NCBI GenBank assembly: GCA_002205965.3
Contig: NADL03000481.1
Location: forward strand, 1,426,001-1,490,000
Length of the DNA stretch: 64,000 bases
From: Kappaphycus alvarezii
Lineage: Eukaryota > Rhodophyta > Florideophyceae > Gigartinales > Solieriaceae
Direction of reading: 5' to 3'
Shown here piece by piece: positions 1-64,000 of the stretch (position 1 is the stretch's first letter; the number at the start of each line of letters is the position of its first letter). The notes beneath the pieces were generated by a model, which saw only the letters and a program-made list of their open reading frames with translations, was not told the DNA's origin and ran no database searches. The translations under genes and the position numbers were made by a program.

Positions 1-1231
1 ACCTCCCAACCTCATGTCGTCCAAGCCCTCCTCCATCGCACGCGCATGACGGACTGCAAACCCCGGCCAACTCTTTTCCCAGAAAACACGAACTGGAACC
101 AAGCACTGACCGCTACACTGTAGTGCAGCTGGCCCCTGATGCACGCCCCCGAGGGCTGGGTTAGACTACTTATTGCTCCAATTTTGAGGACTTTTATTGA
201 AACAAACTGTCATTACTAACTTGACACTGACTTTCGCTATTGATCAGCTGCTGGTAGCTGCATCTTGTAAGCCCTAAGGCTACTGGCCATGGTATTTGCC
301 CCTTTAGGGTAGTCCCTACCCCAATGAGAGCCCCTGATTTGTTTCAGGCCACGCTTTCCCATTGGGCGAATTTTCGTATATATTTATCACTCACTTCACG
401 CCGTCGAATCTTGACAGTAACGGTTTAGGGTGAACTTTACTTAAGGTTGACCGTAGTAACTGCATATTGCAGTAACTTGTAGATAGTTGGCTAGTTTTTC
501 TACACACCTTTAGAGTATTGTGATGCTACACTAAAAAGGCACCCCGATATAGGCTCTGGACTTGGTTCCTACCTTTCGTTTGCGTCGAACCCTTCGTCAG
601 TGACGACCGTGGCTATTACTATTTCTGTCTCTCTCAGATGTCCTTTTTGCCTAACTTTCGGTATGTACCCTTTTTCGAGGCTTCGTGCCACCATTGGTGC
701 TATTGTGGCGCAATTTCTACATAAAAATGGAGCTATTGAAAGGAGTACCCGTACCGTATTTTTGCGCTTACATGGTTCAGCGTGTTCATACAAGTGGGGA
801 ACCTCCAAGGGTTCTTTCGTCGGAAGAAACTCTCCGCGTGTTTTCCGTTGAGCATCACAAGGCTCTTGACACCGTCGCTTGAGCAGGAGATAACCTTATC
901 TCATCCTGCTGGCTCTCGTGACTCGCAGCTGTCACATGCCCCAGAAGACATTGCAACACGGTCCGGCCTTACAAACCGGGGAGGAATACTGCCAAGCCTC
1001 AGCCTTCAAGCGTCTTCACCTCTCTACCAACCGTTACTCTGCCACAAACAAGGTGGCAGTCTTCAGTGACGAGACAGCTACGGATCTTCGTTGACTACAA
1101 TGACCCCACTGGATCACAAGATCCTTAAATAGAAAGCTGTTTTCGAACACCAGTTGGTAGTGTGTGTTTACCCGTATTGCCTAGGGCATATCCTGGACGT
1201 ATAATGACTCGGTCGCGTAACTTTCATTGCA
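1..1231. other. Unassigned left flank
   Basis: I see no convincing gene here. Open frames are short, overlap on both strands and match no family I know. The stretch lies directly upstream of a copia remnant and is probably more decayed transposon DNA, but no LTR or coding motif proves it. Confidence 0.3.
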
Positions 1232-2070
1232 CTACAGGCACTCCTCGACCCTTCCGCGGTCAATCAATTTCAATCCACACTCGGCGAACTGTAGTACTTG
1301 ACGGACAGTATGCGACCAGATAACCAGTTCGGCATCAATAAGATCGCAGAACACATACAAAAACCCACGATCCAGCACTCGCTTACACTCCGATAGGTGC
1401 TGCAATACCTCAAGGCCATCGCTCATCATGGCATCTTGTCCGGACAGACCAACCAGCTGAAAACCGAGCCGCGCCCTATCGTAACCTACATTGATTCAGA
1501 CTTCGCAAACGCCCAAAACCGCCGCTCAGGGACAGAACTCATTCAAATTGCATTTGGATCACCTATATAATGGTGCAGCTCCAAGCACCATTTATTTCTC
1601 CAGTTGAAACGAAATATTCTCATCGTATTGTTGCAATTTCTACCTGTGAATCCGAATACATTGCAGCATCTGATGCAGTTCAAGAGGCACAGTTGCTACG
1701 AAGGCTCATTGCAGACTGTCACAAAAGCACTGAATCTAAACCATCAAAATTATTCATGGATAACACCGCGGTTATCCAAAATGCACACATCACTGCACCC
1801 GCAAAGCGACGCAAACTAATCGACATCCCCCACCACGACATTATCGACTACAGTACATCAACCGCAAAAACATCTCAGTTCATTACGTTACGTCTCAGCA
1901 CAACACCACGGGTATATTCACGAAAGCGCTCGGTAAAACTGAGGTGTTGACCCACTGCAGCCAACTCATCATAGTTCCCCTTCCTCCCATCAACTCGCAT
2001 CCACCGACTAGGACACTCTTTCCTAGGTCCTACCGCACCAACTAGGCACTCTGTATGAATTCGATCCATT
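1232..2070 (+). mobile_element. Copia (Ty1) retrotransposon remnant, end of RT and RNase H
   Basis: A decayed 3' part of a copia polyprotein. Around 1260-1430 the + strand reads as the RT-RNase H connection (YLTDSMRPDNQFGINK, then VLQYLK) with in-frame stops. At 1490-1560 the RNase H start is seen (TYIDSDFANAQNRRSG), and from 1570 a shifted frame carries the conserved STCESEYIAASDAVQEA block and LFMDNTAVI. The frame moves by -1 between these blocks, and stops lie in the upstream part. No LTR, primer-binding site or target duplication could be tied to it, so its limits are those of recognisable coding sequence. It is a relative of, not part of, the copia element at 2663. Confidence 0.75.
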
Positions 2071-2657
2071 ATTTTCCCCCGGGATTGACAAAGGAACCAA
2101 GAAACCCCGGGAAACGAGAATCAAATTCACACGAAGAAACCGAGACAATCTGTCTAAACAAAAAAAAGATTATAAAAGCTCGTCGTCGTATCAAAAGCTA
2201 GATGAGAATAAACGAGGTATCGGTCTATCTTCCAACAGTAAATATCATACTGTTTTTTAATCCTATCACTTATTTCGGAATAGTATGGCTTTACACGTTT
2301 TTACAGAGAAACCGATAGAATAAAAGACCTTTTATTTCACAGAGTTCAGGGAGGGGTCACATACTTTATGTGTCGTAAGACACGGTCTCGGCTCAAAGCG
2401 TTCTGCGCGGCGGCGATCGACGCGTTATACCAGAGCACTTAATAAATAAAATATTGGTTGCTTTATTGGTAGAGAGGGGCCGGGGCGGGTGCCTCAGCGA
2501 TGCAGCGGACGGTAGCCAACGTTGCAATACCTCTCCAGGATGATAAAGCTTGCTTGTAGGCGTGCGAGGTTAGTAGAGGCGAGGACAAATAAATAAAACA
2601 CGCGCGCCCAGCAAAGCTCACGCCGTTGAACAGCTTGGGCTTTTGAACGGCATGGTC
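2071..2657. other. Unassigned spacer between two copia copies
   Basis: AT-rich up to about 2460, then GC-richer. It may include the 3' LTR of the upstream copia remnant, but only one copy is in the window, so this cannot be shown. No gene seen. Confidence 0.3.
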
Positions 2658-2662
2658 GTTTG

Positions 2663-2948
2663 TGATGGTCAGCGAGCGCGACACGCGCCCGCCATGAACC
2701 GATAGATATCGGTCTTCTCTCTGGGGCCAGAGGTCCCGTCGATAACCCGATCTGTCTAGTCGATAACCTCACTACGGTTGACGAACCCGATCATTAGACC
2801 TATAAATGTACTTAAGGGTCCGCCCAATTGCCACCAGTAAGGTCCTGCCATGAATTGAATAACCTACGATAAATCCTCCAAACAACAGCGTTTCATGCCG
2901 CCTGCCCCGTTGCGCTGACGCAGACACTCTCTTGAAAGTAGACCATCA
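2663..2948 (+). repeat. 5' LTR of the copia element
   Basis: Begins TGATGGTC and ends GACCATCA, giving the usual TG...CA ends and a short terminal inverted repeat. It matches the split copy at 8483-8630 plus 10182-10320. A TATAAAT motif sits near 2811. The target duplication GTTTG lies immediately upstream. Confidence 0.92.
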
Positions 2949-2990
2949 ATCTATTTATCCTCTTTCGGAGATTCGCGGCATTCATCCATT

Positions 2991-4870
2991 ATGGACCTCA
3001 ACCAACCCCCGACGCCTCGAGGCGAGCCTAGCAACCACCCTGGCACTCCAGCGATGCGCACCACCCTACCGGCGCTCCTGCGCCAATCCAGCCCGCTTCA
3101 GATGATGCTCCAGACCGTCACTATCGAAGCCACTTCCGCTCCGCAGCAAGCAACGATTTCTGACTTCCTGCCCCGTGCGAGGCGCGATAATGTTTATCAG
3201 AACATTTTCGCCCTGTCCATTCAGGACATCGTTAAAGACTGCCCTACAGACCCCGTCTTCATGGAGCGCCTTCGCAAATCCTTGTACCCGCTGCTCCTCT
3301 ATTCCCCCGCCGTGGCGAAGAACTATACATACATAAGACCTCTCTGAGACGCTCTTATCGCAGTTGGTTTCACGATTCCGATCCTACCAAGGCATCGCAG
3401 CCTTACCGTCCGCATTGCCCACCTCATATTCAAAGATGGAGGCAACGAAGAAGCGTTCAACACCATCGTCTCGCACGTGATCGAGAAGCGCGATCACCCC
3501 TACAAATTACTATCCACTGATCCGTCCCCTGAACCACCGCAGACGCCGCCACCTGAAGAAGTGGTAGAACCCGATAATCATTCTCAACAGAACCGCATCC
3601 GCCGCTGGCTCTGCCCCTGGTCCCTCTGCTCCCATCACCCCCGGCTTGGATAATGGATCCACTCTAAGTGCGATTGTGTCCAATTTACAGCAAACGCTTC
3701 GTAAGCTGACCACCCAGCGGGATGCTGAGTACAAGCAAGTCCAAGATGCGCAAATTGAACACATGCGGAAAAGCATGTGGCAATATATGTCCCGTCAAGA
3801 CAAGAGCTTAACACAGTTTCGTGACATACTGACTAGTGTGTTTGAAGAAAATCGCCGTTTACTCAGTGTCACACAACCCAAGCAAGCTCCTTTCCAACAG
3901 CCTGCTCCTCCGACCAAAGAACAGAAGAAAGCAACTGCGACTGCCCCACCACCACCGCCGCCCCCGAGACGCAACTTGCAGCTCCCCCCTGTGCCCCCGC
4001 TACCAAAGTTGGATCTTACCACGCAGCCTGCCCGAGAAACCGACATGGAAAGCAGCAGCGAACGGACTGCCTTAACCAGATCGGTTACGCTTCAGAAGGC
4101 CTCCGTTTCTGTATCCGCGTACTTTAAAGATCGAAGCTTCAAAGGCGTCATAGATGACTCCTGGCAGCGCACCGCACGAGACTTCGAGCAGATCGAAATT
4201 AACGTCTATGATCTAGACAGCGACGAAGTATTTGCGCTTCTTCCGCTCATTTTGGATGACGAAGCACGCGATCACTATGAAGACGAGATCCGTCCCATGG
4301 TTCGCGATTATCACCAAGCAAAGGCCTTGATTTCCTTACGTTTTGATAATATCGCTACTCAACGTTGCGTTCTAAACCACCTTCAGAAATTGAAGCTGGT
4401 GGACTATCTCAACGGCGAACGATCTATTAACGACGCGTTCACCAAACTGACCGCCGAGATCCAAGCCAATTTCTTGCGAATCCCGAAGGATTTTCAAAGC
4501 GATCATTTCAAACGCGAACTTTTACTATCGGCCGTCGAAGGCCAAGATTGGTGTTCTATCAAGATACAGCGCCCAAAGTCTACCTATCCTAGATACCAAG
4601 ACTTAGTCATGGCACTCGCAGATTGCGCACAGCGATACTGCACGACTCAGAAGAATCAAGGAAACTAACGGGCTGCCTTTGGAAACGTTGATAAACCATC
4701 TAGTGTCAACTACTCCAACCCTCGCTATGGCCGTCCAAACAACCAGAACAGATGTCCCCTCCAAAACAGATCCTTTCCCAACATTTTCCAACGCTCCCAA
4801 CCAAAGCCCGAACACGGAAAACTATGCCACCACTGTAGCAAACCATTCCACTTCAAACGCGACTGTCCGC
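2991..4870 (+). pseudogene. Copia gag with CCHC zinc knuckle
   Basis: Gag binds and packages the element's RNA. The first segment starts at the ATG at 2991, 43 bases after the LTR, and runs open to 3347. The main segment (3646-4668) is in another frame and contains a proline stretch followed by a helical capsid-like region. After a stop the same frame holds a perfect knuckle C-x2-C-x4-H-x4-C at about 4825-4866 (CHHCSKPFHFKRDC), as in nucleocapsid proteins. At least one frameshift and one stop break it, so it is unlikely to be functional. The function comes from the knuckle and the position, since gag sequences are poorly conserved. Confidence 0.75.
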
Positions 4871-5311
4871 TCCTCCGCCAAGGCCGCAGGCTGTATCAAA
4901 CCTTATTCATAGCCCTCAATGACTCAAATCCTGACGGAGCAACGAATGGTGAAGACGAATCAAGCATCCTCGTCATCCTCCAAGCGAAACTTGCGCAAAA
5001 CACCGCTGGAGTCGACGAAGAGGTACTCGACGCGGCCGCTGCGCTGTTCACCGAGGGTGTGGACAACCTCAAATGCGACCAACCCGACGATAATAGCAAT
5101 GATGACATCGCGGACCTACTTAATATTCATATTGTTAATTTCCTCATTAACTCCGCGTCTCTTCACTCCTCAGATCGACAAAGTTTGTCAAAAGATCCTA
5201 CCACCGACGTGAATTTTTAAAAGAAAGTCAGCTGCGCCGACTTGCTTCCAAAAACAGGCGCATGTCCGAATTTCCATCCCCCTACACCATTAGATCCCTC
5301 CCGACCCCGAA

Positions 5312-6274
5312 TTGAACCCGGCTTTCGCTTCTAACCCCGAACCACCCCCGCTAATTTGCGCCGATCCCGAAATCAGGAGTGAATACCTTTTTTCCACCAT
5401 CTATTCAGCTTCGCACGACAATTTTATTGGTGCGTGCATCGATTCTGGTGCCAGCAAATCCTTTAATTGGGTTCCAGAAAGCACACGCTCTCACCGCTTC
5501 TGCAAACTGTCCGCTCTCGTTGACGACTTCATCGAAACGATTCCAATTTGCCAAGGCAATTACGCCCTCGCTCGGAACCCTTCCCATTCAGATCTCACTC
5601 CCGGACGGATCTTCTCTAAACATCATTATTGATGTTGTTAATGCCCCCATCCCCTCCTTCTAGGCTTAGACACGGGTGAACGATACCACTTTGTTCTTGA
5701 CTGGAGGCATCACCTTCTATTATACGGCTCTGCACAATGGAAGATCAAACTCCAACAAATTAATGGCCATTTGTTCATCACAAGGAACGCCAGCGAACCT
5801 TCTTCCATCCTCCATAATGCAATAAGTTCCTTCACGGAACAAGAACTCCGTCGCATGCATCACCAGTTTTATCACCCGTCAACCCAGAAGCTCTTAAGAT
5901 TAATCGAGCGAGCCTCACCGGGACAGGTAGAAAAAATAACGAAGCAAATGCTAGAAAACATCTCTAAGGCATGTTCTACATCCCAGACGATGCTTACCAA
6001 GCCGCTTCGCTTTCGAATTTCCATGACGCCGGAACACATGGTCTTCAGCAACAGTGTTTCCCTCGATCTCATGTACCTTCATGATCGCGGAAAGAAATTA
6101 CCAGTCCTCCACGTTGTCGACCTAGACTCCTTCTTCTCGAACGCGATATTCTTGGCAGGTGAATCAGTCAGAGACATTTGGAGCACGTTTCTTCTTTGTT
6201 GGACGACAGTTCATACTGGCGCCTCAAACAATCAGCGCGTTGACCAGGGAAGTGTTTTCACTTCAAAACGGTGA
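5312..6274 (+). pseudogene. Copia protease and integrase segments
   Basis: The protease segment holds the aspartic protease signature CIDSGASKSF near 5437-5466. The integrase segment (5771-6274) starts with a histidine-rich zinc-binding part (LRRMHHQFYHPS) and continues into the catalytic core region (DLMYLHDRG, LHVVDLD, then DQGSVFTS). This is the copia order. The two segments are in different frames with stops between. The expected CxxC half of the HHCC motif is degraded (KACSTSQ), which suggests loss of activity. Confidence 0.75.
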
Positions 6275-6629
6275 AAAGATATGACAGCCTCGTTAGGTAT
6301 CTCCCTCGTCATTTCAGGTGTGGAAAGCCACAGCAGCCTCGGAATAGGTGAGCTTTATCACGCACCCCCCGCAGAGTCAGAGTCTATAACAAGATCACTA
6401 TGGACCACACAACCCTTGCGAAGGAGATTCGGCTCCGATTAGCTGTAAAAGCAATTAACGACACGCTTGGTCCGAATGGCCTAATCACATCCCTCTTGGT
6501 ATTCGGCACCCTCCCCGCCTTTTACCCTCCGATTCTCCCCACACCGTCCAGAAGTTACGCCTAAAGGCCCTTGAGACGGCCCGCAAGGAATATACGACCA
6601 TCGCCGCCCAGCTTTGCATCCTCGAAGCG

Positions 6630-8440
6630 TTGCGCGCACGAGCTCCGCCAGCTGCATATTTTAACATACGTTCAGGAGATTGGATCAGAGTGTATCGAGA
6701 GAAACCAAAGTCCTTTATTGGCCCTTTCAAAGTCGTATACGTTGACGACAAGCAAGTACATGTCCGTACAGCCGCGGGAGTTCAACAATTCTCCATCAGT
6801 CAGTGTATTCCATCGGATCTTTCTGCCAAAAAAATAATCCTCTACCGGTTTAAGGCACAATTTGACCTTTTCACAACCGAGGACGAGAATGACCGCCGTT
6901 GTGACCCCCACATCCTCCTCGCCGACATTATCGATCCCAGAGACAAGGGCTGCGATCTCCCACAGTTTGATATCGCCCGCAATCAAGAGCTTGCTAAATT
7001 AAGCGCAACGTCTGGACAATTGTTTCTAAAAAAGAAGCCATTGACGAGTGTCGGCACCACAATAAAACACCAAACATCATTGGATCGCTATGGGTCCTCA
7101 CCATCAAGAATTCCGAGACTGCGCTTCGCACGTACAAAGCCAGGCTGATTGCCCAAGGACACACCGATCGGGAAAAGGGCTCCCTCGTTCACGAATCTCG
7201 CTCCCTCCGTAAACAAACTATACGTTTCATCACGGCGATTGCCGCTATGTTTTTATTTCGTCTTTAGTCGCAAGACATCACCCTTGCATATCTCTAGGCG
7301 AAGGACCTCATTCAGCGCCGCATATTCCTACGACCTCCGCCCGAAATTAACCTTGAACCAGATTCGCTACTCCGTCTTAATAGGGCCCTTTATGGTTTGA
7401 CCTAATCAGGAGACTACTGGTACCATACGTACACCCAGCACACACTGAAGGATTTAAAGATTACGAGGTCCTCTTCAGACCATGACTTGTTCTTAATATT
7501 CGGCAGGAACGGTACATTGAACGGAATGACAGGAAATTATGTTGATGATTCCCTACAAGCTGGCAATGAAGACTTTGAGGCCCACAAACGCAACCTCGAA
7601 ACAGTTTGATGCGAAGCCAAAGGTTTTCGGCGGCTTCGCCTATACAGGGATCTACATCAGATCCACGCCAACGCACATCGAGCTTCACCAGCGTCCTCAA
7701 GTTGAGCAAATGAAAAAGCTAACCACCGGTAGCTTCTTTCAAAATTTCAATTCACTGTTGATGTAAATCAACTGGCTCATTCACCGAGACCGGACGTTGC
7801 GTGCCGAAATGCCCAGCCCGCACAAGTCACCGAGAACTTGTACGACGACTCACATGTGAAGTTATTGAACCAAGCCGTGGACTACTTGCAGCGAACACCC
7901 GACATCTCCATCACGCATTACCGGCTGGACGTCGCCTCACTCTACATTCGAGTATACACCGACGGGTCCTCCGCGAATAACCACGACCTCTCATCACAGT
8001 TGGGATACATCATCACTCTATGTGATAAAACCGGACGGTGCAATGGGATTGACTTTAGGAGCTACAAGAGCAAAAGGGTTGTCCGCTCTATCCTGGATGC
8101 TGACATTTACGCTTTCGCAGATGCTTTCGACGCTGCCTTCCTAATTAAGCGTGATCTAGAGCGTTATCTGAATCGCAATGTTTTTTAATGTATGTTGACG
8201 GACAGTCAAAGTATTTTTGACACTATCATTAAGGCAAGCTATACTACGGAGAAGCGATTAATGACGACCTGGCGGTCGCGCGCGAAGCGTATCAGCACGA
8301 AGAAATCTCGGACATCGGGTATATCAAGAAGGCGCATAATCCTGCTGACGCGCTTACAAAGCTCAAGTCTTGTGAGGCTTTGGAGACACTTCTGCGCTCC
8401 CGACGCGTTGAAAACCCCGTCGAACAATGGATAGTTCGTA
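6630..8440 (+). pseudogene. Copia reverse transcriptase and RNase H segments
   Basis: Between about 6630 and 7150 is the integrase C-terminal/linker part. The RT follows: YKARLIAQGH near 7130, QDITLAYL near 7272, FLRPP, and the catalytic YVDD at about 7540 (GNYVDDSLQAGNEDF). RNase H starts at 7838-8188 with VYTDGSSANN and FADAFDAAF and continues to 8440 with NPADALTKL. Stops and frame shifts occur throughout, some of them substitutions (for example stops inside RT). The element is therefore genuinely decayed and not only miscalled. Confidence 0.8.
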
Positions 8441-8459
8441 AGGGTCACAGCGTCTTCTC

Positions 8460-8482
8460 TAGGAGAGAGAAAGAAGAGAAAG
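8460..8482 (+). other. Polypurine tract of the copia element
   Basis: An almost uninterrupted A/G run ends directly at the 3' LTR start (8483), as expected for the plus-strand primer of LTR retrotransposons. Confidence 0.75.
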
Positions 8483-8630
8483 TGATGCTCAGCGAGCGCG
8501 GCACGCGCACCCCGTGAACCGATAGATATCGGTCTTCTCTCTGGGGCCAGAGGTCCCGCCGATAACCCAATCTGTCTAGTCGATAACCTCACTACGGTTG
8601 ACTAACCCGATCATTAGACCTATAGATGTA

Positions 8631-8829
8631 CAGTGCCGGAAATTCAATTACGACACTCTCGCTCTTTACCATTAAAAAGAGAACAAACCAAGGAAATACA
8701 ACAAAACTCTGGGAAACCTATTCTCTTTATATGATATATAAAGGAGTAAAGTTTCGGAGGGACTTGCCAATTATTTCTTTAAAAAATCTAAAAAAGGCTA
8801 CCAAAAAGGGGGAAATCCGATCACGACAG
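8631..8829 (+). repeat. Left terminal inverted repeat of Tc1
   Basis: The first 26 bases are identical to the other end inverted. Similarity continues through blocks such as TTTATAT, AAAGTTTCG, AATTATTT and AAGGCTACCA up to about 8829. Confidence 0.85.
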
Positions 8830-8944
8830 TTGAGCAATACTCAACAGTATTGCGACGTTCCCGCCAATATCAACGCTATATTATACTGCATACCATTGCA
8901 GCATACTTCCGAATTGACGCTGACCGCGAATCACGGCACACACC

Positions 8945-9942
8945 ATGGGTCGCAAGCCCAGTTTGACTGAACGAGAAAAGGGCGGCATCCTCGAGCTTCA
9001 CAAGCTAAAGCTACCTGTCGCAGAGATAGTGAGGCGTGTCAATCGGTCTCGGTCTTGCATTTTATTTTTTCTTAAGGACCCAAACAAGTATAGGATTCGA
9101 AAAAAAGGCGCAAACAACCGCAAAATCACTGATTTTTCCTTGCGTTGACTCCACCGGGAGGCCTCCAAATCACTGAAAACTTCAACAAAATTCAAGAACG
9201 ACCTCTCCCTACCAGTTACGAGCCGCCGCATCCGCCAGTTGTTGTCCGAGGCTCCACATCTTCGATTCCAGAAGCTTAAACTGTCCCTTCCGCTGACGCC
9301 AACTCATATGCAAGCTCGGCTAGAGTGGGCACGGGAGAGGCACAACAGGTCAAGGAACCAATGGGCTCGTGTGGTATTTTCGGATGAAAAGAAGTGGAAT
9401 CTGGATGGGCCCGATGGTTGCCAATCATACTGTCATGATTTACGACACCAGGAAACGATTTTATCTCGCCGTCACAATGGGGGTGGAGGGGTGATGGTTT
9501 GGGCTGCTTTTTGTGAGGGGGGTTATTCGAGAATCGCGTTTCTTTCAGGCCGGCAGAACGCTACAAAGTACTGCGAAAAGCTGGAAAGCTACTTAATGCC
9601 GTTTGCAGCCTCTATGTTCTCTGGGCCTTGGCAGTTTCAACAAGATAACGCATCTATACACAAGGCTAAGTTGACGTTGGAGTGGTTTGCGTCAAAAAAT
9701 TTGAATGTTATGCAATGGCCTGCTCGTTCTCCAGATTTCAATCCTATCGAGAACATATGGGGGTGCTTTCTAGGAAAGTTTACTGCGGTGGAAGGCAGTT
9801 CGACACTGTCGCTGAACTTAAACGTTGCATTCTTGTTGGGTGGGGTCAATTGGGGCAAGAATTACGTTACAACCTTGTCAAAAGTATGACCAGTCGGTGC
9901 AGAGAGGTTCTTGAGAATAGGGGAAAGAAGACGAAATACTAA
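8945..9942 (+). CDS. Tc1-type transposase, DD34E, one stop and one frame break
   Basis: Cut-and-paste transposase acting on the element ends in the nucleus. The ATG at 8945 opens an N-terminal helix-turn-helix (GRKPSLTEREKGGILELHK, then VAEIVRRVNRSRSC). The catalytic acids are visible: D in VVFSDEKKWNLDG, D in FQQDNASIHKAK and E in SPDFNPIENIWG. There are 34 residues between the last two, hence DD34E. A TGA interrupts the frame at 9146-9148 (a likely C-to-T change of CGA). After ENIWG the frame shifts by -1 at a G5 run (9759-9763), and the usual C-terminus (RKVYCGGRQFDTV ... LVKSMTSRC) continues to 9942. With one extra G only the TGA remains. It is probably inactive but young. Confidence 0.9.
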
Positions 9943-9982
9943 CACGTGTGTTTCCTTGATGACAATGTACTAAAGACACTCC

Positions 9983-10179
9983 GTGTCGAAATCAGATTTC
10001 CCCCTCTCTGGTAGCCTTTTTGATATTTAAAAAAAATAATTGTCAAATGTTTACGAAACTTTGGTGCTTTAAATAATATATAAAAGAAATACGTTTGGCA
10101 AAGTTTCGCGCTACTTCCTGGGTTGGTTATCTTTTTAGTGCAAATAGGGTGGGGTGTCGTAATTGAATTTCCGGCACTG
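9983..10179 (-). repeat. Right terminal inverted repeat of Tc1
   Basis: Inverted partner of 8631-8829. It is perfect at the outer 26 bases and imperfect further in, with the same block order. Confidence 0.85.
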
Positions 10180-10320
10180 TACTTAAGGGTCCGCCCAATT
10201 GCCACCAGTAAAGGTCCTGCCATGAATTGAATAACCTACAACAAATCCTCCAAATAACAGCGTTTCACGCCGCCTGCCCCGCTGCGCTGACGCAGACACT
10301 CTCTCGAAAGTAGACCATCA

Positions 10321-12425
10321 GTTTGCGGCAACCTTGTGTACAGTACAGTACAGTACGGTCTTACAGTATATGGTGTACTGTACTGTACACAGTACTTGAT
10401 TGACAGTATGAGCCCAGTAATTGAAATGAAGATCGAAACTGTATAGTACTGTATTGTGTAAGTGCGATTGGAATGTTTTCCTATTGAATAAAAGTCGATG
10501 ACCAACTCTTGATCAGAAAATGTTGTGGCCACAAATCTCTCCTCAATCAAATAAAACAAAGCGGAAAGGTCAAATTTGCTGTATTTAACCTACATTTTCT
10601 GTACCTGCAAGAATGCCGGCACAGCGGTTTTTGACCTCAGCATGGGAATGTGTCCTCGAGGTGGGAATGTCGACCTGCGAAAGTTGGCAGTCTCTACTTG
10701 TACAAACATCTACAGTATACTTTTCTTGTACCGCCTTGGAGGTGACCTTAAATTTCCGATAAAGATGGGTCACGGCAGGCTCCGGGGGTTTCTTGCGATG
10801 AACAAAAGTTGTGATGTTTGGTTCTTCTCAAGTCTGGTAACGTACTTTAATCAAAGTTGTGGTCTGCAACTATTCTCTGAAGCCTTGAAAATCTGACTTT
10901 AGAACATTTCTGGGTCGGAATACAGGCGGGGAAGGTGGGTAGGAAGTTTGAAACTAGTTTTCATGACTTGCCCTGTTTCGGAGGGACAGGGTGTTTGAAG
11001 ATTGAGGGAAGTAGTCAGTTAGGTGCAAAAGGAGGACAGGCACTGGAGATGTTGAGATAATCTGCATCTAATCTGCAGCCATATGCGGCGTCAGCATGCT
11101 GCCAGCTGTTGAATGGTTTGATGTGGTTTGGAAAGACATCACAGGCTGGCGGACATTGGGTTAGACACCGCCTGCTCTTTCACCCAATACACCTTTGACA
11201 TTTCAGCGTGACCCTACCTCCTGTGTCAGATGTGTGCAAAAGACTGGTTCCCTTATGCTACCACGTGTGTCTGGCCAAATGCAGGGCTGCATGTGTCCCG
11301 ACTGAATGTTATAGGAGAGACAACATTATAATGTTGTCAAATTGTCAATTATGTTTTCGTAGATGCGCAGGGAGGGTTAAGCCATATTGCGTGTTTGTCG
11401 TGGAGGATCAGTAAACTGGTGATCTGTACGCTCGCAAGGGCTGAGGGAGAGCAGCAGGCCAGATTGGAGGCAAACTGCCGGCGAATGACCGGTCTTGCGT
11501 AGGGTATCAAAAACCCATGCTTTGAAATCAAGAAAGTTTGGCCTAAAATGTTCAGCGGCAAGTTAACGTTGTGTATGATCACAGTTGTTGGCGCTTTTGT
11601 AGATTGGTGCAGGGTATCTCCGAAAGGCGAAGTGGACGGGCAGTTTGGAGTGTGCTGTTCACTCCTGAGGCGAGGGAAAGTGAGAGCTGTCCTGCGTAAA
11701 CAAAAGTGCAAGATACTCACTGGGAAACTGTTAGGAATCCAGTGGTGCATCAGCAAGGCGATGATTTCGACACTGGTGTTGTAGAAATGGCAAATCCTAC
11801 ACTATAGAGCAAGCATTATTTCTACCGCGGCAGAAACCGGAAACTTGAGTATCTTCTACTTTTATTGAAAGAGAAACAGGCAAACTTTTGATTCTCGGCA
11901 CACTGTAAAAGCAACTACCTGCACTGTATCCTGTCGTTGGTAGAATCCCTCCCCGAAAATCCACTCCAAAAAAAGCGATTTTAACCCACAAAACCCGCAC
12001 GATATCTTCCAAATGTCAACACACAGCCAGCCCGCCACAGACCACGGGCCACCACACTATCCCGCTACAAGCCAATAGGGCGCCAGTTTAGCTGCGACAC
12101 ACAAGCAACGAGCCTCCTCTTGCCATACACCGTCTGTAAAGAGGCTATCCTGTGACTGGACGGACGATTGCCCACCGGAGAACGAGCACAGCGCCACGTC
12201 GAATCCCCATTTACAGCGCCGTTATCCGCACCCCTCCAGTCGCCCACTCCCCCTTCCCTCAACACGAAATATGAATAACCCCCCTACCCTGCCTCTATTC
12301 CACCCCCCCCTCCCCGCGCCCACAAAAAAACCCTCAACCCACCCACCCAATATGAAACCGCCCAAAACTCAACCAACCTACCACCACCACCAAAACCCTC
12401 TCCACAAAACCTTACCCTCAACCTG
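10321..12425. other. Intergenic DNA upstream of the bZIP cluster
   Basis: Starts with the GTTTG target duplication, then a dense block of GTAC palindromes. Short open frames (for example at 11208-11414 and 11349-11756) match nothing I know and overlap one another on both strands. From about 12270 the + strand becomes very C-rich, as is typical of the 5' ends of host genes in this window. Confidence 0.4.
10335..10465. repeat. GTAC palindrome cluster 1
   Basis: Overlapping TACAGTAC/GTACTGTA units on both strands, including GTACAGTACAGTACAGTAC and later TGTACTGTACTGTACACAG. Self-complementary. Same family as the other clusters listed in this window. Confidence 0.85.
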
Positions 12426-12732
12426 TTGCAACCTGTTGCCACCCCCGACGTCTCACCAATAACACTCGAAAGAATGGCATCCGCATCCCACACAACCGCA
12501 CCTGACCACTCCATATCGGAAATACCCCAACCCATGCCCCAGTATCGCCCGCCTGATGCTTGCATGCGACACGCGTCGAAATTTCAAATCCCCACCCCCA
12601 CACACCGCCCTCCCCACCCTTTTTATCCCGCCGCGAATCGCGCACCCCACGCCACCCCATCCCCCACATCCAGCAAAACTACCCACCACCCCCGCACCGC
12701 CACTGCATCCCCCTACGTGAAATGCGTGAAAG

Positions 12733-14104
12733 ATGCCCGGGAGTGGGTACGAGACGTTGTTACGGGAGGTATGCGCGCGTGTGACGTGCGAGGGGTGGAT
12801 GTTTTCATACCTGTTCACAAGCGACGTACAGTCGGAGATATCTTTATTGACGAGTGGTCATTGCGGCAAGCACACGGTGTTGATCCGGGAGATGCGTCGT
12901 GCGGTGGAGACGTCACGTGGACATGCGCAGATGTTGGACCATGTGACGGAGCGTGGTTCGTTGTGTGTGCCTGCGTTTGCACTGGATGGGGTGACGGCGG
13001 GATTGTGGGTGCATGAGGGGAGTTGCCGGAGGGTTTGGCCTGGGGGTGTGAGGGGGTGGGTGCATTTTTCAAAGTTTGTGCGGTTTGAAGGGGAGGGGGT
13101 GTTGATAGAGGTTCGGGATGTGGCTGGGGGGTGTATGGAGATTGTGTATTGTGTTGTAAAGGGGGGAGACGAAAGTCGGAGACGAGGTTGATGTTTTCGT
13201 GCGGGGCGGGGGAGGTCAAGGTGGGGGGAATGTGGGGATTTCTGCGGGGGAGGTTGATGCAGGTGAGTAAGACGGAGTTGTGGAGACAATGTGTGGTGTG
13301 TGGGGTTAGAATGGGGGGTGTGTGTCGGTGTGGAGTGAGGGGGGTGGCGGGAAGGCATTTGCTGGATTTTGCGGGACATGCGGAGAATGCGGGAGTGTTT
13401 GTGGGGGAATATAGTGGCGGAGGGGGGTGGAGATGCTGAGAGATGGGGTGCAAGCGCTTTGTGCAGGTCTGGAGTGTGAGGAGAGGGGATACGTGGTTTG
13501 TGGGGGGGAGGAAGTGCGGGGGCTGAGACAAAGGGCGATTCGGAAGAGGTTGGGGTGTTATAGGGTGTCGCCTGGTGGAGGTGTGGTAGTGGAGGGTGCG
13601 GGGGAGGAGTGTGAGCGGATTGCGGATTTGTTGGCGAGGGGAAGGGAGGAGGAGGAGGACGAGCAAGGGAATGGGGAGAAGGAGGAAAGGGATGGGGTAG
13701 GAAGAAAGGAGAAGAATCGGATGGCAGCGGCAAAGTCGAATTTGAAGAGAAAGTGGCGGAATAAGAGACTGAGATTAAATGTGGTCATGTTAAGGCTGAG
13801 GGTGGCCGAGCTGAGGGAGGTGGAAAGTGAGTTGCGGTGTGAGCAGATGTGGTTGCGGGAGAGGTGTCGAGTGGAATTGGGCGGCGAGACGGGCGAGGCG
13901 GGCGAGGCGGGCGAGGCGGGCGAGACGGATGAGACGGGGGGATGGACAGGACGGGCGAGCACGTGTTGCCGGCAGGATGATGAGATGATGAGAGCGCATG
14001 ACGACAAGCCGTTGGTGTATCATTGGGTGCCATGCAACAAAGTATTCATGGTTATGTGGAAGTTGGGATTGGTGGCCAATCGCAATGTTTCGCATGGCCA
14101 CTGA
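12733..14104 (+). CDS. bZIP paralogue 1 with N-terminal CxxC/CxC domain, two frame breaks
   Basis: Predicted nuclear DNA-binding protein. The N-terminal domain (from YETLLREVC, about 12745) aligns to paralogue 2 and ends in a putative zinc site CVVCG...CRCG near 13290-13330. A linker with acidic GEAGEAGETDE repeats and the bZIP follow. In the basic region (13715-13760, NRMAAAKSNLKRK) N stands where nearly all bZIPs have R. Leucines fall at +18, +25, +32, +39 and +46 from the basic-region asparagine, a full five-heptad zipper. The frame changes by -1 at two G6 runs (13161-13166 and 13432-13437). One extra G at each joins the parts with homology continuing. The N-terminus is uncertain: the upstream C-rich part has other open frames from 12426, and 12733 is the first ATG in the homologous frame. 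The stop is followed at once by AATAAA. Confidence 0.75.
13881..13940 (+). repeat. Nine-base tandem repeat in bZIP1
   Basis: About four GGCGAGGCG-type units encoding Gly-Glu-Ala triplets just after the leucine zipper. Confidence 0.85.
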
Positions 14105-14108
14105 ATCA

Positions 14109-14114
14109 AATAAA
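14109..14114 (+). terminator. Polyadenylation signal of bZIP1
   Basis: AATAAA lies four bases after the bZIP1 stop codon. It is placed very close to the stop, consistent with compact genes, but no cleavage site can be seen. Confidence 0.45.
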
Positions 14115-14274
14115 GCGAAACACTTTTGGCATGTCAAAATAGCATATATTCATCCAATCATCGTCGCAAACTTGTCTCTCCCTTTCTCGTCTCCTCTGGC
14201 AACTCTTTGTCTTTGTCATTGTCATTGTCATTTGTCGTGTCTCTCCTGACCAGACTCTTATCCATTCATGCTCA

Positions 14275-14370
14275 CGAGACAGTCCCAGTCCCAGTCCCAG
14301 TCCCAGTCCCAGTCCCAGTCCCACTTCCGGTCCAAGTCCAAGTCCAAGTCCAAGTCCAAGTCCCAGTCCC
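14275..14370 (+). repeat. Hexamer tandem array before bZIP2
   Basis: About seven CCCAGT units, a short break, then about five CCAAGT units and a return to CCCAGT. It lies in the likely 5' leader of bZIP2. If translated it would give Pro-Val or Ser-Gln/Ser-Lys dipeptide repeats depending on frame. Confidence 0.9.
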
Positions 14371-14401
14371 GCCACAACTGTCTTGTCATCCCTCTTTCAA
14401 C

Positions 14402-17304
14402 ATGCCACAACAAAATAACTCTCCTCCCAATACCAACCCACAAAATACACTCCTCCACCCAACCCCCAACCCCCTCCCCTTCTTCCAATCTTATCATCAC
14501 CCATCACCTCCTATCACCCTCCATCCTTCTCAAACCATGCTCCCCGATCCATCCCTTCTCGAACGAGTCTTCTCCGTCCTCAAACACAACTGGGTCTACA
14601 ATTTCTTCTTCTCCTCTCAACCAGACGAACTCGAACAACTCCGCCATGCCGTCACCAAGTCCTCAGTCACCACCGCCGAATTCAACTTAAAAACACTCTC
14701 CCCTTTCAACCAAACCTTTCAAGTCAACGAGCACCACCGCATCCTAGTAATCCCCTCCTTTTGCACCTCCAACATTACCGTCGGATTCGCCGTCTGCGAA
14801 AAAATCGCCTCCTCCTCCCACGTCGTATCCCGTGACGTCTACATCGGACGCATAGCCCGCGACGACCAAAACGGCACCTGTCTCTTCATAGCCCAGGACT
14901 TTAACGACCACATCACAGAGGTCACCTACTTTTCCCTCCACTCCCCATCCCACCGCGACCACATCTTCTCCCTCTACAGAACAAAGCCTTTTACCCGTGT
15001 CATGACCTCCCTCCCCCGCCATTACAACCCCGCCGCCCTGCTCCCAGCCCTTATATACCATTATTGCGCCACCGATGCTCGCCCGTGTCCGCACTGTGGC
15101 ACCTCGCTTGCAAACTCCCTGCTTCCCTGTCCGTGCAAGCTTCCCATCCGTCCCAAGCGTCACCCGGATGACACCGAGCGTGACATGATTAACCTTCGTT
15201 CCTACATGGGTGGTTATCATGGTGTTGCCACTGTCGGTCTGTATTCCCGTGGCAAGACCCTCTTTCATGCAAACTATGCCGCCACCAGCGGCTCTCGTCT
15301 AACCATTGACCCCGAGTCCCATCGCCGTTTGGTCCTGTGGGCCTTGTGTTCAACTACTCGCAAGCGTCCTATCAACCCGCTCGCGTTTTGTATGGCAAAG
15401 GGTGTTCTTGGAACAAAGGGCATCTCCGCCACCGACACCTTTCTGCTCGCCTCTATTGCCGATTCCGTCGTTGACGACGCTAAACATCCCAACAACTCCT
15501 CGTCACACAGTACCACCCGCTCGAGGACAACCTCATCTACTCTGGCCCTCCCTGACATTTCCGACCTTGACAACTCCAATCCCGACGACTCTTCCTCCGA
15601 CCGTCCCCCGACCAACGCCCCTCCGATGCAAAGCCTACCGACTCTATGTCCCTTATCTCAAAGCCACGCTCCATTTTCTCAACCCCCTCCTTTTCCGACT
15701 CATCTTCCCCGCCCTCCAATCCACACTCGTCCAATGCTTCTCTTGTTGATGACGCCCACCCGCTCGCTCGGTTACTGCACAAAGTACCCCCCATGTGCCC
15801 TATCGACGCCACCGCCTGTCCCATTGCACCCCCGTTTTGCCCGATTGTCGCCCCGGTCCTCGTCCCGCCGGTTCACCACGCAACCTCCGCCTCACACCAA
15901 GATCCATCCTCCGCTACCGACCACCCTCAACAGTCGCACTCTACTAACCAACAAACCACAGCACCAACATCAGAAGCTCCTACTTTGCAACCTGCGTCTA
16001 CTACATCCGACCCGTCATCAACACCACAAGACACTTCTTCCCCGCAGGCTACACTACCGCAACCAGCCCCCCTGCAACCCTCCGCCGCATCGCAGGGTCT
16101 ATCTCATTCCCGTGGTGCATCCGAGTCTCATCGTCCCCAACTACCGCCTCTCAAGCCCCGTTGCCCGCCCCCTGCTCCTGCCAAGCCATCGATCCCTACG
16201 CCCCCCGAAGCACCTCCTGCCACTCAGGATGACCCTCTACCGTCCAACTCGACATCCCAATGCACCGTCGCCCCAAAACCAGCCGTTCATCGCCCGGTCA
16301 CAACCCCGCACCGTTCATCACCCCGCCCATCCACACAGCCGCAGACTCTCGCCTGCCACCGCAAACCCTCCAACCCCCGATCCCGCTGCACGCTCCCACC
16401 CGCCTTCACCACACGTCTCTACCCGCCCATCCGTCGCCAGCCGCACCGGTGGCATATCAGGGACAAGTAACGCTGGCTGCTGCATCACCTGCCGCCAATC
16501 CAAGCATGGTGCCACGTCGCGCTGTTCCATTGGGCCCCCGATGAACCCACAAGCCATGTCGTCGCATGCAGCATCTTTGCATGCACGACCGTCTTCGTCG
16601 CTGCAGCCGCATCATGTGATCGCAATGCCGCCGCAGGGCCGACCATTGGTCACGCATCAGGGGATGCGGCCGCTGGCACCACAACAGGCGACAGCAATGC
16701 CGCTGCAGACACATGGGACGTTGCCGTCGCACCAGCCGGCGCGTTTGCAGCCACAGCATGTGCCGCCGTTGCAAGCGCAGCCTTCCGCGCCATATCAGCG
16801 CGGGCAAGGAAGTGTGTCACAAACGCTGAGTGGTATGTCGCGGCCTTTAAGTGGCATGTCGTATCCGAGTACGTTGCAAACTGCGGGTGATATGCGAGGA
16901 TCGTCGGTACATTCAATGAGCGAAATGCGGGGTAGTAGTTCATGCTATTCGGATGGGCGGGGGGGAGCGAGGCGTCTTTGGAAAAGGTGAGGCCGTTGCG
17001 CCCTGCTCCGCTGCAACCGAGGTATATTTTGCCGATGCAAACGGCCGAGAGTGGGACTGTGGGGGGTAGAGTGAGCAAGACTGTAGGGGATGAGCTGGAC
17101 GAGAGGAGACGCAAGGCAGAGCTGAGAAAGGCACGTAATCGAGAGAGTGCGCAGAGGAGTAACCACAGGAGAAAGATGAGGATACAGGCACTGAAAGACG
17201 ACATTGCGGCAGCCGCAAAGCGCGAAATGATCCTCAGGGCAAAGGAGAAGATGCTGAGGGAAGAAAATTCAACCCTAAGAAGAACAGTGAGGAACGATTG
17301 CTAG
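14402..17304 (+). CDS. bZIP paralogue 2 with N-terminal CxxC/CxC domain, four frame breaks
   Basis: Putative transcription factor of about 960 residues. I chose the ATG at 14402 because it follows the hexamer array and precedes the conserved domain (LLERVFSVLKHNWVYNFFF at about 14560). An upstream ATG at 14126 would translate the array. The domain includes RDVYIGRIARDDQNGTC and a putative zinc site RPCPHCGTSLANSLLPCPC near 15090-15140, then a second conserved block (SYMGGYHGVATV). A long Ser/Pro/Gln/His-rich middle resembles activation domains. The C-terminal bZIP (17130-17300) has NRESAQRSNHRRK, again N for the usual R, with zipper positions L, A, L, L, L. The frame steps -1 four times (near 15618, near 16260, at C5 16535-16539 and at G7 16959-16965). 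Each is repaired by one extra base. It is tandem with paralogue 1. Confidence 0.78.
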
Positions 17305-18251
17305 CTGGAATGACATAAAGTACGGAGCAACTATTTCACTTAATTTGTAAAGGGCCTTCTTGGGTCTTCAATGTTTACGCCATTGCAATGACTGCTGGTT
17401 CGGCACAACCGACGGCTAATGCATGTGAATTCATGGTGCTGAATAGTTTTAGAGACAGAGGGAATTTTGCCTCACGATTCATTGTGAAAGTTATTACCAC
17501 GCATCCACCAGGAGACCAACTCTTTCGCGCAGCTTATTTCCCACTTGCTGCTACGGCGCAGTGGTTCAGCAGCAGCCATGGCCATACGTTACCACCGAAA
17601 CGAGCATCAACCACAAACGTCACCGCAGGCAGCAGCTTTGGTTTGCATGCTGCGTGCCGAAAATGCACTCAGGCGGCTTTCTGGTTGCGACGCAAGGAAA
17701 TTCGCAGCCGAACATGGCTGCTTTCAGGGGTGGCCGCAATTTGCCACTCGCGACAACTCGTTTGCCTCCAAATCTACTACACTCAATCGATTCCTTCAGG
17801 AGCGAAAGAAGACTCCATGTTAATTTACAAACGGATCACGGGGTCCAAACCCAGCTCGTCCAGCTTTATGAATGGATAAGCGCAACGAGAAGCAAGTATG
17901 TACACTGTTACACTGTTTGCGTCGCTGGCGTTGGTGTCTGTCAGCGGAAATGTACATACAGACAGCATATGTGCAGAATCAGTCTCTGAAAATTTAGATA
18001 AGGGAGTCGGTGATAGTGTCTTGTTTCTGCATAAAGTCATGGTGCTGTCAGTGAAATGAACGGTGCTTTGGTGCACTCTCTCATTGCGTTAGTAGTTCAT
18101 CGTGCTGTTCCTTCTAATGCGGGTAAGGAAAACAAAGAACGGTAAAACATTGGATAGGGACATAACACATCATAAGGGGAGCGCATCAGAAACCAAAATG
18201 GGCTTATTCAAGGATACAGCGGGGAGTCGCGCAGCACGTTCATTTTGCCCC
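17305..18251. other. Spacer between convergent bZIP2 and bZIP3
   Basis: Several overlapping open frames of 90-160 codons (17388-17989, + strand) are present but none matches a family I know, and no frame is favoured by composition. It most likely holds the two 3' untranslated regions. A small lineage-specific gene cannot be excluded. Confidence 0.35.
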
Positions 18252-20394
18252 CTACTGGCTCATTTCGATGCGACGCCTCAGCTCAAAATTCTCTTCCCTC
18301 AGGACACGCTCCTGTTCGCGGAGTTCAGCGATACGCACATTTCCCTGCTTGATCTCCGCCTTGAATGCGTCCATAACGCTTTTCTTCCTTGCATTTGACC
18401 GCGCAGCCGCTTGCCGATTCTTCTTGCGGCGTTCTTCTGCTTTTCGCTCCTTTTCCACTGCTTCCAGGTGTGCCGCAATGGCATAAGCATTTCCCATTTG
18501 CCATATAAACCCGTCTGCACATGCACTCATGCCTGCTGGACGCGGTGCCAACCGCGCCCCTCGGGAGCCCAGATTTGGTTTTACATCTGGCACATCTTTG
18601 AAGTCCGCCAGCAGAACCTCTTCCTTCTTTGGGATCGTTATTGGGGTCGTAATCGGCGCCGCAGCGGGCCTCTCATTCGCCGGCATCGGAACAGGCTGCG
18701 CGGCAGCTGGTTGCAGATGCATCCCTTGAACAACTGGGCCAGAAAACGGCCGAGCTGCATGCTCACTACTGCGGCGACTTTGTTCTGCCTCCATGTCCAT
18801 AAATTTCGGCATCTCGCGCCTCTTGTTAGGTTCTTGATGCAACGTTTGCGAATTGTGAGCGTGTTCCGGAAACGTGGACTCCGCTGGCTGTGCAAACACT
18901 TTGTTCTGAAACAACGCTTGGACGGCCGCGACTTGTGCATCCGACGTGGACGGCGTCGCCGCACTCATCGAGCGCTGCGGGTTTACGTCATCCGTGTCAT
19001 GCGTAAATGCCGTTTCCTGTGACGGAACGGTGCCATCCGAGCCTGCAGACGCGCTCGACGTAACATCAATGTTCTTGTCATTCGAAATAAACGAGCACCA
19101 GTCCTCCTCGAGATCCATTCCATCCATACAGAGGTCAGTGCCGCCGGGTAACGTGCTGGGATCAGCAGGCATTATAGCGCTCTCGAGAACGTGAAAGTCA
19201 TATTTGGAATCCGGAAACAAATTATCAGTAAGGAGAACATCAGCAGCGACAGGCTTTGTAATCTCCTCAAAAAAGTCCTCACTGGAACTGGTGGTGAGTG
19301 AGCCATCCGCGTTGGGATCACCCTGGAGACCCCCCCAAACGCCGGGTTTGAACGGCTGGCGGCAGCGCAGGTTCAATCCGCGGAACGGCGGGTGACACAG
19401 TGACCGGCGGAGCGGCAATAGGGGTGGGTATAACAGTGGCAGTATTCGCAGTCTCGAAAATAGCCAGACGCTGCATATCGGCGGCAAGGGCCGAGTCCAA
19501 ACTGGGCTGATAGCTCGCTCTGACATCCATACATTCATCAATATCGACAAGATTATTGCGCGACGAGCTACTGATGACAGTAACGCGAACCTTTCCCACC
19601 CAACGACTGCGCCCCTCCCTGGCGACCGTCTCTGCGACAGCGGCGAGCCCCTTTGACACGGTAGCCACGGCCGGCTGAACTGCACATGCGCAGGTGACAC
19701 TTGGAGGGGCGCCGCAAAACGGACAGGGTCTCCATTCCTGATCGTGACACTGAAACAAGACCGAGGCGAGAAAGTGACCGGCGTCAAACAGGTCGGAGGA
19801 ACAGGTGAGACAGATACGCTCCCGTGTAACGAGCTTGTTGACGCGAATGTACTGCAGACGAATGATACCATCGCGTGGATTGCGGGTGAGGATGCACCAC
19901 TCGCCGGTATGATTATCGCGTACATAACGGCCAACTCGGACATCGGCCATAACGGTAGGAGCGTGTAACGGATGGGTCCTATCGGTGTAGGAGGTGACGA
20001 CAGCACCACCCGAAAGACCAGCACAGTCGGAAAAGGCCGGGATACCGAGATATCTTAGGGCGATTCTGCCGGGGAGTGCGCCGTGTTGTTCCTCCTCGGT
20101 GAAGATGGTGAAGGAGGGACGCGGGGTGGTGAGAAGGGCGACATCGTGAGAGGTGGAGGAGGCGTCGAGCATAAAGTCACGGACGGTTGGATGACGTTGC
20201 AAGAGTTGAAAGGCCTTGTGTAGATCATGTTCTACAAAGGCGGGGCGTGGAGGATGGGGAATGGTAATGTGGCGGGGGGCGTGATTGACGCCAGCTGCAT
20301 GGGTGCATACGGAGGGATGGGGATGTGGGGTGGAAATGATGAATTGGGGGGGGGGGGGTGGGGTGGGGGTGTGTGAGGACACGGCGGGCCGCAA
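18252..20394 (-). CDS. bZIP paralogue 3 with N-terminal CxxC/CxC domain, one frame break
   Basis: Putative transcription factor of about 700 residues on the - strand, convergent with paralogue 2. The N-terminal half (20394 to about 19330) carries the shared domain: ADVRVGRYVRDNHTGEWC and the putative zinc site RPCPFCGAPPSVTCAC near 19690-19735, then a WVGKVRVTVISSSS block. The second half, in another frame, is acidic and Ser/Thr-rich and ends in the bZIP (NRQAAARSNARKK; zipper F, G, L, L, L, ending LREENFELRRRIEMSQ). N replaces the usual basic-region R. The break is at a C7 run on the + strand (19330-19336). One base less or two more restores the frame and joins to LQGDPNADGSL. The start at 20394 is the first ATG in frame. 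The upstream proline-rich stretch is open in other frames, so the true start could lie further out. Confidence 0.8.
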
Positions 20395-21182
20395 GATGGA
20401 GTGCGGGGGGGGATTGTGGTGGGGAGGTGGGAGTGAGGAGTAAGTGTTTGTTGGTAGATTGTCGGGTAGATATTTTTGTAATAATGGTTTGGGTGGTTTT
20501 GGTTGGTTGGTATGTGTATTATGTTTTGAGAGGGGGGAAGGATTGGGGGAGGTGGGAAGAAAGGGGACGGGGAAGGGGACGGGGAGTCGTTTGGGTGGAA
20601 ACGAGTGGATGGCGGAGATGGCGGAAGGTGTTTAGTTGTTTTGTGTAACAAAGGACAAAGCAGGTGAGAGCTTTAGTTTGATACAGGATAAGCGGGGCGG
20701 AAAATTCTAGGCACAATTGGGGAGCGCTTTGAATTAGGGCTAGGTCAATTTGTTCTGTAAATGATATGCAAGTGGTCACTATATGACTGTATTTATCCTA
20801 CAGTAAACTCAACATGCTGTACTCAACCGACTCAACAACCAATGCTTGTCAACAGCATGGCGCATGACTGTACTGTACAGTACAGTACAGTACAAGACTG
20901 TAAAGGCCAGCTCAGCACAAGATACAAACAACCCAACCAATTGCCGTCAACGACATGTCAACAAAACCCCAATCCAATCCCACCCTTTCCACAAAATACA
21001 CTGTAAGCATTTCTTCATTACACCTTCCACATCATGTATGTCAACAACTATGTTGACAAAACCAATGCCATCCTCATCCGACCCCTCCTCCCCCGCCCCG
21101 CCGATCACCGCCACCCCTTCCCCCCCCCAACCATCGCATCCCAAACTTTCATCCCCTTCCCCACCCCATCCTCACCCTCCAA
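20395..21182. other. Divergent promoter region between bZIP3 and glycosyltransferase
   Basis: Shared upstream DNA of two divergently transcribed genes. The left part is G-rich on the + strand (C-rich leader of bZIP3) and the right part C-rich (leader of the glycosyltransferase). A GTAC palindrome cluster sits midway. No TATA box that I trust. Confidence 0.5.
20865..20905. repeat. GTAC palindrome cluster 2
   Basis: GACTGTACTGTACAGTACAG and further CAGTACAGTAC units lie between the divergent bZIP3 and glycosyltransferase genes. Confidence 0.85.
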
Positions 21183-23191
21183 ATGCCCGCCATGCAAACC
21201 ACAACCCGTCGTTTCTCCCCCTCCATAAAACCCACCTCAACACTCTCCACCTCCCTCCACCGCCTCGTCCTAACCAAACGCCGCACCTCTCTCCAACTCC
21301 TCGCCCTCCTCTTCCTCCTCCCCCTTCTCCTCCTCCTCTCCATAAACCGTCACACCCCACCCCCCCCATCCCCCTCCCCCCATCCCCGCCCCCCAAAACA
21401 CCCGCCAACCTCACCGCCGTCGCACTCGTCGCCCTCTCACCCCTCGATCTCCAACACCTCCCCACCACCTTATTGTCCATCCGTCAACAAGCCCCCGATC
21501 TTCCCGTCACTATTTACCATTCCATTCACACCGCATCCGTCGCCCATCAACTCGCATCTCATCATTCCGACGTTTCCGCCCAACCAATCTCTCACACCCG
21601 ACCGTATCACGCCGTCTTGACCCCGCTTTCGCTACACCCCTCGGCAAATACATTGTACCTCCTTGCGGGCACCGAGTTGGCCCCGCGTGCCTTGGAGTGG
21701 TTGGCCCTTGCACGTGCAAAGTATATGGGACGCTCGGATATCGCCGCGTTTTTTCTGGATGGTGTTGCTGTCAGGGTCAGGCTTGCAAGTGATGCACCCG
21801 ATCATGACAAGGCGTCTGGCGTCGTGAGAAGCATGCTGGCGGTCATGCAATCTTGTATCAGCTTTGTGTCGGTGGAGCCGCCTTTGTGCCCAATTGGGGG
21901 CCGCATTTGCATGTTTGGGACACGTTTGCGGAGTGGTTGAGGGTTCGTAGGGCGGATTGGTATCGTTATCCTGGTGGTTTGGGGTGGATGGTACGCCGTT
22001 GGGAATGGCTGCTTTGGTCGAGAGGAATTGGACGAGGGCCGCTTGGAATGTCTGGTTTTCCAAGTTTATGGCAGAGTACAAGTTGTATGCCGTCTATTCG
22101 GGGAGACGTTGGCGGTCCACCCGAGGTTGCAGTTGGGGAGGGATATGGCCTTGGGGGAGTTGTATCAGGGGAATGATACCTTTGTCGTAGAGAGTGATGT
22201 GCAGTCGTTTCATGGCGATGGCTCGGTGGCAAGGCCCCCAAAATTTTCGAGTCTGTCGGAGATTGTCGATTTGGGCAGGCGTCAAGGGGGGATTATTAGT
22301 TTTACGATGGTGAACAAGGTCTTTTTAGATACGGCTAGGAGTTGGCTGTGTAATGTTGATGGTGGAGGATTTAGACCAAAGGGGCTGGTTTGGGCGGTTA
22401 CTGATGTTGAGACGAGGGATGCCCTAAAGGGTATTGAGGGGACAGAGGTTGTCATGCTGGATGAGGTGCATGGGGGTAAGGAAACGGGACACGAGTTTGG
22501 GAATCCGGGTTACTGGAAGTTGATGTTGGAGCGAACAGAGCTGATAGGGGAGATTTTGCGCAATGGTATCGCCGTTTTTGCTTTTGAGACGGACGCGATT
22601 TGGTTGGAGGACCCCGCGCCCTACATTGAGCAGCTCGTCCAGCAGGATGCTGACATCGTGGGTACGATTAACACGAGAACAGAGGTGTCGGGCAACTTTT
22701 TCTATCTGAGACCGACGCTAGCGACGAGAAGAATGTGGGATGAGATCATTAGTGAGTTTGACAAGGCGTACAATGGGGCCCATTTTGAAAAGAAGGAAGC
22801 GACGAGTTGGACGTACATCGAAAACGACCAAAGCCAACTGACAAAACTGGTGCTGCGGAATGAAACGTGGAGGAGAAGCTATCCCTTGAGCTTTTTGACT
22901 TTGGATATGGAACTTTTTACGGATGGGCGATGGTACAGTCCAGAGGAAGGATTTTACACGAGCGAGAGAGCGAGAAAGCCTGTGGTTATCAATAATAACT
23001 TTGTTATAGGCGTGGATGTGAAAACAGAGAGGGCCAAGAAATGGGGCCACTGGTTTTGGGACGAGAAGGAGCAAAAGTGCCTGGATGGTGTCGTGAAAAA
23101 AGCTGTTAGGAAGCAGACGAGCGGGTTGGACTTTGCTTTGTATCCAGACGGACACGACGGTGCATATGGACCGAGAGGAGGATCTTCGTAG
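21183..23191 (+). CDS. Type II membrane glycosyltransferase (Nucleotid_trans-like), four frame breaks
   Basis: Likely Golgi enzyme transferring a sugar from a nucleotide donor. The ATG at 21183 gives a short basic cytosolic tail and one membrane anchor (LQLLALLFLLPLLLLLSI, residues about 37-54), then a proline-rich stem. A first lumenal domain begins NLTAVALVALSPLDLQHL. The C-terminal domain (about 22140-23190) has the features of PF03407-type transferases: FTMVNKVFLDTARSWLCN, a metal/nucleotide motif FAFETDAIWLEDP in place of DxD, DIVGTINTRTEVSGNFFYLR, and VVINNNFVIGV near the end. The frame steps -1 in the C runs at about 21354-21410, near 21840, near 21990 and at G4 22100-22103 (giving SGETLAVHPRL). 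A role in cell-wall or glycoprotein sugars is an inference. The acceptor and donor are unknown. Confidence 0.75.
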
Positions 23192-25278
23192 GGCAAGATT
23201 TTGGGGACGTGAATATGAATTGTTTCGCTGAATAGGTGAATGCATGTTGTAGACGATCGCCGCTCGGAAACTAACTTGATGGGACTAACCCGGGCAGTGT
23301 AGGCGATTTTGTGCACAGACTCTCATCGCATTGAACAATATGTAGCAGAAAGGTTAAAGCGGGCTTTTGCAGTTTTTTGTCAGGGCCCCATTCCCCCTTG
23401 GCCACCGTACACAGGCAGCTTAGCAACACTGTCTCCCGCGGATGAATGAATGGCGGTCTCCGCGCTCGGCGTGCAGCGGCCGGCACCATGCACTCCCTCT
23501 GCCAACCTCAACACTTGATACCGACTCGTGCGGGAGCGCTGGAGTAGTGTATTGTACAGTGTGAGGCATCTGTTGGTGTACTGTACGCTGCCGTTGGGTT
23601 GGGCCGGCCACGTGTATGCGGGCGTGTAGTGCAGAATCGGCTAGATGGGGTTGGTATGATTCAATGCAGCGGGGGGGGCAGAAACGTGATGCATGGGCAT
23701 TTTATAGTCGGTGAGTCGGTGCGCGCTTTGGATAAGGAGTGAATAGGTCTGTGTAAGTCTTGCTGGTGGGAAAGGGATTTTCGATTTTCGATTTTCGATG
23801 GAAATCAAAACGTCGGTGAAAGGTGTCGTGGATTTTTGGTTGTACAGTAGAGTAGTGTGGAACATGGTGGGTGATGGAGGAATTGGTGGAGTTTCAAAGC
23901 TAGTCTCTTTTTTGATAGCATGTTTCATAACAGGGGATTGCGGTGGAGCATTGCAAGGATGAATGCCAGCTAGATAGGTAGGAGTCTATTTGTCTTGGAC
24001 GCGTTGTTGTTTGGTTTGGGGTTTGGGATGGAACAGCAGCTGGGCTCTATGGCACAAGTTTTGTTTAGAGTGACTCTGTGCAAAATACCGTACAATACTG
24101 TAATTCTTCAGTACAGTACTGTAAATAACTGTCCAAGGGATGAGTTGTCGTCATTGACAGACGTTGCACGAAACACAGCAAATCTGAATTACATTTTGGA
24201 TATGCGCCGTGGTGCGCCGTGACTGGCAAGGAAGCTGAGAATGGCTGGAGCGACGCACTTTTCGTGAGAAACGCATGGAGGATACAGTCTGTACTGTACA
24301 GTCCTGTGCCAGGTCAACGATGACGCATTGGACATCGGTCCATGGAGTAGCATTTTTATGGCACGTTGTCGTATTGGATGGAGCGTTTGCATGCTGTGGA
24401 AATTGAAAGCTTTGTGCAAAGATGCCACTTGGAAACGTCGATTGCTTTGTTGGGAGAGCCAAAGCGACATCTATCAGCCACTTGCTCTCTCTCGCTACTA
24501 GCTATCTACCTCGTCTTTACAATGAGCCTTTAAAGAGAACCGCTCGTCTATGTTCCTTCTCTCTAGCGCCACTCCATTTGTCTACCGAACCTACTAGACT
24601 AGTAGAGACGGACTCCCCTTCATCATTAACGCTACCGCCAGCAAAACGAGCCAACATGTAAATCATGCTGCTCCGCCTTGCCATCAATCTCCATTGCCTA
24701 TTATTGTCACCAACAACATTCCGATTCCTAATTCCTTGCCACATACTACCATCCTAATTCCACTGCGCTATCCCTCATCAACGCCTCTCATGCAAAATTC
24801 ACACTTGCCATGACATCACCCACACGTTTCTTATTGGAACAACCATGACACATGTCGTAAAAACTACACTTGTCAGCATCTATCGTCTCTGCTCATCCGT
24901 CTGTGCCCAAACATCCCGCACATCTTTTTCACTTGCCAACTTTGTTTACAGTTTCTCAAATGCTGCAAAGTGCCTCCTAGCTACCGTAGCGTCATTTCAT
25001 TCATTTCATTCAATCGCCACCTATTCTTCAACCCTATACCACGTACAGTACAACCTAACAGTGCAATTCAATTTCAATACAACGCGATACATTCCTTGCT
25101 CATACCTCAAATACTTGCATGCACACCACTCTGTTCCCAACAAGCGCCCCCTACATTCCGAGTTAGGCTATGTGCAAATCAACCGATCTTTCGTGCCACC
25201 CCCAACCGAAATCCCCCGTCCCTTGCCCCCGTGTTAGAAACCATGTCTTCATTTTCCAACTCGCCTCCCCTCCCCCCC
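23192..25278. other. Intergenic DNA with scattered GTAC palindromes
   Basis: No recognisable gene. GTAC palindromes occur near 23558-23590, 23845, 24085-24130, 24283-24300 and 25040. A GATTTTC octamer-like repeat lies at 23778-23800. The open frame at 24845-25237 has no recognised domain and probably overlaps the 3' region of bZIP4. Confidence 0.45.
24085..24130. repeat. GTAC palindrome cluster 3
   Basis: Includes CCGTACAATACTGTAATTC and CAGTACAGTACTGTAAATA, same family as the other clusters. Confidence 0.8.
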
Positions 25279-26104
25279 TTACTTTCTCTCCTGCCCCGCC
25301 TGCCTCACATTCACGTTTGCATACGGAAAGCACCTCACTTGCTGAAACGTATCCACTGGAATGAGCGGAAGTCGCTGCCCGGAAAGATACACCAGAGCGC
25401 GAAGGCATTTGTTCTGCCTGCGCAAATCCAACTCCCTCATCCGCAGTTGCCTCTCCATCCCCTGCAACCAAGCCAGCTCCGTTTTCCGCGCCTCCTTTTG
25501 CTGCTTCTTCTTAATATTACTACGATGTGCAGCAGCCCTGTTCCTCTCCCTTCGTAAAAGCTCCTTGAAATCAAACTCCCGTTCCTCCAAATAATCCGCC
25601 GTTAAAATATCCCTAAAGTTTGAATTCGCCTCCCCAAACGTCTTTCCACCGGGAACCGTCACACAAAAGTCAAAGTCCACTGGCTCGTACACCTGCGACT
25701 CACTCTGCTGCCGTGGATTGTTGACGACGTCTGCCGAGGCGGTGAGAAAGCCCGGCCTGCTGTTGCAAGGTCATCCCATTTGGAATCCTGACTGCTGTCG
25801 GCATCTGAATCGGGCTGTTCGGGGACCAGTGGGGGTAGGCATCCCGGGAGGCACTGGGTACCGCTGGTGACGGGGTGAGTGCAATGGGAAGGGCCGGGTT
25901 AAAGTTGTGGGACGGGGAAAAGACGGGGTTTACGCATTGGAGTTGGGGGTGCAGGGAATTGGGAGGGAAGAGGGAAGCGGGGCGATAGTCGGGAACGGGA
26001 GTTGATTTCAACATGAGTGGAGTTGAGGATGGGGCGGAGGTGTGTGGGGTGTGGTTCATCACGATATCCGGCGCGGTCCGGATCTTTTTCTTCTCCGATA
26101 CCAA
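25279..26104 (-). CDS. bZIP paralogue 4, short form without the CxxC/CxC domain
   Basis: Putative transcription factor of about 270 residues. The N-terminal half (26104-25700) is Ser/Pro/Asn-rich with no zinc motif. The second half, in another frame, has an acidic stretch then the bZIP (NRAAAHRSNIKKK, N for the usual R). Leucines lie at +25, +32, +39 and +46 from the basic-region asparagine, with a non-leucine residue in the first heptad. The frame break lies near 25720-25735, where the natural sequence continues ADVVNNPRQQSESQVYEP. No long base run marks it, so a small intron or real indel is possible here. The start could be 26104 or the ATG at 26059. The short tail after the zipper is extra compared with its paralogues. 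It is separated from the other three by the glycosyltransferase. Confidence 0.75.
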
Positions 26105-26694
26105 GAAAAACGTGAGAAGGTAGCCAGGGTGGATTTGTTTGTACGAGACAAGGTGTGGAGGAGTGGGGGAGGGGGTGAGTGTTGACGTGGTGGGAGACTA
26201 GGATGTTGTGAAGGGGGGATGGGTTGGAGGGGGAGACAGAGTGAGGTGAGTCTAAATAGGAGTGGGTTGGAGGGAGGGGGGGGGGAGGGGAAATTTTTGA
26301 GTTATGGTGAAATGTGATGGAGCGGAAGTGGTGTGGTCCTCGCTCGGTTTATTTTATGGTGCGCGTCATTACAAGAACGGGAATTATCCAGGTTGTTATC
26401 GGCAAGTATAGACGTGAGGTTGGATGGGGGGGATATGGTTTCGTAGGCAAAAGGTATGAAAGGTGGATTTGAATCGAGATGAAGATGTCTTGCAAAAGTG
26501 GCGAGTGCAGTGGGATGGGGACAATGGCAGGAAATGATGACATATTGATTCGCTAGAAAAAGGGGCAACCGCTGGGGCAAGTAGAATGTCTCCATTGTGG
26601 CATGGTGTCCTCATTGCTGCCGTAAAAGCAGAACCAGTCTCAGAAGGGCAAGCATTGTCATTTAAAACAGCTCAACCGGAGTATACTTTTTTTG

Positions 26695-27090
26695 GTCTAC
26701 TGTACTTTACTGTACTTTTCCGTATTGCACTGTACTGTACATGTACACTGCATTAAGATCCTCCTGATGGTATTGTACTCTACAGTGTACCGTACTGGCC
26801 GTTTTCAACGGCAAATGATCGTCTTCTCGTTGGTGGAACGGGCCTGTACCGTAGCCGACGAAAACGGCACAGGTACAGGCCGGTTTCTAAACTCATAAAA
26901 CTCCATTGCTTCTCAAGAAATTACAGTATCCTGTGCGATCTTGTCGGGAAACTGATTTACAGTAAAATACTCTACATAGAATATTACGTAAATACAGTAC
27001 CATACATAATTCCACGGTTACCAGAGTTGCAATACTGTACAGTACTGCGCCGTAGCTTACCTTGCTTCTGGTAAAGTACTGTACCGTACG
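26695..27090. repeat. GTAC palindrome field 4
   Basis: Repeated TACTGTAC, TACAGTA and degenerate forms (for example CTGTACTGTACATGTACACT, AATACTGTACAGTACTGCG, AAGTACTGTACCGTACGGTA) spread over about 400 bases. Confidence 0.85.
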
Positions 27091-27414
27091 GTATTTTGGT
27101 CACAGTTTGGTCAAAGTATGAAAACAGTGCGGCGCAAGGATTTCAAGGGGCACCGTCTGCCAACCCTGTAACTTTTTTTTCTTACGTTGCCGCGTTTGAC
27201 ACCTAGAGCAAATCACTCGAGTCAACACTGCGCTCGACACTCCAACCCAGACACGGTATGTACCAATCAACTGCATTTGAAACTCCCGTTGCAATGATGT
27301 AACTGTTTTTCAGTCCAAGTCCAGCATTTCAAGCGGTGACCCTACGATTCAAGATGATCACAGTCTCACTTGAAAACAAGTCCTCTTTGATCCTCGCCGA
27401 TTGCCGCCTTGATG

Positions 27415-27465
27415 TCAAGTGTACAGTACAGTACTGTACTGTACAGTAACGTACAACACGGATAC
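27415..27465. repeat. GTAC palindrome cluster 5
   Basis: A long perfect inverted repeat built of TACAGTAC units: GTACAGTACAGTACTGTACT followed by GTACAGTAACGTAC. Confidence 0.9.
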
Positions 27466-28714
27466 CCTCTGACTCGGCACGTCTGCACCACACCTCCAAA
27501 AATATATCTTTTCATATGCATCTAGTTGGATTTCAACAATTTTCATACTCTACCCGAGAAACGCCGCTACTTGTGTTTTCCTAGATCTTTCCAAGCCTTG
27601 ACTTATCACTAATGGTCCACACGTCTGTGCCACCGCCCAGTGTCCCTGTGCGCCATCACCAAGTAGAACACAGGCGATGTTACTGTAGACGCCGCGACAT
27701 TTTCGCAGATGCGTTACTTGCGGTCGTCGGCTCGATCTAAGCATTAGATTTGCTTACAGCTGACGATACACGCGTCATATGTCCACTAAAAGTGTTCCGG
27801 AACGAGTGTTTCGGAACGGAAACGCGTCAAGAAGATGGCCGCGACTTTGGCATACAGTTGTGTAAAATCGTCCTCTTCCAAACAGTGTTGGGAAGGACGA
27901 TAGACGCTATCACATCGTCACAGTCACAGTCATAGTCGAGAGAGGATGGAGTTGCAGATGGTAACTTGCGATGCGGATAATTCCTGAATACTGTGTGCGC
28001 AGAGATCTTTACGGCTGAGTGGCTGCTATTTGCTGCATGAGGCATTCGAGGGACGCATGTCCGCTTTTGACTTTTTGTATTTTCGTCTTGGACCAAGTTG
28101 CTTTGTTTACAGTCGCCGTTGATCAAGTCTTGTCGTACAAGAGGGTATAATATTGTACTTGCCTTGTCATACTGACCATCGTCCTCTTGCCGGTATCATC
28201 ATTACCTGTTTCTTTATATATCTCGATTCGACCGAGGTTATTGATCCTTGTTTCGGAACTGGTGCCAATTTTCGCATCAACCGTTTTAACTGAAAAATAG
28301 GAGAGGACCGTTTCACCAGCTAACATTGCTGGTTACTTGTGTTTGTCTACCTTTTTTTTTCGTTTTGTAAACCTGTGTAGACGTGGATTTGCTGCCAGGG
28401 ATTCATCGAGCCACAAGGTAATCTCGTTTGGCGTTATGGCATTGATAACAGAGGATGCACTCGCCCATTTTAGTGCCGTTGCCAAAAATTCTGACCACTG
28501 AGACCGGCAGCCACTCTTTGCGACGGAAACGTTAGCATTAGATCATTGCAAACACTTTGCTAGTCCCAGTGAACAACAGCTGTGAATATTGCTGAAAAGG
28601 CTGAGATTCATTAAAATAACTGCAAATTTCGTAGAGGAAACAACATCTGCTCAATAAGCTGCAAAAGTCAAGCAATTGCAGAGGAAAGCACAGCCAGTAA
28701 ACTGGCACGGTACA

Positions 28715-28970
28715 CAAACTGTAGTACAGTACTGTATGTTACTACTGTACGTTTGTCGCCACACTGTAAAATATCTGTAAGACACTAGTTTACAGAAAAC
28801 AGTCTTTATTGCTACACCTCGGCGACACTAAATAATTACAGTACATATTTTAAAGGAAAATTGTTCAGCTCGCATGTGACGGGCACTGCACAGTACTGTA
28901 CAGAACAGTATTTACAGAACGGTACTTTACCAAAGACTGTACAGTACACTAGACTTTCGTGAGTTTCTGT
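28715..28970. repeat. GTAC palindrome field 6
   Basis: Units include TAGTACAGTACTGTATG, CACAGTACTGTACAGAACAG and GACTGTACAGTACACTAG, interleaved with TTTACAGAA variants. Confidence 0.85.
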
Positions 28971-29262
28971 AGACTTTCAAGGATCGCTGATTATTCGGAT
29001 TATAGTACAGTAGAAAGGAAAGAAGTTTAATGCGTTCAGTATCTAATACTTTACTGCGTTAGTATCGGGGGTCCGGTCAGGAACCGACTATGTTGCTAGC
29101 TGAGTGGGTACCGGGTGGCCCACGTCGGCCACGTGCACAGGTGTGCGGGACACCATAGCGTTCGTCAGAGACGACCAGATCGTGTAACTAATGTGTCGGT
29201 AAATTCTCAGTCTAGCGACTCCAACAGATGTATCCAATTTTTCCGCGATGCGCAGGAGGAGG

Positions 29263-30116
29263 TCATCTACGAAGCGGATAGTAGCGGGGAAGGCCAACCC
29301 AGCGAATCGAGAGCCAGCGGTTGGAAATCGAAATTGGGGCTTTTGTGGGGTTATCGGAGGGCGGGGGGAGTCGACGCGACAGTTTGCGTTCCAGGTCAGT
29401 GACCATGTTGCGGTGCGCAATTGACGCAGCACCTCCCACGTCACGGGTAGCCCTTGATCGTACGTCGGCCTTGAACGGTGATACGACGGTGACGTCGCAG
29501 GCGATGGGGCGCTTCGCAGTGCCATCGGGAGCTGGCGGTGGTTGGACGAGGATGTCAGCGGGTCTTAGCTCGGTGCCGGGTACCAGGAGCGGGACCTCAA
29601 ACTGGCGGTCCAGACCGGCTGCACGGGCGATACGGCCGGCAATGACGTTGCGTAGCGAGTCATGTCGGTGTTTGTGACCGAAACCCGAAGGACACAGGTC
29701 CACTGCGTGGTCTCCTAGCCTGTCCATGGGTCGTTTGCATTGCTCACAGTTCGGAGGGAGCGAGTCATCGTAGACAGGCAGTCCAAGGTAGCGACGTACC
29801 AGGCTGTCACTTCCGTGTCGGTGGTGGGATGGGCGAGGAGGAATGCGGCTCCGCGGCCTTTGCGGAATGCAAGGCCGCGTATCCGGTTCCTTTCTGCGGC
29901 GACGGTGTGATTCTTTGGATTTGGGCAACGAACCCAGACGTCGTCGTTCCAGTGTGCCTTGGCCAGCGCCTCCTGCTTCACACCCTCTCGATGCCAGTGT
30001 GGATGGCCGGGTTGGACTGAGCGCGGCCGGCATCCGCGTAGGCGGGGAAGTGCGGGGCGGGTGGCGTTGAGTGTGGCGGCGATGGCGCGGTGGTCGGCCT
30101 CGTTAACGTGGATCAC
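29263..30116 (-). mobile_element. LINE-type retrotransposon 3'-end fragment 1
   Basis: Reads as the C-terminal domain that follows the reverse transcriptase in some non-LTR elements. The - strand frame 30033-29263 has a zinc-finger-like block CEQCKRPMDRLGDHAVDLC followed by RHDSLRNVIAGRIARAAGL, PLLVPGTELRPADILVQ and CDVTVVSPFK. The part upstream (30116-29830) is in another frame (AHWNDDVWVRCPNPKNHTVA ... AAFLLAHP). The RT domain itself is absent, as expected of a 5'-truncated copy. It lies inside the host gene island. Confidence 0.7.
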
Positions 30117-31486
30117 CGCTCAGTGAGCAATGGTGGGGATGATAACGTGCGGTGGGAGGGGAAAACGCGCGTGGAAGGTGCCCATGCGAAGGATAACTTG
30201 GACCGTGTGGCGAGATTCAAACGCCTTGGTGGGGTCGCAGAGTAGGGCGATTGTAGTGGAGGAGAGGGAACGACAGGGGGTCTACAGTACGTGCGGTTGA
30301 GATAAGGGGCATCTTCATCAGCCAGAAGTGAAGAGGAGTGAATGCCACCGCGATGTGCCCCCTATGCCACTGCTGGAGTCTACAAGCGCCAAGCGCCTCC
30401 ACATCGAGGGCAGAGCTCTCCTCAACACCAGCATCCGCTCCCGCCACGCCTACTTGCTTCCCACACCCCCCTGCAAGCAACACACCGGTGCAACTAATCC
30501 GGTCCACTCCAACGTGGCTCCAAGCGGTCCACAGTCCAACCCGACCACCAACACCGCCGCCACGACTCAACCTCCCGACAGGCCAACATCGACCAATGGC
30601 AAAAATCCACAGCCCCAGCACCCTCCGGTTCCGCCCTCGCCCCTCCATCATCGCCCGACTCCCCGCCACAGGCACAACATGCGCAGAGCTACGGCACAGC
30701 CGTTGCCGCTGCAATGTCTTATGAACTTTGCCACCCTCCGGTGTCTGTCCTCCGGTGCTGGGCACGTCACATACACACCTGAGACTCGGCTGCTGCTGTG
30801 GAGGACCTTGTTCCACCGGCCGTCGACCTCGCTGTCGCTGGTCCCCAGTCGGCGATGGCGGATGTTGCGGTCCTCACAGCCACTTGCGTACCTCCTTGAC
30901 ACATGTCCGTGTTGAACGTGGATGGTCTCGATTGCATTGTGTGCTGGAATTCAATACAATACAATACAGTACAGGGGACACCTGTTATACTACTGTAATG
31001 CCATACAGTAAATACTGCAGTCGACTCATCAAGACTCTTCCACGGATTGCACTTGCACGGATTTTGTTCACCACACCGTTCGGTACAATAGAGTCTACAT
31101 TACAGTAGTCATCACCCACAATCTCAACACTGACCCAAAGAATTATGTGTTTATATTGCATTCACCCTTTTCCAGCCATTCCTTACAGCTACAGTAGTTC
31201 CATCGTCTCGCAGAACAGTGACAGTTGGCTTACAGATTTGTATTGCAACTCGGCTTACACTGTAATGTGCCACCTAGCCATGGCGCAAACATATTTCCAT
31301 GCAGCACAGTATCATACTGTACTCACACGCTGAGATTTCTTATGATCCACATCTTTCGCGGAATCACCTCGTCCCAACCATTATCCGCCGCCCTTCCCAT
31401 CATACAGATCACCACTCCCCTCCATACCTACACTCAACAGCTCCCCTCCCGACTCAATTCTGCCCACCCCATCCCCCACTCGCACC
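30117..31486. other. Intergenic DNA upstream of IBA57
   Basis: 30340-30720 is C-rich on the + strand with an open frame starting MNATAMCPLCHC and a neighbouring frame reading SAKRLHIEGRALL. This could be a degraded zinc-finger start of a LINE or a small gene, and I cannot decide. GTAC palindromes occur at 30955-31015 and 31098-31320. No TATA box is obvious before IBA57. Confidence 0.4.
30955..31015. repeat. GTAC palindrome cluster 7
   Basis: CAATACAATACAATACAGTA and CATACAGTAAATACTGCAG on either side of a CTACTGTAATG unit. Confidence 0.75.
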
Positions 31487-32495
31487 ATGCTATCGCGCTT
31501 CGCCGCCAAATTACCGTCTCGAGGTCTAGTTCAACTCTCCGGCCCAGACGCTCTCAAATTCCTTCAATCCCTCGTCACCAACGATGTCTCCACCCTGACC
31601 CACCCGCAGGCCACACCAGTTTCCCCGTCCGCCTTTCTCAACGGCCGCGGCCGCCTCCTCTTCGGCACCCTCATGTTCCACGCCTCCCCCGATCGTTTCC
31701 TCCTCGATCTCCCCGCCGTCCGCATCCCCGCTCTCATCAAACATCTCACGCAATACCGTCTGCGAGCCAACGTCGATATCTCAGATATCACCCCTGAACA
31801 TACCGTCTGGGTCATCGTCGGTGCCACCACTGACGACGCTGTGCATGCGCAATTGACACATGATGCCACAGTGTTTCAGACCCACGATTGCCGGCCTTGG
31901 GCCAACGCGCGCTACTCCCCCCCGATTTTCCAGGCTTTCACAACTTGCCCCTCGCCGACGAGACGCACTTTACACGACTCCGTATATCGCAAGGCGTCCC
32001 AGATGATACAGATTTTGATGGCACGCCCTTGCCGCTCGATTTGGCACTGCACTTACTCAACGGGGTGTCATTTAACAAAGGTTGCTATCTTGGGCAGGAG
32101 TTGACGGCACGGAGTCATTTTACCGGGGTGTTACGCAAACGGATCACCCCATAGCCGTCGTACCCGACGATGCGCGCGTGGACAATGCCAGAGAGGACGA
32201 CTTTGTGACAGGGCTAGTCGACTCGCATGAGACCTTGCGGTTGGACAAGGGGAGCCAGGTTATGATACCCGGCAAGACGAAAGCGGGTGGCATGGTGACA
32301 TCATGCGTGGATAATGTCGGGTTGGCGGTGCTCAGGCTGAGCGATACGTTTAAAGGAATGCAGACGGGGCAGTTGTCACTGGAGGATGGGCGTCGGGTGT
32401 TGGCGTGGCGGCCTGGTGGTGGGGGGCTGATGCGGAGGCGGTCACGTCGGGGCAATAAAAGTCTAACTTTGAAGCTGTGTGTCCAGATCGCATAG
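31487..32495 (+). CDS. IBA57: Iron-sulfur cluster assembly factor IBA57 (GcvT-like fold), two or three frame breaks
   Basis: Mitochondrial folate-fold protein that acts late in making [4Fe-4S] clusters (aconitase, lipoate synthase). The ATG at 31487 starts MLSRFAAKLPSRGLVQLSGP with a short, basic targeting-like start, then FLQSLVTNDV and LNGRGRLLFGTL. The signature KGCYLGQE lies near 32076-32099, followed by the C-terminal barrel (GGMVTSCVDNVGLAVLRL). The length fits the family. The frame steps -1 at C7 31917-31923 and at C4 32147-32150. One extra C at each joins the protein. A possible third break at G6 32416-32421 would move the stop from 32493 to 32456, inside an AATAAA, and remove the tail-to-tail overlap with PCMT. 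The function is normally essential in eukaryotes, so real disruption is unlikely. Confidence 0.88.
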
Positions 32496-33358
32496 AGGGA
32501 CGTAGCGTACTCCGCAGACGGTGTGCCTGGTAATGGCACCTTGGGTATCCTTGCGTACTAGAATGAGGTCTTGGGCGGCGTGTGTGGGCCCGACTGGAAT
32601 TACCATGAGGCCTCCGGGGGCTAGTTGTTGGAGCAAGGGTTGGGGGATTGTGGGGGCGGCGGCACCTACGTGAATGGCGTTGAATGGGGCCTGCAAGGTG
32701 TGGGAGGTGTTAGGTCGAGTGTAGTTTTTTTGTGTGGGGTGTGGATGTGGAGGGGAGAAAGCTTACCTTTTCTGGGACACCGTCCTGCCGTCGGCGGCGT
32801 GGAGGGTGATGGTTGCAGAGGAGAGCAAAGCTTGGTCAAAGACGGTAAGGTTTTGGTGTGCAAATTGCTTGAGTTGTGGGACATGCTCTATGCCAACGAC
32901 GGAACCTGTTTTCCGAGCATAAGAGCCATGCATGCTGTAAGATAGCCACTTCCTGCACCGACGTCGAGTGCAGAGGCACCGGGTGTGAGAACGGGGGCGA
33001 GAAGTTCGAGGGCCATGGCATGCATGTGTGGGGCGGATATGGTGGCGGCGCAGGAGAGAGTGTGGGGTGCATCTTGGTAGGGATTGGGGGTGTTTGGAGG
33101 GAGGAAGATGGCGCGATCTACGGCACGCATGGCTGCTTCGACAGAGGGTGTGCGGATGAGATGTGCGGATTTTAGATTGTTGATTAGGGATTCGTTGGTG
33201 GAGGCGGAGCAGGTCCAGGCCATTGTGCGGGGAAGAAGAGGATGGCGACGGGCGGGGGAACGGTGAAAGAGGAAACGGTGGGGGGAGGGGAAAAGAGATG
33301 GGAGACGGTCGGGGGCATTGAGGGAAGGGGGAGAGGGACTGGAGCTGGCGGTGGGCAA
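32463..33358 (-). CDS. PCMT1: Protein-L-isoaspartate O-methyltransferase, one intron
   Basis: Repairs isoaspartyl residues in aged proteins using S-adenosylmethionine. The core starts MAWTCSASTNESLINNLK at 33223. The frame is open up to an ATG at 33358, adding a Ser/Pro/Arg-rich stretch that could be an organelle-targeting peptide. Visible motifs are NPYQDAPHTL, ATISAPHMHAMALELL, the SAM-binding ALDVGAGSGYLTACMA, VVGIEHVPQL and, in exon 2, APFNAIHVGAAAPTIPQPLL and LAPGGLMVIPVGP. Exon 1 is 33358-32767 and exon 2 is 32690-32463. In exon 1 the frame steps at a 4-T run on the + strand (32909-32912; one more base gives GKTGSVVGIEHV) and again at GGG 32774-32776, just before the intron. It is convergent with IBA57 and overlaps it by 33 bases unless the IBA57 end is miscalled. 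Confidence 0.88.
32691..32766 (-). other. Intron of the PCMT gene
   Basis: 76 bases on the - strand, with donor GTAAGC directly after AAAAG and acceptor TTGCAG before GCCCCATTC. Splicing joins the two halves of a conserved block (PEK/APFNAIHVGAAAP) once the nearby base-run error is allowed for. It is the only spliceosomal intron I could support in the window. Confidence 0.8.
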
Positions 33359-34103
33359 GGGGAGGGGGTGGAAGCATTTGGTACAGTAGTGTACAGTAGT
33401 TTGTCGCTCGAGCTGGACATGGACAGTACAGTACGAGGTGGAACTGAACTAAACTAGAGTGAATTGAGTTGTAGAGTAGTTGGGCTATTACAGTAAATTA
33501 CAGTGGATGCATTGTGCAGGACAAATGCAGCTTTTTGAATGACCTGAGCACTTGGGTCGGCTGGCTGCAAGGGAAACTCAGATTTAGTACACCGTCAACA
33601 AGCTGATTGGGCCGAGAGAGGACGATTGACGGAGCCAGATGATCAACTACCAATAGGTTGTACCGTACAACTAGTAGACAATGCATTACAGTAACCATGA
33701 AATCGTTTCCGATAAGGTACGTACAGTATTGCGGTATTTTCGAGTGAGGTACGGTACTGGTACCTTGTGATTATCCATCTCCTCGACATTTCATGACGCA
33801 CACAAGTCCCCGTCAGCTTCCTCATCCTCTACCACATTCACATTCATCATAGGTATTACCATCATACATACCATCATTCATCATTCATCATTCATCGTCA
33901 TCATCTGTGCCAATCCAGTCCATCCTCCCCTGTCCGTTATCCAAACGCCCGTCATTTCCAATAAACATTTTCCTCCACATTCCAAATGTCGCCTTTTCTC
34001 CCGGCCAACCCTCCCACCCTCTGCCCCACCCCACTCTCCCCCCCCTGCCCCTATCTCCGCCAATTCTTCTCCACGTGAGCCACCACCCGGTCCCTCTAAT
34101 CAA
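33359..34103. other. Divergent promoter region between PCMT and the transporter
   Basis: Shared upstream DNA of two divergent genes. GTAC palindromes occur at 33379-33435, 33487, 33685 and 33719-33755. An ATTCATC-type microsatellite lies at 33869-33897 just before the C-rich leader of the transporter. Confidence 0.5.
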
Positions 34104-35836
34104 ATGACCATCATCACCACAGCCTCTGCATCGCCATCGGCCCCCAACTCACCCTCCGCACACCCTCCCCCCCACAACCCCCTCTTCCCCCCTCGACTCC
34201 ATCCTCCCCCTCCCCCTCCCCCTTTCCCCCCCATCCTCCCCTCCACCTCGCTCATGCATATCCCACAAAACCCGACATACAATGAGTGGCGCGTCCTTCC
34301 CATCGCCACCCTCACCTCCATCGCCACCGTCATCGGCTCCGGCATCCTCGCATTACCCGTAACCCTGTACAATACACCCCTCCCCGTCTTTCTCATCCTT
34401 TTCACCTTTTCCTTGTTCGCCCAAATCGCAGTCGTCTGCACTATCATTGAACTCCTCCAACATGCACGCCAACACGTCAAACCCCTCGACCTGGACCCCG
34501 ATCAACCTCCTATACCCCCATCTCCACCCCACAACAAACCCGTCACCAAGTCTCCCTCTTCTCCATCGCAGAGTATTACCTCCCCAATGCACCCCTGCGT
34601 TACATCTATTTCTCCACCACCTTTCTCTGCTTCATTTCAATCCTCGTCTCATACGGCCTTGCAGGACCGCAGGCCGTTTGGCAGTTACTCTCTCCTAGTA
34701 ACAAAGTCACCGCCCCTCCCACCCTCATGCTCATTGCCTACTGGACCCTGGGCACCGTCGCAGTCGTCTTTTTTGTCAATCAACTTCTCGGGGTTTTCGG
34801 TTCCTTCACCGTACTCAAAGGTGGCCTGTTTGTCGGCGTCGTCTTTATCGTCGCTCTTTTACCCGAGGCTGCCAAAGTCGCAACCATGCAGGATTTGTTC
34901 TCCGACTATTCCGGCTGGGCAGGTGCCGCGGCTCCGTTTTTAATGAGTTGCGTTGCCATTGGCGGCGTCGCCAACACCACCCCGGTGACATTTAACCTTC
35001 TGCCTATGAATGCTACAAAGGCTCAAATTGCTAGGTATAGGGCCGCCATGTTGATAGCCGTCGTCATTTGTTATCTTTTGAATGTCGGTTGGGTGTTGGC
35101 CGTGTTGCAGGTTGTGCCGCGGGACGCACCGCCTGGAAAGCCCTCGCTCACCGTTGCGTTTGAGTCGGGGCAGATTTCTACCGTCCCTTTGATTGCCGTT
35201 TTGCATGATGGGTATGCCGTCCAGGGATGGGTATTGGGTTTGGTCGAGTTGATCGTGGAGATGTTTATTGTCGTGTCCACGGGCGTCAGCTTTTTCGTCT
35301 GTGCAGCTGGGATGAAGAGCTTTGTCGACGGCGCCGCTGATACTGTAGGGAATGCAGTCCCTTTGTTTACAAATGGGGTTATGGCGCAGGTGCCAAGGGT
35401 TGTTGCGTATGTGATGAGTTTTGGGAGCGTGTTGGCTTTGATAGTGGCTAATCCTGATGGGTTTATTTCGGTTTTAACGAGATTTACGTCGTTTACTGTC
35501 AATCTACAGGCAGGGGCCTTGATGTTTGTCATGTTGTACTACGCTCGGAAGATGGCTGGACGTGAGGTCATTTTGTTTGGGCAAGGGCGTAAAGGTAACG
35601 AGGAGGGAGACGTTGACGCTGTTGAGCTTGACAAATTGCCGAGACAGTCAAAGGAGAATTTGATGTGGGATGGGGTAGATGAGGAGGCAGCAATTGCCCA
35701 CTCGACAATACCGCTTGAAATGTCATCGTCCCTCGCATCCAACTTCATCACGTTTGGCTGCATCTTTTTCGGATTCGCGTGCTTCCTAGCTCTTCTTGGG
35801 CCAATGCTGGGAGTAAGTCTCGACGCTAGAGAGTGA
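34104..35836 (+). CDS. AAAP-type amino acid transporter, one frame break
   Basis: Membrane carrier of the amino acid/auxin permease type (PF01490-like), likely moving amino acids across the plasma or an organelle membrane. The N-terminal about 50 residues are proline-rich and cytosolic. An alternative start is the ATG at 34254 before the first helix. Helix 1 has the family's broken-helix motif (ATVIGSGILALPVTLY). I count about 11 membrane segments, including LPVFLILFTFSLFAQIAV, YFSTTFLCFISILVSYGLAG, MLIAYWTLGTVAVVFFVN, FLMSCVAIGGVANTTPV and FITFGCIFFGFACFLALLG. A long loop lies near 35580-35720. The frame steps -1 once between about 34500 and 34545 (one extra C in AAACCCG gives KPRHQVSLFSIAEYY). 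The substrate cannot be told from sequence. Confidence 0.82.
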
Positions 35837-36051
35837 CATTGTGTGCTCGTAGAATGTCATTTTGTTGTACAGTCGGAGAAATTTCCCACTTACCTTGTAC
35901 GATCAGTTAAATGAGCAATGTGCGTACGGCCTCTATCGTCTTTGCTCCCTTCAAAATACAAGCACGTCCTAGAAAGATCAAAGCAGTCCTAACATCCCCT
36001 CCAGCTGTTTCTAACGACAAGCCGTCAACCTAAAGTCGACAGGTCCAACAC

Positions 36052-36822
36052 CTAAGAGCCCTGACGCAATACCTTGGACGATGCCATTCTAGCTAACACA
36101 TCTACACAGGCATGCTGGAGGCGCAAGTGGCTCGCACGCACAGCCGAGACCTCCGAAATCACCAGACTGGCATCCGCCAGACCAAACTGCCTGGCGACCT
36201 GAGCATCAGCCAAGATGCGATTCAAGGCCCTCAAGGCGCCCTCCAATTCGTCGCCAAAGGCATGAGCCAACCGCTCCAGGTTTGCAATAATGCGCTTGAC
36301 ACTTTCCGTGGTCACAACCACCTTCCCGCATTCTGCCAACAACTTCATAGCGGCGTCCCAATCTTTCATCTGAATTCCTTCGGCGCCCAGAACATGGACG
36401 AGGACTTTGGAAACTTTTGGCCACACGGGCATCCCGGCAAACATCCTACCCCAGTCATTCCTCAAGACGAGGCCCGAAACTAACGGGACAACCCCGTCCT
36501 CTTGGACATGGGTGACGAATGCATCCATGAGATGCGCAACTATGTGCTCCTCGCGCATACCCAAAGGCCTAGAGGTGTCCAACACGACACGCATTGCAGC
36601 GACGAGGGCGACATACTCGGGAGGATGGAGCGGCTCGGCCAGAGCGTTCCCAAAGACGGCAGAGACGAGGGGGTCATCAAAACCCTGGTGAGAATTGGAT
36701 ACCTTGGCCAGTTGAGCAATCTCGTTCCATTGCAAGATTCTTTGATCCGGATCGTGGAAATCTGCAATGGCTTGGACTTGAGAATGCAAGGCTGGATGAG
36801 CTGAGGGAACAACAGGATCCAT
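36052..36822 (-). CDS. Conserved-looking alpha-helical protein, function unknown
   Basis: A single uninterrupted frame of 256 residues starting MDPVVPSAHPALHSQVQAIA. I do not recognise a family. The sequence is predicted almost entirely helical, with amphipathic stretches (EEHIVAHLMDAFVTHVQEDG, DWDAAMKLLAECGKVVV, ELEGALRALNRILADAQVA) that resemble helical-repeat scaffold proteins. There is no signal peptide, membrane segment or metal motif. It has the window's host-gene signature: the coding strand is C-rich upstream and G-rich toward the 3' end. It is convergent with the transporter, and the 215 bases between their stops hold no gene. Confidence 0.7.
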   Translation of the reverse strand: MDPVVPSAHPALHSQVQAIADFHDPDQRILQWNEIAQLAKVSNSHQGFDDPLVSAVFGNALAEPLHPPEYVALVAAMRVVLDTSRPLGMREEHIVAHLMDAFVTHVQEDGVVPLVSGLVLRNDWGRMFAGMPVWPKVSKVLVHVLGAEGIQMKDWDAAMKLLAECGKVVVTTESVKRIIANLERLAHAFGDELEGALRALNRILADAQVARQFGLADASLVISEVSAVRASHLRLQHACVDVLARMASSKVLRQGS

Positions 36823-38725
36823 AGTGGAGTCAGAGTCGGCAAAGGATAAACGACGACGACAACGGGGGGGGATTCACACGAGGCTATGGCAGGACGGCGT
36901 TTGGAATCGTGAGGGGATTCAGGCGGAGGGGCTGAGATACGGCGGGATTGAGAGGGGAAGAGAAAGGTGCCGAGACGGGCGAGAGGGGTGTAAAGAGCCA
37001 TTGAGGGGAAGTGGGACAGGGTTGTTGGTGGGAGAGGGGTAGGGTGAAGAGGGATTGGGCGATGTTTGATGGGATTGGAGAAATGTAGTGTATGTGGTGA
37101 GCTTGGATGGGAGGGGAGTATGGGGAAGGGAGGCACGGGGAAAGCAGGAGAGGGGTTCAACGTTATTGAGGGAAAGTGGTTGATGTGAGGTTGGCAGGAC
37201 AGGTACGGTTGGTGCGGTTGGTGAGGGTTGAACAAGTCTAGTGAAAAGAGATGGAGTGTGTTGATAGTGGGGAGGAGTAGGGTGGAGGGAAGCTGGGACA
37301 AGGGGCAAAGGTGGGGTTGGGGTATGTATACGGTAGAGCGAAATGAAAGGTAGAATGGAATTCGGAAAGGAACCGAAAGGACCGGGGCGCCATTTTTAAA
37401 GGGTTAAAATCGTAATAGCGGCGGCGGTGGAGGCATTTTGGCGGCAAAATGTGTATGACAGACACGTCAGGGACCACAATTTCTCTTTTGTTTTTAAATT
37501 GCAGTATTTTGGAACGAAAGATTTTGCCGCCTTTTTTTTTGTATTCTCGGCCTTGTCCAGTTGTCCTGGGACCAACAGACGACCTGGATTATGATGACGA
37601 CCGTTGATGGGGTCATTTGATTGGCTCGCCGATTTGATGTAATTCGGGAAAAATTGTGGCATTGGGAAAGAAAACTGCGTTGCGCTGGAACTGGCAGGGC
37701 CATATCATTTTCCTGACCCTCTCGGGTCCTCGCGGTTTCAATCTACTGTATCTTTCAAAAAGGAACACTACTGTACATACAGTATTGTACAGTACATCAC
37801 TGCGGGACTGTGGGTCCAACAGCGTTTCACGACGAGCACTCTCGATCTTTCTACAATTTTCGACCTGGTTGCTATTTGTTTTATCACCTTACATTGAGCA
37901 TTACAGCAAAAAGTACTGTACAGTTTAGTAATTGAAATCGACCAATGCTGCACTCTCGACGGCACGTACGTAAAATAGCTGCATCGTTTGCTGTGATTCA
38001 ATAAGTGCCGATGTCGATGTTAATTAATTAAATTAATTAATTGAACTCCCATCTCCCTTCAAATTACTGCAAGCCACGAATCAACTGACAACCCGGTTCA
38101 GTATCGTCAACCGCTATTTCAAACAACCGACCACATCTTTCAAATATGAAATCAACCTACATTTCCCCCCATTTCAAAGCCCTTGAAACCACACCGACCG
38201 CGTCCCTTTTGGCTCGCCCATATGTCACTTTATTATCGAATGCGATGCGGGCGCCTTCCCGAGAACATACTGTAGGCGCCGCTCGTCACGGCCAACAACT
38301 TGCCTATCTGGCAACTCAACTCTGTTCCATCAGTGTACGCGAATGATATGCATTCGTTCAACACCTCTTGTCTACCGCGCACCCTACGCCCACCATCCGA
38401 GCAAAGCCCTTACCTTCCTCGGAAGCCGCCCCTATTACACTCAACCTCGATGGCGGTTATGGGCAGTTGTATACTGGGCGCCCGGGTGAGGCTATTGGGA
38501 GCATGGGGACAATCAGTTGGAATTTACAGGGTCCGTGTGGAAATGGGCTCCTGCCGGTGTCGCTGAGCTGGATGTATTCGTCTTGACTTTCACTCTATGG
38601 AAACGAGGGGAAAATTGGGGTGCTTTACTGATTAGGGATGCAGGACGGCTATTTTCCGAAGACTAGGTGGGACAGGTTTGTGTATTGGAGAGTCTGAAAA
38701 TGAGGCCGAGTCATGAGGTACAACC
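36823..38725. other. Right edge of the host gene island
   Basis: 36830-37330 is G-rich on the + strand, matching the C-rich leader of the helical protein. Proline-rich open frames on the - strand there look like composition artefacts. GTAC palindromes lie at 37743-37800 and 37910-37925, and a TTAATTAA-type repeat at 38019-38045. No gene supported at 38.1-38.7 kb. Confidence 0.45.
37743..37800. repeat. GTAC palindrome cluster 8
   Basis: CTACTGTATC, CTACTGTACATACAGTATT and GTACAGTACATCAC within 60 bases. Confidence 0.8.
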
Positions 38726-39970
38726 TCACAGGGCTGGTGTAAGGCCAGCCGTAAGGCATGCTGCGTTGGACGAAACCGTCGCCGCAGCGTGTCTTTGCAT
38801 AAGGAAAGATCGCACCCGCCCGAAGGTCTCCACAGCTCCTACGGCGACGTGCCTAACCACGTCTGTCAGCACCGCGAATGCGTCCGGGTGCCACCCGCCA
38901 GGAGTGGATATCGCCGCTGGGATCAGTCGGGACCTGGCACGCGTGGTGATGAAGTCTTGATACCTCCTGAACTTTGACGCTTTCGCGGCGTTCAGAGATG
39001 TCAAGGGGTTGAGGCAACGGGCACGTGTGTTGGAGGGAGCAAGTGGATTGACGAATGTAACGTCGAAAAAGTCTGTCCCTCCGGTGCTCCCTATAGCCTT
39101 GATGTCTGGCCTTGTGCAGTGTTGGCCATTGGGACGGGGCTCCATGATCGGGTGTCGCGCGGACTTTGCTAAGCCCGACGTGAGGACCGCAACCTGGCGG
39201 TCGTGACGCTCGATTCGCTCTCGGCCATGCAGGCAGTGCATGAGGTGGTCGCCGAAGATGTCCAGGGTTTCCGGGCAGTTGCTCCTGGGGCACGGGGTGT
39301 TGGGGGCAAAGAACGGTACCTGGCAATAAGCTGGGATAGATCGGATATATCTTCCAAGAGTAAAACACCCAAACCTTCCCCTGGCAATAATATTGGAGCC
39401 AGACTGAGAAAGCTCTGGGAGCAATGCGTGTCCTAAGGCCCGGGCATGGCGCGCAGTATACCCATTGTTTAGCACCGGGTAGGCCCATCGACAAGCGAAA
39501 AGCTTGTCTCCTGCTGTCGCCAGGGGGTATGAGCTCTTGAGCCGCTTCGTGAATTGCACCCGAGCCCACAGCAGCGGAACCTGGTTTAAAGGCTTGGATA
39601 GCGCGCAGGACATATTCTTCACTAAAGTCTCTAAATCCAGAGGAATGTTCCTCGTCGAGAGAGGTGACGTCCGCAGTTTGGAGATCCGGTGCATGTCGGG
39701 GGTGCTTATCAAATAAAGCTTGGATCACGCTAGGTGTAGCAGGGAGGATGCCGAGAGATTTTAGGGCTTGGGCTGCTTTACCGTATGCGCCTTCTCTGGC
39801 TAGCCTAGTTGCCCTTCTCACATTAATGTCGTTTTGCTCGGCGTGCGTCGGCTGCTGATCTCCTCGTGCGGTTGACTGTTTCAGTGCCTCTCTCCACAGC
39901 GTGTCGTACTCCCCGGCATTCCACAGTTCTATCCTTTGTCTCAGCCTATCCGCATTGGATTGTTTAAGAA
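38726..39970 (-). mobile_element. LINE-type retrotransposon fragment 2, RT core missing
   Basis: The - strand from about 39970 reads a pre-RT region (LWNAGEYDTLWREALKQ, RRATRLAREGAYGKAAQAL, then VLRAIQAFKPGSAAVGSG). After a frame change it goes directly into the post-RT region (GRFGCFTLGRYIRSI, CPRSNCPETLDIFGDHLMHC, ERHDRQVAVLTSGLAKSAR, TDFFDVTFVNPLAPSN) ending at 38726. The polymerase domain that should lie between them is gone, so this is an internally deleted, dead copy. It belongs to the same broad type as the fragments at 29.3 and 60.0 kb. Confidence 0.72.
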
Positions 39971-40797
39971 GCTCCGTGGTAATGGTGTCTGAATACGCGA
40001 GATTGGCGAGCGTATTCAGACACCACCACTTCTATGGAAAGCGAGCGACGTTGCAGAACCAGCAGAGCTAGATTCGGTGGAGAAAGAGGAGCAATGAGTG
40101 TTCCACTTATGCGCTCATTGTGACCTCTTCGGTAAGCATCGCCCACCTCCTGATTTCCCTTGACCCCTCCAAGCTTCCGCAGTCGTCAAACCCTCTAGAG
40201 ATATCCTTCTTTCAACGTTTGGGGAGCATTATGTCGCGTGGTTCGGTTCACACAGCAAATCACCATGCCTTGTACTGAATCAGTCTACGTTACATTTGAT
40301 CATATAGTACTTTACAGTGTACTGTAATGGATCCGTTTATCACTGGTGTTTGAATGAACAACAATAATATTGTAAATATTATTTACGCATCTGTCATTTC
40401 GAGTGCATACTGCCTGACCGCCTGCCTGTAGGCTAAGATAAAGATCTAATCGGATGATCCACATCAGTCACGTGCAGTCGATCGCGCGAAATGATGGCCA
40501 TGTGCAAGACGCCCAAGTCTTGGAAAAAAATAGGTTTTAATTATTCTGTGCATTACAGTACAGTACAATCCTTTTCTGCTTTTGCCTCGGTGAGGTGGGA
40601 TGACCACCTCACAGGACGCTTCCACGTGGTGTGGTGAACATTTATTTATGTGGTAAATCATAAATAATTATTTATAATACTGTACAGTACAGTGTACTGT
40701 ATCTCCCAGTTGATGTAGGGTTAGGCACTACATACCCAACACCCGACAAAGTACAGTACAGCATGTACAGTACTGTACAGTATATACATGCTGTACT
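39971..40797. other. Spacer with GTAC palindromes before the gypsy element
   Basis: No gene. Strong GTAC palindromes at 40300-40326, 40556-40570, 40676-40700 and 40750-40800 run up to the edge of the gypsy coding region. This suggests the gypsy copy is 5'-truncated against host intergenic DNA. Confidence 0.5.
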
Positions 40798-40802
40798 GTG
40801 TT
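40550..40802. repeat. GTAC palindrome field 9
   Basis: Includes TACTGTACAGTACAGTGTAC (40679 onwards) and GTACAGTACTGTACAGTATA (40765 onwards), the latter flanked by ACATGCTGTACTG and GTACAGCATGTAC, forming a larger imperfect palindrome. Confidence 0.88.
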
Positions 40803-42239
40803 GAGAGTGCATGGAAAAAGGCGGAAGAACAGGTTACGCTTGGCTTTCATAGACAGGAGAGACATTTCCAAGCATTTCATGGCACCACATCCAAGGTTCG
40901 ACGAAGCCATGACAGAGTCCAACGCTCTTCACCTCTCCTTTGATGGAACTCCATCTTCCGTCATTGCACGTTTCCTTTTCGCGTTCGAAAAAGTCGTTAT
41001 GAGCGGAAAGACAGACAGAGGTAAGGCTCTCTAGATTATGTGCCACCTAGAGGGGCAGCTTTCGACTTCTACTACGAATAGTTTGGGCAGGATGGATCCC
41101 TCTCTAAAGACACCGAGAACTACAATATCGAAAAGAAGAAGCTCCTCGCCGAGTTCGCAAAGAAAGCAAAGCCGGAGGAGGAGGTACACGAAACCTTAAC
41201 CGCAGGACTGGACGCCAGAGACATAGGAGTGTCTCTGGCTCGAATAGATGCCCTCTACAAGAGGGTAGGCTTCAACAAGACGGCTTTTTTCGGTTTGCTT
41301 CGGAAGGCAGTGGCGGGACACCCGGACTTGGCTCAGTTTATGATGCCCCGTGCGCCGTTAGACAACAAGGAACTTAAGAAGGCAATTGAAGACCTTCCGT
41401 TAGGAAAGAAGGCATTATTCGCCGACGAAGAGGCGGCTCGAGCGCCTTTGGTCGCTCCGAGGAGGATTCTGCGGAGGCCTGATGTGCACGCTGTCAAGCC
41501 GCACCAGCTGGAGGACAAGCTTGACCAGCTAACGGGGCAGTTTGCGGAGTTGTCTCTTTTCGTGACGAAGAAGTTTGAGAAAGGAGGACTTGCCGTTATG
41601 GTCGATGAATGCTGTAGCGGTTGCAGTTTCTATGGGCAAAGGGGCCACTATGCCACGCAGTGCCCGCAGAACCTTCACGGGCACACTTGGTGCTCTTTCT
41701 GTATGAAAAGATGTCACCCAGAGGCAACGAGCTGGTCCAAGGGACAGAAAGATGAAGGTCATCGTGTGGTAATTGCCGGAGCAAGTTTGAAGTCGAAAGA
41801 AGAACTTAAAAATGAAGGAAAAAATGACGAAGAGCCCGTTGTCGTCATCCTGGAGTCTCGCAATGGCGATGTGGTTGCCGGAGCAAAGAGGAACGCCGAC
41901 TGCCAAGCCCTTACGAAGAAAAAAAGGGACAATGTCATGGACATCGAAGCGCTGATGAATAAGACCCGTCTTGTTCGCCCGCCGATGATCGAGTTGGAGC
42001 CAACCGCGAAGAAAACTAAGGCACGGAAGACCAAGAAGGCATCGGCAGCCCTCCAGGACTATGAAGGGAAGTATAATGTGGTTGCAGAAGTGGCTTCGGC
42101 CTCGTCGGGAAAGATCTTCGGGCAACTTCTGCGTGGAGACGTGGATGAAGCAAAGAAGCAGTTGCAGCTTCTGGTTTTCAAGACTGTCACGGTGACTCAG
42201 GCGTCCATGACAAGTCACACCGAAGTTTGTCGCAGGTAG
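40798..42239 (+). pseudogene. Gypsy gag with altered zinc knuckle
   Basis: The start segment (40798-41034) reads HLSFDGTPSSVIARFLFAFE, typical of gypsy gag. After a stop at 41034 the frame changes and a long segment (41229-42239) follows with coiled or charged regions. The knuckle near 41625-41665 reads CSFYGQRGHYATQC: the second cysteine of C-x2-C-x4-H-x4-C is tyrosine. A lysine-rich tail follows. The gag assignment rests on position, the knuckle and the start motif. Confidence 0.7.
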
Positions 42240-42245
42240 AAGGTC

Positions 42246-43839
42246 GTGTCCGTGAAGGCTTATTGGACGGAGAAACACGCCCTGTTGGACACGGGTGCAG
42301 TTCCAAACCTGATGTCCTGGGACTTTTGCGAGAGACTGGCGCTCGCTCCGATGGCCACGGATCGGCAGGTCATCGTCGCCGATGGAACAGTGGATGAAGT
42401 TATTGAGTGCTTACAGAAAGTTCCAGTCTCCTTTGGAACCCTGGTGGTGCCTGTGGGCTTCTTGGTGGTATGGAAAGCGCCATTGGACACTATCATAGGC
42501 AGACCTGCAGTAGACTCTATGCAGGCAGACCTGTATTACGGTCGACAGCAGGTCACCCTGGCGGTTGGGAGGAAGAAGGCGCTTTTACCGCTACTAGGTG
42601 ACCCCCCAGTGAATGACGAGATGCGGGCTGATAGTGAGGATTTCACATCCCCTGGAGAGTGTAATGGAGAGCAGTTTCCTGGTTCGTCCTCATTAGAGTC
42701 AGGCGGCAGCGATGGTGGGTCGGACATCGAGCATGAATTGGTGTGGCGATCTTGAACAAGGAACCGTATGAGCCCGATCTACAGGGCCTGACGTTGGAGG
42801 ATGGGTCCAACGAGAAAGACGAGGAAGCGGATCACGCCGCGTTTCTCCTCTCGAAGGTGAATCATCTCGAGGAGGAGAGCCAGAGGAAGTTGGTGAATGC
42901 GCTCAAGGAGACGGACGTGATAGATTTGGACATACATGATCTGGAGCCAGCTCGGGTGCCGATGGTACATTCTTTCGAGTTGAGGTATGAGACTAAGATA
43001 CATTCGAAAGCCCGCCTAATGCCGCCGAGGCATAACCAAGTAGTAAGCAAAGAAGTGAATGAATTATTGGAAGCTTGAATTATTACGCCTTCGAGGTCAG
43101 CCTGGTCCTTTCTGGTGGTCATCGCCACGAAGAAAGACGGAAGGCCCCGGTTCTGCGTCTATTACCGACAGTTGAACCGGGTGATCACGCCAGATCGCTG
43201 ACCATTACAGAAAATAGAAGAAATCTTCGACGAACTCTCTGGCGCGGAGTTCTTCACGACGTTGGACCTTCACACAGGATATTTGCGGGTTAGAATGTCC
43301 GAAACGTGCAAGGAAAAGACGACGTTTGTCTCTCTATATGGAACGTACAAGTTCGAGGTGATGCCGTTTGGACTCATGAATGCTCCAGCGACGTTTCAAA
43401 TGATGATGGACAAGGTTCTTCGCGGGTTACCGTTTGCCATAGTTTACTTGGACGATGTTGTAATATTTTCTAGGCCATTGGAATGATACCTAGCTCACTG
43501 CAAACAGGTGTTCAGGAGGATAAAAGAAGCGAAGTTGAAGCTGAAGGTAACAAAGTGCAGCTTTGCTCAGTCGGAAGTGAAGCTTCTCGGTCGTATTGTC
43601 AATTCGAGCGGCATGAAGGTGTATTCCGACAAGATAAAAAAGATATCGTAGAGTCCCCTGTGCCGGAAAATGCGACTGAACTGAGGAGCTTCCTCGGGTT
43701 GGCAGGGTACCATCGACGGTTTATACGGATCTTTGCAGATAGCCGAGCAGTGCTGCACGCTGCAACCTCCGTTAAGAAGGCATTTGAGTGGACCATGGGA
43801 ATGCAGGAGGCTTTCGAGTACTTGAAGGAGAAGCTGTAG
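42246..43839 (+). pseudogene. Gypsy protease and reverse transcriptase segments
   Basis: Protease: ALLDTGAVPNLMSW near 42279-42320, with the D-T-G-A active-site motif, and TIIGRPAVDSM further on. RT is spread over three frames: RTKIHSKARLM-like start near 42990, LDLHTGYLRVRM (from about 43264), TTFVSLYGTYKFEVMPFGLMN, and the catalytic YLDD in AIVYLDDVVIFS near 43440. The connection follows (ELRSFLGLAGYHRRFIRIFA, about 43680). At least three shifts or stops break it. Confidence 0.8.
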
Positions 43840-43849
43840 AAGCCTACAG

Positions 43850-45533
43850 TACTCGCGTTCCCGGATTTTGACTCCCCTTTCGTGATTGAGACGGACGCTT
43901 CTTCGACTGCCCTAGGAGTGGTTCCCTCTCAAAAGAAAGAAGATGGAAAAGTGCATCCGGTAAAGTTCGCATCCCGGACAATGACGGATCAGGAACGTCG
44001 GTACAATACGACCGACCGGAAAGCACTTGCTTTAGTGTTCGCTCTCAAGAAGTTTCCTGTGTATCTGTTGTCCGACAGGCCGTTTGTGGTATATACGGAC
44101 CATAAGGCCCTGCAGACGGCTTTCAAGAAGAAGTATATAAATGGAAGGTTGGCAAGGTGTATGGATTTGATGGCCGAGTACGACTTCGAAATTAAGTATA
44201 GCCCTGGAAAGGCCAATGGGGCGGCTGATTATCTCTCTCGCAGACCCATCGTAGAATTTGAGTCTTCAAGGGAAGAAAAAGACACGAAGGGCCTCGCAGC
44301 GATGATCTATTGGGACGGCCCTAAACTATCTGGATTAGAGCCGGACCTCCTGGATATAACGAGGTTTCTGGCCGGGAAAAGTGTTCAAGAGACGGAACTG
44401 AAGAAAGAGACCGCCATACGAAGGAAAGAAAAGAGATTCATGATTTGGAACGACACTCTGTCCCGACGGGAGAAGGATGGACTGCCCGTTGTTCGGCCTA
44501 TCGGGCAGCGTGCCGAAATATTGACGACGTTCCACGATAATATCGGTCATCGGGATGCTTGTTCTACAAGGAAGTTAGTGAGGGATCGGTTTTGGTGGCC
44601 TGGGGTGTATCGGGACGTGATGGAACACGTCAGGGCAAGCACAGGCTGTCAACACGCTCGAAGGCTACCGACTTATCATACGAGTCTTAGAGTACCCGTT
44701 ACTGGCTTGTTCGAAACGTTTTCACGTTTTGCTTTGCGGGCCCTTTCAAGCCATCTCGGAAGGCAAAGAGGGTTGCTTTAATCGTGGTGGAGCACATGAC
44801 GGGCTGGCCGATAGCTTTTGCAACGGAAAGCTCCACCTCCGATGTTGTCATCGAGTTCGTTGAGAAAGAAATTATCGAGCTGTTCGGGCTCCCGAGGAGG
44901 ATAGTTTCGGATAACTCTACGGCTTTTATGACGGCTTCCGTCCAGGAGTTTATGAAGAAGCACGGGATCGATTGGTAGGCTGTCCTTCCGTACGCCCCTA
45001 TGGCCAATGGAAGGGCCGAGAGGACGGTATGGACTATAAAGCACGCATTCAAGAGGTCAGTTGTGCAGATTGGAGTTGGCTGGGCGGGGGCTATGCCGAA
45101 AGTCTTGTACGGGCGTGATCGTGGGGATGTCAACTCGCCGTTCCGATTAATGTATGGGATCGAGACGAGGATGATGGCAAGCGGCGCGATAGCCCTTCTG
45201 GGAGAGGCCAATCCAAGTCATCGCCTCGTCGAGATGTTGAGAGAAGCTAGCGTGAGGGTTGCTGTAGTGGAAAGGTCTCGCGCTCCGCGAAAGGATGAGG
45301 GGTAGGTCAAACGGTTCGAGCTTGGAGACCATGTGCTAGTAATGCATGGGACAGCATTCGGTAGAGCTCGGAAGTGGCCGGCGTTTGAGTCGTTTTACTA
45401 CGGACCGTGCAGTATAGTCAAGGGTAATAATCCGCGATACGAGCTGGTCTCGTCAACTAGTCGAGTGACCAGAAAGGCCATCCACGCGCGCCGGCTGGTA
45501 GGGTATACTAGGTTATCAAGGAAGCTCATTTAA
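43850..45533 (+). pseudogene. Gypsy RNase H and integrase segments
   Basis: RNase H: VIETDASSTALGVVPSQ near 43885, FVVYTDHKALQTAF near 44085 and GAADYLSRRP near 44220. Integrase zinc-binding region: GHRDACSTRKLVRDRFWWPGVY near 44550 and GCQHARRL. Catalytic core: HMTGWPIAFA (44795), VSDNSTAFM (44907) and the glutamate in PMANGRAERTVW (45000), separated from the preceding block by a TAG after GIDW. The C-terminal part (LGDHVLVMHGTAFGRARKW) ends at 45533. No chromodomain is seen here, unlike the second gypsy copy. Confidence 0.8.
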
Positions 45534-45540
45534 GGAGGAG

Positions 45541-47428
45541 AAACCCAGGGAGTTGGGGGTCACTACCAAGGAGCTATGGTTGAGATATAATTAGTAAAGG
45601 TACTAGCAGGAAAAAGAAATTGGACATTGGTGGAGGAAAACTAGGGCGAAATTGATAAGGGACGGGGGAGCCGACATCTAGAAAGAGCCTTATTCCGTCA
45701 CACAGGCGCCAGAGGATGTAGAGCCGTCGACAAGGAGGGAGTGGCTCACCAAGCCGATGAGGAGGAAAGACAAATAAGGGAACGAGAAAAAAGGGAGGGT
45801 AGTAAAAAGAGTTAAAGAAGGATTGTGTGGGACTGGACGGAGGCAAAAAGAACGAGAGGCGATGGGAGGCGGGCTGCTCGGGCCTAGATCACAAGGTGAG
45901 TAAGTCAGCCGGAGCCTCGAGAACCCTACTAATTCTCGTTCCTTTCCCTACCCTCTCTCCTTGTATTGGTAGTGGTTTTTCCCTTTATGAGACGAGGAGA
46001 GGGCGTCGTAGAGGAGAGTGGACTAGGAAGGAGGTACTGCTGAGTGGATAAGTTGGTTGAATGTGTGTAAGGACATCAAAGTGGACCCCGGGACGAGTAA
46101 GCAAATGTCGGTCTGAGTTATTGTCGGGGAAACCCAATGAGGAAATCAACGAAGGATGAGGCGTCTTTTGTGGTCCCGGAGAAGGTTTTCGGTGAGGAAG
46201 CGGGGGAATTTGCAAGTTTGGAGATTGCGGATAGGGATTCGGGGTGACCGAAGCTTAGAGGGGCTGTGGACGTTCCAAACTGAGATCAAGAAGGTGGTCC
46301 AGAGCTGGCGTTAAAGCAGTCTGTTCGTGGCAGTCTTGAGCGTTATGTGGGGAACGGAAGATGAAAGTAAGTAGAGGGTGTCACGGGAGGCCTGAGGATA
46401 TTTACGGCGGGTTGGTGTGGGTCAGCCAGAGGCGACGAAGAGGAGAGTATCATGACTGGAGAGGTGTGAGGAGGATTATATTGTTGAGAAGGCCCACAGG
46501 GAGGTGGTTGGAACGACACGCCAAGGGGGGCCCTCCACGAGTATACAAGCTGTTTAACAGCACGTTGGCGCTTCTCAAGAGGCAGGCAGGGAAGGTTGAG
46601 GGCGTGCCCAGTAGGTGGTGGCTTATGGGCTGGCCTCGGTTGAAAAAGGGATAACGGTGGTAAGATGGTAGGGTAGTGGAGGGGGAGTTTGCACTTGCCA
46701 ACTATGCACCCGTGTCGCACTTTGAAAGCACAAAGAACAAATCACAAATAACGAAAATTTGGTAAGGCACGTGCGACGTGTGTCGTTGGAAGCGATTCTG
46801 AAAAAACTAAGTAGCAAAATGTGGAAGTTGCACAAATCTCTGTAAGTAGGTGCTGACAGTACGCTACAGTTGGCGGTGTACACATATATTGTGACCTACC
46901 AATTTCGTCAGCAAGTTGCTGACGTATCGGTTACGTGGCCCATCAGGATTTAATCTCACTGTCCAGTTTCCGACAGCACAGTAGGTCTGTATGTTCATTG
47001 CGCGCGAAATTTCTCGAACCCTCTCCTACCGATATGGGGATCATCACCTTAATTTCCATTCCCCTCCACATGCCCAGACCTTACACAGCGCTCGGTCCGA
47101 CACGGCCGCCACCATCACCTCATCAGGCCTCGAACCCACTCAGTAGATGCTCCCCTCCCCTCTCAATGCCTTTGCTTTCTTCTTGATATTGAAAACCCAA
47201 AACATCCTTCAACACCACGCCGGCCATCATCATTTCCTGAGCTTTATCACATTACCTCTCCATCAGAAACTAAACTCTTGAGATTATTCGTGTTGTTGTT
47301 CTACGAAAGCTCCCCAACTTTCATATCCACTCTTCAGTCCCTCAAACACTACGCCTTCCCCTCCACCCTCTCGCCCCACCAAACATATCTTTTACTACCT
47401 CTCTGCCCTTTTTAAAATCCTCCGCTCT
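45541..47428. other. Unassigned DNA after the gypsy element
   Basis: Purine-rich on the + strand to about 46.7 kb, possibly the 3' LTR and beyond, but no second copy is available to define it. From about 46.9 kb it becomes C-rich. Open frames (46361-46654; 46343-46720 on the - strand) match nothing I know. Confidence 0.35.
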
Positions 47429-48380
47429 ATGCCCGATTTGAGAATTATGGCCTTGCTCATGCACCGGCATGAGCAGCAACAATTATCCACTCTGCCATTT
47501 AGAGACCAGTTGTCTCCTGAAGCCGCCCGTCGCCGTGACCGTCTAATTACGCGGCAGTGTTTAAGGATTCCGGCTATGTCTCCATTCAAGTTCCTTCTCT
47601 ATTCCACATGCGACCAATCATTTATCAATATGACAGGTCTGGACCATTCTGCGTTAACCAGGCTCCTTCTCCCTTTCACAGTTCTCTAAAGACGGTATAT
47701 TACGTACTCCAAAAACGGTATGGTAAAGGCTATTGCCGTTTAGAGAGAAGAGGAGAGGTCGGCCGAGGGCCATGAACGCCGCACATTGTTTAGTTCTTAC
47801 TCTTGCTTGGTACAGGACCAGAGGAGGATACTGGTCTCTTTGTATGCTATTTGGAATCACGAAATCTTTCTGCTCGCTGTTTTGACGGTTCGGTAGAAGG
47901 ATTTTGCTAAGAGCTATGTCATTAGAAGAAGAACCACTGGTAAAGATGCCGAACAAAGATAAAATGAAATATCAACCGGTAATTGCAGCAAGACACCCAC
48001 TATTATCATATTTGTGCGGAGTTTCTGACGGTTTCAAGTTTATTTCAAACAATCAGGTAACTATATGATACAAAACATGTTTTCATAATGGTTCTAAATG
48101 TGACTATTTCGTGAGTAAAGTGTTTGTTTTCCAGCCATGCGGCAACGTAATTGCTTGCGCAATAAATGCCGCCGGCAACATGAATGACTCTGCTATGGCT
48201 GAACGGCGAGGAGTGTACGAAAAACTACAGAAGTGTTTCGATGAGCATGGCGGCAAAATTGTAGTTGAATCTGCATTTTCGAAGAGAAGCTACCCCTTCC
48301 TGATTAAATCGGCACAAGATGAAATTTTTGCTCAAGCGGGAGAAGAATTTATATTGAACCGTCAAGCTACTGCCGCTTGA
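47429..48380 (+). pseudogene. Harbinger-like DDE transposase, broken
   Basis: Start MPDLRIMALLMHRHEQQQ. A second block in another frame reads AMNAAHCLVLTLAWYRTRGG (about 47770). The catalytic part follows: KTPTIII/HPLLSYLCGVSDGFKFIS (about 48000-48040), a single TGA near 48067, NGSKCDYFVSKVFVFQPCG, then NAAGNMNDSAMAERRGVYEKL and KIVVESAFSKRSYPFLIKS to 48380. The acids D (SDGF), D (NDSA) and E (VESAF) are present. I recall D at the last position as the more common residue in this group. Shifts before 48.0 kb and the TGA make it a pseudogene as read. Confidence 0.65.
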
Positions 48381-48704
48381 CAGGCATCTAAATGGGGAAT
48401 GAGGGATTTTCAATCATAATTTCCGAGAATGAAAGACAGATTTTTTCTGAAGAGCACAGAGAAAGAAAGATTATGTTGATCTGCGCCGTGCTCTTATTCA
48501 ATACCAGGTCGACCTATGTGGGAACTAACCAAATTCTCAGCACCAGTAATACCGCAAATGAGTGTAGAGGCAGACATGTTTTTAAGGGAAACATTTATGA
48601 TTTAAATTACTCGCTTTGCTTTGCATGAGTCGCATGTTACTAGAAACCATGGGCATAATCATCTCCAGAAAGAGCTCATTACGAAGACTCTCTTGCTAGC
48701 GATG

Positions 48705-49425
48705 CTAGCAAGCATCACGCCGGTCTTTTTCTCTCCATTTTGCCCCATCATCTCTTCTCTGCTGGTCCTGCAACATCATCATTTTTAAAACCTCATTAAA
48801 TGAGGAAGCTTCCGCAGCCTGCTGAGTTGATCTGCGTCTAAAGATTGGCCTTGAAGTCGATGACCGGGCCAATGGGTCTATCACAGTAGCACAACTTTCC
48901 TTCTGCGGAGTACTGGCAACAGTTCCCGTATCTTGAGGTTCCGTTTCTTCGGTCGAAAAAATTTCGTTCGTGATCACTTCGGCTTCCGCTCCATCTCCGA
49001 TATCTGCTCGTTCGGTCATGCGGTAAAGCACTTCTTTTGCGCGGTGAAAATCTCTAGGTATGGGTGGATCTCCTATAGGCACCTTTTAGCACTGTAAATA
49101 CGAAAATTTTCTCTTAAGAGTATCCAAAGTCATATTTTCGAGCGGGGGCGCATCTGAATGTTTTCCTGCACTTAATTCTTTTCTTCTGGCAGAGCGGTAA
49201 ACTTTCATTAAGAATATACAGAAAAAAGTCCACCTCTTTCCTAGTAAATGCAGTACCACGGGAGGATGCAGGGCCCGAACTTCCTTTTCCACTAATGTTT
49301 TTGGTGATTTTGAAAACCGGTTGCAAGGGCTTCTCTGTCCCTAAATTACTCTGTTGATCGAGGGTCTCGCGCAATTCTTTTTGTTGGATACGGATTGTTA
49401 TTTGGCGGGTGTTTTTGGTTAGCAT
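48705..49425 (-). pseudogene. Harbinger accessory Myb/trihelix-like protein, broken
   Basis: The - strand has FTRKEVDFFLYILNESLPL (SANT/trihelix-like helix), TLDTLKRKFSYLQC and, after a TAA, PIGDPPIPRDFHRAKEVL and MTERADIGDG. The GDP-x2-P...RAK...ERAD pattern is one I associate with DNA-binding partners of this transposase group. The C-terminus (FNEVLKMMMLQDQQRRDDG) is a charged helix. Partner role inferred from pairing and motif. Confidence 0.55.
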
Positions 49426-50315
49426 AATTGTAACTGAGTGAGGCTATATCGGTGATTCAGAAATGGAGCCCTCCAAAGGGCCACGAAAGCCAGCATAGTA
49501 ACGCTAATAGGGAGGACTCGGCAATTATGTCGGCTCATGGGTGTCTGGGCACTGGGTAGGAGTACCGGTACCTGATCCGATTCAATTCGATGTTGCATTG
49601 TTTACTTGAATGCCGGTTTCCTGCTGTATTGAAACGACTGTGGGGAAGGAAAATGGGAAAAGAGGAAGGGACAAGAGTCAATCTGGTGTTTTAAAAGGAG
49701 TTTAAGGGGTGGCGGAGGAAGGAGAAAAGCGATTTTTGAGTTATGGATTTGGTGTATACATTGTTTTGGGAGAGACTCCGAGGGTAGGAATATGAGGAAT
49801 TTGTTGTAAATGGTGATAAGAGGCCTAGCGATGACATCGTGGAGGAACAGTAAAAATGGAATGTTCGAATTTTCGAATAGCTTTCACGGGAGTAGCGCTT
49901 GGCGCGGAAAATTCGACACGATCGCTTTAAAGAGTGTGTCTCTGACCCTGCTGGCACAAAATTTGTGATTTGTGTCATGGACCAAAATTGCTCGACGGAG
50001 AGGGGGGTCTCAACCAAAGTTGCAGTGGGCATGTAAAAATCACTTGTCCCAAGTACAAGGAACAAAGTGGACCAATTGAAGTCCGAGTAGGGCAGGACAT
50101 CGGTACATGTAAGTAAGTTATTTCTAAAGCCCACCCCGACACGTTTCATCCCTAAAAAAATCCAAAGACACGGCATGAACATAAAATATTTCAAATGTAC
50201 CAGGGGCAAATAAAGAATTAAATTTCAGCAGGGCAAATACAATGCTGAAAACAGACATGTACCAAGTACAATATAAATACAATAAAAATCCAAACATGTA
50301 CTTCTACTAACCCAA
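49426..50315. other. Unassigned AT-rich DNA, possible left end of the hAT element
   Basis: A - strand frame (50209-49691) has no recognised domain. From about 50040 on, GTAC-containing words (AAGTACAAGG, GGTACATGTAAG, ATGTACCAAGTAC) resemble those at 52980-53215 beyond the hAT gene and may be subterminal transposase-binding repeats. CGACACGTTTC at 50137 recurs at 53218. Confidence 0.35.
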
Positions 50316-50395
50316 AAGGCCCTACAGCCTAGTGGGTACAAGTGGTACTTCACCGGAAAAAATCGTAGGTTCGAATCCGGAGCGTGCAGGCTAAA
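50316..50395 (+). other. tRNA-like Pol III promoter (SINE head or tRNA relic)
   Basis: An A-box-like CAGCCTAGTGGG (50325-50336) and a perfect B-box GGTTCGAATCC (50368-50378) are at tRNA-like spacing. The T-arm stem does not pair fully and no clean cloverleaf forms, so it is not a functional tRNA as read. It is best explained as the 5' part of a tRNA-derived SINE or an old tRNA copy. Confidence 0.5.
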
Positions 50396-50580
50396 ACCAC
50401 ACGATTAATCGTGTGTGGGTCAGTGGATACAAGGAACTGACGTTTGGATTCTGTTTCTAGACTGATGACCCGTATTGGTTTTACTACGAGCTATATCTTC
50501 TCCACCCTAGCACAGGGAATAGCTTTCGTTGCCAAGATCTCATGAGGCAAGGGCAAGTATCTAAATGTCATTCATTGCTT

Positions 50581-52854
50581 TCAATGTACGATTGGCAGTA
50601 CCGGGAAATATGCGATAGGGATTCCTCTGACGGCTAAATACACTTTTTTTTGCTGCTCGAACAAATCTTTAGCAATCTGAGATTCCTCCCCCACTAAAAA
50701 AAAGTCGCTAAACACTTCAACAATTCTAATAGTATCCTGATCGTCAGGAAATGAAGTAAAATTCTTGGGAATAGTCACGACATTGTTGATAGATGTATTA
50801 GAGATTCGGTTTCTAAGGGAAGTGCAAAGCCTACCTGCCAGACTGAACACACGCTCATTATCAATTCGAGTTGCAGGTATACCGAGAAAAAAACGGACTA
50901 AGTTGGCAACTGTTGGGAATATGGACTCCTTCTGCTGCATCCACTTGAGCTTTTCCGAATTAGTTCCGGCGTAAACTTCTCTCCTGTAAGTTTGAAGCTC
51001 AGCTTTCACAGAGTCCATGATACCTGATTCGCCCTCTCCGTCTTGTTGACAGTCAAGAAAGAAATACTCCACTTGATCATTGTGTGGCGACTGTATGGAC
51101 GTGCTTTCATTACTTAATTCGTTATCCGTTGCAGCAGTGCTCTTCTTTTTGACACTTACTTCTTCATCATATTGTTTCGCTATTGCCCTTGCCCTAGCTG
51201 GTTCTGACTTGTGAAGAGTCATCAACGTACACTTCATGTTCTTAAGCTCTAGAGCAAAGACGATGGCTATATAATGATGCAAGAATGTTCCGTGGATATC
51301 TTGAAATTGAAAGAATGGGCGCAGTATGTCTGCAAAAGACTCACGTACATCTGGTGAAATCTTTGACTCCATCATTTGAAGTTTCATATCAAAATCATCG
51401 CTTGGGCCAGGATGAGTTTGACAATTCTCTTCGAAGAACAGATAGACTTGCAGGATTTCATTAACTGCCTCACTTACAGACCAGTACATCTATTGACTTT
51501 TCAGGCTTCGAAATATTAGAGGTTCAAATGTTTCAACAATACACTGAACAACATCCCATGTCTCCTGAGTGGGAATTCGTTTCCGAGGATTTCTATCTGG
51601 CTGGAAACCAAAACATTTCGAGACAAAATCCTTGTATTGTAACATCATTCGCATCATGACAATGACGCTGACAAACCTCGTTTTAAGGGGAGTTTGAATC
51701 AGCCTTTGAGGAAGCCCTTCCTGCTCGCATGCATCATACCATGCTTTCTTTCCTTTCGAATACTTCTTTGTCCAGGTAATGCATTTCTGTAGTGAGCCTC
51801 TCGTCGTTTTCAACGAAAGGAGAGGAAGTCTTTCGCAAACATTTTTAGACAAAGCCGGATTACAAGCCCCGGACACAACATGGGCAAAGCATGTAGCTCT
51901 AAAACACCCTTTTGTATCGGCAGGTTCGAAAGACGTAATCGTTCAAAAAGCATCAGTGAATGCCTTTAGATTACTGCCCCCGTCTTTCACACAAGCTTGA
52001 TCAATATGGTTTGACGTGTTACTTAAACCATATTGATCAAGCTTCTCCATTAATACCATGCTCAAATCTTCGTCACTTGTGTTATCACATCCAATCAGAC
52101 AAACGTGAACCTGAACGTTTTCGAAATTCTTGTCAATACCATAGGCGATAAGATCAAAGATATCGTGGCATCCTCTACTCATCTAAAGATCAAACGAAGT
52201 ACTCACAGAATCTAGAGTAGACAATCTTTGCTTAACCATGCTTTCCTCAACATTCTTGATGAACTCAGGAATAATCTTCTCCCGAAATTTAGTTCTATCC
52301 TGAATTATAATTCTCGGATTGATGCTGTGTACAAAGCGAAGAAAGTCAGGATGCTCGACAAATTAAAATGGTATACCTGCTCTAGCGACCATGAGAACTA
52401 GATTCTTGTTGAATTCTTTCGCTGTTCATGGGGTTGGATTGTACTTTTGGTGCGTAGCAAGGATAGTCTGAACTTTCTTCAGTTTCTTCCTAACCGGTTC
52501 CCCTTTGTCATGCATCCTCTCAAATTCGCCCATCAGTTCGCTGTGGTTCTCTTCCAAATGGCGTCTAAACGAATTCGTTCCTGCATTGACCGTAAATGAG
52601 AATACGACTTTTCTGTCTCTCTTATTCAACGCTGAATGGTTCTGGAGATTCAAATTTTGAATCACCAACAGGCTTGTAGAATCCCCAAAGCAGGGCTTTT
52701 TTGCCAGCCCTCTTGTTTTCTTCCATGTTTCAGTTGCAATTTGAAGAATTCTGGAACCATTCGCGTCGCAAGTAGGTTTTGATCCGGTTTTTATGGCTTT
52801 TTGTTCTTGTTTTGCAGGAGGGGACGTTTGATGGTCGTTCATGGCGTCAGCCAT
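50581..52854 (-). mobile_element. hAT-type DNA transposon, transposase broken
   Basis: Transposase pieces on the - strand. 52854-52426 starts MADAMNDHQTSPPAKQEQ and holds a BED-finger-like helix (FRRHLEENHSELMGEF). 52182-51943 carries HDIFDLIAYGIDKNF and the region around NTSNHIDQACVKDGGSN. 51876-51490 includes TRFVSVIVMMRMML. 51489-50581 ends in the hAT dimerisation region, ATRIDNERVFSLAGRLCTSL followed by RNRIS. Stops and shifts separate the pieces. The expected metal-binding cysteines of the BED finger are not seen (FSFTVNAGT). The terminal repeats and 8-base duplication were not found with confidence. Confidence 0.8.
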
Positions 52855-53553
52855 CAGGCGTCTTGTTAGAAGTGATAGGTTGGGTATCAGGGTAGTTTTG
52901 CCGGCTGTCGATGTACCTGTTTCTACTTTGGCAGATTTGTGCAGGTGTCGAAAGAGGCTGTCAGATGCCCAAGAACATTATCGGCGGGCATTTATGTGTT
53001 GATTGGTACTGTTCTAGTCTATACATGGTACATGTGTAGTCTTTTCATTGTTTAGTACATGCCCAGGGCTCGTATATAATAAAAACAGGTACAAGTCCGG
53101 GCATTAATATTTTCATTTTCAATGTAGTGTAGCACAAGTACAGTACCAAGCCCTCCTTTTTTGGAACAAGTACATTTCCAATGTACCTGGACTTGTACTT
53201 GTTTATGTACCACGAACCGACACGTTTCCTACAACCCTGGTCTCAACCAGGAATACACATTTTGTATGTACACAAACCTTCAAATTTGTTTATTTGAGCG
53301 TTTGTGATTTGTGATTGTGTTTGGTCAACGGTGTTATGAACATAATTCCAAACAAAACGTTCACGGTGCTATTTTCGAACTTCTCCGACCGTGTTGTGGA
53401 GCTAGTGAAGCGCACGGTAATAGCTCTGGCCCGTTAAATCCCGGCTGGAGTACAAACCGTGACTTCGAACATTGACTCCCGTAACTATTTGAACTCATTA
53501 TCACCGCTTCCAGAGAAACCTCAGTCTAAGGAGGGGGGAAGATATGAATATTT
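52855..53553. other. Spacer between hAT and the chromodomain gypsy element
   Basis: Rich in GTAC words up to 53220, probably hAT subterminal DNA. It then includes CGACACGTTTC at 53218 and a CCTACAACCCTGG stretch that could be the hAT end on this side. A purine tract at 53527 precedes gypsy sequence. No gene. Confidence 0.35.
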
Positions 53554-53965
53554 TTGATGAAACTGTTCAGTCGGGAAGTAGAAATGTCGAAACAGGAAAG
53601 TCGGGAGAGAACTAGAAGCAATCCGTCAAGATCGGGTTTGAGGACGAGTCAGTTCGTGGATAAGTTTAACGCCTGTTATCGGAATTCCGGTAACCTCGGA
53701 TGTATCGCCGTGGCAAAAAACCGCATCGAATTAGAATCCGGCGCAAAGTAGGTGTATCAAGCGCCGTACAGATCAGGTCACCGATGTCGGGAACTTCAGA
53801 GAAAGGGTATCGACCAAATGATTGAGGATAAAGTCATATAGTCCGCACAGTCGGAGTGGGCAAGCCGCCGTCGTCCTGATACCGAAGAAAGACGGAAAGA
53901 TAGGCTTCTGGGTGGACTGCAGCCGACTTATCGTGGTCACTCATCGCGATACATACCCGATTGTA
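53554..53965 (+). pseudogene. Gypsy RT, first part
   Basis: RIELESGAK followed by a stop and VYQAPYRSG, KGIDQMIEDKVI, AQSEWAS and IPKKDGKIGFWVDCSRL through RDTYPI: the standard opening of a gypsy RT, over two frames with stops. The sequence then breaks off into inserted DNA. Confidence 0.78.
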
Positions 53966-54956
53966 GTGCAATGCGCGGTGCGCAGTTCTTCTCGTCTAGG
54001 AAAGGAACACTTTCAGACGATGAGGAAACCAAAACACACACCAAGACCCACAGGATGTTCGTTGTCCCTCTTTCTTTTTAAGCGCCTTTCGATGCAGTAG
54101 CACAGCTCGCTGATAGCGAGGAAAAGTTGGGCTGGAAGAGCGGGGGTGATTCCTTGGACGGCCGGACGGTATATTTGTCCTCCGGTTTGTAAAGCCGGAA
54201 CGTGGACCGCGGAATGCTAGAACCTTGATAAGGATCTATTCAAAAGAATCGTAGACACCATGGGTGTAATACTGGACAAAGAAGAAGTAACAGTGGGTCA
54301 ACAGTGCTGAATATCTCCTTTGGAGATAAGGATGTTGTCACAAACGACAACCTTGAATTTCCTATTTGTATATAGACGCCGGAGTCCGGGGCGCCAAGTT
54401 TGGCTCAATATCTTAAACAAAAAACAAAAGGGTTATTATAATATAGGATAGAGAGGGAGGAAGTAAAAAGGGGGACCCGGGCGGATAAACGTGGCCATAG
54501 CCAAAGTTGCCGTTGGCAAGATTTCTGCAAAGGCGGAAGTTAGGATACAATTTCAGAGCCAACACCGGGGTGTCTGTTTAATCTGGGACCCTAGTGGCCA
54601 AGTAAGAATAAATAGTAGTTAGCTAAGTTAGGGTCATCTGCGACGGCGGGGTGAGTAAAGTTAAGGTCAGCCAAGTAATGGAGATCCAATTTAGAGATAA
54701 GTAAAGTCAACACTTGGTCCAATAGGTTCCTACCAGTTGCGAACATATCAGGTCCATTATGGGGGCCGAATGGTTTGGACTGCAAGCCCTGAAACCCTCT
54801 CGGGTGGTTATACGGTACCAAGAGTAATAGTGGGCGACAACTGAAAAATTTCCTTACAGTACAGTACAGTGCCTGCTGATTAGCAGTGAATAAGGTCAAA
54901 AAAAGATCACCAAAATCAGCTCTGCCGATGACAGTACAGTGTGAGTGCCAATTGCA
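53966..54956. other. Foreign insert inside the gypsy RT
   Basis: RT stops after RDTYPI and resumes at about 54958 with PIPWVD...CVDSLGDATVFSTL. The intervening stretch of about 990 bases does not fit RT. It contains a host-type GTAC cluster (54857-54872 and 54929-54938) and no recognised gene. The first bases still resemble GAQFFS, so part of the RT may be duplicated at the left edge. It is too short and featureless to name. Confidence 0.6.
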
Positions 54957-55380
54957 CTACACCGATTCCGTGGGTGGACTAGTGCGTAGACTCACTCGGC
55001 GACGCGACTGTTTTCAGTACGTTAGAATGTAATTCGGGGGGCTGGCAAGTCGGAGTTACTGAGGAGGATCGGGATAAGACAACTTTTGTTACGCACTGTG
55101 GAAGTTACCGATTCTATCGGTTGCCTTTTTGGATTGAAAAAAGCCCCTGCAACCTTCCAACCGGCAGTGGATATCATCCTTTCCCGAGTGAAATGGCGGT
55201 TCGCGCTCGTCTACTCGACGACGGTGTCTACTCCAACAACCCGGAGGACCATTTTCGACACGTGCGGATAGTTATACATTTACTAACCGATTCCGGAGTC
55301 ATGCTGCGCGTGGAAAAGTGTTCGGTCTTCAATTCCGAAGTGGCGTACCTCGGTAACCGATCAAGCATTGGCAGCTCGAG
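54957..55380 (+). pseudogene. Gypsy RT, second part
   Basis: DSLGDATVFSTLECNSGGWQ (near 54990), DKTTFVTHCGSYRFYRLPF, APATFQPAVDIILSRVKW and EDHFRHVR. The expected YLDD region around 55210 is damaged (ALVYSTT / LLDDGVYS in neighbouring frames). Decayed. Confidence 0.75.
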
Positions 55381-55689
55381 GTGAATGAAAAGAACGCCGA
55401 CCCCATTATGAACGCCCGAACTCCGACGAAGTTGACGTAACTACGATCGTTCTTCGATATATGCAAAGTCTATCGCCGTTTCGTCCCGAATTTAGCCCGA
55501 ATCTCCGCACCGCTTATTCGGAAAACAAGGAAAGTTGAGTCGACCAAGTGGGATAATTTAGACGACGAGGAATATTCCGCTTTCTCGGAGTTGAAATAGT
55601 GCTAAGTCTCCTTTCCGATCTTCGCCTTGACGCATTTCTGTTCCCGGTATACCTTGGAAACTGAAGGTTGCGACTGTCAGGTCAGTTGT

Positions 55690-57240
55690 TGTCTGATACA
55701 ACAAAAAATGGACGGAGATAGACTTCCAATTGGGTATTGGAGTGGCAGTTCAAACGATGCAGAAAAGAAATACACCGCTTCGGAATAGGAGTGCCTCATA
55801 GTGGTATGGACTATGCTACAGCTCCTCCCATACCTGTACGGTGACCGCTTTATCCTGCACACGGATCACAACGCGCTTCTCTGGATCCTGAATTTGTCCG
55901 ACGTATCTGGTAGGCTTACGCGCTGGCGTTTACGGCTTGCGGAACTCGACTACCGCCCCGGAGCCAAGCATCAGCTAGCCGACGGTATGTCCCAACTTCG
56001 GACGGACGCGGAACCGGAACCTCTTGACGATGAGATCCCATGTTATGTCGTCGACGCGCATACCGGTGACGGTGAGAAGGAAGTGCTTGCTGGATGTTGG
56101 GATGATGAACCGGTTTCGGAGGAGGTACTACGATCGTTTAGCAGGAGTTTGCAAAGATTGCACGTATTTGCAACCGAAATTTCCGGAAATTCGGAAAACA
56201 CTAAGAGCCATTTGCAGCCATCCGAAGTAATTTCCGAGGACACAAACGTGACTCCGATAACGGTTCAAGAATTATTGGAAGCTCAAGGATTAGACCTGCT
56301 TTTGTCGGAAGCTTGCGGAAGAGGTGGGCATCCCAAAGGGCCAGTACGTCTACGACAGGTACGGCTTCCTTGTTCGGCGCTTCCTACTCGACGGTGCTCT
56401 TCAACGCTTGGTGCCGAAGTCCCTCCTTGCAGGCGTCCTACACTTGGCTAATTACCGAAGCCTAAGGGGTCACCCCGGTGCGATTCGGATATACTACATG
56501 CTGTATCGCGATTACCGGTTGCCCCTCGTACAACACTGTCGCTCGTTGTCGCAGTTGTATCCGCTCCCGGGGAACACAGCACAAGCATCAGAAGTACTTC
56601 AAGCTTTTCAAGGCTGCCGGACTTCTCGAGTTCGTCGCGTTGGATATCCTCTGCCCGTTCCCTTAGACTCTCCGCAGATAATGATTAATCCTTATCATCA
56701 CAGACAGGTATTCGAAGCTCACGTGCACCGTACTTCTACGGAAAATTACCATCTCCGACGTCGGACAAGAGTTCTTGGGACAATAGGTTTACGCTTACGG
56801 TGCGCCGAATTATGTCCTAACCGACAACAGAAAGCAGTTTTTAGCCAAGTTCTTTGATAACGTAAGCAGAATTTTAGGGATGAAACAATACTTCACCGCC
56901 GCATATCACCTGCAAACAAGCGAACAGGCTGAACGTTTCAACCGTGCGCTCGTACGCGCCCTCTGGAATTATGCGCCCTCTGGAATTACGTCCTGGAGCA
57001 CCAGACGAACTGGGAAGAGTTCGTCGAACCGCTTACGTACGGGTACAACATGAAACTACAACTAACAACGGGAAAAACACCTTTCGACTTAGTGCTAACT
57101 CTACATTCTCGGATGACGGCCCGGTTGGACTCCCCCCAACATAGCTCAAGCGCGACGCAATCAGGAAACTTCGGGAGAGGGTAAATGCTGCAACCGCAAA
57201 AATGATCGCTGCTCAACACAGGTACAAGCGCGAATTTTGA
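55690..57240 (+). pseudogene. Gypsy RNase H and integrase segments
   Basis: RNase H: YTASE-like block before 55801, then GDRFILHTDHNALLWIL (55843 on), SGRLTRWRLRLAELDY and HQLADGMSQL. Integrase: RGHPGAIRIYYMLYRDYR near 56465, then the core in shifted frames (LTDNRKQFLAKFFDNV near 56818, YFTAAYHLQTSEQAERFNRA near 56890). Several stops and shifts. Confidence 0.75.
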
Positions 57241-57423
57241 CCGGAAATTTCGGTCCCATGTGTCATTCGACCCGGGGATGAAGTCTTTGTCGACCACCCG
57301 GCCCGGACTGTGACCACCCAAGAACGGGAAGAAGCGACCACCTACGCCGACGAAGTGGCGCACAAGCCTTTCCCTCGTCAGCAAGGCCCGTTTCGCGTAG
57401 ACCCAGTCACGGATTAAAACGTT

Positions 57424-57759
57424 ATGATCGAAAAGGATGTCGTGTTGGTAAATGTCTCCATCAACCGTTGTGCACCGGTTCCTCACACCGCGCCACAGAA
57501 GACTACAGGCTCTCCTGCAGAGCCGTTAGAGGACTTCATGATCCCTGAGCTAGACGAAGAAACCGAGTACCGGATTGAAGCCCTGGTTAAGCAAGAGGAG
57601 CGTGGTGACGGAATGTGGTACGAATTCCAGTGGTACGGTTACAGTCCCGAGCACAACACTTGGGAACCGAGGTTCGAAATTACAGAAAATTTCATAACCG
57701 CATATTGGGGGCAATGCACCCATCGACATCGGCCCCACAGTTCTGGAACCAATGTCTAA
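57424..57759 (+). pseudogene. Chromodomain end of the gypsy integrase
   Basis: Open frame with a chromodomain: EYRIEALVKQEERGDGMWYE then FQWYGYSPEHNTWEPRFEIT (about 57570-57690), including the aromatic cage-type W and Y residues and the NTWEP motif. In chromoviruses this domain steers integration toward particular chromatin. It belongs to the integrase upstream but is cut off by earlier stops. Confidence 0.82.
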
Positions 57760-58062
57760 ACGATTATCCGGTTGTCGGTTTGTACCCCAACTTAAGGAGG
57801 GAAACACCGAGGTGCGGATGGCTGCAGGGCATGGATTCAGACTCGATGGAAGCGGTGTTACCAGTTTGCGCTTCACAAGATGAAGGGAGAACGAAAATGG
57901 AAGTGGATGTGATCTGCAAGCGAGGTTCCCCTGCCGGTGGGGGTATTCCCCGTTGGACTGGGTTGCCGGCTGGCGGGTATTTGAATCCTGGCGGTTGGGT
58001 GGCATGGAAACGTTGGCCAGGTGAAAGGGTTCTTGGAGGGAAAGTTCCGAATCGCGGGGACG

Positions 58063-58480
58063 TGTTCCAATTTAAGGAGGGGAGATTGTGTTATAATTGT
58101 GGAGATGACAAAGAGGGATGCCCGTTCTCGGTTACGGGATTTAGATGAGGCCAGGAGTAATCCGGATTATCGGTGATTACTAATTAGTGTAGTTCACTGT
58201 GTAACTTAGCTAACTGTAATTAGGTATATATTTATAACCTTACTGTAGATAATTATCTGGCGCTCAAAACCCCGAGGTCGGCCTATATATAAGGCCGCCG
58301 CCGACCTCAACTGCCGAAAGTAAAGGAAAGGCAATTTTACCTGTAAACCATTCGTTAACGGTAAATCGTCCTAGCCCAGCCGTCGTCTACGATTAAGTTT
58401 TCCTCTGGTCGCTCTCATTTTCAGTCTTTCCTACTGTTTACTGCTCTAACGCGCGTCTAAGACGGATTCATCTCCACCCT
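58063..58480 (+). repeat. Purine tract and candidate 3' LTR of the chromodomain element
   Basis: An AAGGAGGGGAGA-type tract (58064-58086) is followed by TGTGTTATAATTG, the expected TG start of an LTR. Downstream is a TATA box and a C/T-rich stretch. With no 5' copy in the window the right end cannot be fixed. Confidence 0.5.
58284..58292 (+). promoter_or_regulatory. TATA box in the candidate LTR
   Basis: TATATATAAG lies about 200 bases into the candidate LTR, between GC-rich CGGCC words that form a short inverted repeat (GGTCGGCC...GGCCGCCGCCGACC). Confidence 0.5.
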
Positions 58481-60025
58481 AGGTTTGTGCCACCCTTCTT
58501 TTTTCCCATTCGTACCCTCCGTTGAGCCCGGATTTACTTCGGTGTCTACGGCTACTTAGCTGTGCTACTGACGCTTTCTTTGATCTCTCGACAAATTACC
58601 GCGAGCGTGGGTTTATCCCACACAATTCAAGACAGACGACTCAAACGCCTCATTCGTGCCCGATAGTCATTTAATTTTAATGAACACTTCCCATCGAGAG
58701 GGCAGAGGCATTTCCAACGACTAGACTGTCAGCGGTTGTAAAGTGAACTTATACTGAAGAAAATGGCGGGAGTGTGAGGGGAAAGGAGAATGTCTTATTT
58801 TATCAGGGGGCGGTTATTAGAGAAGAGAGTGCAAAGGAAGGGTATAGGGGAAAAGGAGTGGTTTGAAGAGTTGAACGGTCCTTGTTTAATGATAGGTAAA
58901 TCACTGATAGGCGAGGGCAGGGGAGGAATTATTGGTGTTTCCAGTAGCTGCGAGGTCTCTGTTTGAGAAAAAGTGGAGAGGAGGGTGGGGAAGAGAGATG
59001 ATGTGTCGGAGATTTGGGTTGTCGCTTGATGAGAAAGTCGTGAAGTGAAAAAATGCAGAGAGGACCTGGAGGAGGGTGTGGCGCAGAGCTTTGTGTCGGA
59101 GAAATCGGTAAAACTAGAGGAACGTACCGGGAGATTGGAGCGGATTGGGGAGGAGTCGTGGGGATGTTGAGAATGGGAAAGTAGGGGAAGGTGCGAATTT
59201 ATATAACCATGTGAGGTGTAGGAGCTTAAGGAGGAGGGATTCAGAGAGGAGTATTCGATGCTGTTGAGAATGTCGATGAACGTCAGAGTAGAGGTGTGAT
59301 AAAGTTGAAAACTGTTAATATTTGGGTCCGAAAGGCGATGTGTAATGGGTTAAAAGATGTTGTCGATGTGGAAACCATTTCTGTTTGCATCGGTTGGAAG
59401 TTGGCGAGTGTCGGAACGACAGCTGTCTTTGTGGTTCGGAGTTGATATCAGTCGAGGTGGCCTGTTCTCTCGTTTCAAAGTGTGACCGGGAAATCCAAGA
59501 TTTCCAAGTCATGTATTGAAAAGCTGAAACGAACGTGGCAAGCTGGGTTGTTGTGGTTGGTTCCCCACATTTCAAAATTTCAATGTTTCACGTTTCAAAA
59601 AGACGTACAACGCCCCTAATACAAAGAGGCACACAGAATTTGTGGCCCGCAGAACGCGGCGAAACAACTAAAACTCTCAAGTCCGAGTTGGCACCGTCCA
59701 CTCAACTGTATGAAAAAGCACTACGTGTCAGATGTGGCGCCTGCAACTGCCTCATTTGGCCCGATTCTCCAAAACTGAAATGCAAAAGCGATGACGTGTC
59801 AGTTGTTGGGAATGGCTGATTTGGGCGGAAATTGACGTGTCCAGCTGGAAAGCGGTTGTTGAATCATTCTGGATTGGCCCTTCATTTCAAACACCGTAGC
59901 CACCTCCACCCGCAACCTTACGAATAATAGTCCAATCTTTTCGAACAGCCTCCTTAACAACCTGCAAGAGCTCGACTCACACTCTCTACATCGCATTCTA
60001 CTTCACTATACTCATGTTAGGCATG
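58481..60025. other. Unassigned DNA, purine-rich
   Basis: No gene recognised. A + strand frame at 59535-59819 and a - strand frame at 59315-59575 have no known domains. 58740-59300 is G/A-rich and similar in texture to the DNA after the first gypsy element. Confidence 0.35.
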
Positions 60026-60742
60026 CTATAAGCATACCTCTGGACCAGGAAACCGAGAAGAGAACTTACAACGATTGTAGATCCTGATAGTTCCAATGAT
60101 TATATTGGAGGCCCGCACGCAATTCGGGTAAATCCGATGTAGTCGTGGGGAATAAGGTGACGGGACTGAGTTACGCAGCGCCAGCGCACTTGTACGCTGC
60201 ATAGCGAATCGACCCAGGGACGAACGGGAGCGGACCGTAATGTCATGTGCTGTCGGTTTGTCAGAACGAGCACCATGGACTGGCGGGCGAGGTTGAACAA
60301 AGATAACAGCAGGGCGATGGCAGTACCACGGAGGAGGAAGGGGACCTCCTGTTGGCACGCGAGACCAGCGGGCTTGAATACATGTCTAGTAAACAAGTTG
60401 CGGATTGTGTTGTGGCGGTGCAAAACCCCAAAACCAGATTGCAAACAGCCGCATGGTTACCACGAGGGTCCATCTGAGCGTGACAATGGTGGCACTGGAT
60501 CGGCGAGGCCGAATCCTGCTACACGGGGAAGTCCAGGTGTCGGCGAAGTGTAACAGACCAGACGTTATTGCCAACATGAGAGGTAGAGGAAGGGTGGTCG
60601 GTGTGGAAAGCGCAGGCGCCCGGGGAGAGAAGGCGGTCGCGGCGGGCGCGGAGTCGGATTGACGCTGCGCTGTGGGCGGATGGGTTACTATAGCGTCCCA
60701 AAGGTCATCTTCCCAAAAGGCACGGGCGCCAGTGGACTGCAT
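60026..60742 (-). mobile_element. LINE-type retrotransposon 3'-end fragment 3
   Basis: Pieces in three - strand frames match fragment 1: SGFGVLHRHNTIRNLFTRHV (about 60440-60385), GLACQQEVPFLLRGTA and, in the next frame, PAVIFVQPRPPV and KPTAHDITVRS. The block order equals that at 29.3-30.1 kb. It is more decayed and shorter, and no RT is present. Confidence 0.6.
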
Positions 60743-61858
60743 CAGCTGGAGAAAAAAGAAAGAGACAACGACGCTTAATTGTTTGTAGACATGTCCGCAC
60801 TACGCAGGACCTCGGATTCTGCTAGACGGACGACTCCGGGCAATGGCTGAACCAATTGCCCTCTGAAACGAGAAAGGGACCGGGAGAATACTCCACCACC
60901 TGAACCGAGGATTCAGGAAGCTTAGAAAACTCCCGCTGTAAGCACATAGGCTTACAGATAGACACTGCAACGACAACGGCGAGAACTCCAGACGAGCGAG
61001 CTTGACGACCGGCCCGCAAGGCTGTGAAGACCACAACCCCTCGCAGTCCGTCAAAATGACGGTGGGTTTAAGCACGGCAGGGTACGGTGGACCTCGCAAA
61101 CCTTGTTCGAGTAGTAGAGCCATCCTTATACACCTTTCTCATTTCGTCCCAAGTGCGCTGGGGGCGCAGAGAGGCAATCCACTCGATGTGGCCATGGACA
61201 AGAACTTTGCAACGAGATCTCTGTAGCCGTGACGGGCAATCTGCTGAGGGAAGAGCCGGATGAAAGTGCGGCGCCACGCCGTGCGCGGGCGCCGAGCCAG
61301 ATGAAGTGAAGGTTGGATGTAGTCAGTCGAGAAGAGATGGACTCAACAGCAACTTGACCTCCCCATCCTGGAGGAGGAGAATGTAGGGGCGGAGAGGGCG
61401 TTGGATCAAGACCTCGGGCTCGAAGTTACCAAGATCTGCGGTGCCAAACTCAGCGCCAGGAGGGCGAAGGCGTTCTGGCAGAAGTTTGACATTTCTTGGC
61501 AGGGGTATGCGTGCGATGCGGCGGTAGAATTCTGCAGAGCGGTTCCCAGGTGCGCCATCTCTGATCTCGGAAGAGTCAGTCAGGCTGGCAGCATAAGAAG
61601 CATAGATAACGTGTGTGAGTGGTTGAAATGCATGGCCGCCAAACCGGATTGGAAGATGGTCCTGGTTGCGTTCGGTCGGGATGAGGGCGACGTTGTTGCG
61701 CCTTGAGTACGCCTGTTCATTTTCAACGCGGAGAACAATGCTTCACTAGCGATCATCCGTGCAATATCCCGAGAAATAAATTATTTTCCCGTTCATCGAG
61801 TGGCTGTTCCAATTTACGTTCCACCCACAACGGCTTGAAGACACCTGTATCGTACATC
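60743..61858. other. Unassigned DNA before the oxygenase promoter
   Basis: A + strand frame at 61401-61706 (MDQDLGLEVTKICGAKLSAR...) is well formed but matches no family I know. It could be a small unknown gene or part of a transposon. No other candidate. Confidence 0.35.
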
Positions 61859-62017
61859 GCATGATTTGTAATTTTCTGCCCAATGAATGTGCGACACGTG
61901 GGCTGCTTTCCGTTCCAGCAACGCCGTCGCCCCGACTGGCATGATTTGTAATTTTCGGCCCAATGAATATGCGACACGTGGGCTGCTTTCCGTTCCAGCA
62001 ACGCCGTCGCCCCGACT
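61859..62017 (+). promoter_or_regulatory. Tandem 80-base promoter cassette with G-box and CCAAT
   Basis: Two 80-base units (61859-61938 and 61939-62017) differ at about two positions. Each holds CCCAATGAAT (CCAAT-like) and CGACACGTGGGC, a palindromic CACGTG G-box, a classical site for bZIP or bHLH factors. They lie about 265-420 bases before the oxygenase start and before its TATA box. Confidence 0.8.
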
Positions 62018-62097
62018 TTCACGTTTTGTTCCAATTTTTGTTCCATCCTCTCCGTTTCTCGTCGGTGCTGTATTCCATTCGAGACAGTGTGGAATGG

Positions 62098-62105
62098 TAT
62101 AAATA
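62098..62105 (+). promoter_or_regulatory. TATA box of the oxygenase gene
   Basis: TATAAATA, about 180 bases before the ATG at 62282 and about 80 bases after the second G-box cassette. Confidence 0.65.
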
Positions 62106-62281
62106 CTGTGCTGTACATCAGCTCGAAATTCCCGGCTTGAAATTCCCAGCTCTCTATTGCAATATTAGCAGATCGCAGTTCCTGGCAATCACCCACTCAG
62201 CCTCCTCGTCAATCTTTGCCCGCTCCCTCATCACTCCGTGTTCACTAACAGCTCTAACTCTCCCCCTCACCCCCCCCAACC

Positions 62282-64000
62282 ATGTATTCGGAGCACTCCT
62301 CCGACTCCAGTTCCTTCAGTCGCTCTTCCTCTGACTCTAACTCCATAAACGATCGCAACCCTGATTCAACCGGCGACACCAATTCCTCGACCTTCCAAAA
62401 CCCATACTTACCAACTTACTTGTCCACAGCAGTTAATTCTCTCTCCGCCGATTCTCCACACTTCTGCACGGGCAAAGCAAACCTACCTTCCCCTGGGTTG
62501 CGTGTTAGGGATGGAGACTCACTCCACTCCCTCTCCTTACCACTCGTTGACTCTGACAAGGTTTTCCTCGCCTCCATTGCTGACACTCTTCCTGGCGATC
62601 CCATAATTATTGATACCGATGTTATCTCATGTGCCAACCCCGAATGGTCCGCCGCTGTCAACGCACTGGTCGACAAAGCCATGACCCGCATGAATATACC
62701 CACTCACCTCGTGGATGTTCAACTCGCTCATTTGTGGCTCCAACAGAAGCTCAACATCTCCTCCTCCCATGCTCATCATGCTCACACCTTTGCCACATTT
62801 GTCGTCCAACTGCCCTCCACTATCGAGGGGGAGAGCTCTGCTTTATCGTGGAGGGCACCAAACAGTTTTTGAGCTCGGAGCAGACACCGGCGCCGCAGAG
62901 TTTGATCCCCATTACGTCGCTTTTCTCTCCGATGTCTGTATTGACTGGGCAGCACCCACCACGGGCTGTCGTCTCGCCCTCGTCTACCACCTCAGCTGGA
63001 AAGGCGTGGGGATGGCCCGGACAGGTCTTGGACTCCTATGGATCACCTCGTTGAGGCCTTAAAAAAGTATGCTCATGATGAGGGCAGACGCACCTGCGCC
63101 TGGAAGGTTGCGTTCTGCTTGACGGAGCAGTACAACCAAGCGGCAGCAGAAACCATGCTCTTAAAGGGAGAGGACGACAATGTAGTTTCCGCCTTAAGGC
63201 GCGCCTCCGACAGGGCTGGTTTTGGGAAACTGGAGGTTGTTGTCTGTTGTCTGGTGTGGGAAAGAGGTGCACGGAACCACAACGGGAGGCACACGGTTCA
63301 AGTTGCAGAGGCTTTTGGAGAGGACGGCAGGATGTGGACACAGGATCTCGGCTTTATCCACTGGGGAAACGTAGTCAACGAGGAAACATTAGTTGAAGAA
63401 CACAATGGCATGGGAATGTCACGAGAGGAAGGAGTATTTGCAGTCGCGCTCTGGCCAAAGGATAAGAATCTTGAAGTATTCTACACCCCAAATGCAACTT
63501 TGGATGCAATACTCAGTGAGGTTGACAGCGACGCCATGAATGAAGCGCTGGGTAGGTTGCTGGGATGTATCGAGTTCGCAGGCCCGCGCAGGGCCTCCGC
63601 GTGGAGTCAGACAAAGGACATGCTGGACTATTGTACCAGGCACAATTTTGCGCACCACGCATATAGAGCCATTCGATTCGCAAGTAATCTGCACGAAACC
63701 CCGGGCATGGACGAATGCTTGCTACGGCTTCTTACTGCCATTGGCCCTATCAATTTGGCGAGCATCGTCGGCGAGTACCTCTGCCCGGTACCCTCCAGGT
63801 TCCCCAAGGCCATTGTCCACCGTTTGGAATCAATGTATGCATTGAGGGACATTATTTCGACCGACGTCTGCAGGCGCGGCCTAGCAGCTATCGAGAAACA
63901 CGTCGAAACTCGTCAGGGAATGCGGAATGTCAAATTGGACAGCAACGAATCCAAGTACGCCCACCGTCGACGGCTTGACCATTGGTGGACCATGTTTTTG
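62282..64000 (+). CDS. 2-oxoglutarate/Fe(II) oxygenase-like protein, runs off the window
   Basis: Resembles the prolyl-hydroxylase-like family of large eukaryotic oxygenases. The ATG at 62282 starts a Ser-rich tail (MYSEHSSDSSSFSRSSS). The fold begins near 62780 (HTFATFVVQLPSTIEGGELC), continues GADTGAAEFDPHYVAFLSDV and TTGCRLALVYHLSWKG, and is followed by a long C-terminal region from MDHLVEALKKYAHDEG (63038) that stays open to the window end. The frame steps -1 at G5 62827-62831, T5 62866-62870 and G4 63008-63011. One extra base at each joins the protein. The position where relatives, as I recall them, have a conserved His after the Asp reads SDVCID here, so catalysis is uncertain. The substrate is unknown, and a protein-hydroxylation role is inference. 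Confidence 0.72.

Follow-up and report, generated by a model that had tools for sequence, protein, structure and literature searches.

Asparagine in place of the conserved basic-region arginine in a group of red-algal bZIP domains

Introduction

In a comparison of 896 bZIPs from 49 genomes, including those of Chondrus and Galdieria, the only differences listed at the two conserved positions of the basic region were Gly in Giardia, Lys in plants, and Cys in oomycetes (PMC4736632); scattered Ile and Trp are reported as further variants in plants (PMC4676100). In plant group I (VIP1, bZIP29), the arginine equivalent to R243 of GCN4 (position −10) is replaced group-wide, although by Lys rather than Asn and in land plants; a CAGCTG-type site, or AGCTGK-type element, is reported for proteins with this Lys (PMC5066499). 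In plant group U (OsZIP-2a), the same arginine is replaced by a hydrophobic residue, Ile, and G-boxes are reportedly not recognised; nine members from six legumes are described, and maize, barley, grapevine, and castor bean are also cited (PMC4676100). In these two groups, position 243 is a site at which lineages differ in specificity.

Lineage-specific expansion coupled to a change in an invariant basic-region residue is described for the C-R, R-R, and V-R classes of Phytophthora sojae, and an oomycete N-R/K/Y class has Tyr at the arginine position, as does one of the domains below (PMC4046829). It is mainly N235 that is altered in the oomycete classes, whereas it is kept here, and the accessible part of that survey contains no class with Asn for Arg. 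Asn31 of yeast Yap8 is also a basic-region Asn, which together with Leu26 narrows site choice. We considered it as the same substitution and rejected it, since it corresponds to Arg79 of Yap1, five rather than eight residues past the conserved Asn (Asn74 of Yap1) (PMC3865217).

The original prediction for the locus studied here knew of no described family with this substitution, which has to be qualified. A 2024 survey of another red alga, Neopyropia yezoensis, refers in one clause to an "invariable N-X7-R/N motif", so that either Arg or Asn may stand at the position discussed here; most of its bZIPs fall outside the Arabidopsis groups, and groups R1/R2 are distinguished (PMC11533322). In the accessible text, however, the Asn form is neither named, interpreted, nor set apart as a class, and its bearers among the 23 proteins are not specified. 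The corresponding part of a Neoporphyra haitanensis survey reports only N-X7-R (PMC10696790), and our literature search found no paper linking "N-X7-N" with bZIP. DAP-seq data are published for PhbZIP2 of Pyropia haitanensis, one of whose three motifs can end in ACGT (PMC11056619). Here, we describe four Asn-type domains from Kappaphycus alvarezii, encoded in a 64,000-nucleotide stretch of contig NADL03000481.1 (positions 1,426,001 to 1,490,000; hereafter, the window), and their relatives in the genome.

Results

Four Asn-type basic regions in the window

A six-frame scan of the window with the pattern N[RN]x[AS][AVQ]xx[SC]x gave four matches, which correspond to the basic regions anticipated near 13720, 17140, 18430, and 25530. 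Two are on the forward strand. Domain 1 (NRMAAAKSN; 13667..13870, motif match at 13715) lies in an open frame of 229 codons (13415-14101), and its residue 243 is encoded by AAT at 13739-13741. Domain 2 (NRESAQRSN; 17089..17292, match at 17137) lies in a frame of 121 codons (16939-17301), with AAC at 17161-17163. The other two are on the reverse strand. Domain 3 (NRQAAARSN; 18264..18467, match at 18419), with AAT at 18393-18395, forms the C-terminal end of a 600-codon frame (18252-20054, stop included), while domain 4 (NRAAAHRSN; 25387..25590, match at 25542), with AAT at 25516-25518, is part of a 163-codon frame (25282-25770). As had been claimed, Asn occupies the position of GCN4 R243 in all four. 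Alignment columns N21, R22, A25, S28, and N29 are invariant, so the characteristic basic-region Asn (N21) is indeed retained. The expected zipper register holds in part: Leu is present at +32, +39, and +46 in every domain, but positions +18/+25 are mixed (F/G in the domain matched at 18419, L/A at 17137, and R/L at 25542).

Profile matches and a structural model indicate that the window domains are real bZIPs, even though all four fall below the gathering scores of the Pfam families PF00170 and PF07716. When the 21 Asn-type domains found in the genome were combined into a profile, it matched chains of Fos, C/EBP beta, ATF-4, and, at E 3e-6, ATF-2 and Jun; the best E was 3.1e-6. AlphaFold2, run on domain 1 with a four-row alignment, predicted a single helix over residues 2-74 (mean pLDDT 93); a Foldseek search of the PDB with this model returned no match, a single helix being an uninformative query. 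N235 is present in all 21 Asn domains and, more broadly, in all 49 rows of the tree set. The Pfam score was passed by 8/21 Asn domains and by 20/25 Arg domains used as a control, so surveys based on it probably undercount Asn domains, and this suggests that Pfam-threshold counts of red-algal bZIPs are too low. Searches of viral contigs, prokaryote genomes, and phage records with one Asn-type domain revealed no relatives, as expected for a eukaryotic gene.

Residue 243 across the genome

In the 336-Mb genome, we distinguished 49 bZIP domains after collapsing copies by eye. Residue 243 is Arg in 25, Asn in 21, and Lys, Tyr, and Leu in one each; the genome thus has at least 21 Asn-type domains, whose sequences are 29-51% identical to window domain 2. 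Matches to Pfam fell at 85 distinct places, of which one was unread (C784:72449, probably a second copy of C813:674753, which has an equal score). Lys243 occurs only in L071, which lies inside the Asn clade on the tree, and in its copy L082; the Tyr domain is L032. Ile, the group U residue, was found at 243 in none of the 49 rows. Nor was Cys found at N235 in any of them, but since the profiles were built from N235 domains, a Cys class could be missed.

Phylogeny of the Asn-type domains

Trees were built with column 243 removed. In the full set, 20 of the 21 Asn rows, together with the Lys and Tyr rows, were placed on one side of a single branch with support of 83/94. The same branch was recovered with support of 78/78 in a reduced set, from which 11 long rows were left out and to which human JUN/ATF2 were added. 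The alignment had 67 columns, and the clade branch was not starred in either tree. L077, which has a one-residue zipper insertion, was placed among Arg rows on a branch of length 10 when this insertion was left unaligned. Defined by the trees without reference to residue 243, the clade holds 20 rows with Asn and one each with Lys and Tyr, which departs from an R/K rule. Of the 27 rows outside it, 25 have Arg, the exceptions being L010, with Leu, and L050, with Asn.

The original prediction envisaged four divergent paralogues that had changed alike. Since the Asn rows cluster even when column 243 is withheld, one ancestral Arg-to-Asn change fits the trees better, at moderate support, than four parallel ones, which we reject; the four genes would most simply have inherited it as members of a clade of about 22 paralogues. 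When all 21 Asn rows plus the Lys and Tyr rows were constrained to one clade, p-AU was 0.0425 for the full set and 0.428 for the reduced set, so L050 (NRELARVSN) may represent a separate gain of Asn.

The trees did not support the idea that the four window genes are copies of one another. The partner of domain 1 is L055b (99/83) and that of domain 4 is L056b (96/81), both of which belong to a second gene cluster located on the same contig, ca. 160 kb upstream. Because of these pairings, the two clusters may be products of an old block duplication; a blastn comparison of the window with loci L055, L056, and L047 detected no similarity at E 1e-10.

Second copies and constraint

A second copy of the region, on contig C6, is 88-95% identical to the window in the blocks that contain the four domains. 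Asn243 is kept in all four, and silent differences are present within every one of them, which bears out the view that the substitution is not an error. Genome-wide, Asn243 is found on both sides in 12/12 copy pairs, in one of which the codon itself has changed silently (AAT/AAC). Both codons are in use in the 33 sequences, second copies included (AAT 17, AAC 16). Over residues 225-278, dN/dS was 0.073 (bootstrap 0.038-0.114) for 11 of the 12 Asn copy pairs; residues 233-247 of these pairs showed 7 silent and 0 replacement changes, and per-pair values for the wider domain (up to 68 residues) ranged from 0 to 0.36. For the pair L045/L034, in which the second copy, L034, carries a zipper frame shift, dN/dS was 0.89. 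Asn243 is therefore real, shared, and constrained. Sharing had been advanced as an argument for selection; it is no proof in itself, and it is the dN/dS value that establishes constraint.

Within the clade, N235, R236, A239, and S242 are invariant (22/22), and Asn243 is present in 20/22 rows. The zipper has a signature of its own, with a271 occupied by Glu and a278 by Asn (19/21 each) and with conserved Arg at e268/e275/e282. Among the heptad positions, Leu occupies 267 and 281 in 21/21 letters and 274 in 19, and is weaker at 253 (12/22) and 260 (10/22).

Discussion

We estimate at somewhat under 60% the probability that the four genes belong to an expanded bZIP clade (its paralogues in the genome number at least 20 with Asn and one each with Lys and Tyr) which underwent one ancestral R243-to-Asn change, later kept under constraint, and re-patterning of the zipper, and whose products would still bind DNA as dimers, with an altered site. 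Binding would most likely proceed through the retained N235, A239, S242, and K247. Because a long Arg side chain near the site centre is lost, the site should differ from TGACTCA/TGACGTCA in the innermost base pair or in spacing, and the dimer partners would form a distinct set. Since the residue replaced is a near-universal DNA-contacting Arg, Asn-type proteins probably read sites unlike those of textbook bZIPs, and it is reasonable to infer that half-site recognition is altered. None of the 64 palindromes of 6 bases that we tested was over-represented upstream of 20 clade genes relative to 24 Arg-type genes once p values were corrected (lowest p 0.008).

Loss of DNA binding by the Asn type is also possible on the precedent of maize opaque-2, in which an Arg was changed to Lys. 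We take this Arg to be the equivalent of GCN4 R243. The opaque-2 change abolished specific binding (cited in PMC4046829). An unlikely alternative is that Asn-type proteins bind DNA poorly alone and act mainly as regulatory partners, forming dimers with Arg-type bZIPs whose sites they would thereby alter or block. An Ile here reportedly deprives GCN4 of its affinity for AP1, and OsZIP-2a is reported not to recognise G-boxes (PMC4676100); the conserved zipper Arg and Glu residues of the clade also fit such a role. By a crude charge count, which omits a-g' and intrahelical pairs, clade homodimers are disfavoured (mean −2.45, n=22; the mean of the 25 Arg-type rows is +0.56), and pairs of a clade protein with an Arg-type one (mean 0.16, n=550) score better than pairs within the clade (mean −1.29, n=231). 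For 18 of the 21 remaining clade rows, the top or joint-top partner in this count is L077, whose score hangs on an alignment gap. Constraint counts against this alternative, because a partner that does not bind DNA needs no invariant contacts, yet those of the basic region are unchanged throughout the clade, and residues 233-247 are free of replacements in the 11 copy pairs.

Asn243 could instead be a tolerated ancestral replacement with no role in specificity, the proteins binding the usual bZIP sites at somewhat lower affinity. The remaining basic-region contacts are retained, and replacing the Yap8 Asn with the Yap1 Arg alone reportedly left site choice unchanged, although that position is +5 from the conserved Asn (PMC3865217). 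We nevertheless doubt this explanation: a tolerated residue should vary among domains as divergent as these, but Asn persists in nearly the whole clade, just as Arg does outside it. Sequencing error, misassembly, or decay of pseudogenes, to which the L034 frame shift and a C6 copy of L056a split over two frames might point, is contradicted already by Asn in every copy pair, by the low dN/dS of the domain, and by the use of both Asn codons, and is extremely improbable.

To return to the reading that we prefer, an inherited change in proteins that still bind DNA, a bolder version of it can be offered only tentatively. The ancestral change and the re-patterned zipper (Glu a271, Asn a278, Arg e268/e275/e282) might together constitute a separate code for DNA recognition and dimerisation in a large red-algal subfamily, which would comprise 22/49 of the bZIPs read in the genome, be largely invisible to Pfam-based counts, have expanded partly by local duplication, and read a site that no known bZIP prefers.

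Only two residues are conserved most strongly in this factor family, which is found across the eukaryotes, and R243 is among them. A large, constrained clade with Asn in its place is a natural experiment on the replacement of a fixed DNA-contact residue, and it offers about twenty related domains on which a new site could be measured. The best reading of the Asn type is that of a red-algal bZIP class in which recognition of the site centre would be altered.

Asn-Type bZIP Domains in the Window and Their Second Copies

A six-frame scan located the four bZIP basic regions at 13715 (+; NRMAAAKSN, domain 1), 17137 (+; NRESAQRSN, domain 2), 18419 (−; NRQAAARSN, domain 3), and 25542 (−; NRAAAHRSN, domain 4), with no further match to the scanned pattern in the 64-kb window. 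Together with alignment, it placed Asn at the site of GCN4 Arg243 (position 243) in all four, which confirms the substitution reported in the original prediction. None of the four domains reached the Pfam bZIP cut-off. A profile of 21 related domains recovered ATF-2 and Jun among solved structures (E 3e-6), and domain 1 was modelled as a single unbroken helix (AlphaFold2, with a four-row alignment as input). Two other open frames lie among these genes: one of 958 codons between the first two bZIPs (14114–16987, +), which matches nothing in Pfam at E 0.001, and one of 416 codons between the third and fourth (21941–23188, +), which matches the nucleotide-diphospho-sugar transferase family PF03407 (E 5e-17).

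In the assembly (336,021,096 bases in 884 contigs), the region has a second copy on contig C6, either allelic or homoeologous. Its blocks are 76–95% identical to the window and collinear except for one; those containing the four domains are 88–95% identical, and all four retain Asn at 243. The window spans 1426001–1490000 of contig C477, which also carries four further Asn-type genes at 1266–1277 kb (loci L055 and L056), ~160 kb upstream. Starred forks in the tree made L055b the closest relative of domain 1 and L056b that of domain 4; these pairings suggest that a small cluster was duplicated long ago. No DNA similarity between the two clusters is left in blastn. Another local cluster, of two Asn-type genes, was seen at C813:674.9–678.7 kb (L042). 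In the C6 copy (L047:8405–8406) of the gene at L056:1835, the reading frame breaks within the basic region, which is split between two frames.

Census of bZIP Domains

Genome-wide Pfam searches, at thresholds of 0.001 and 1, matched bZIP_1 at 37 places and bZIP_2 at 79 (85 distinct together). We read 84 of the 85, and searched the loci and the window again with custom profiles. Near-identical copies were merged by eye and three sequences were set aside (two as frame-shift artefacts, one as a broken copy), which left 49 distinct domains, with Arg at position 243 in 25, Asn in 21, and Lys (L071), Tyr (L032), and Leu (L010) in one each. The Asn-type total is at least 21, since the window domains at 13715 and 25542 escaped genome-wide matching. 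In single-domain scans, the Pfam cut-off was passed by 8 of 21 Asn domains (0/4, 6/10, and 2/7 by batch) and 20 of 25 Arg domains (10/10, 9/10, and 1/5), so Pfam-based surveys probably miss part of the Asn type. The available text of PMC8304369 describes bZIP profiles as not sensitive enough for algae.

Origin of the Asn-Type Class

Trees were computed from 67 columns, leaving out column 243. With the insertion of L077 aligned, 20 of the 21 Asn rows shared one branch side with the Lys and Tyr rows (83/94, unstarred), the lone exception in the full-set tree being L050. The same 22 rows, hereafter the clade, grouped again (78/78, unstarred) in a reduced tree from which 11 long Arg rows were dropped and to which human JUN and ATF2 were added. 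The Asn label required four changes, where shuffled labels averaged 16.1 and none of 500 shuffles reached so low a count; without the L077 insertion aligned, six were needed. The full set narrowly rejected a grouping of all 21 Asn rows with the Lys and Tyr rows (p-AU 0.0425); the reduced set did not reject it (p-AU 0.428). The simplest reading, moderately supported with 67 columns, is a single Asn origin, with Lys and Tyr derived within the clade and L050 perhaps having gained Asn a second time. The four window paralogues do share Asn, as originally proposed, but on this simplest reading of the trees it marks a large class rather than four parallel changes.

The L050 domain and its copy L051 (C671 and C754; NRELARVSNERRK, N codon at 1667− and 1628−) fell among Arg-type rows in one tree, and their Asn is possibly an independent gain. 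NRESAMKSLQKKK, with Leu at the Arg243 position (L010, C163, 1620−; L028, C160, 1534+), otherwise groups with Arg-type rows. Inside the clade, NRESARRSYLRSK has Tyr at 243 (L032, C630; L033, C805) and NRASALRSKRKKK has Lys (L071, C521; L082, C42); in each case both copies agree.

Constraint on Position 243

Residue 243 was identical on both sides of all 14 copy pairs compared (12 Asn, one Tyr, and one Lys). For 11 Asn pairs, a set that leaves out the frame-shifted pair L045/L034 and the Tyr and Lys pairs, dN/dS over residues 225–278 was 0.073 (bootstrap 0.038–0.114), with single pairs, of up to 68 residues per domain, ranging from 0 to 0.36. Residues 233–247 of these pairs carried seven silent changes and no replacements. 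Upstream of the domain, the remainder of each open frame gave values from 0 to above 1, in part because this sequence may be noncoding. Asn243 was encoded by AAT 17 times and by AAC 16 times (33 sequences, including second copies). The Asn-type class is constrained. In the frame-shifted pair, domain dN/dS was 0.89; L034:1515–1516 (C635) is shifted within the zipper relative to L045 (C119), which is either an error or a broken allele.

Basic Region and Zipper Signature

Columns were counted without L050, and without L077 beyond its insertion. N235, R236, A239, and S242 were invariant in the 22 clade rows, and K247 was present in 20. In the zipper (GCN4 numbering), a264 was Asn in 14 of 25 Arg-type rows and mostly V, E, or I in the clade, which had Asn at a278 and Glu at a271 (19 of 21 letters each), and Arg at e275 (19), e268 (17), and e282 (17, the remainder Lys). 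The Asn-type L077 and its copy L078 (C513 and C627) carry a one-residue insertion and a mid-zipper Pro, identical in both.

A simple charge count, which omits a–g′ and intrahelical pairs, gave a mean homodimer score of −2.45 for the clade (n = 22) versus 0.56 for Arg-type rows (n = 25), and means of 0.16 for clade–Arg (n = 550) and −1.29 for clade–clade pairs (n = 231). Its favourite partner, L077, rests on an alignment gap and has the zipper Pro. The count may serve as a lead on partner choice, no more.

Probable DNA Recognition by Asn-Type Domains

Substitution of the shorter Asn for Arg243, with other basic-region residues retained, should change reading at the site centre. Because the other contacts are fully conserved, we favour altered recognition of the site, with a probability of roughly 0.57, over a role as partners that have no DNA binding of their own and over binding to ordinary bZIP sites, two readings that we consider equally unlikely. 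Precedents at position 243 come from papers available to us in part: plant group I, with Lys, binds a CAGCTG-type element (PMC5066499), while in group U, with Ile, G-boxes are reportedly not recognised, and GCN4 with Ile lost AP1 affinity (PMC4676100). As analogies, the two plant groups point in differing directions. No palindrome was enriched upstream of 20 clade genes after correction.

Relation to Known bZIP Families

The Asn alternative has been glimpsed before: the accessible portion of PMC11533322 gives, without comment, an "invariable N-X7-R/N motif" for Neopyropia yezoensis, and places most red-algal bZIPs outside Arabidopsis groups. For Neoporphyra haitanensis, N-X7-R is given in the available part of PMC10696790. 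In the portions available, no Asn at 243 is listed for 896 bZIPs including those of Chondrus and Galdieria (PMC4736632), and legumes (PMC4676100) and a fungus (PMC7409085) depart from the two invariant residues in other ways, none given as Asn for Arg. Oomycete classes, as far as the accessible text of PMC4046829 goes, change mostly the invariant Asn, whereas the class described here keeps N235 and alters Arg243. For PhbZIP2 of Pyropia haitanensis, which may be of the Asn or the Arg type, DAP-seq yielded three motifs (PMC11056619); no palindromic bZIP site is among them, though one can end in ACGT.

Beyond the "N-X7-R/N" clause, we found no description of the class in the open-licence literature; the claim that no such family had been described does not fully hold, the residue itself having already been noticed (PMC11533322, in part). 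The original prediction was right in its observation and partly right in its reading. The four window genes are part of a large bZIP class, which is probably lineage-specific.
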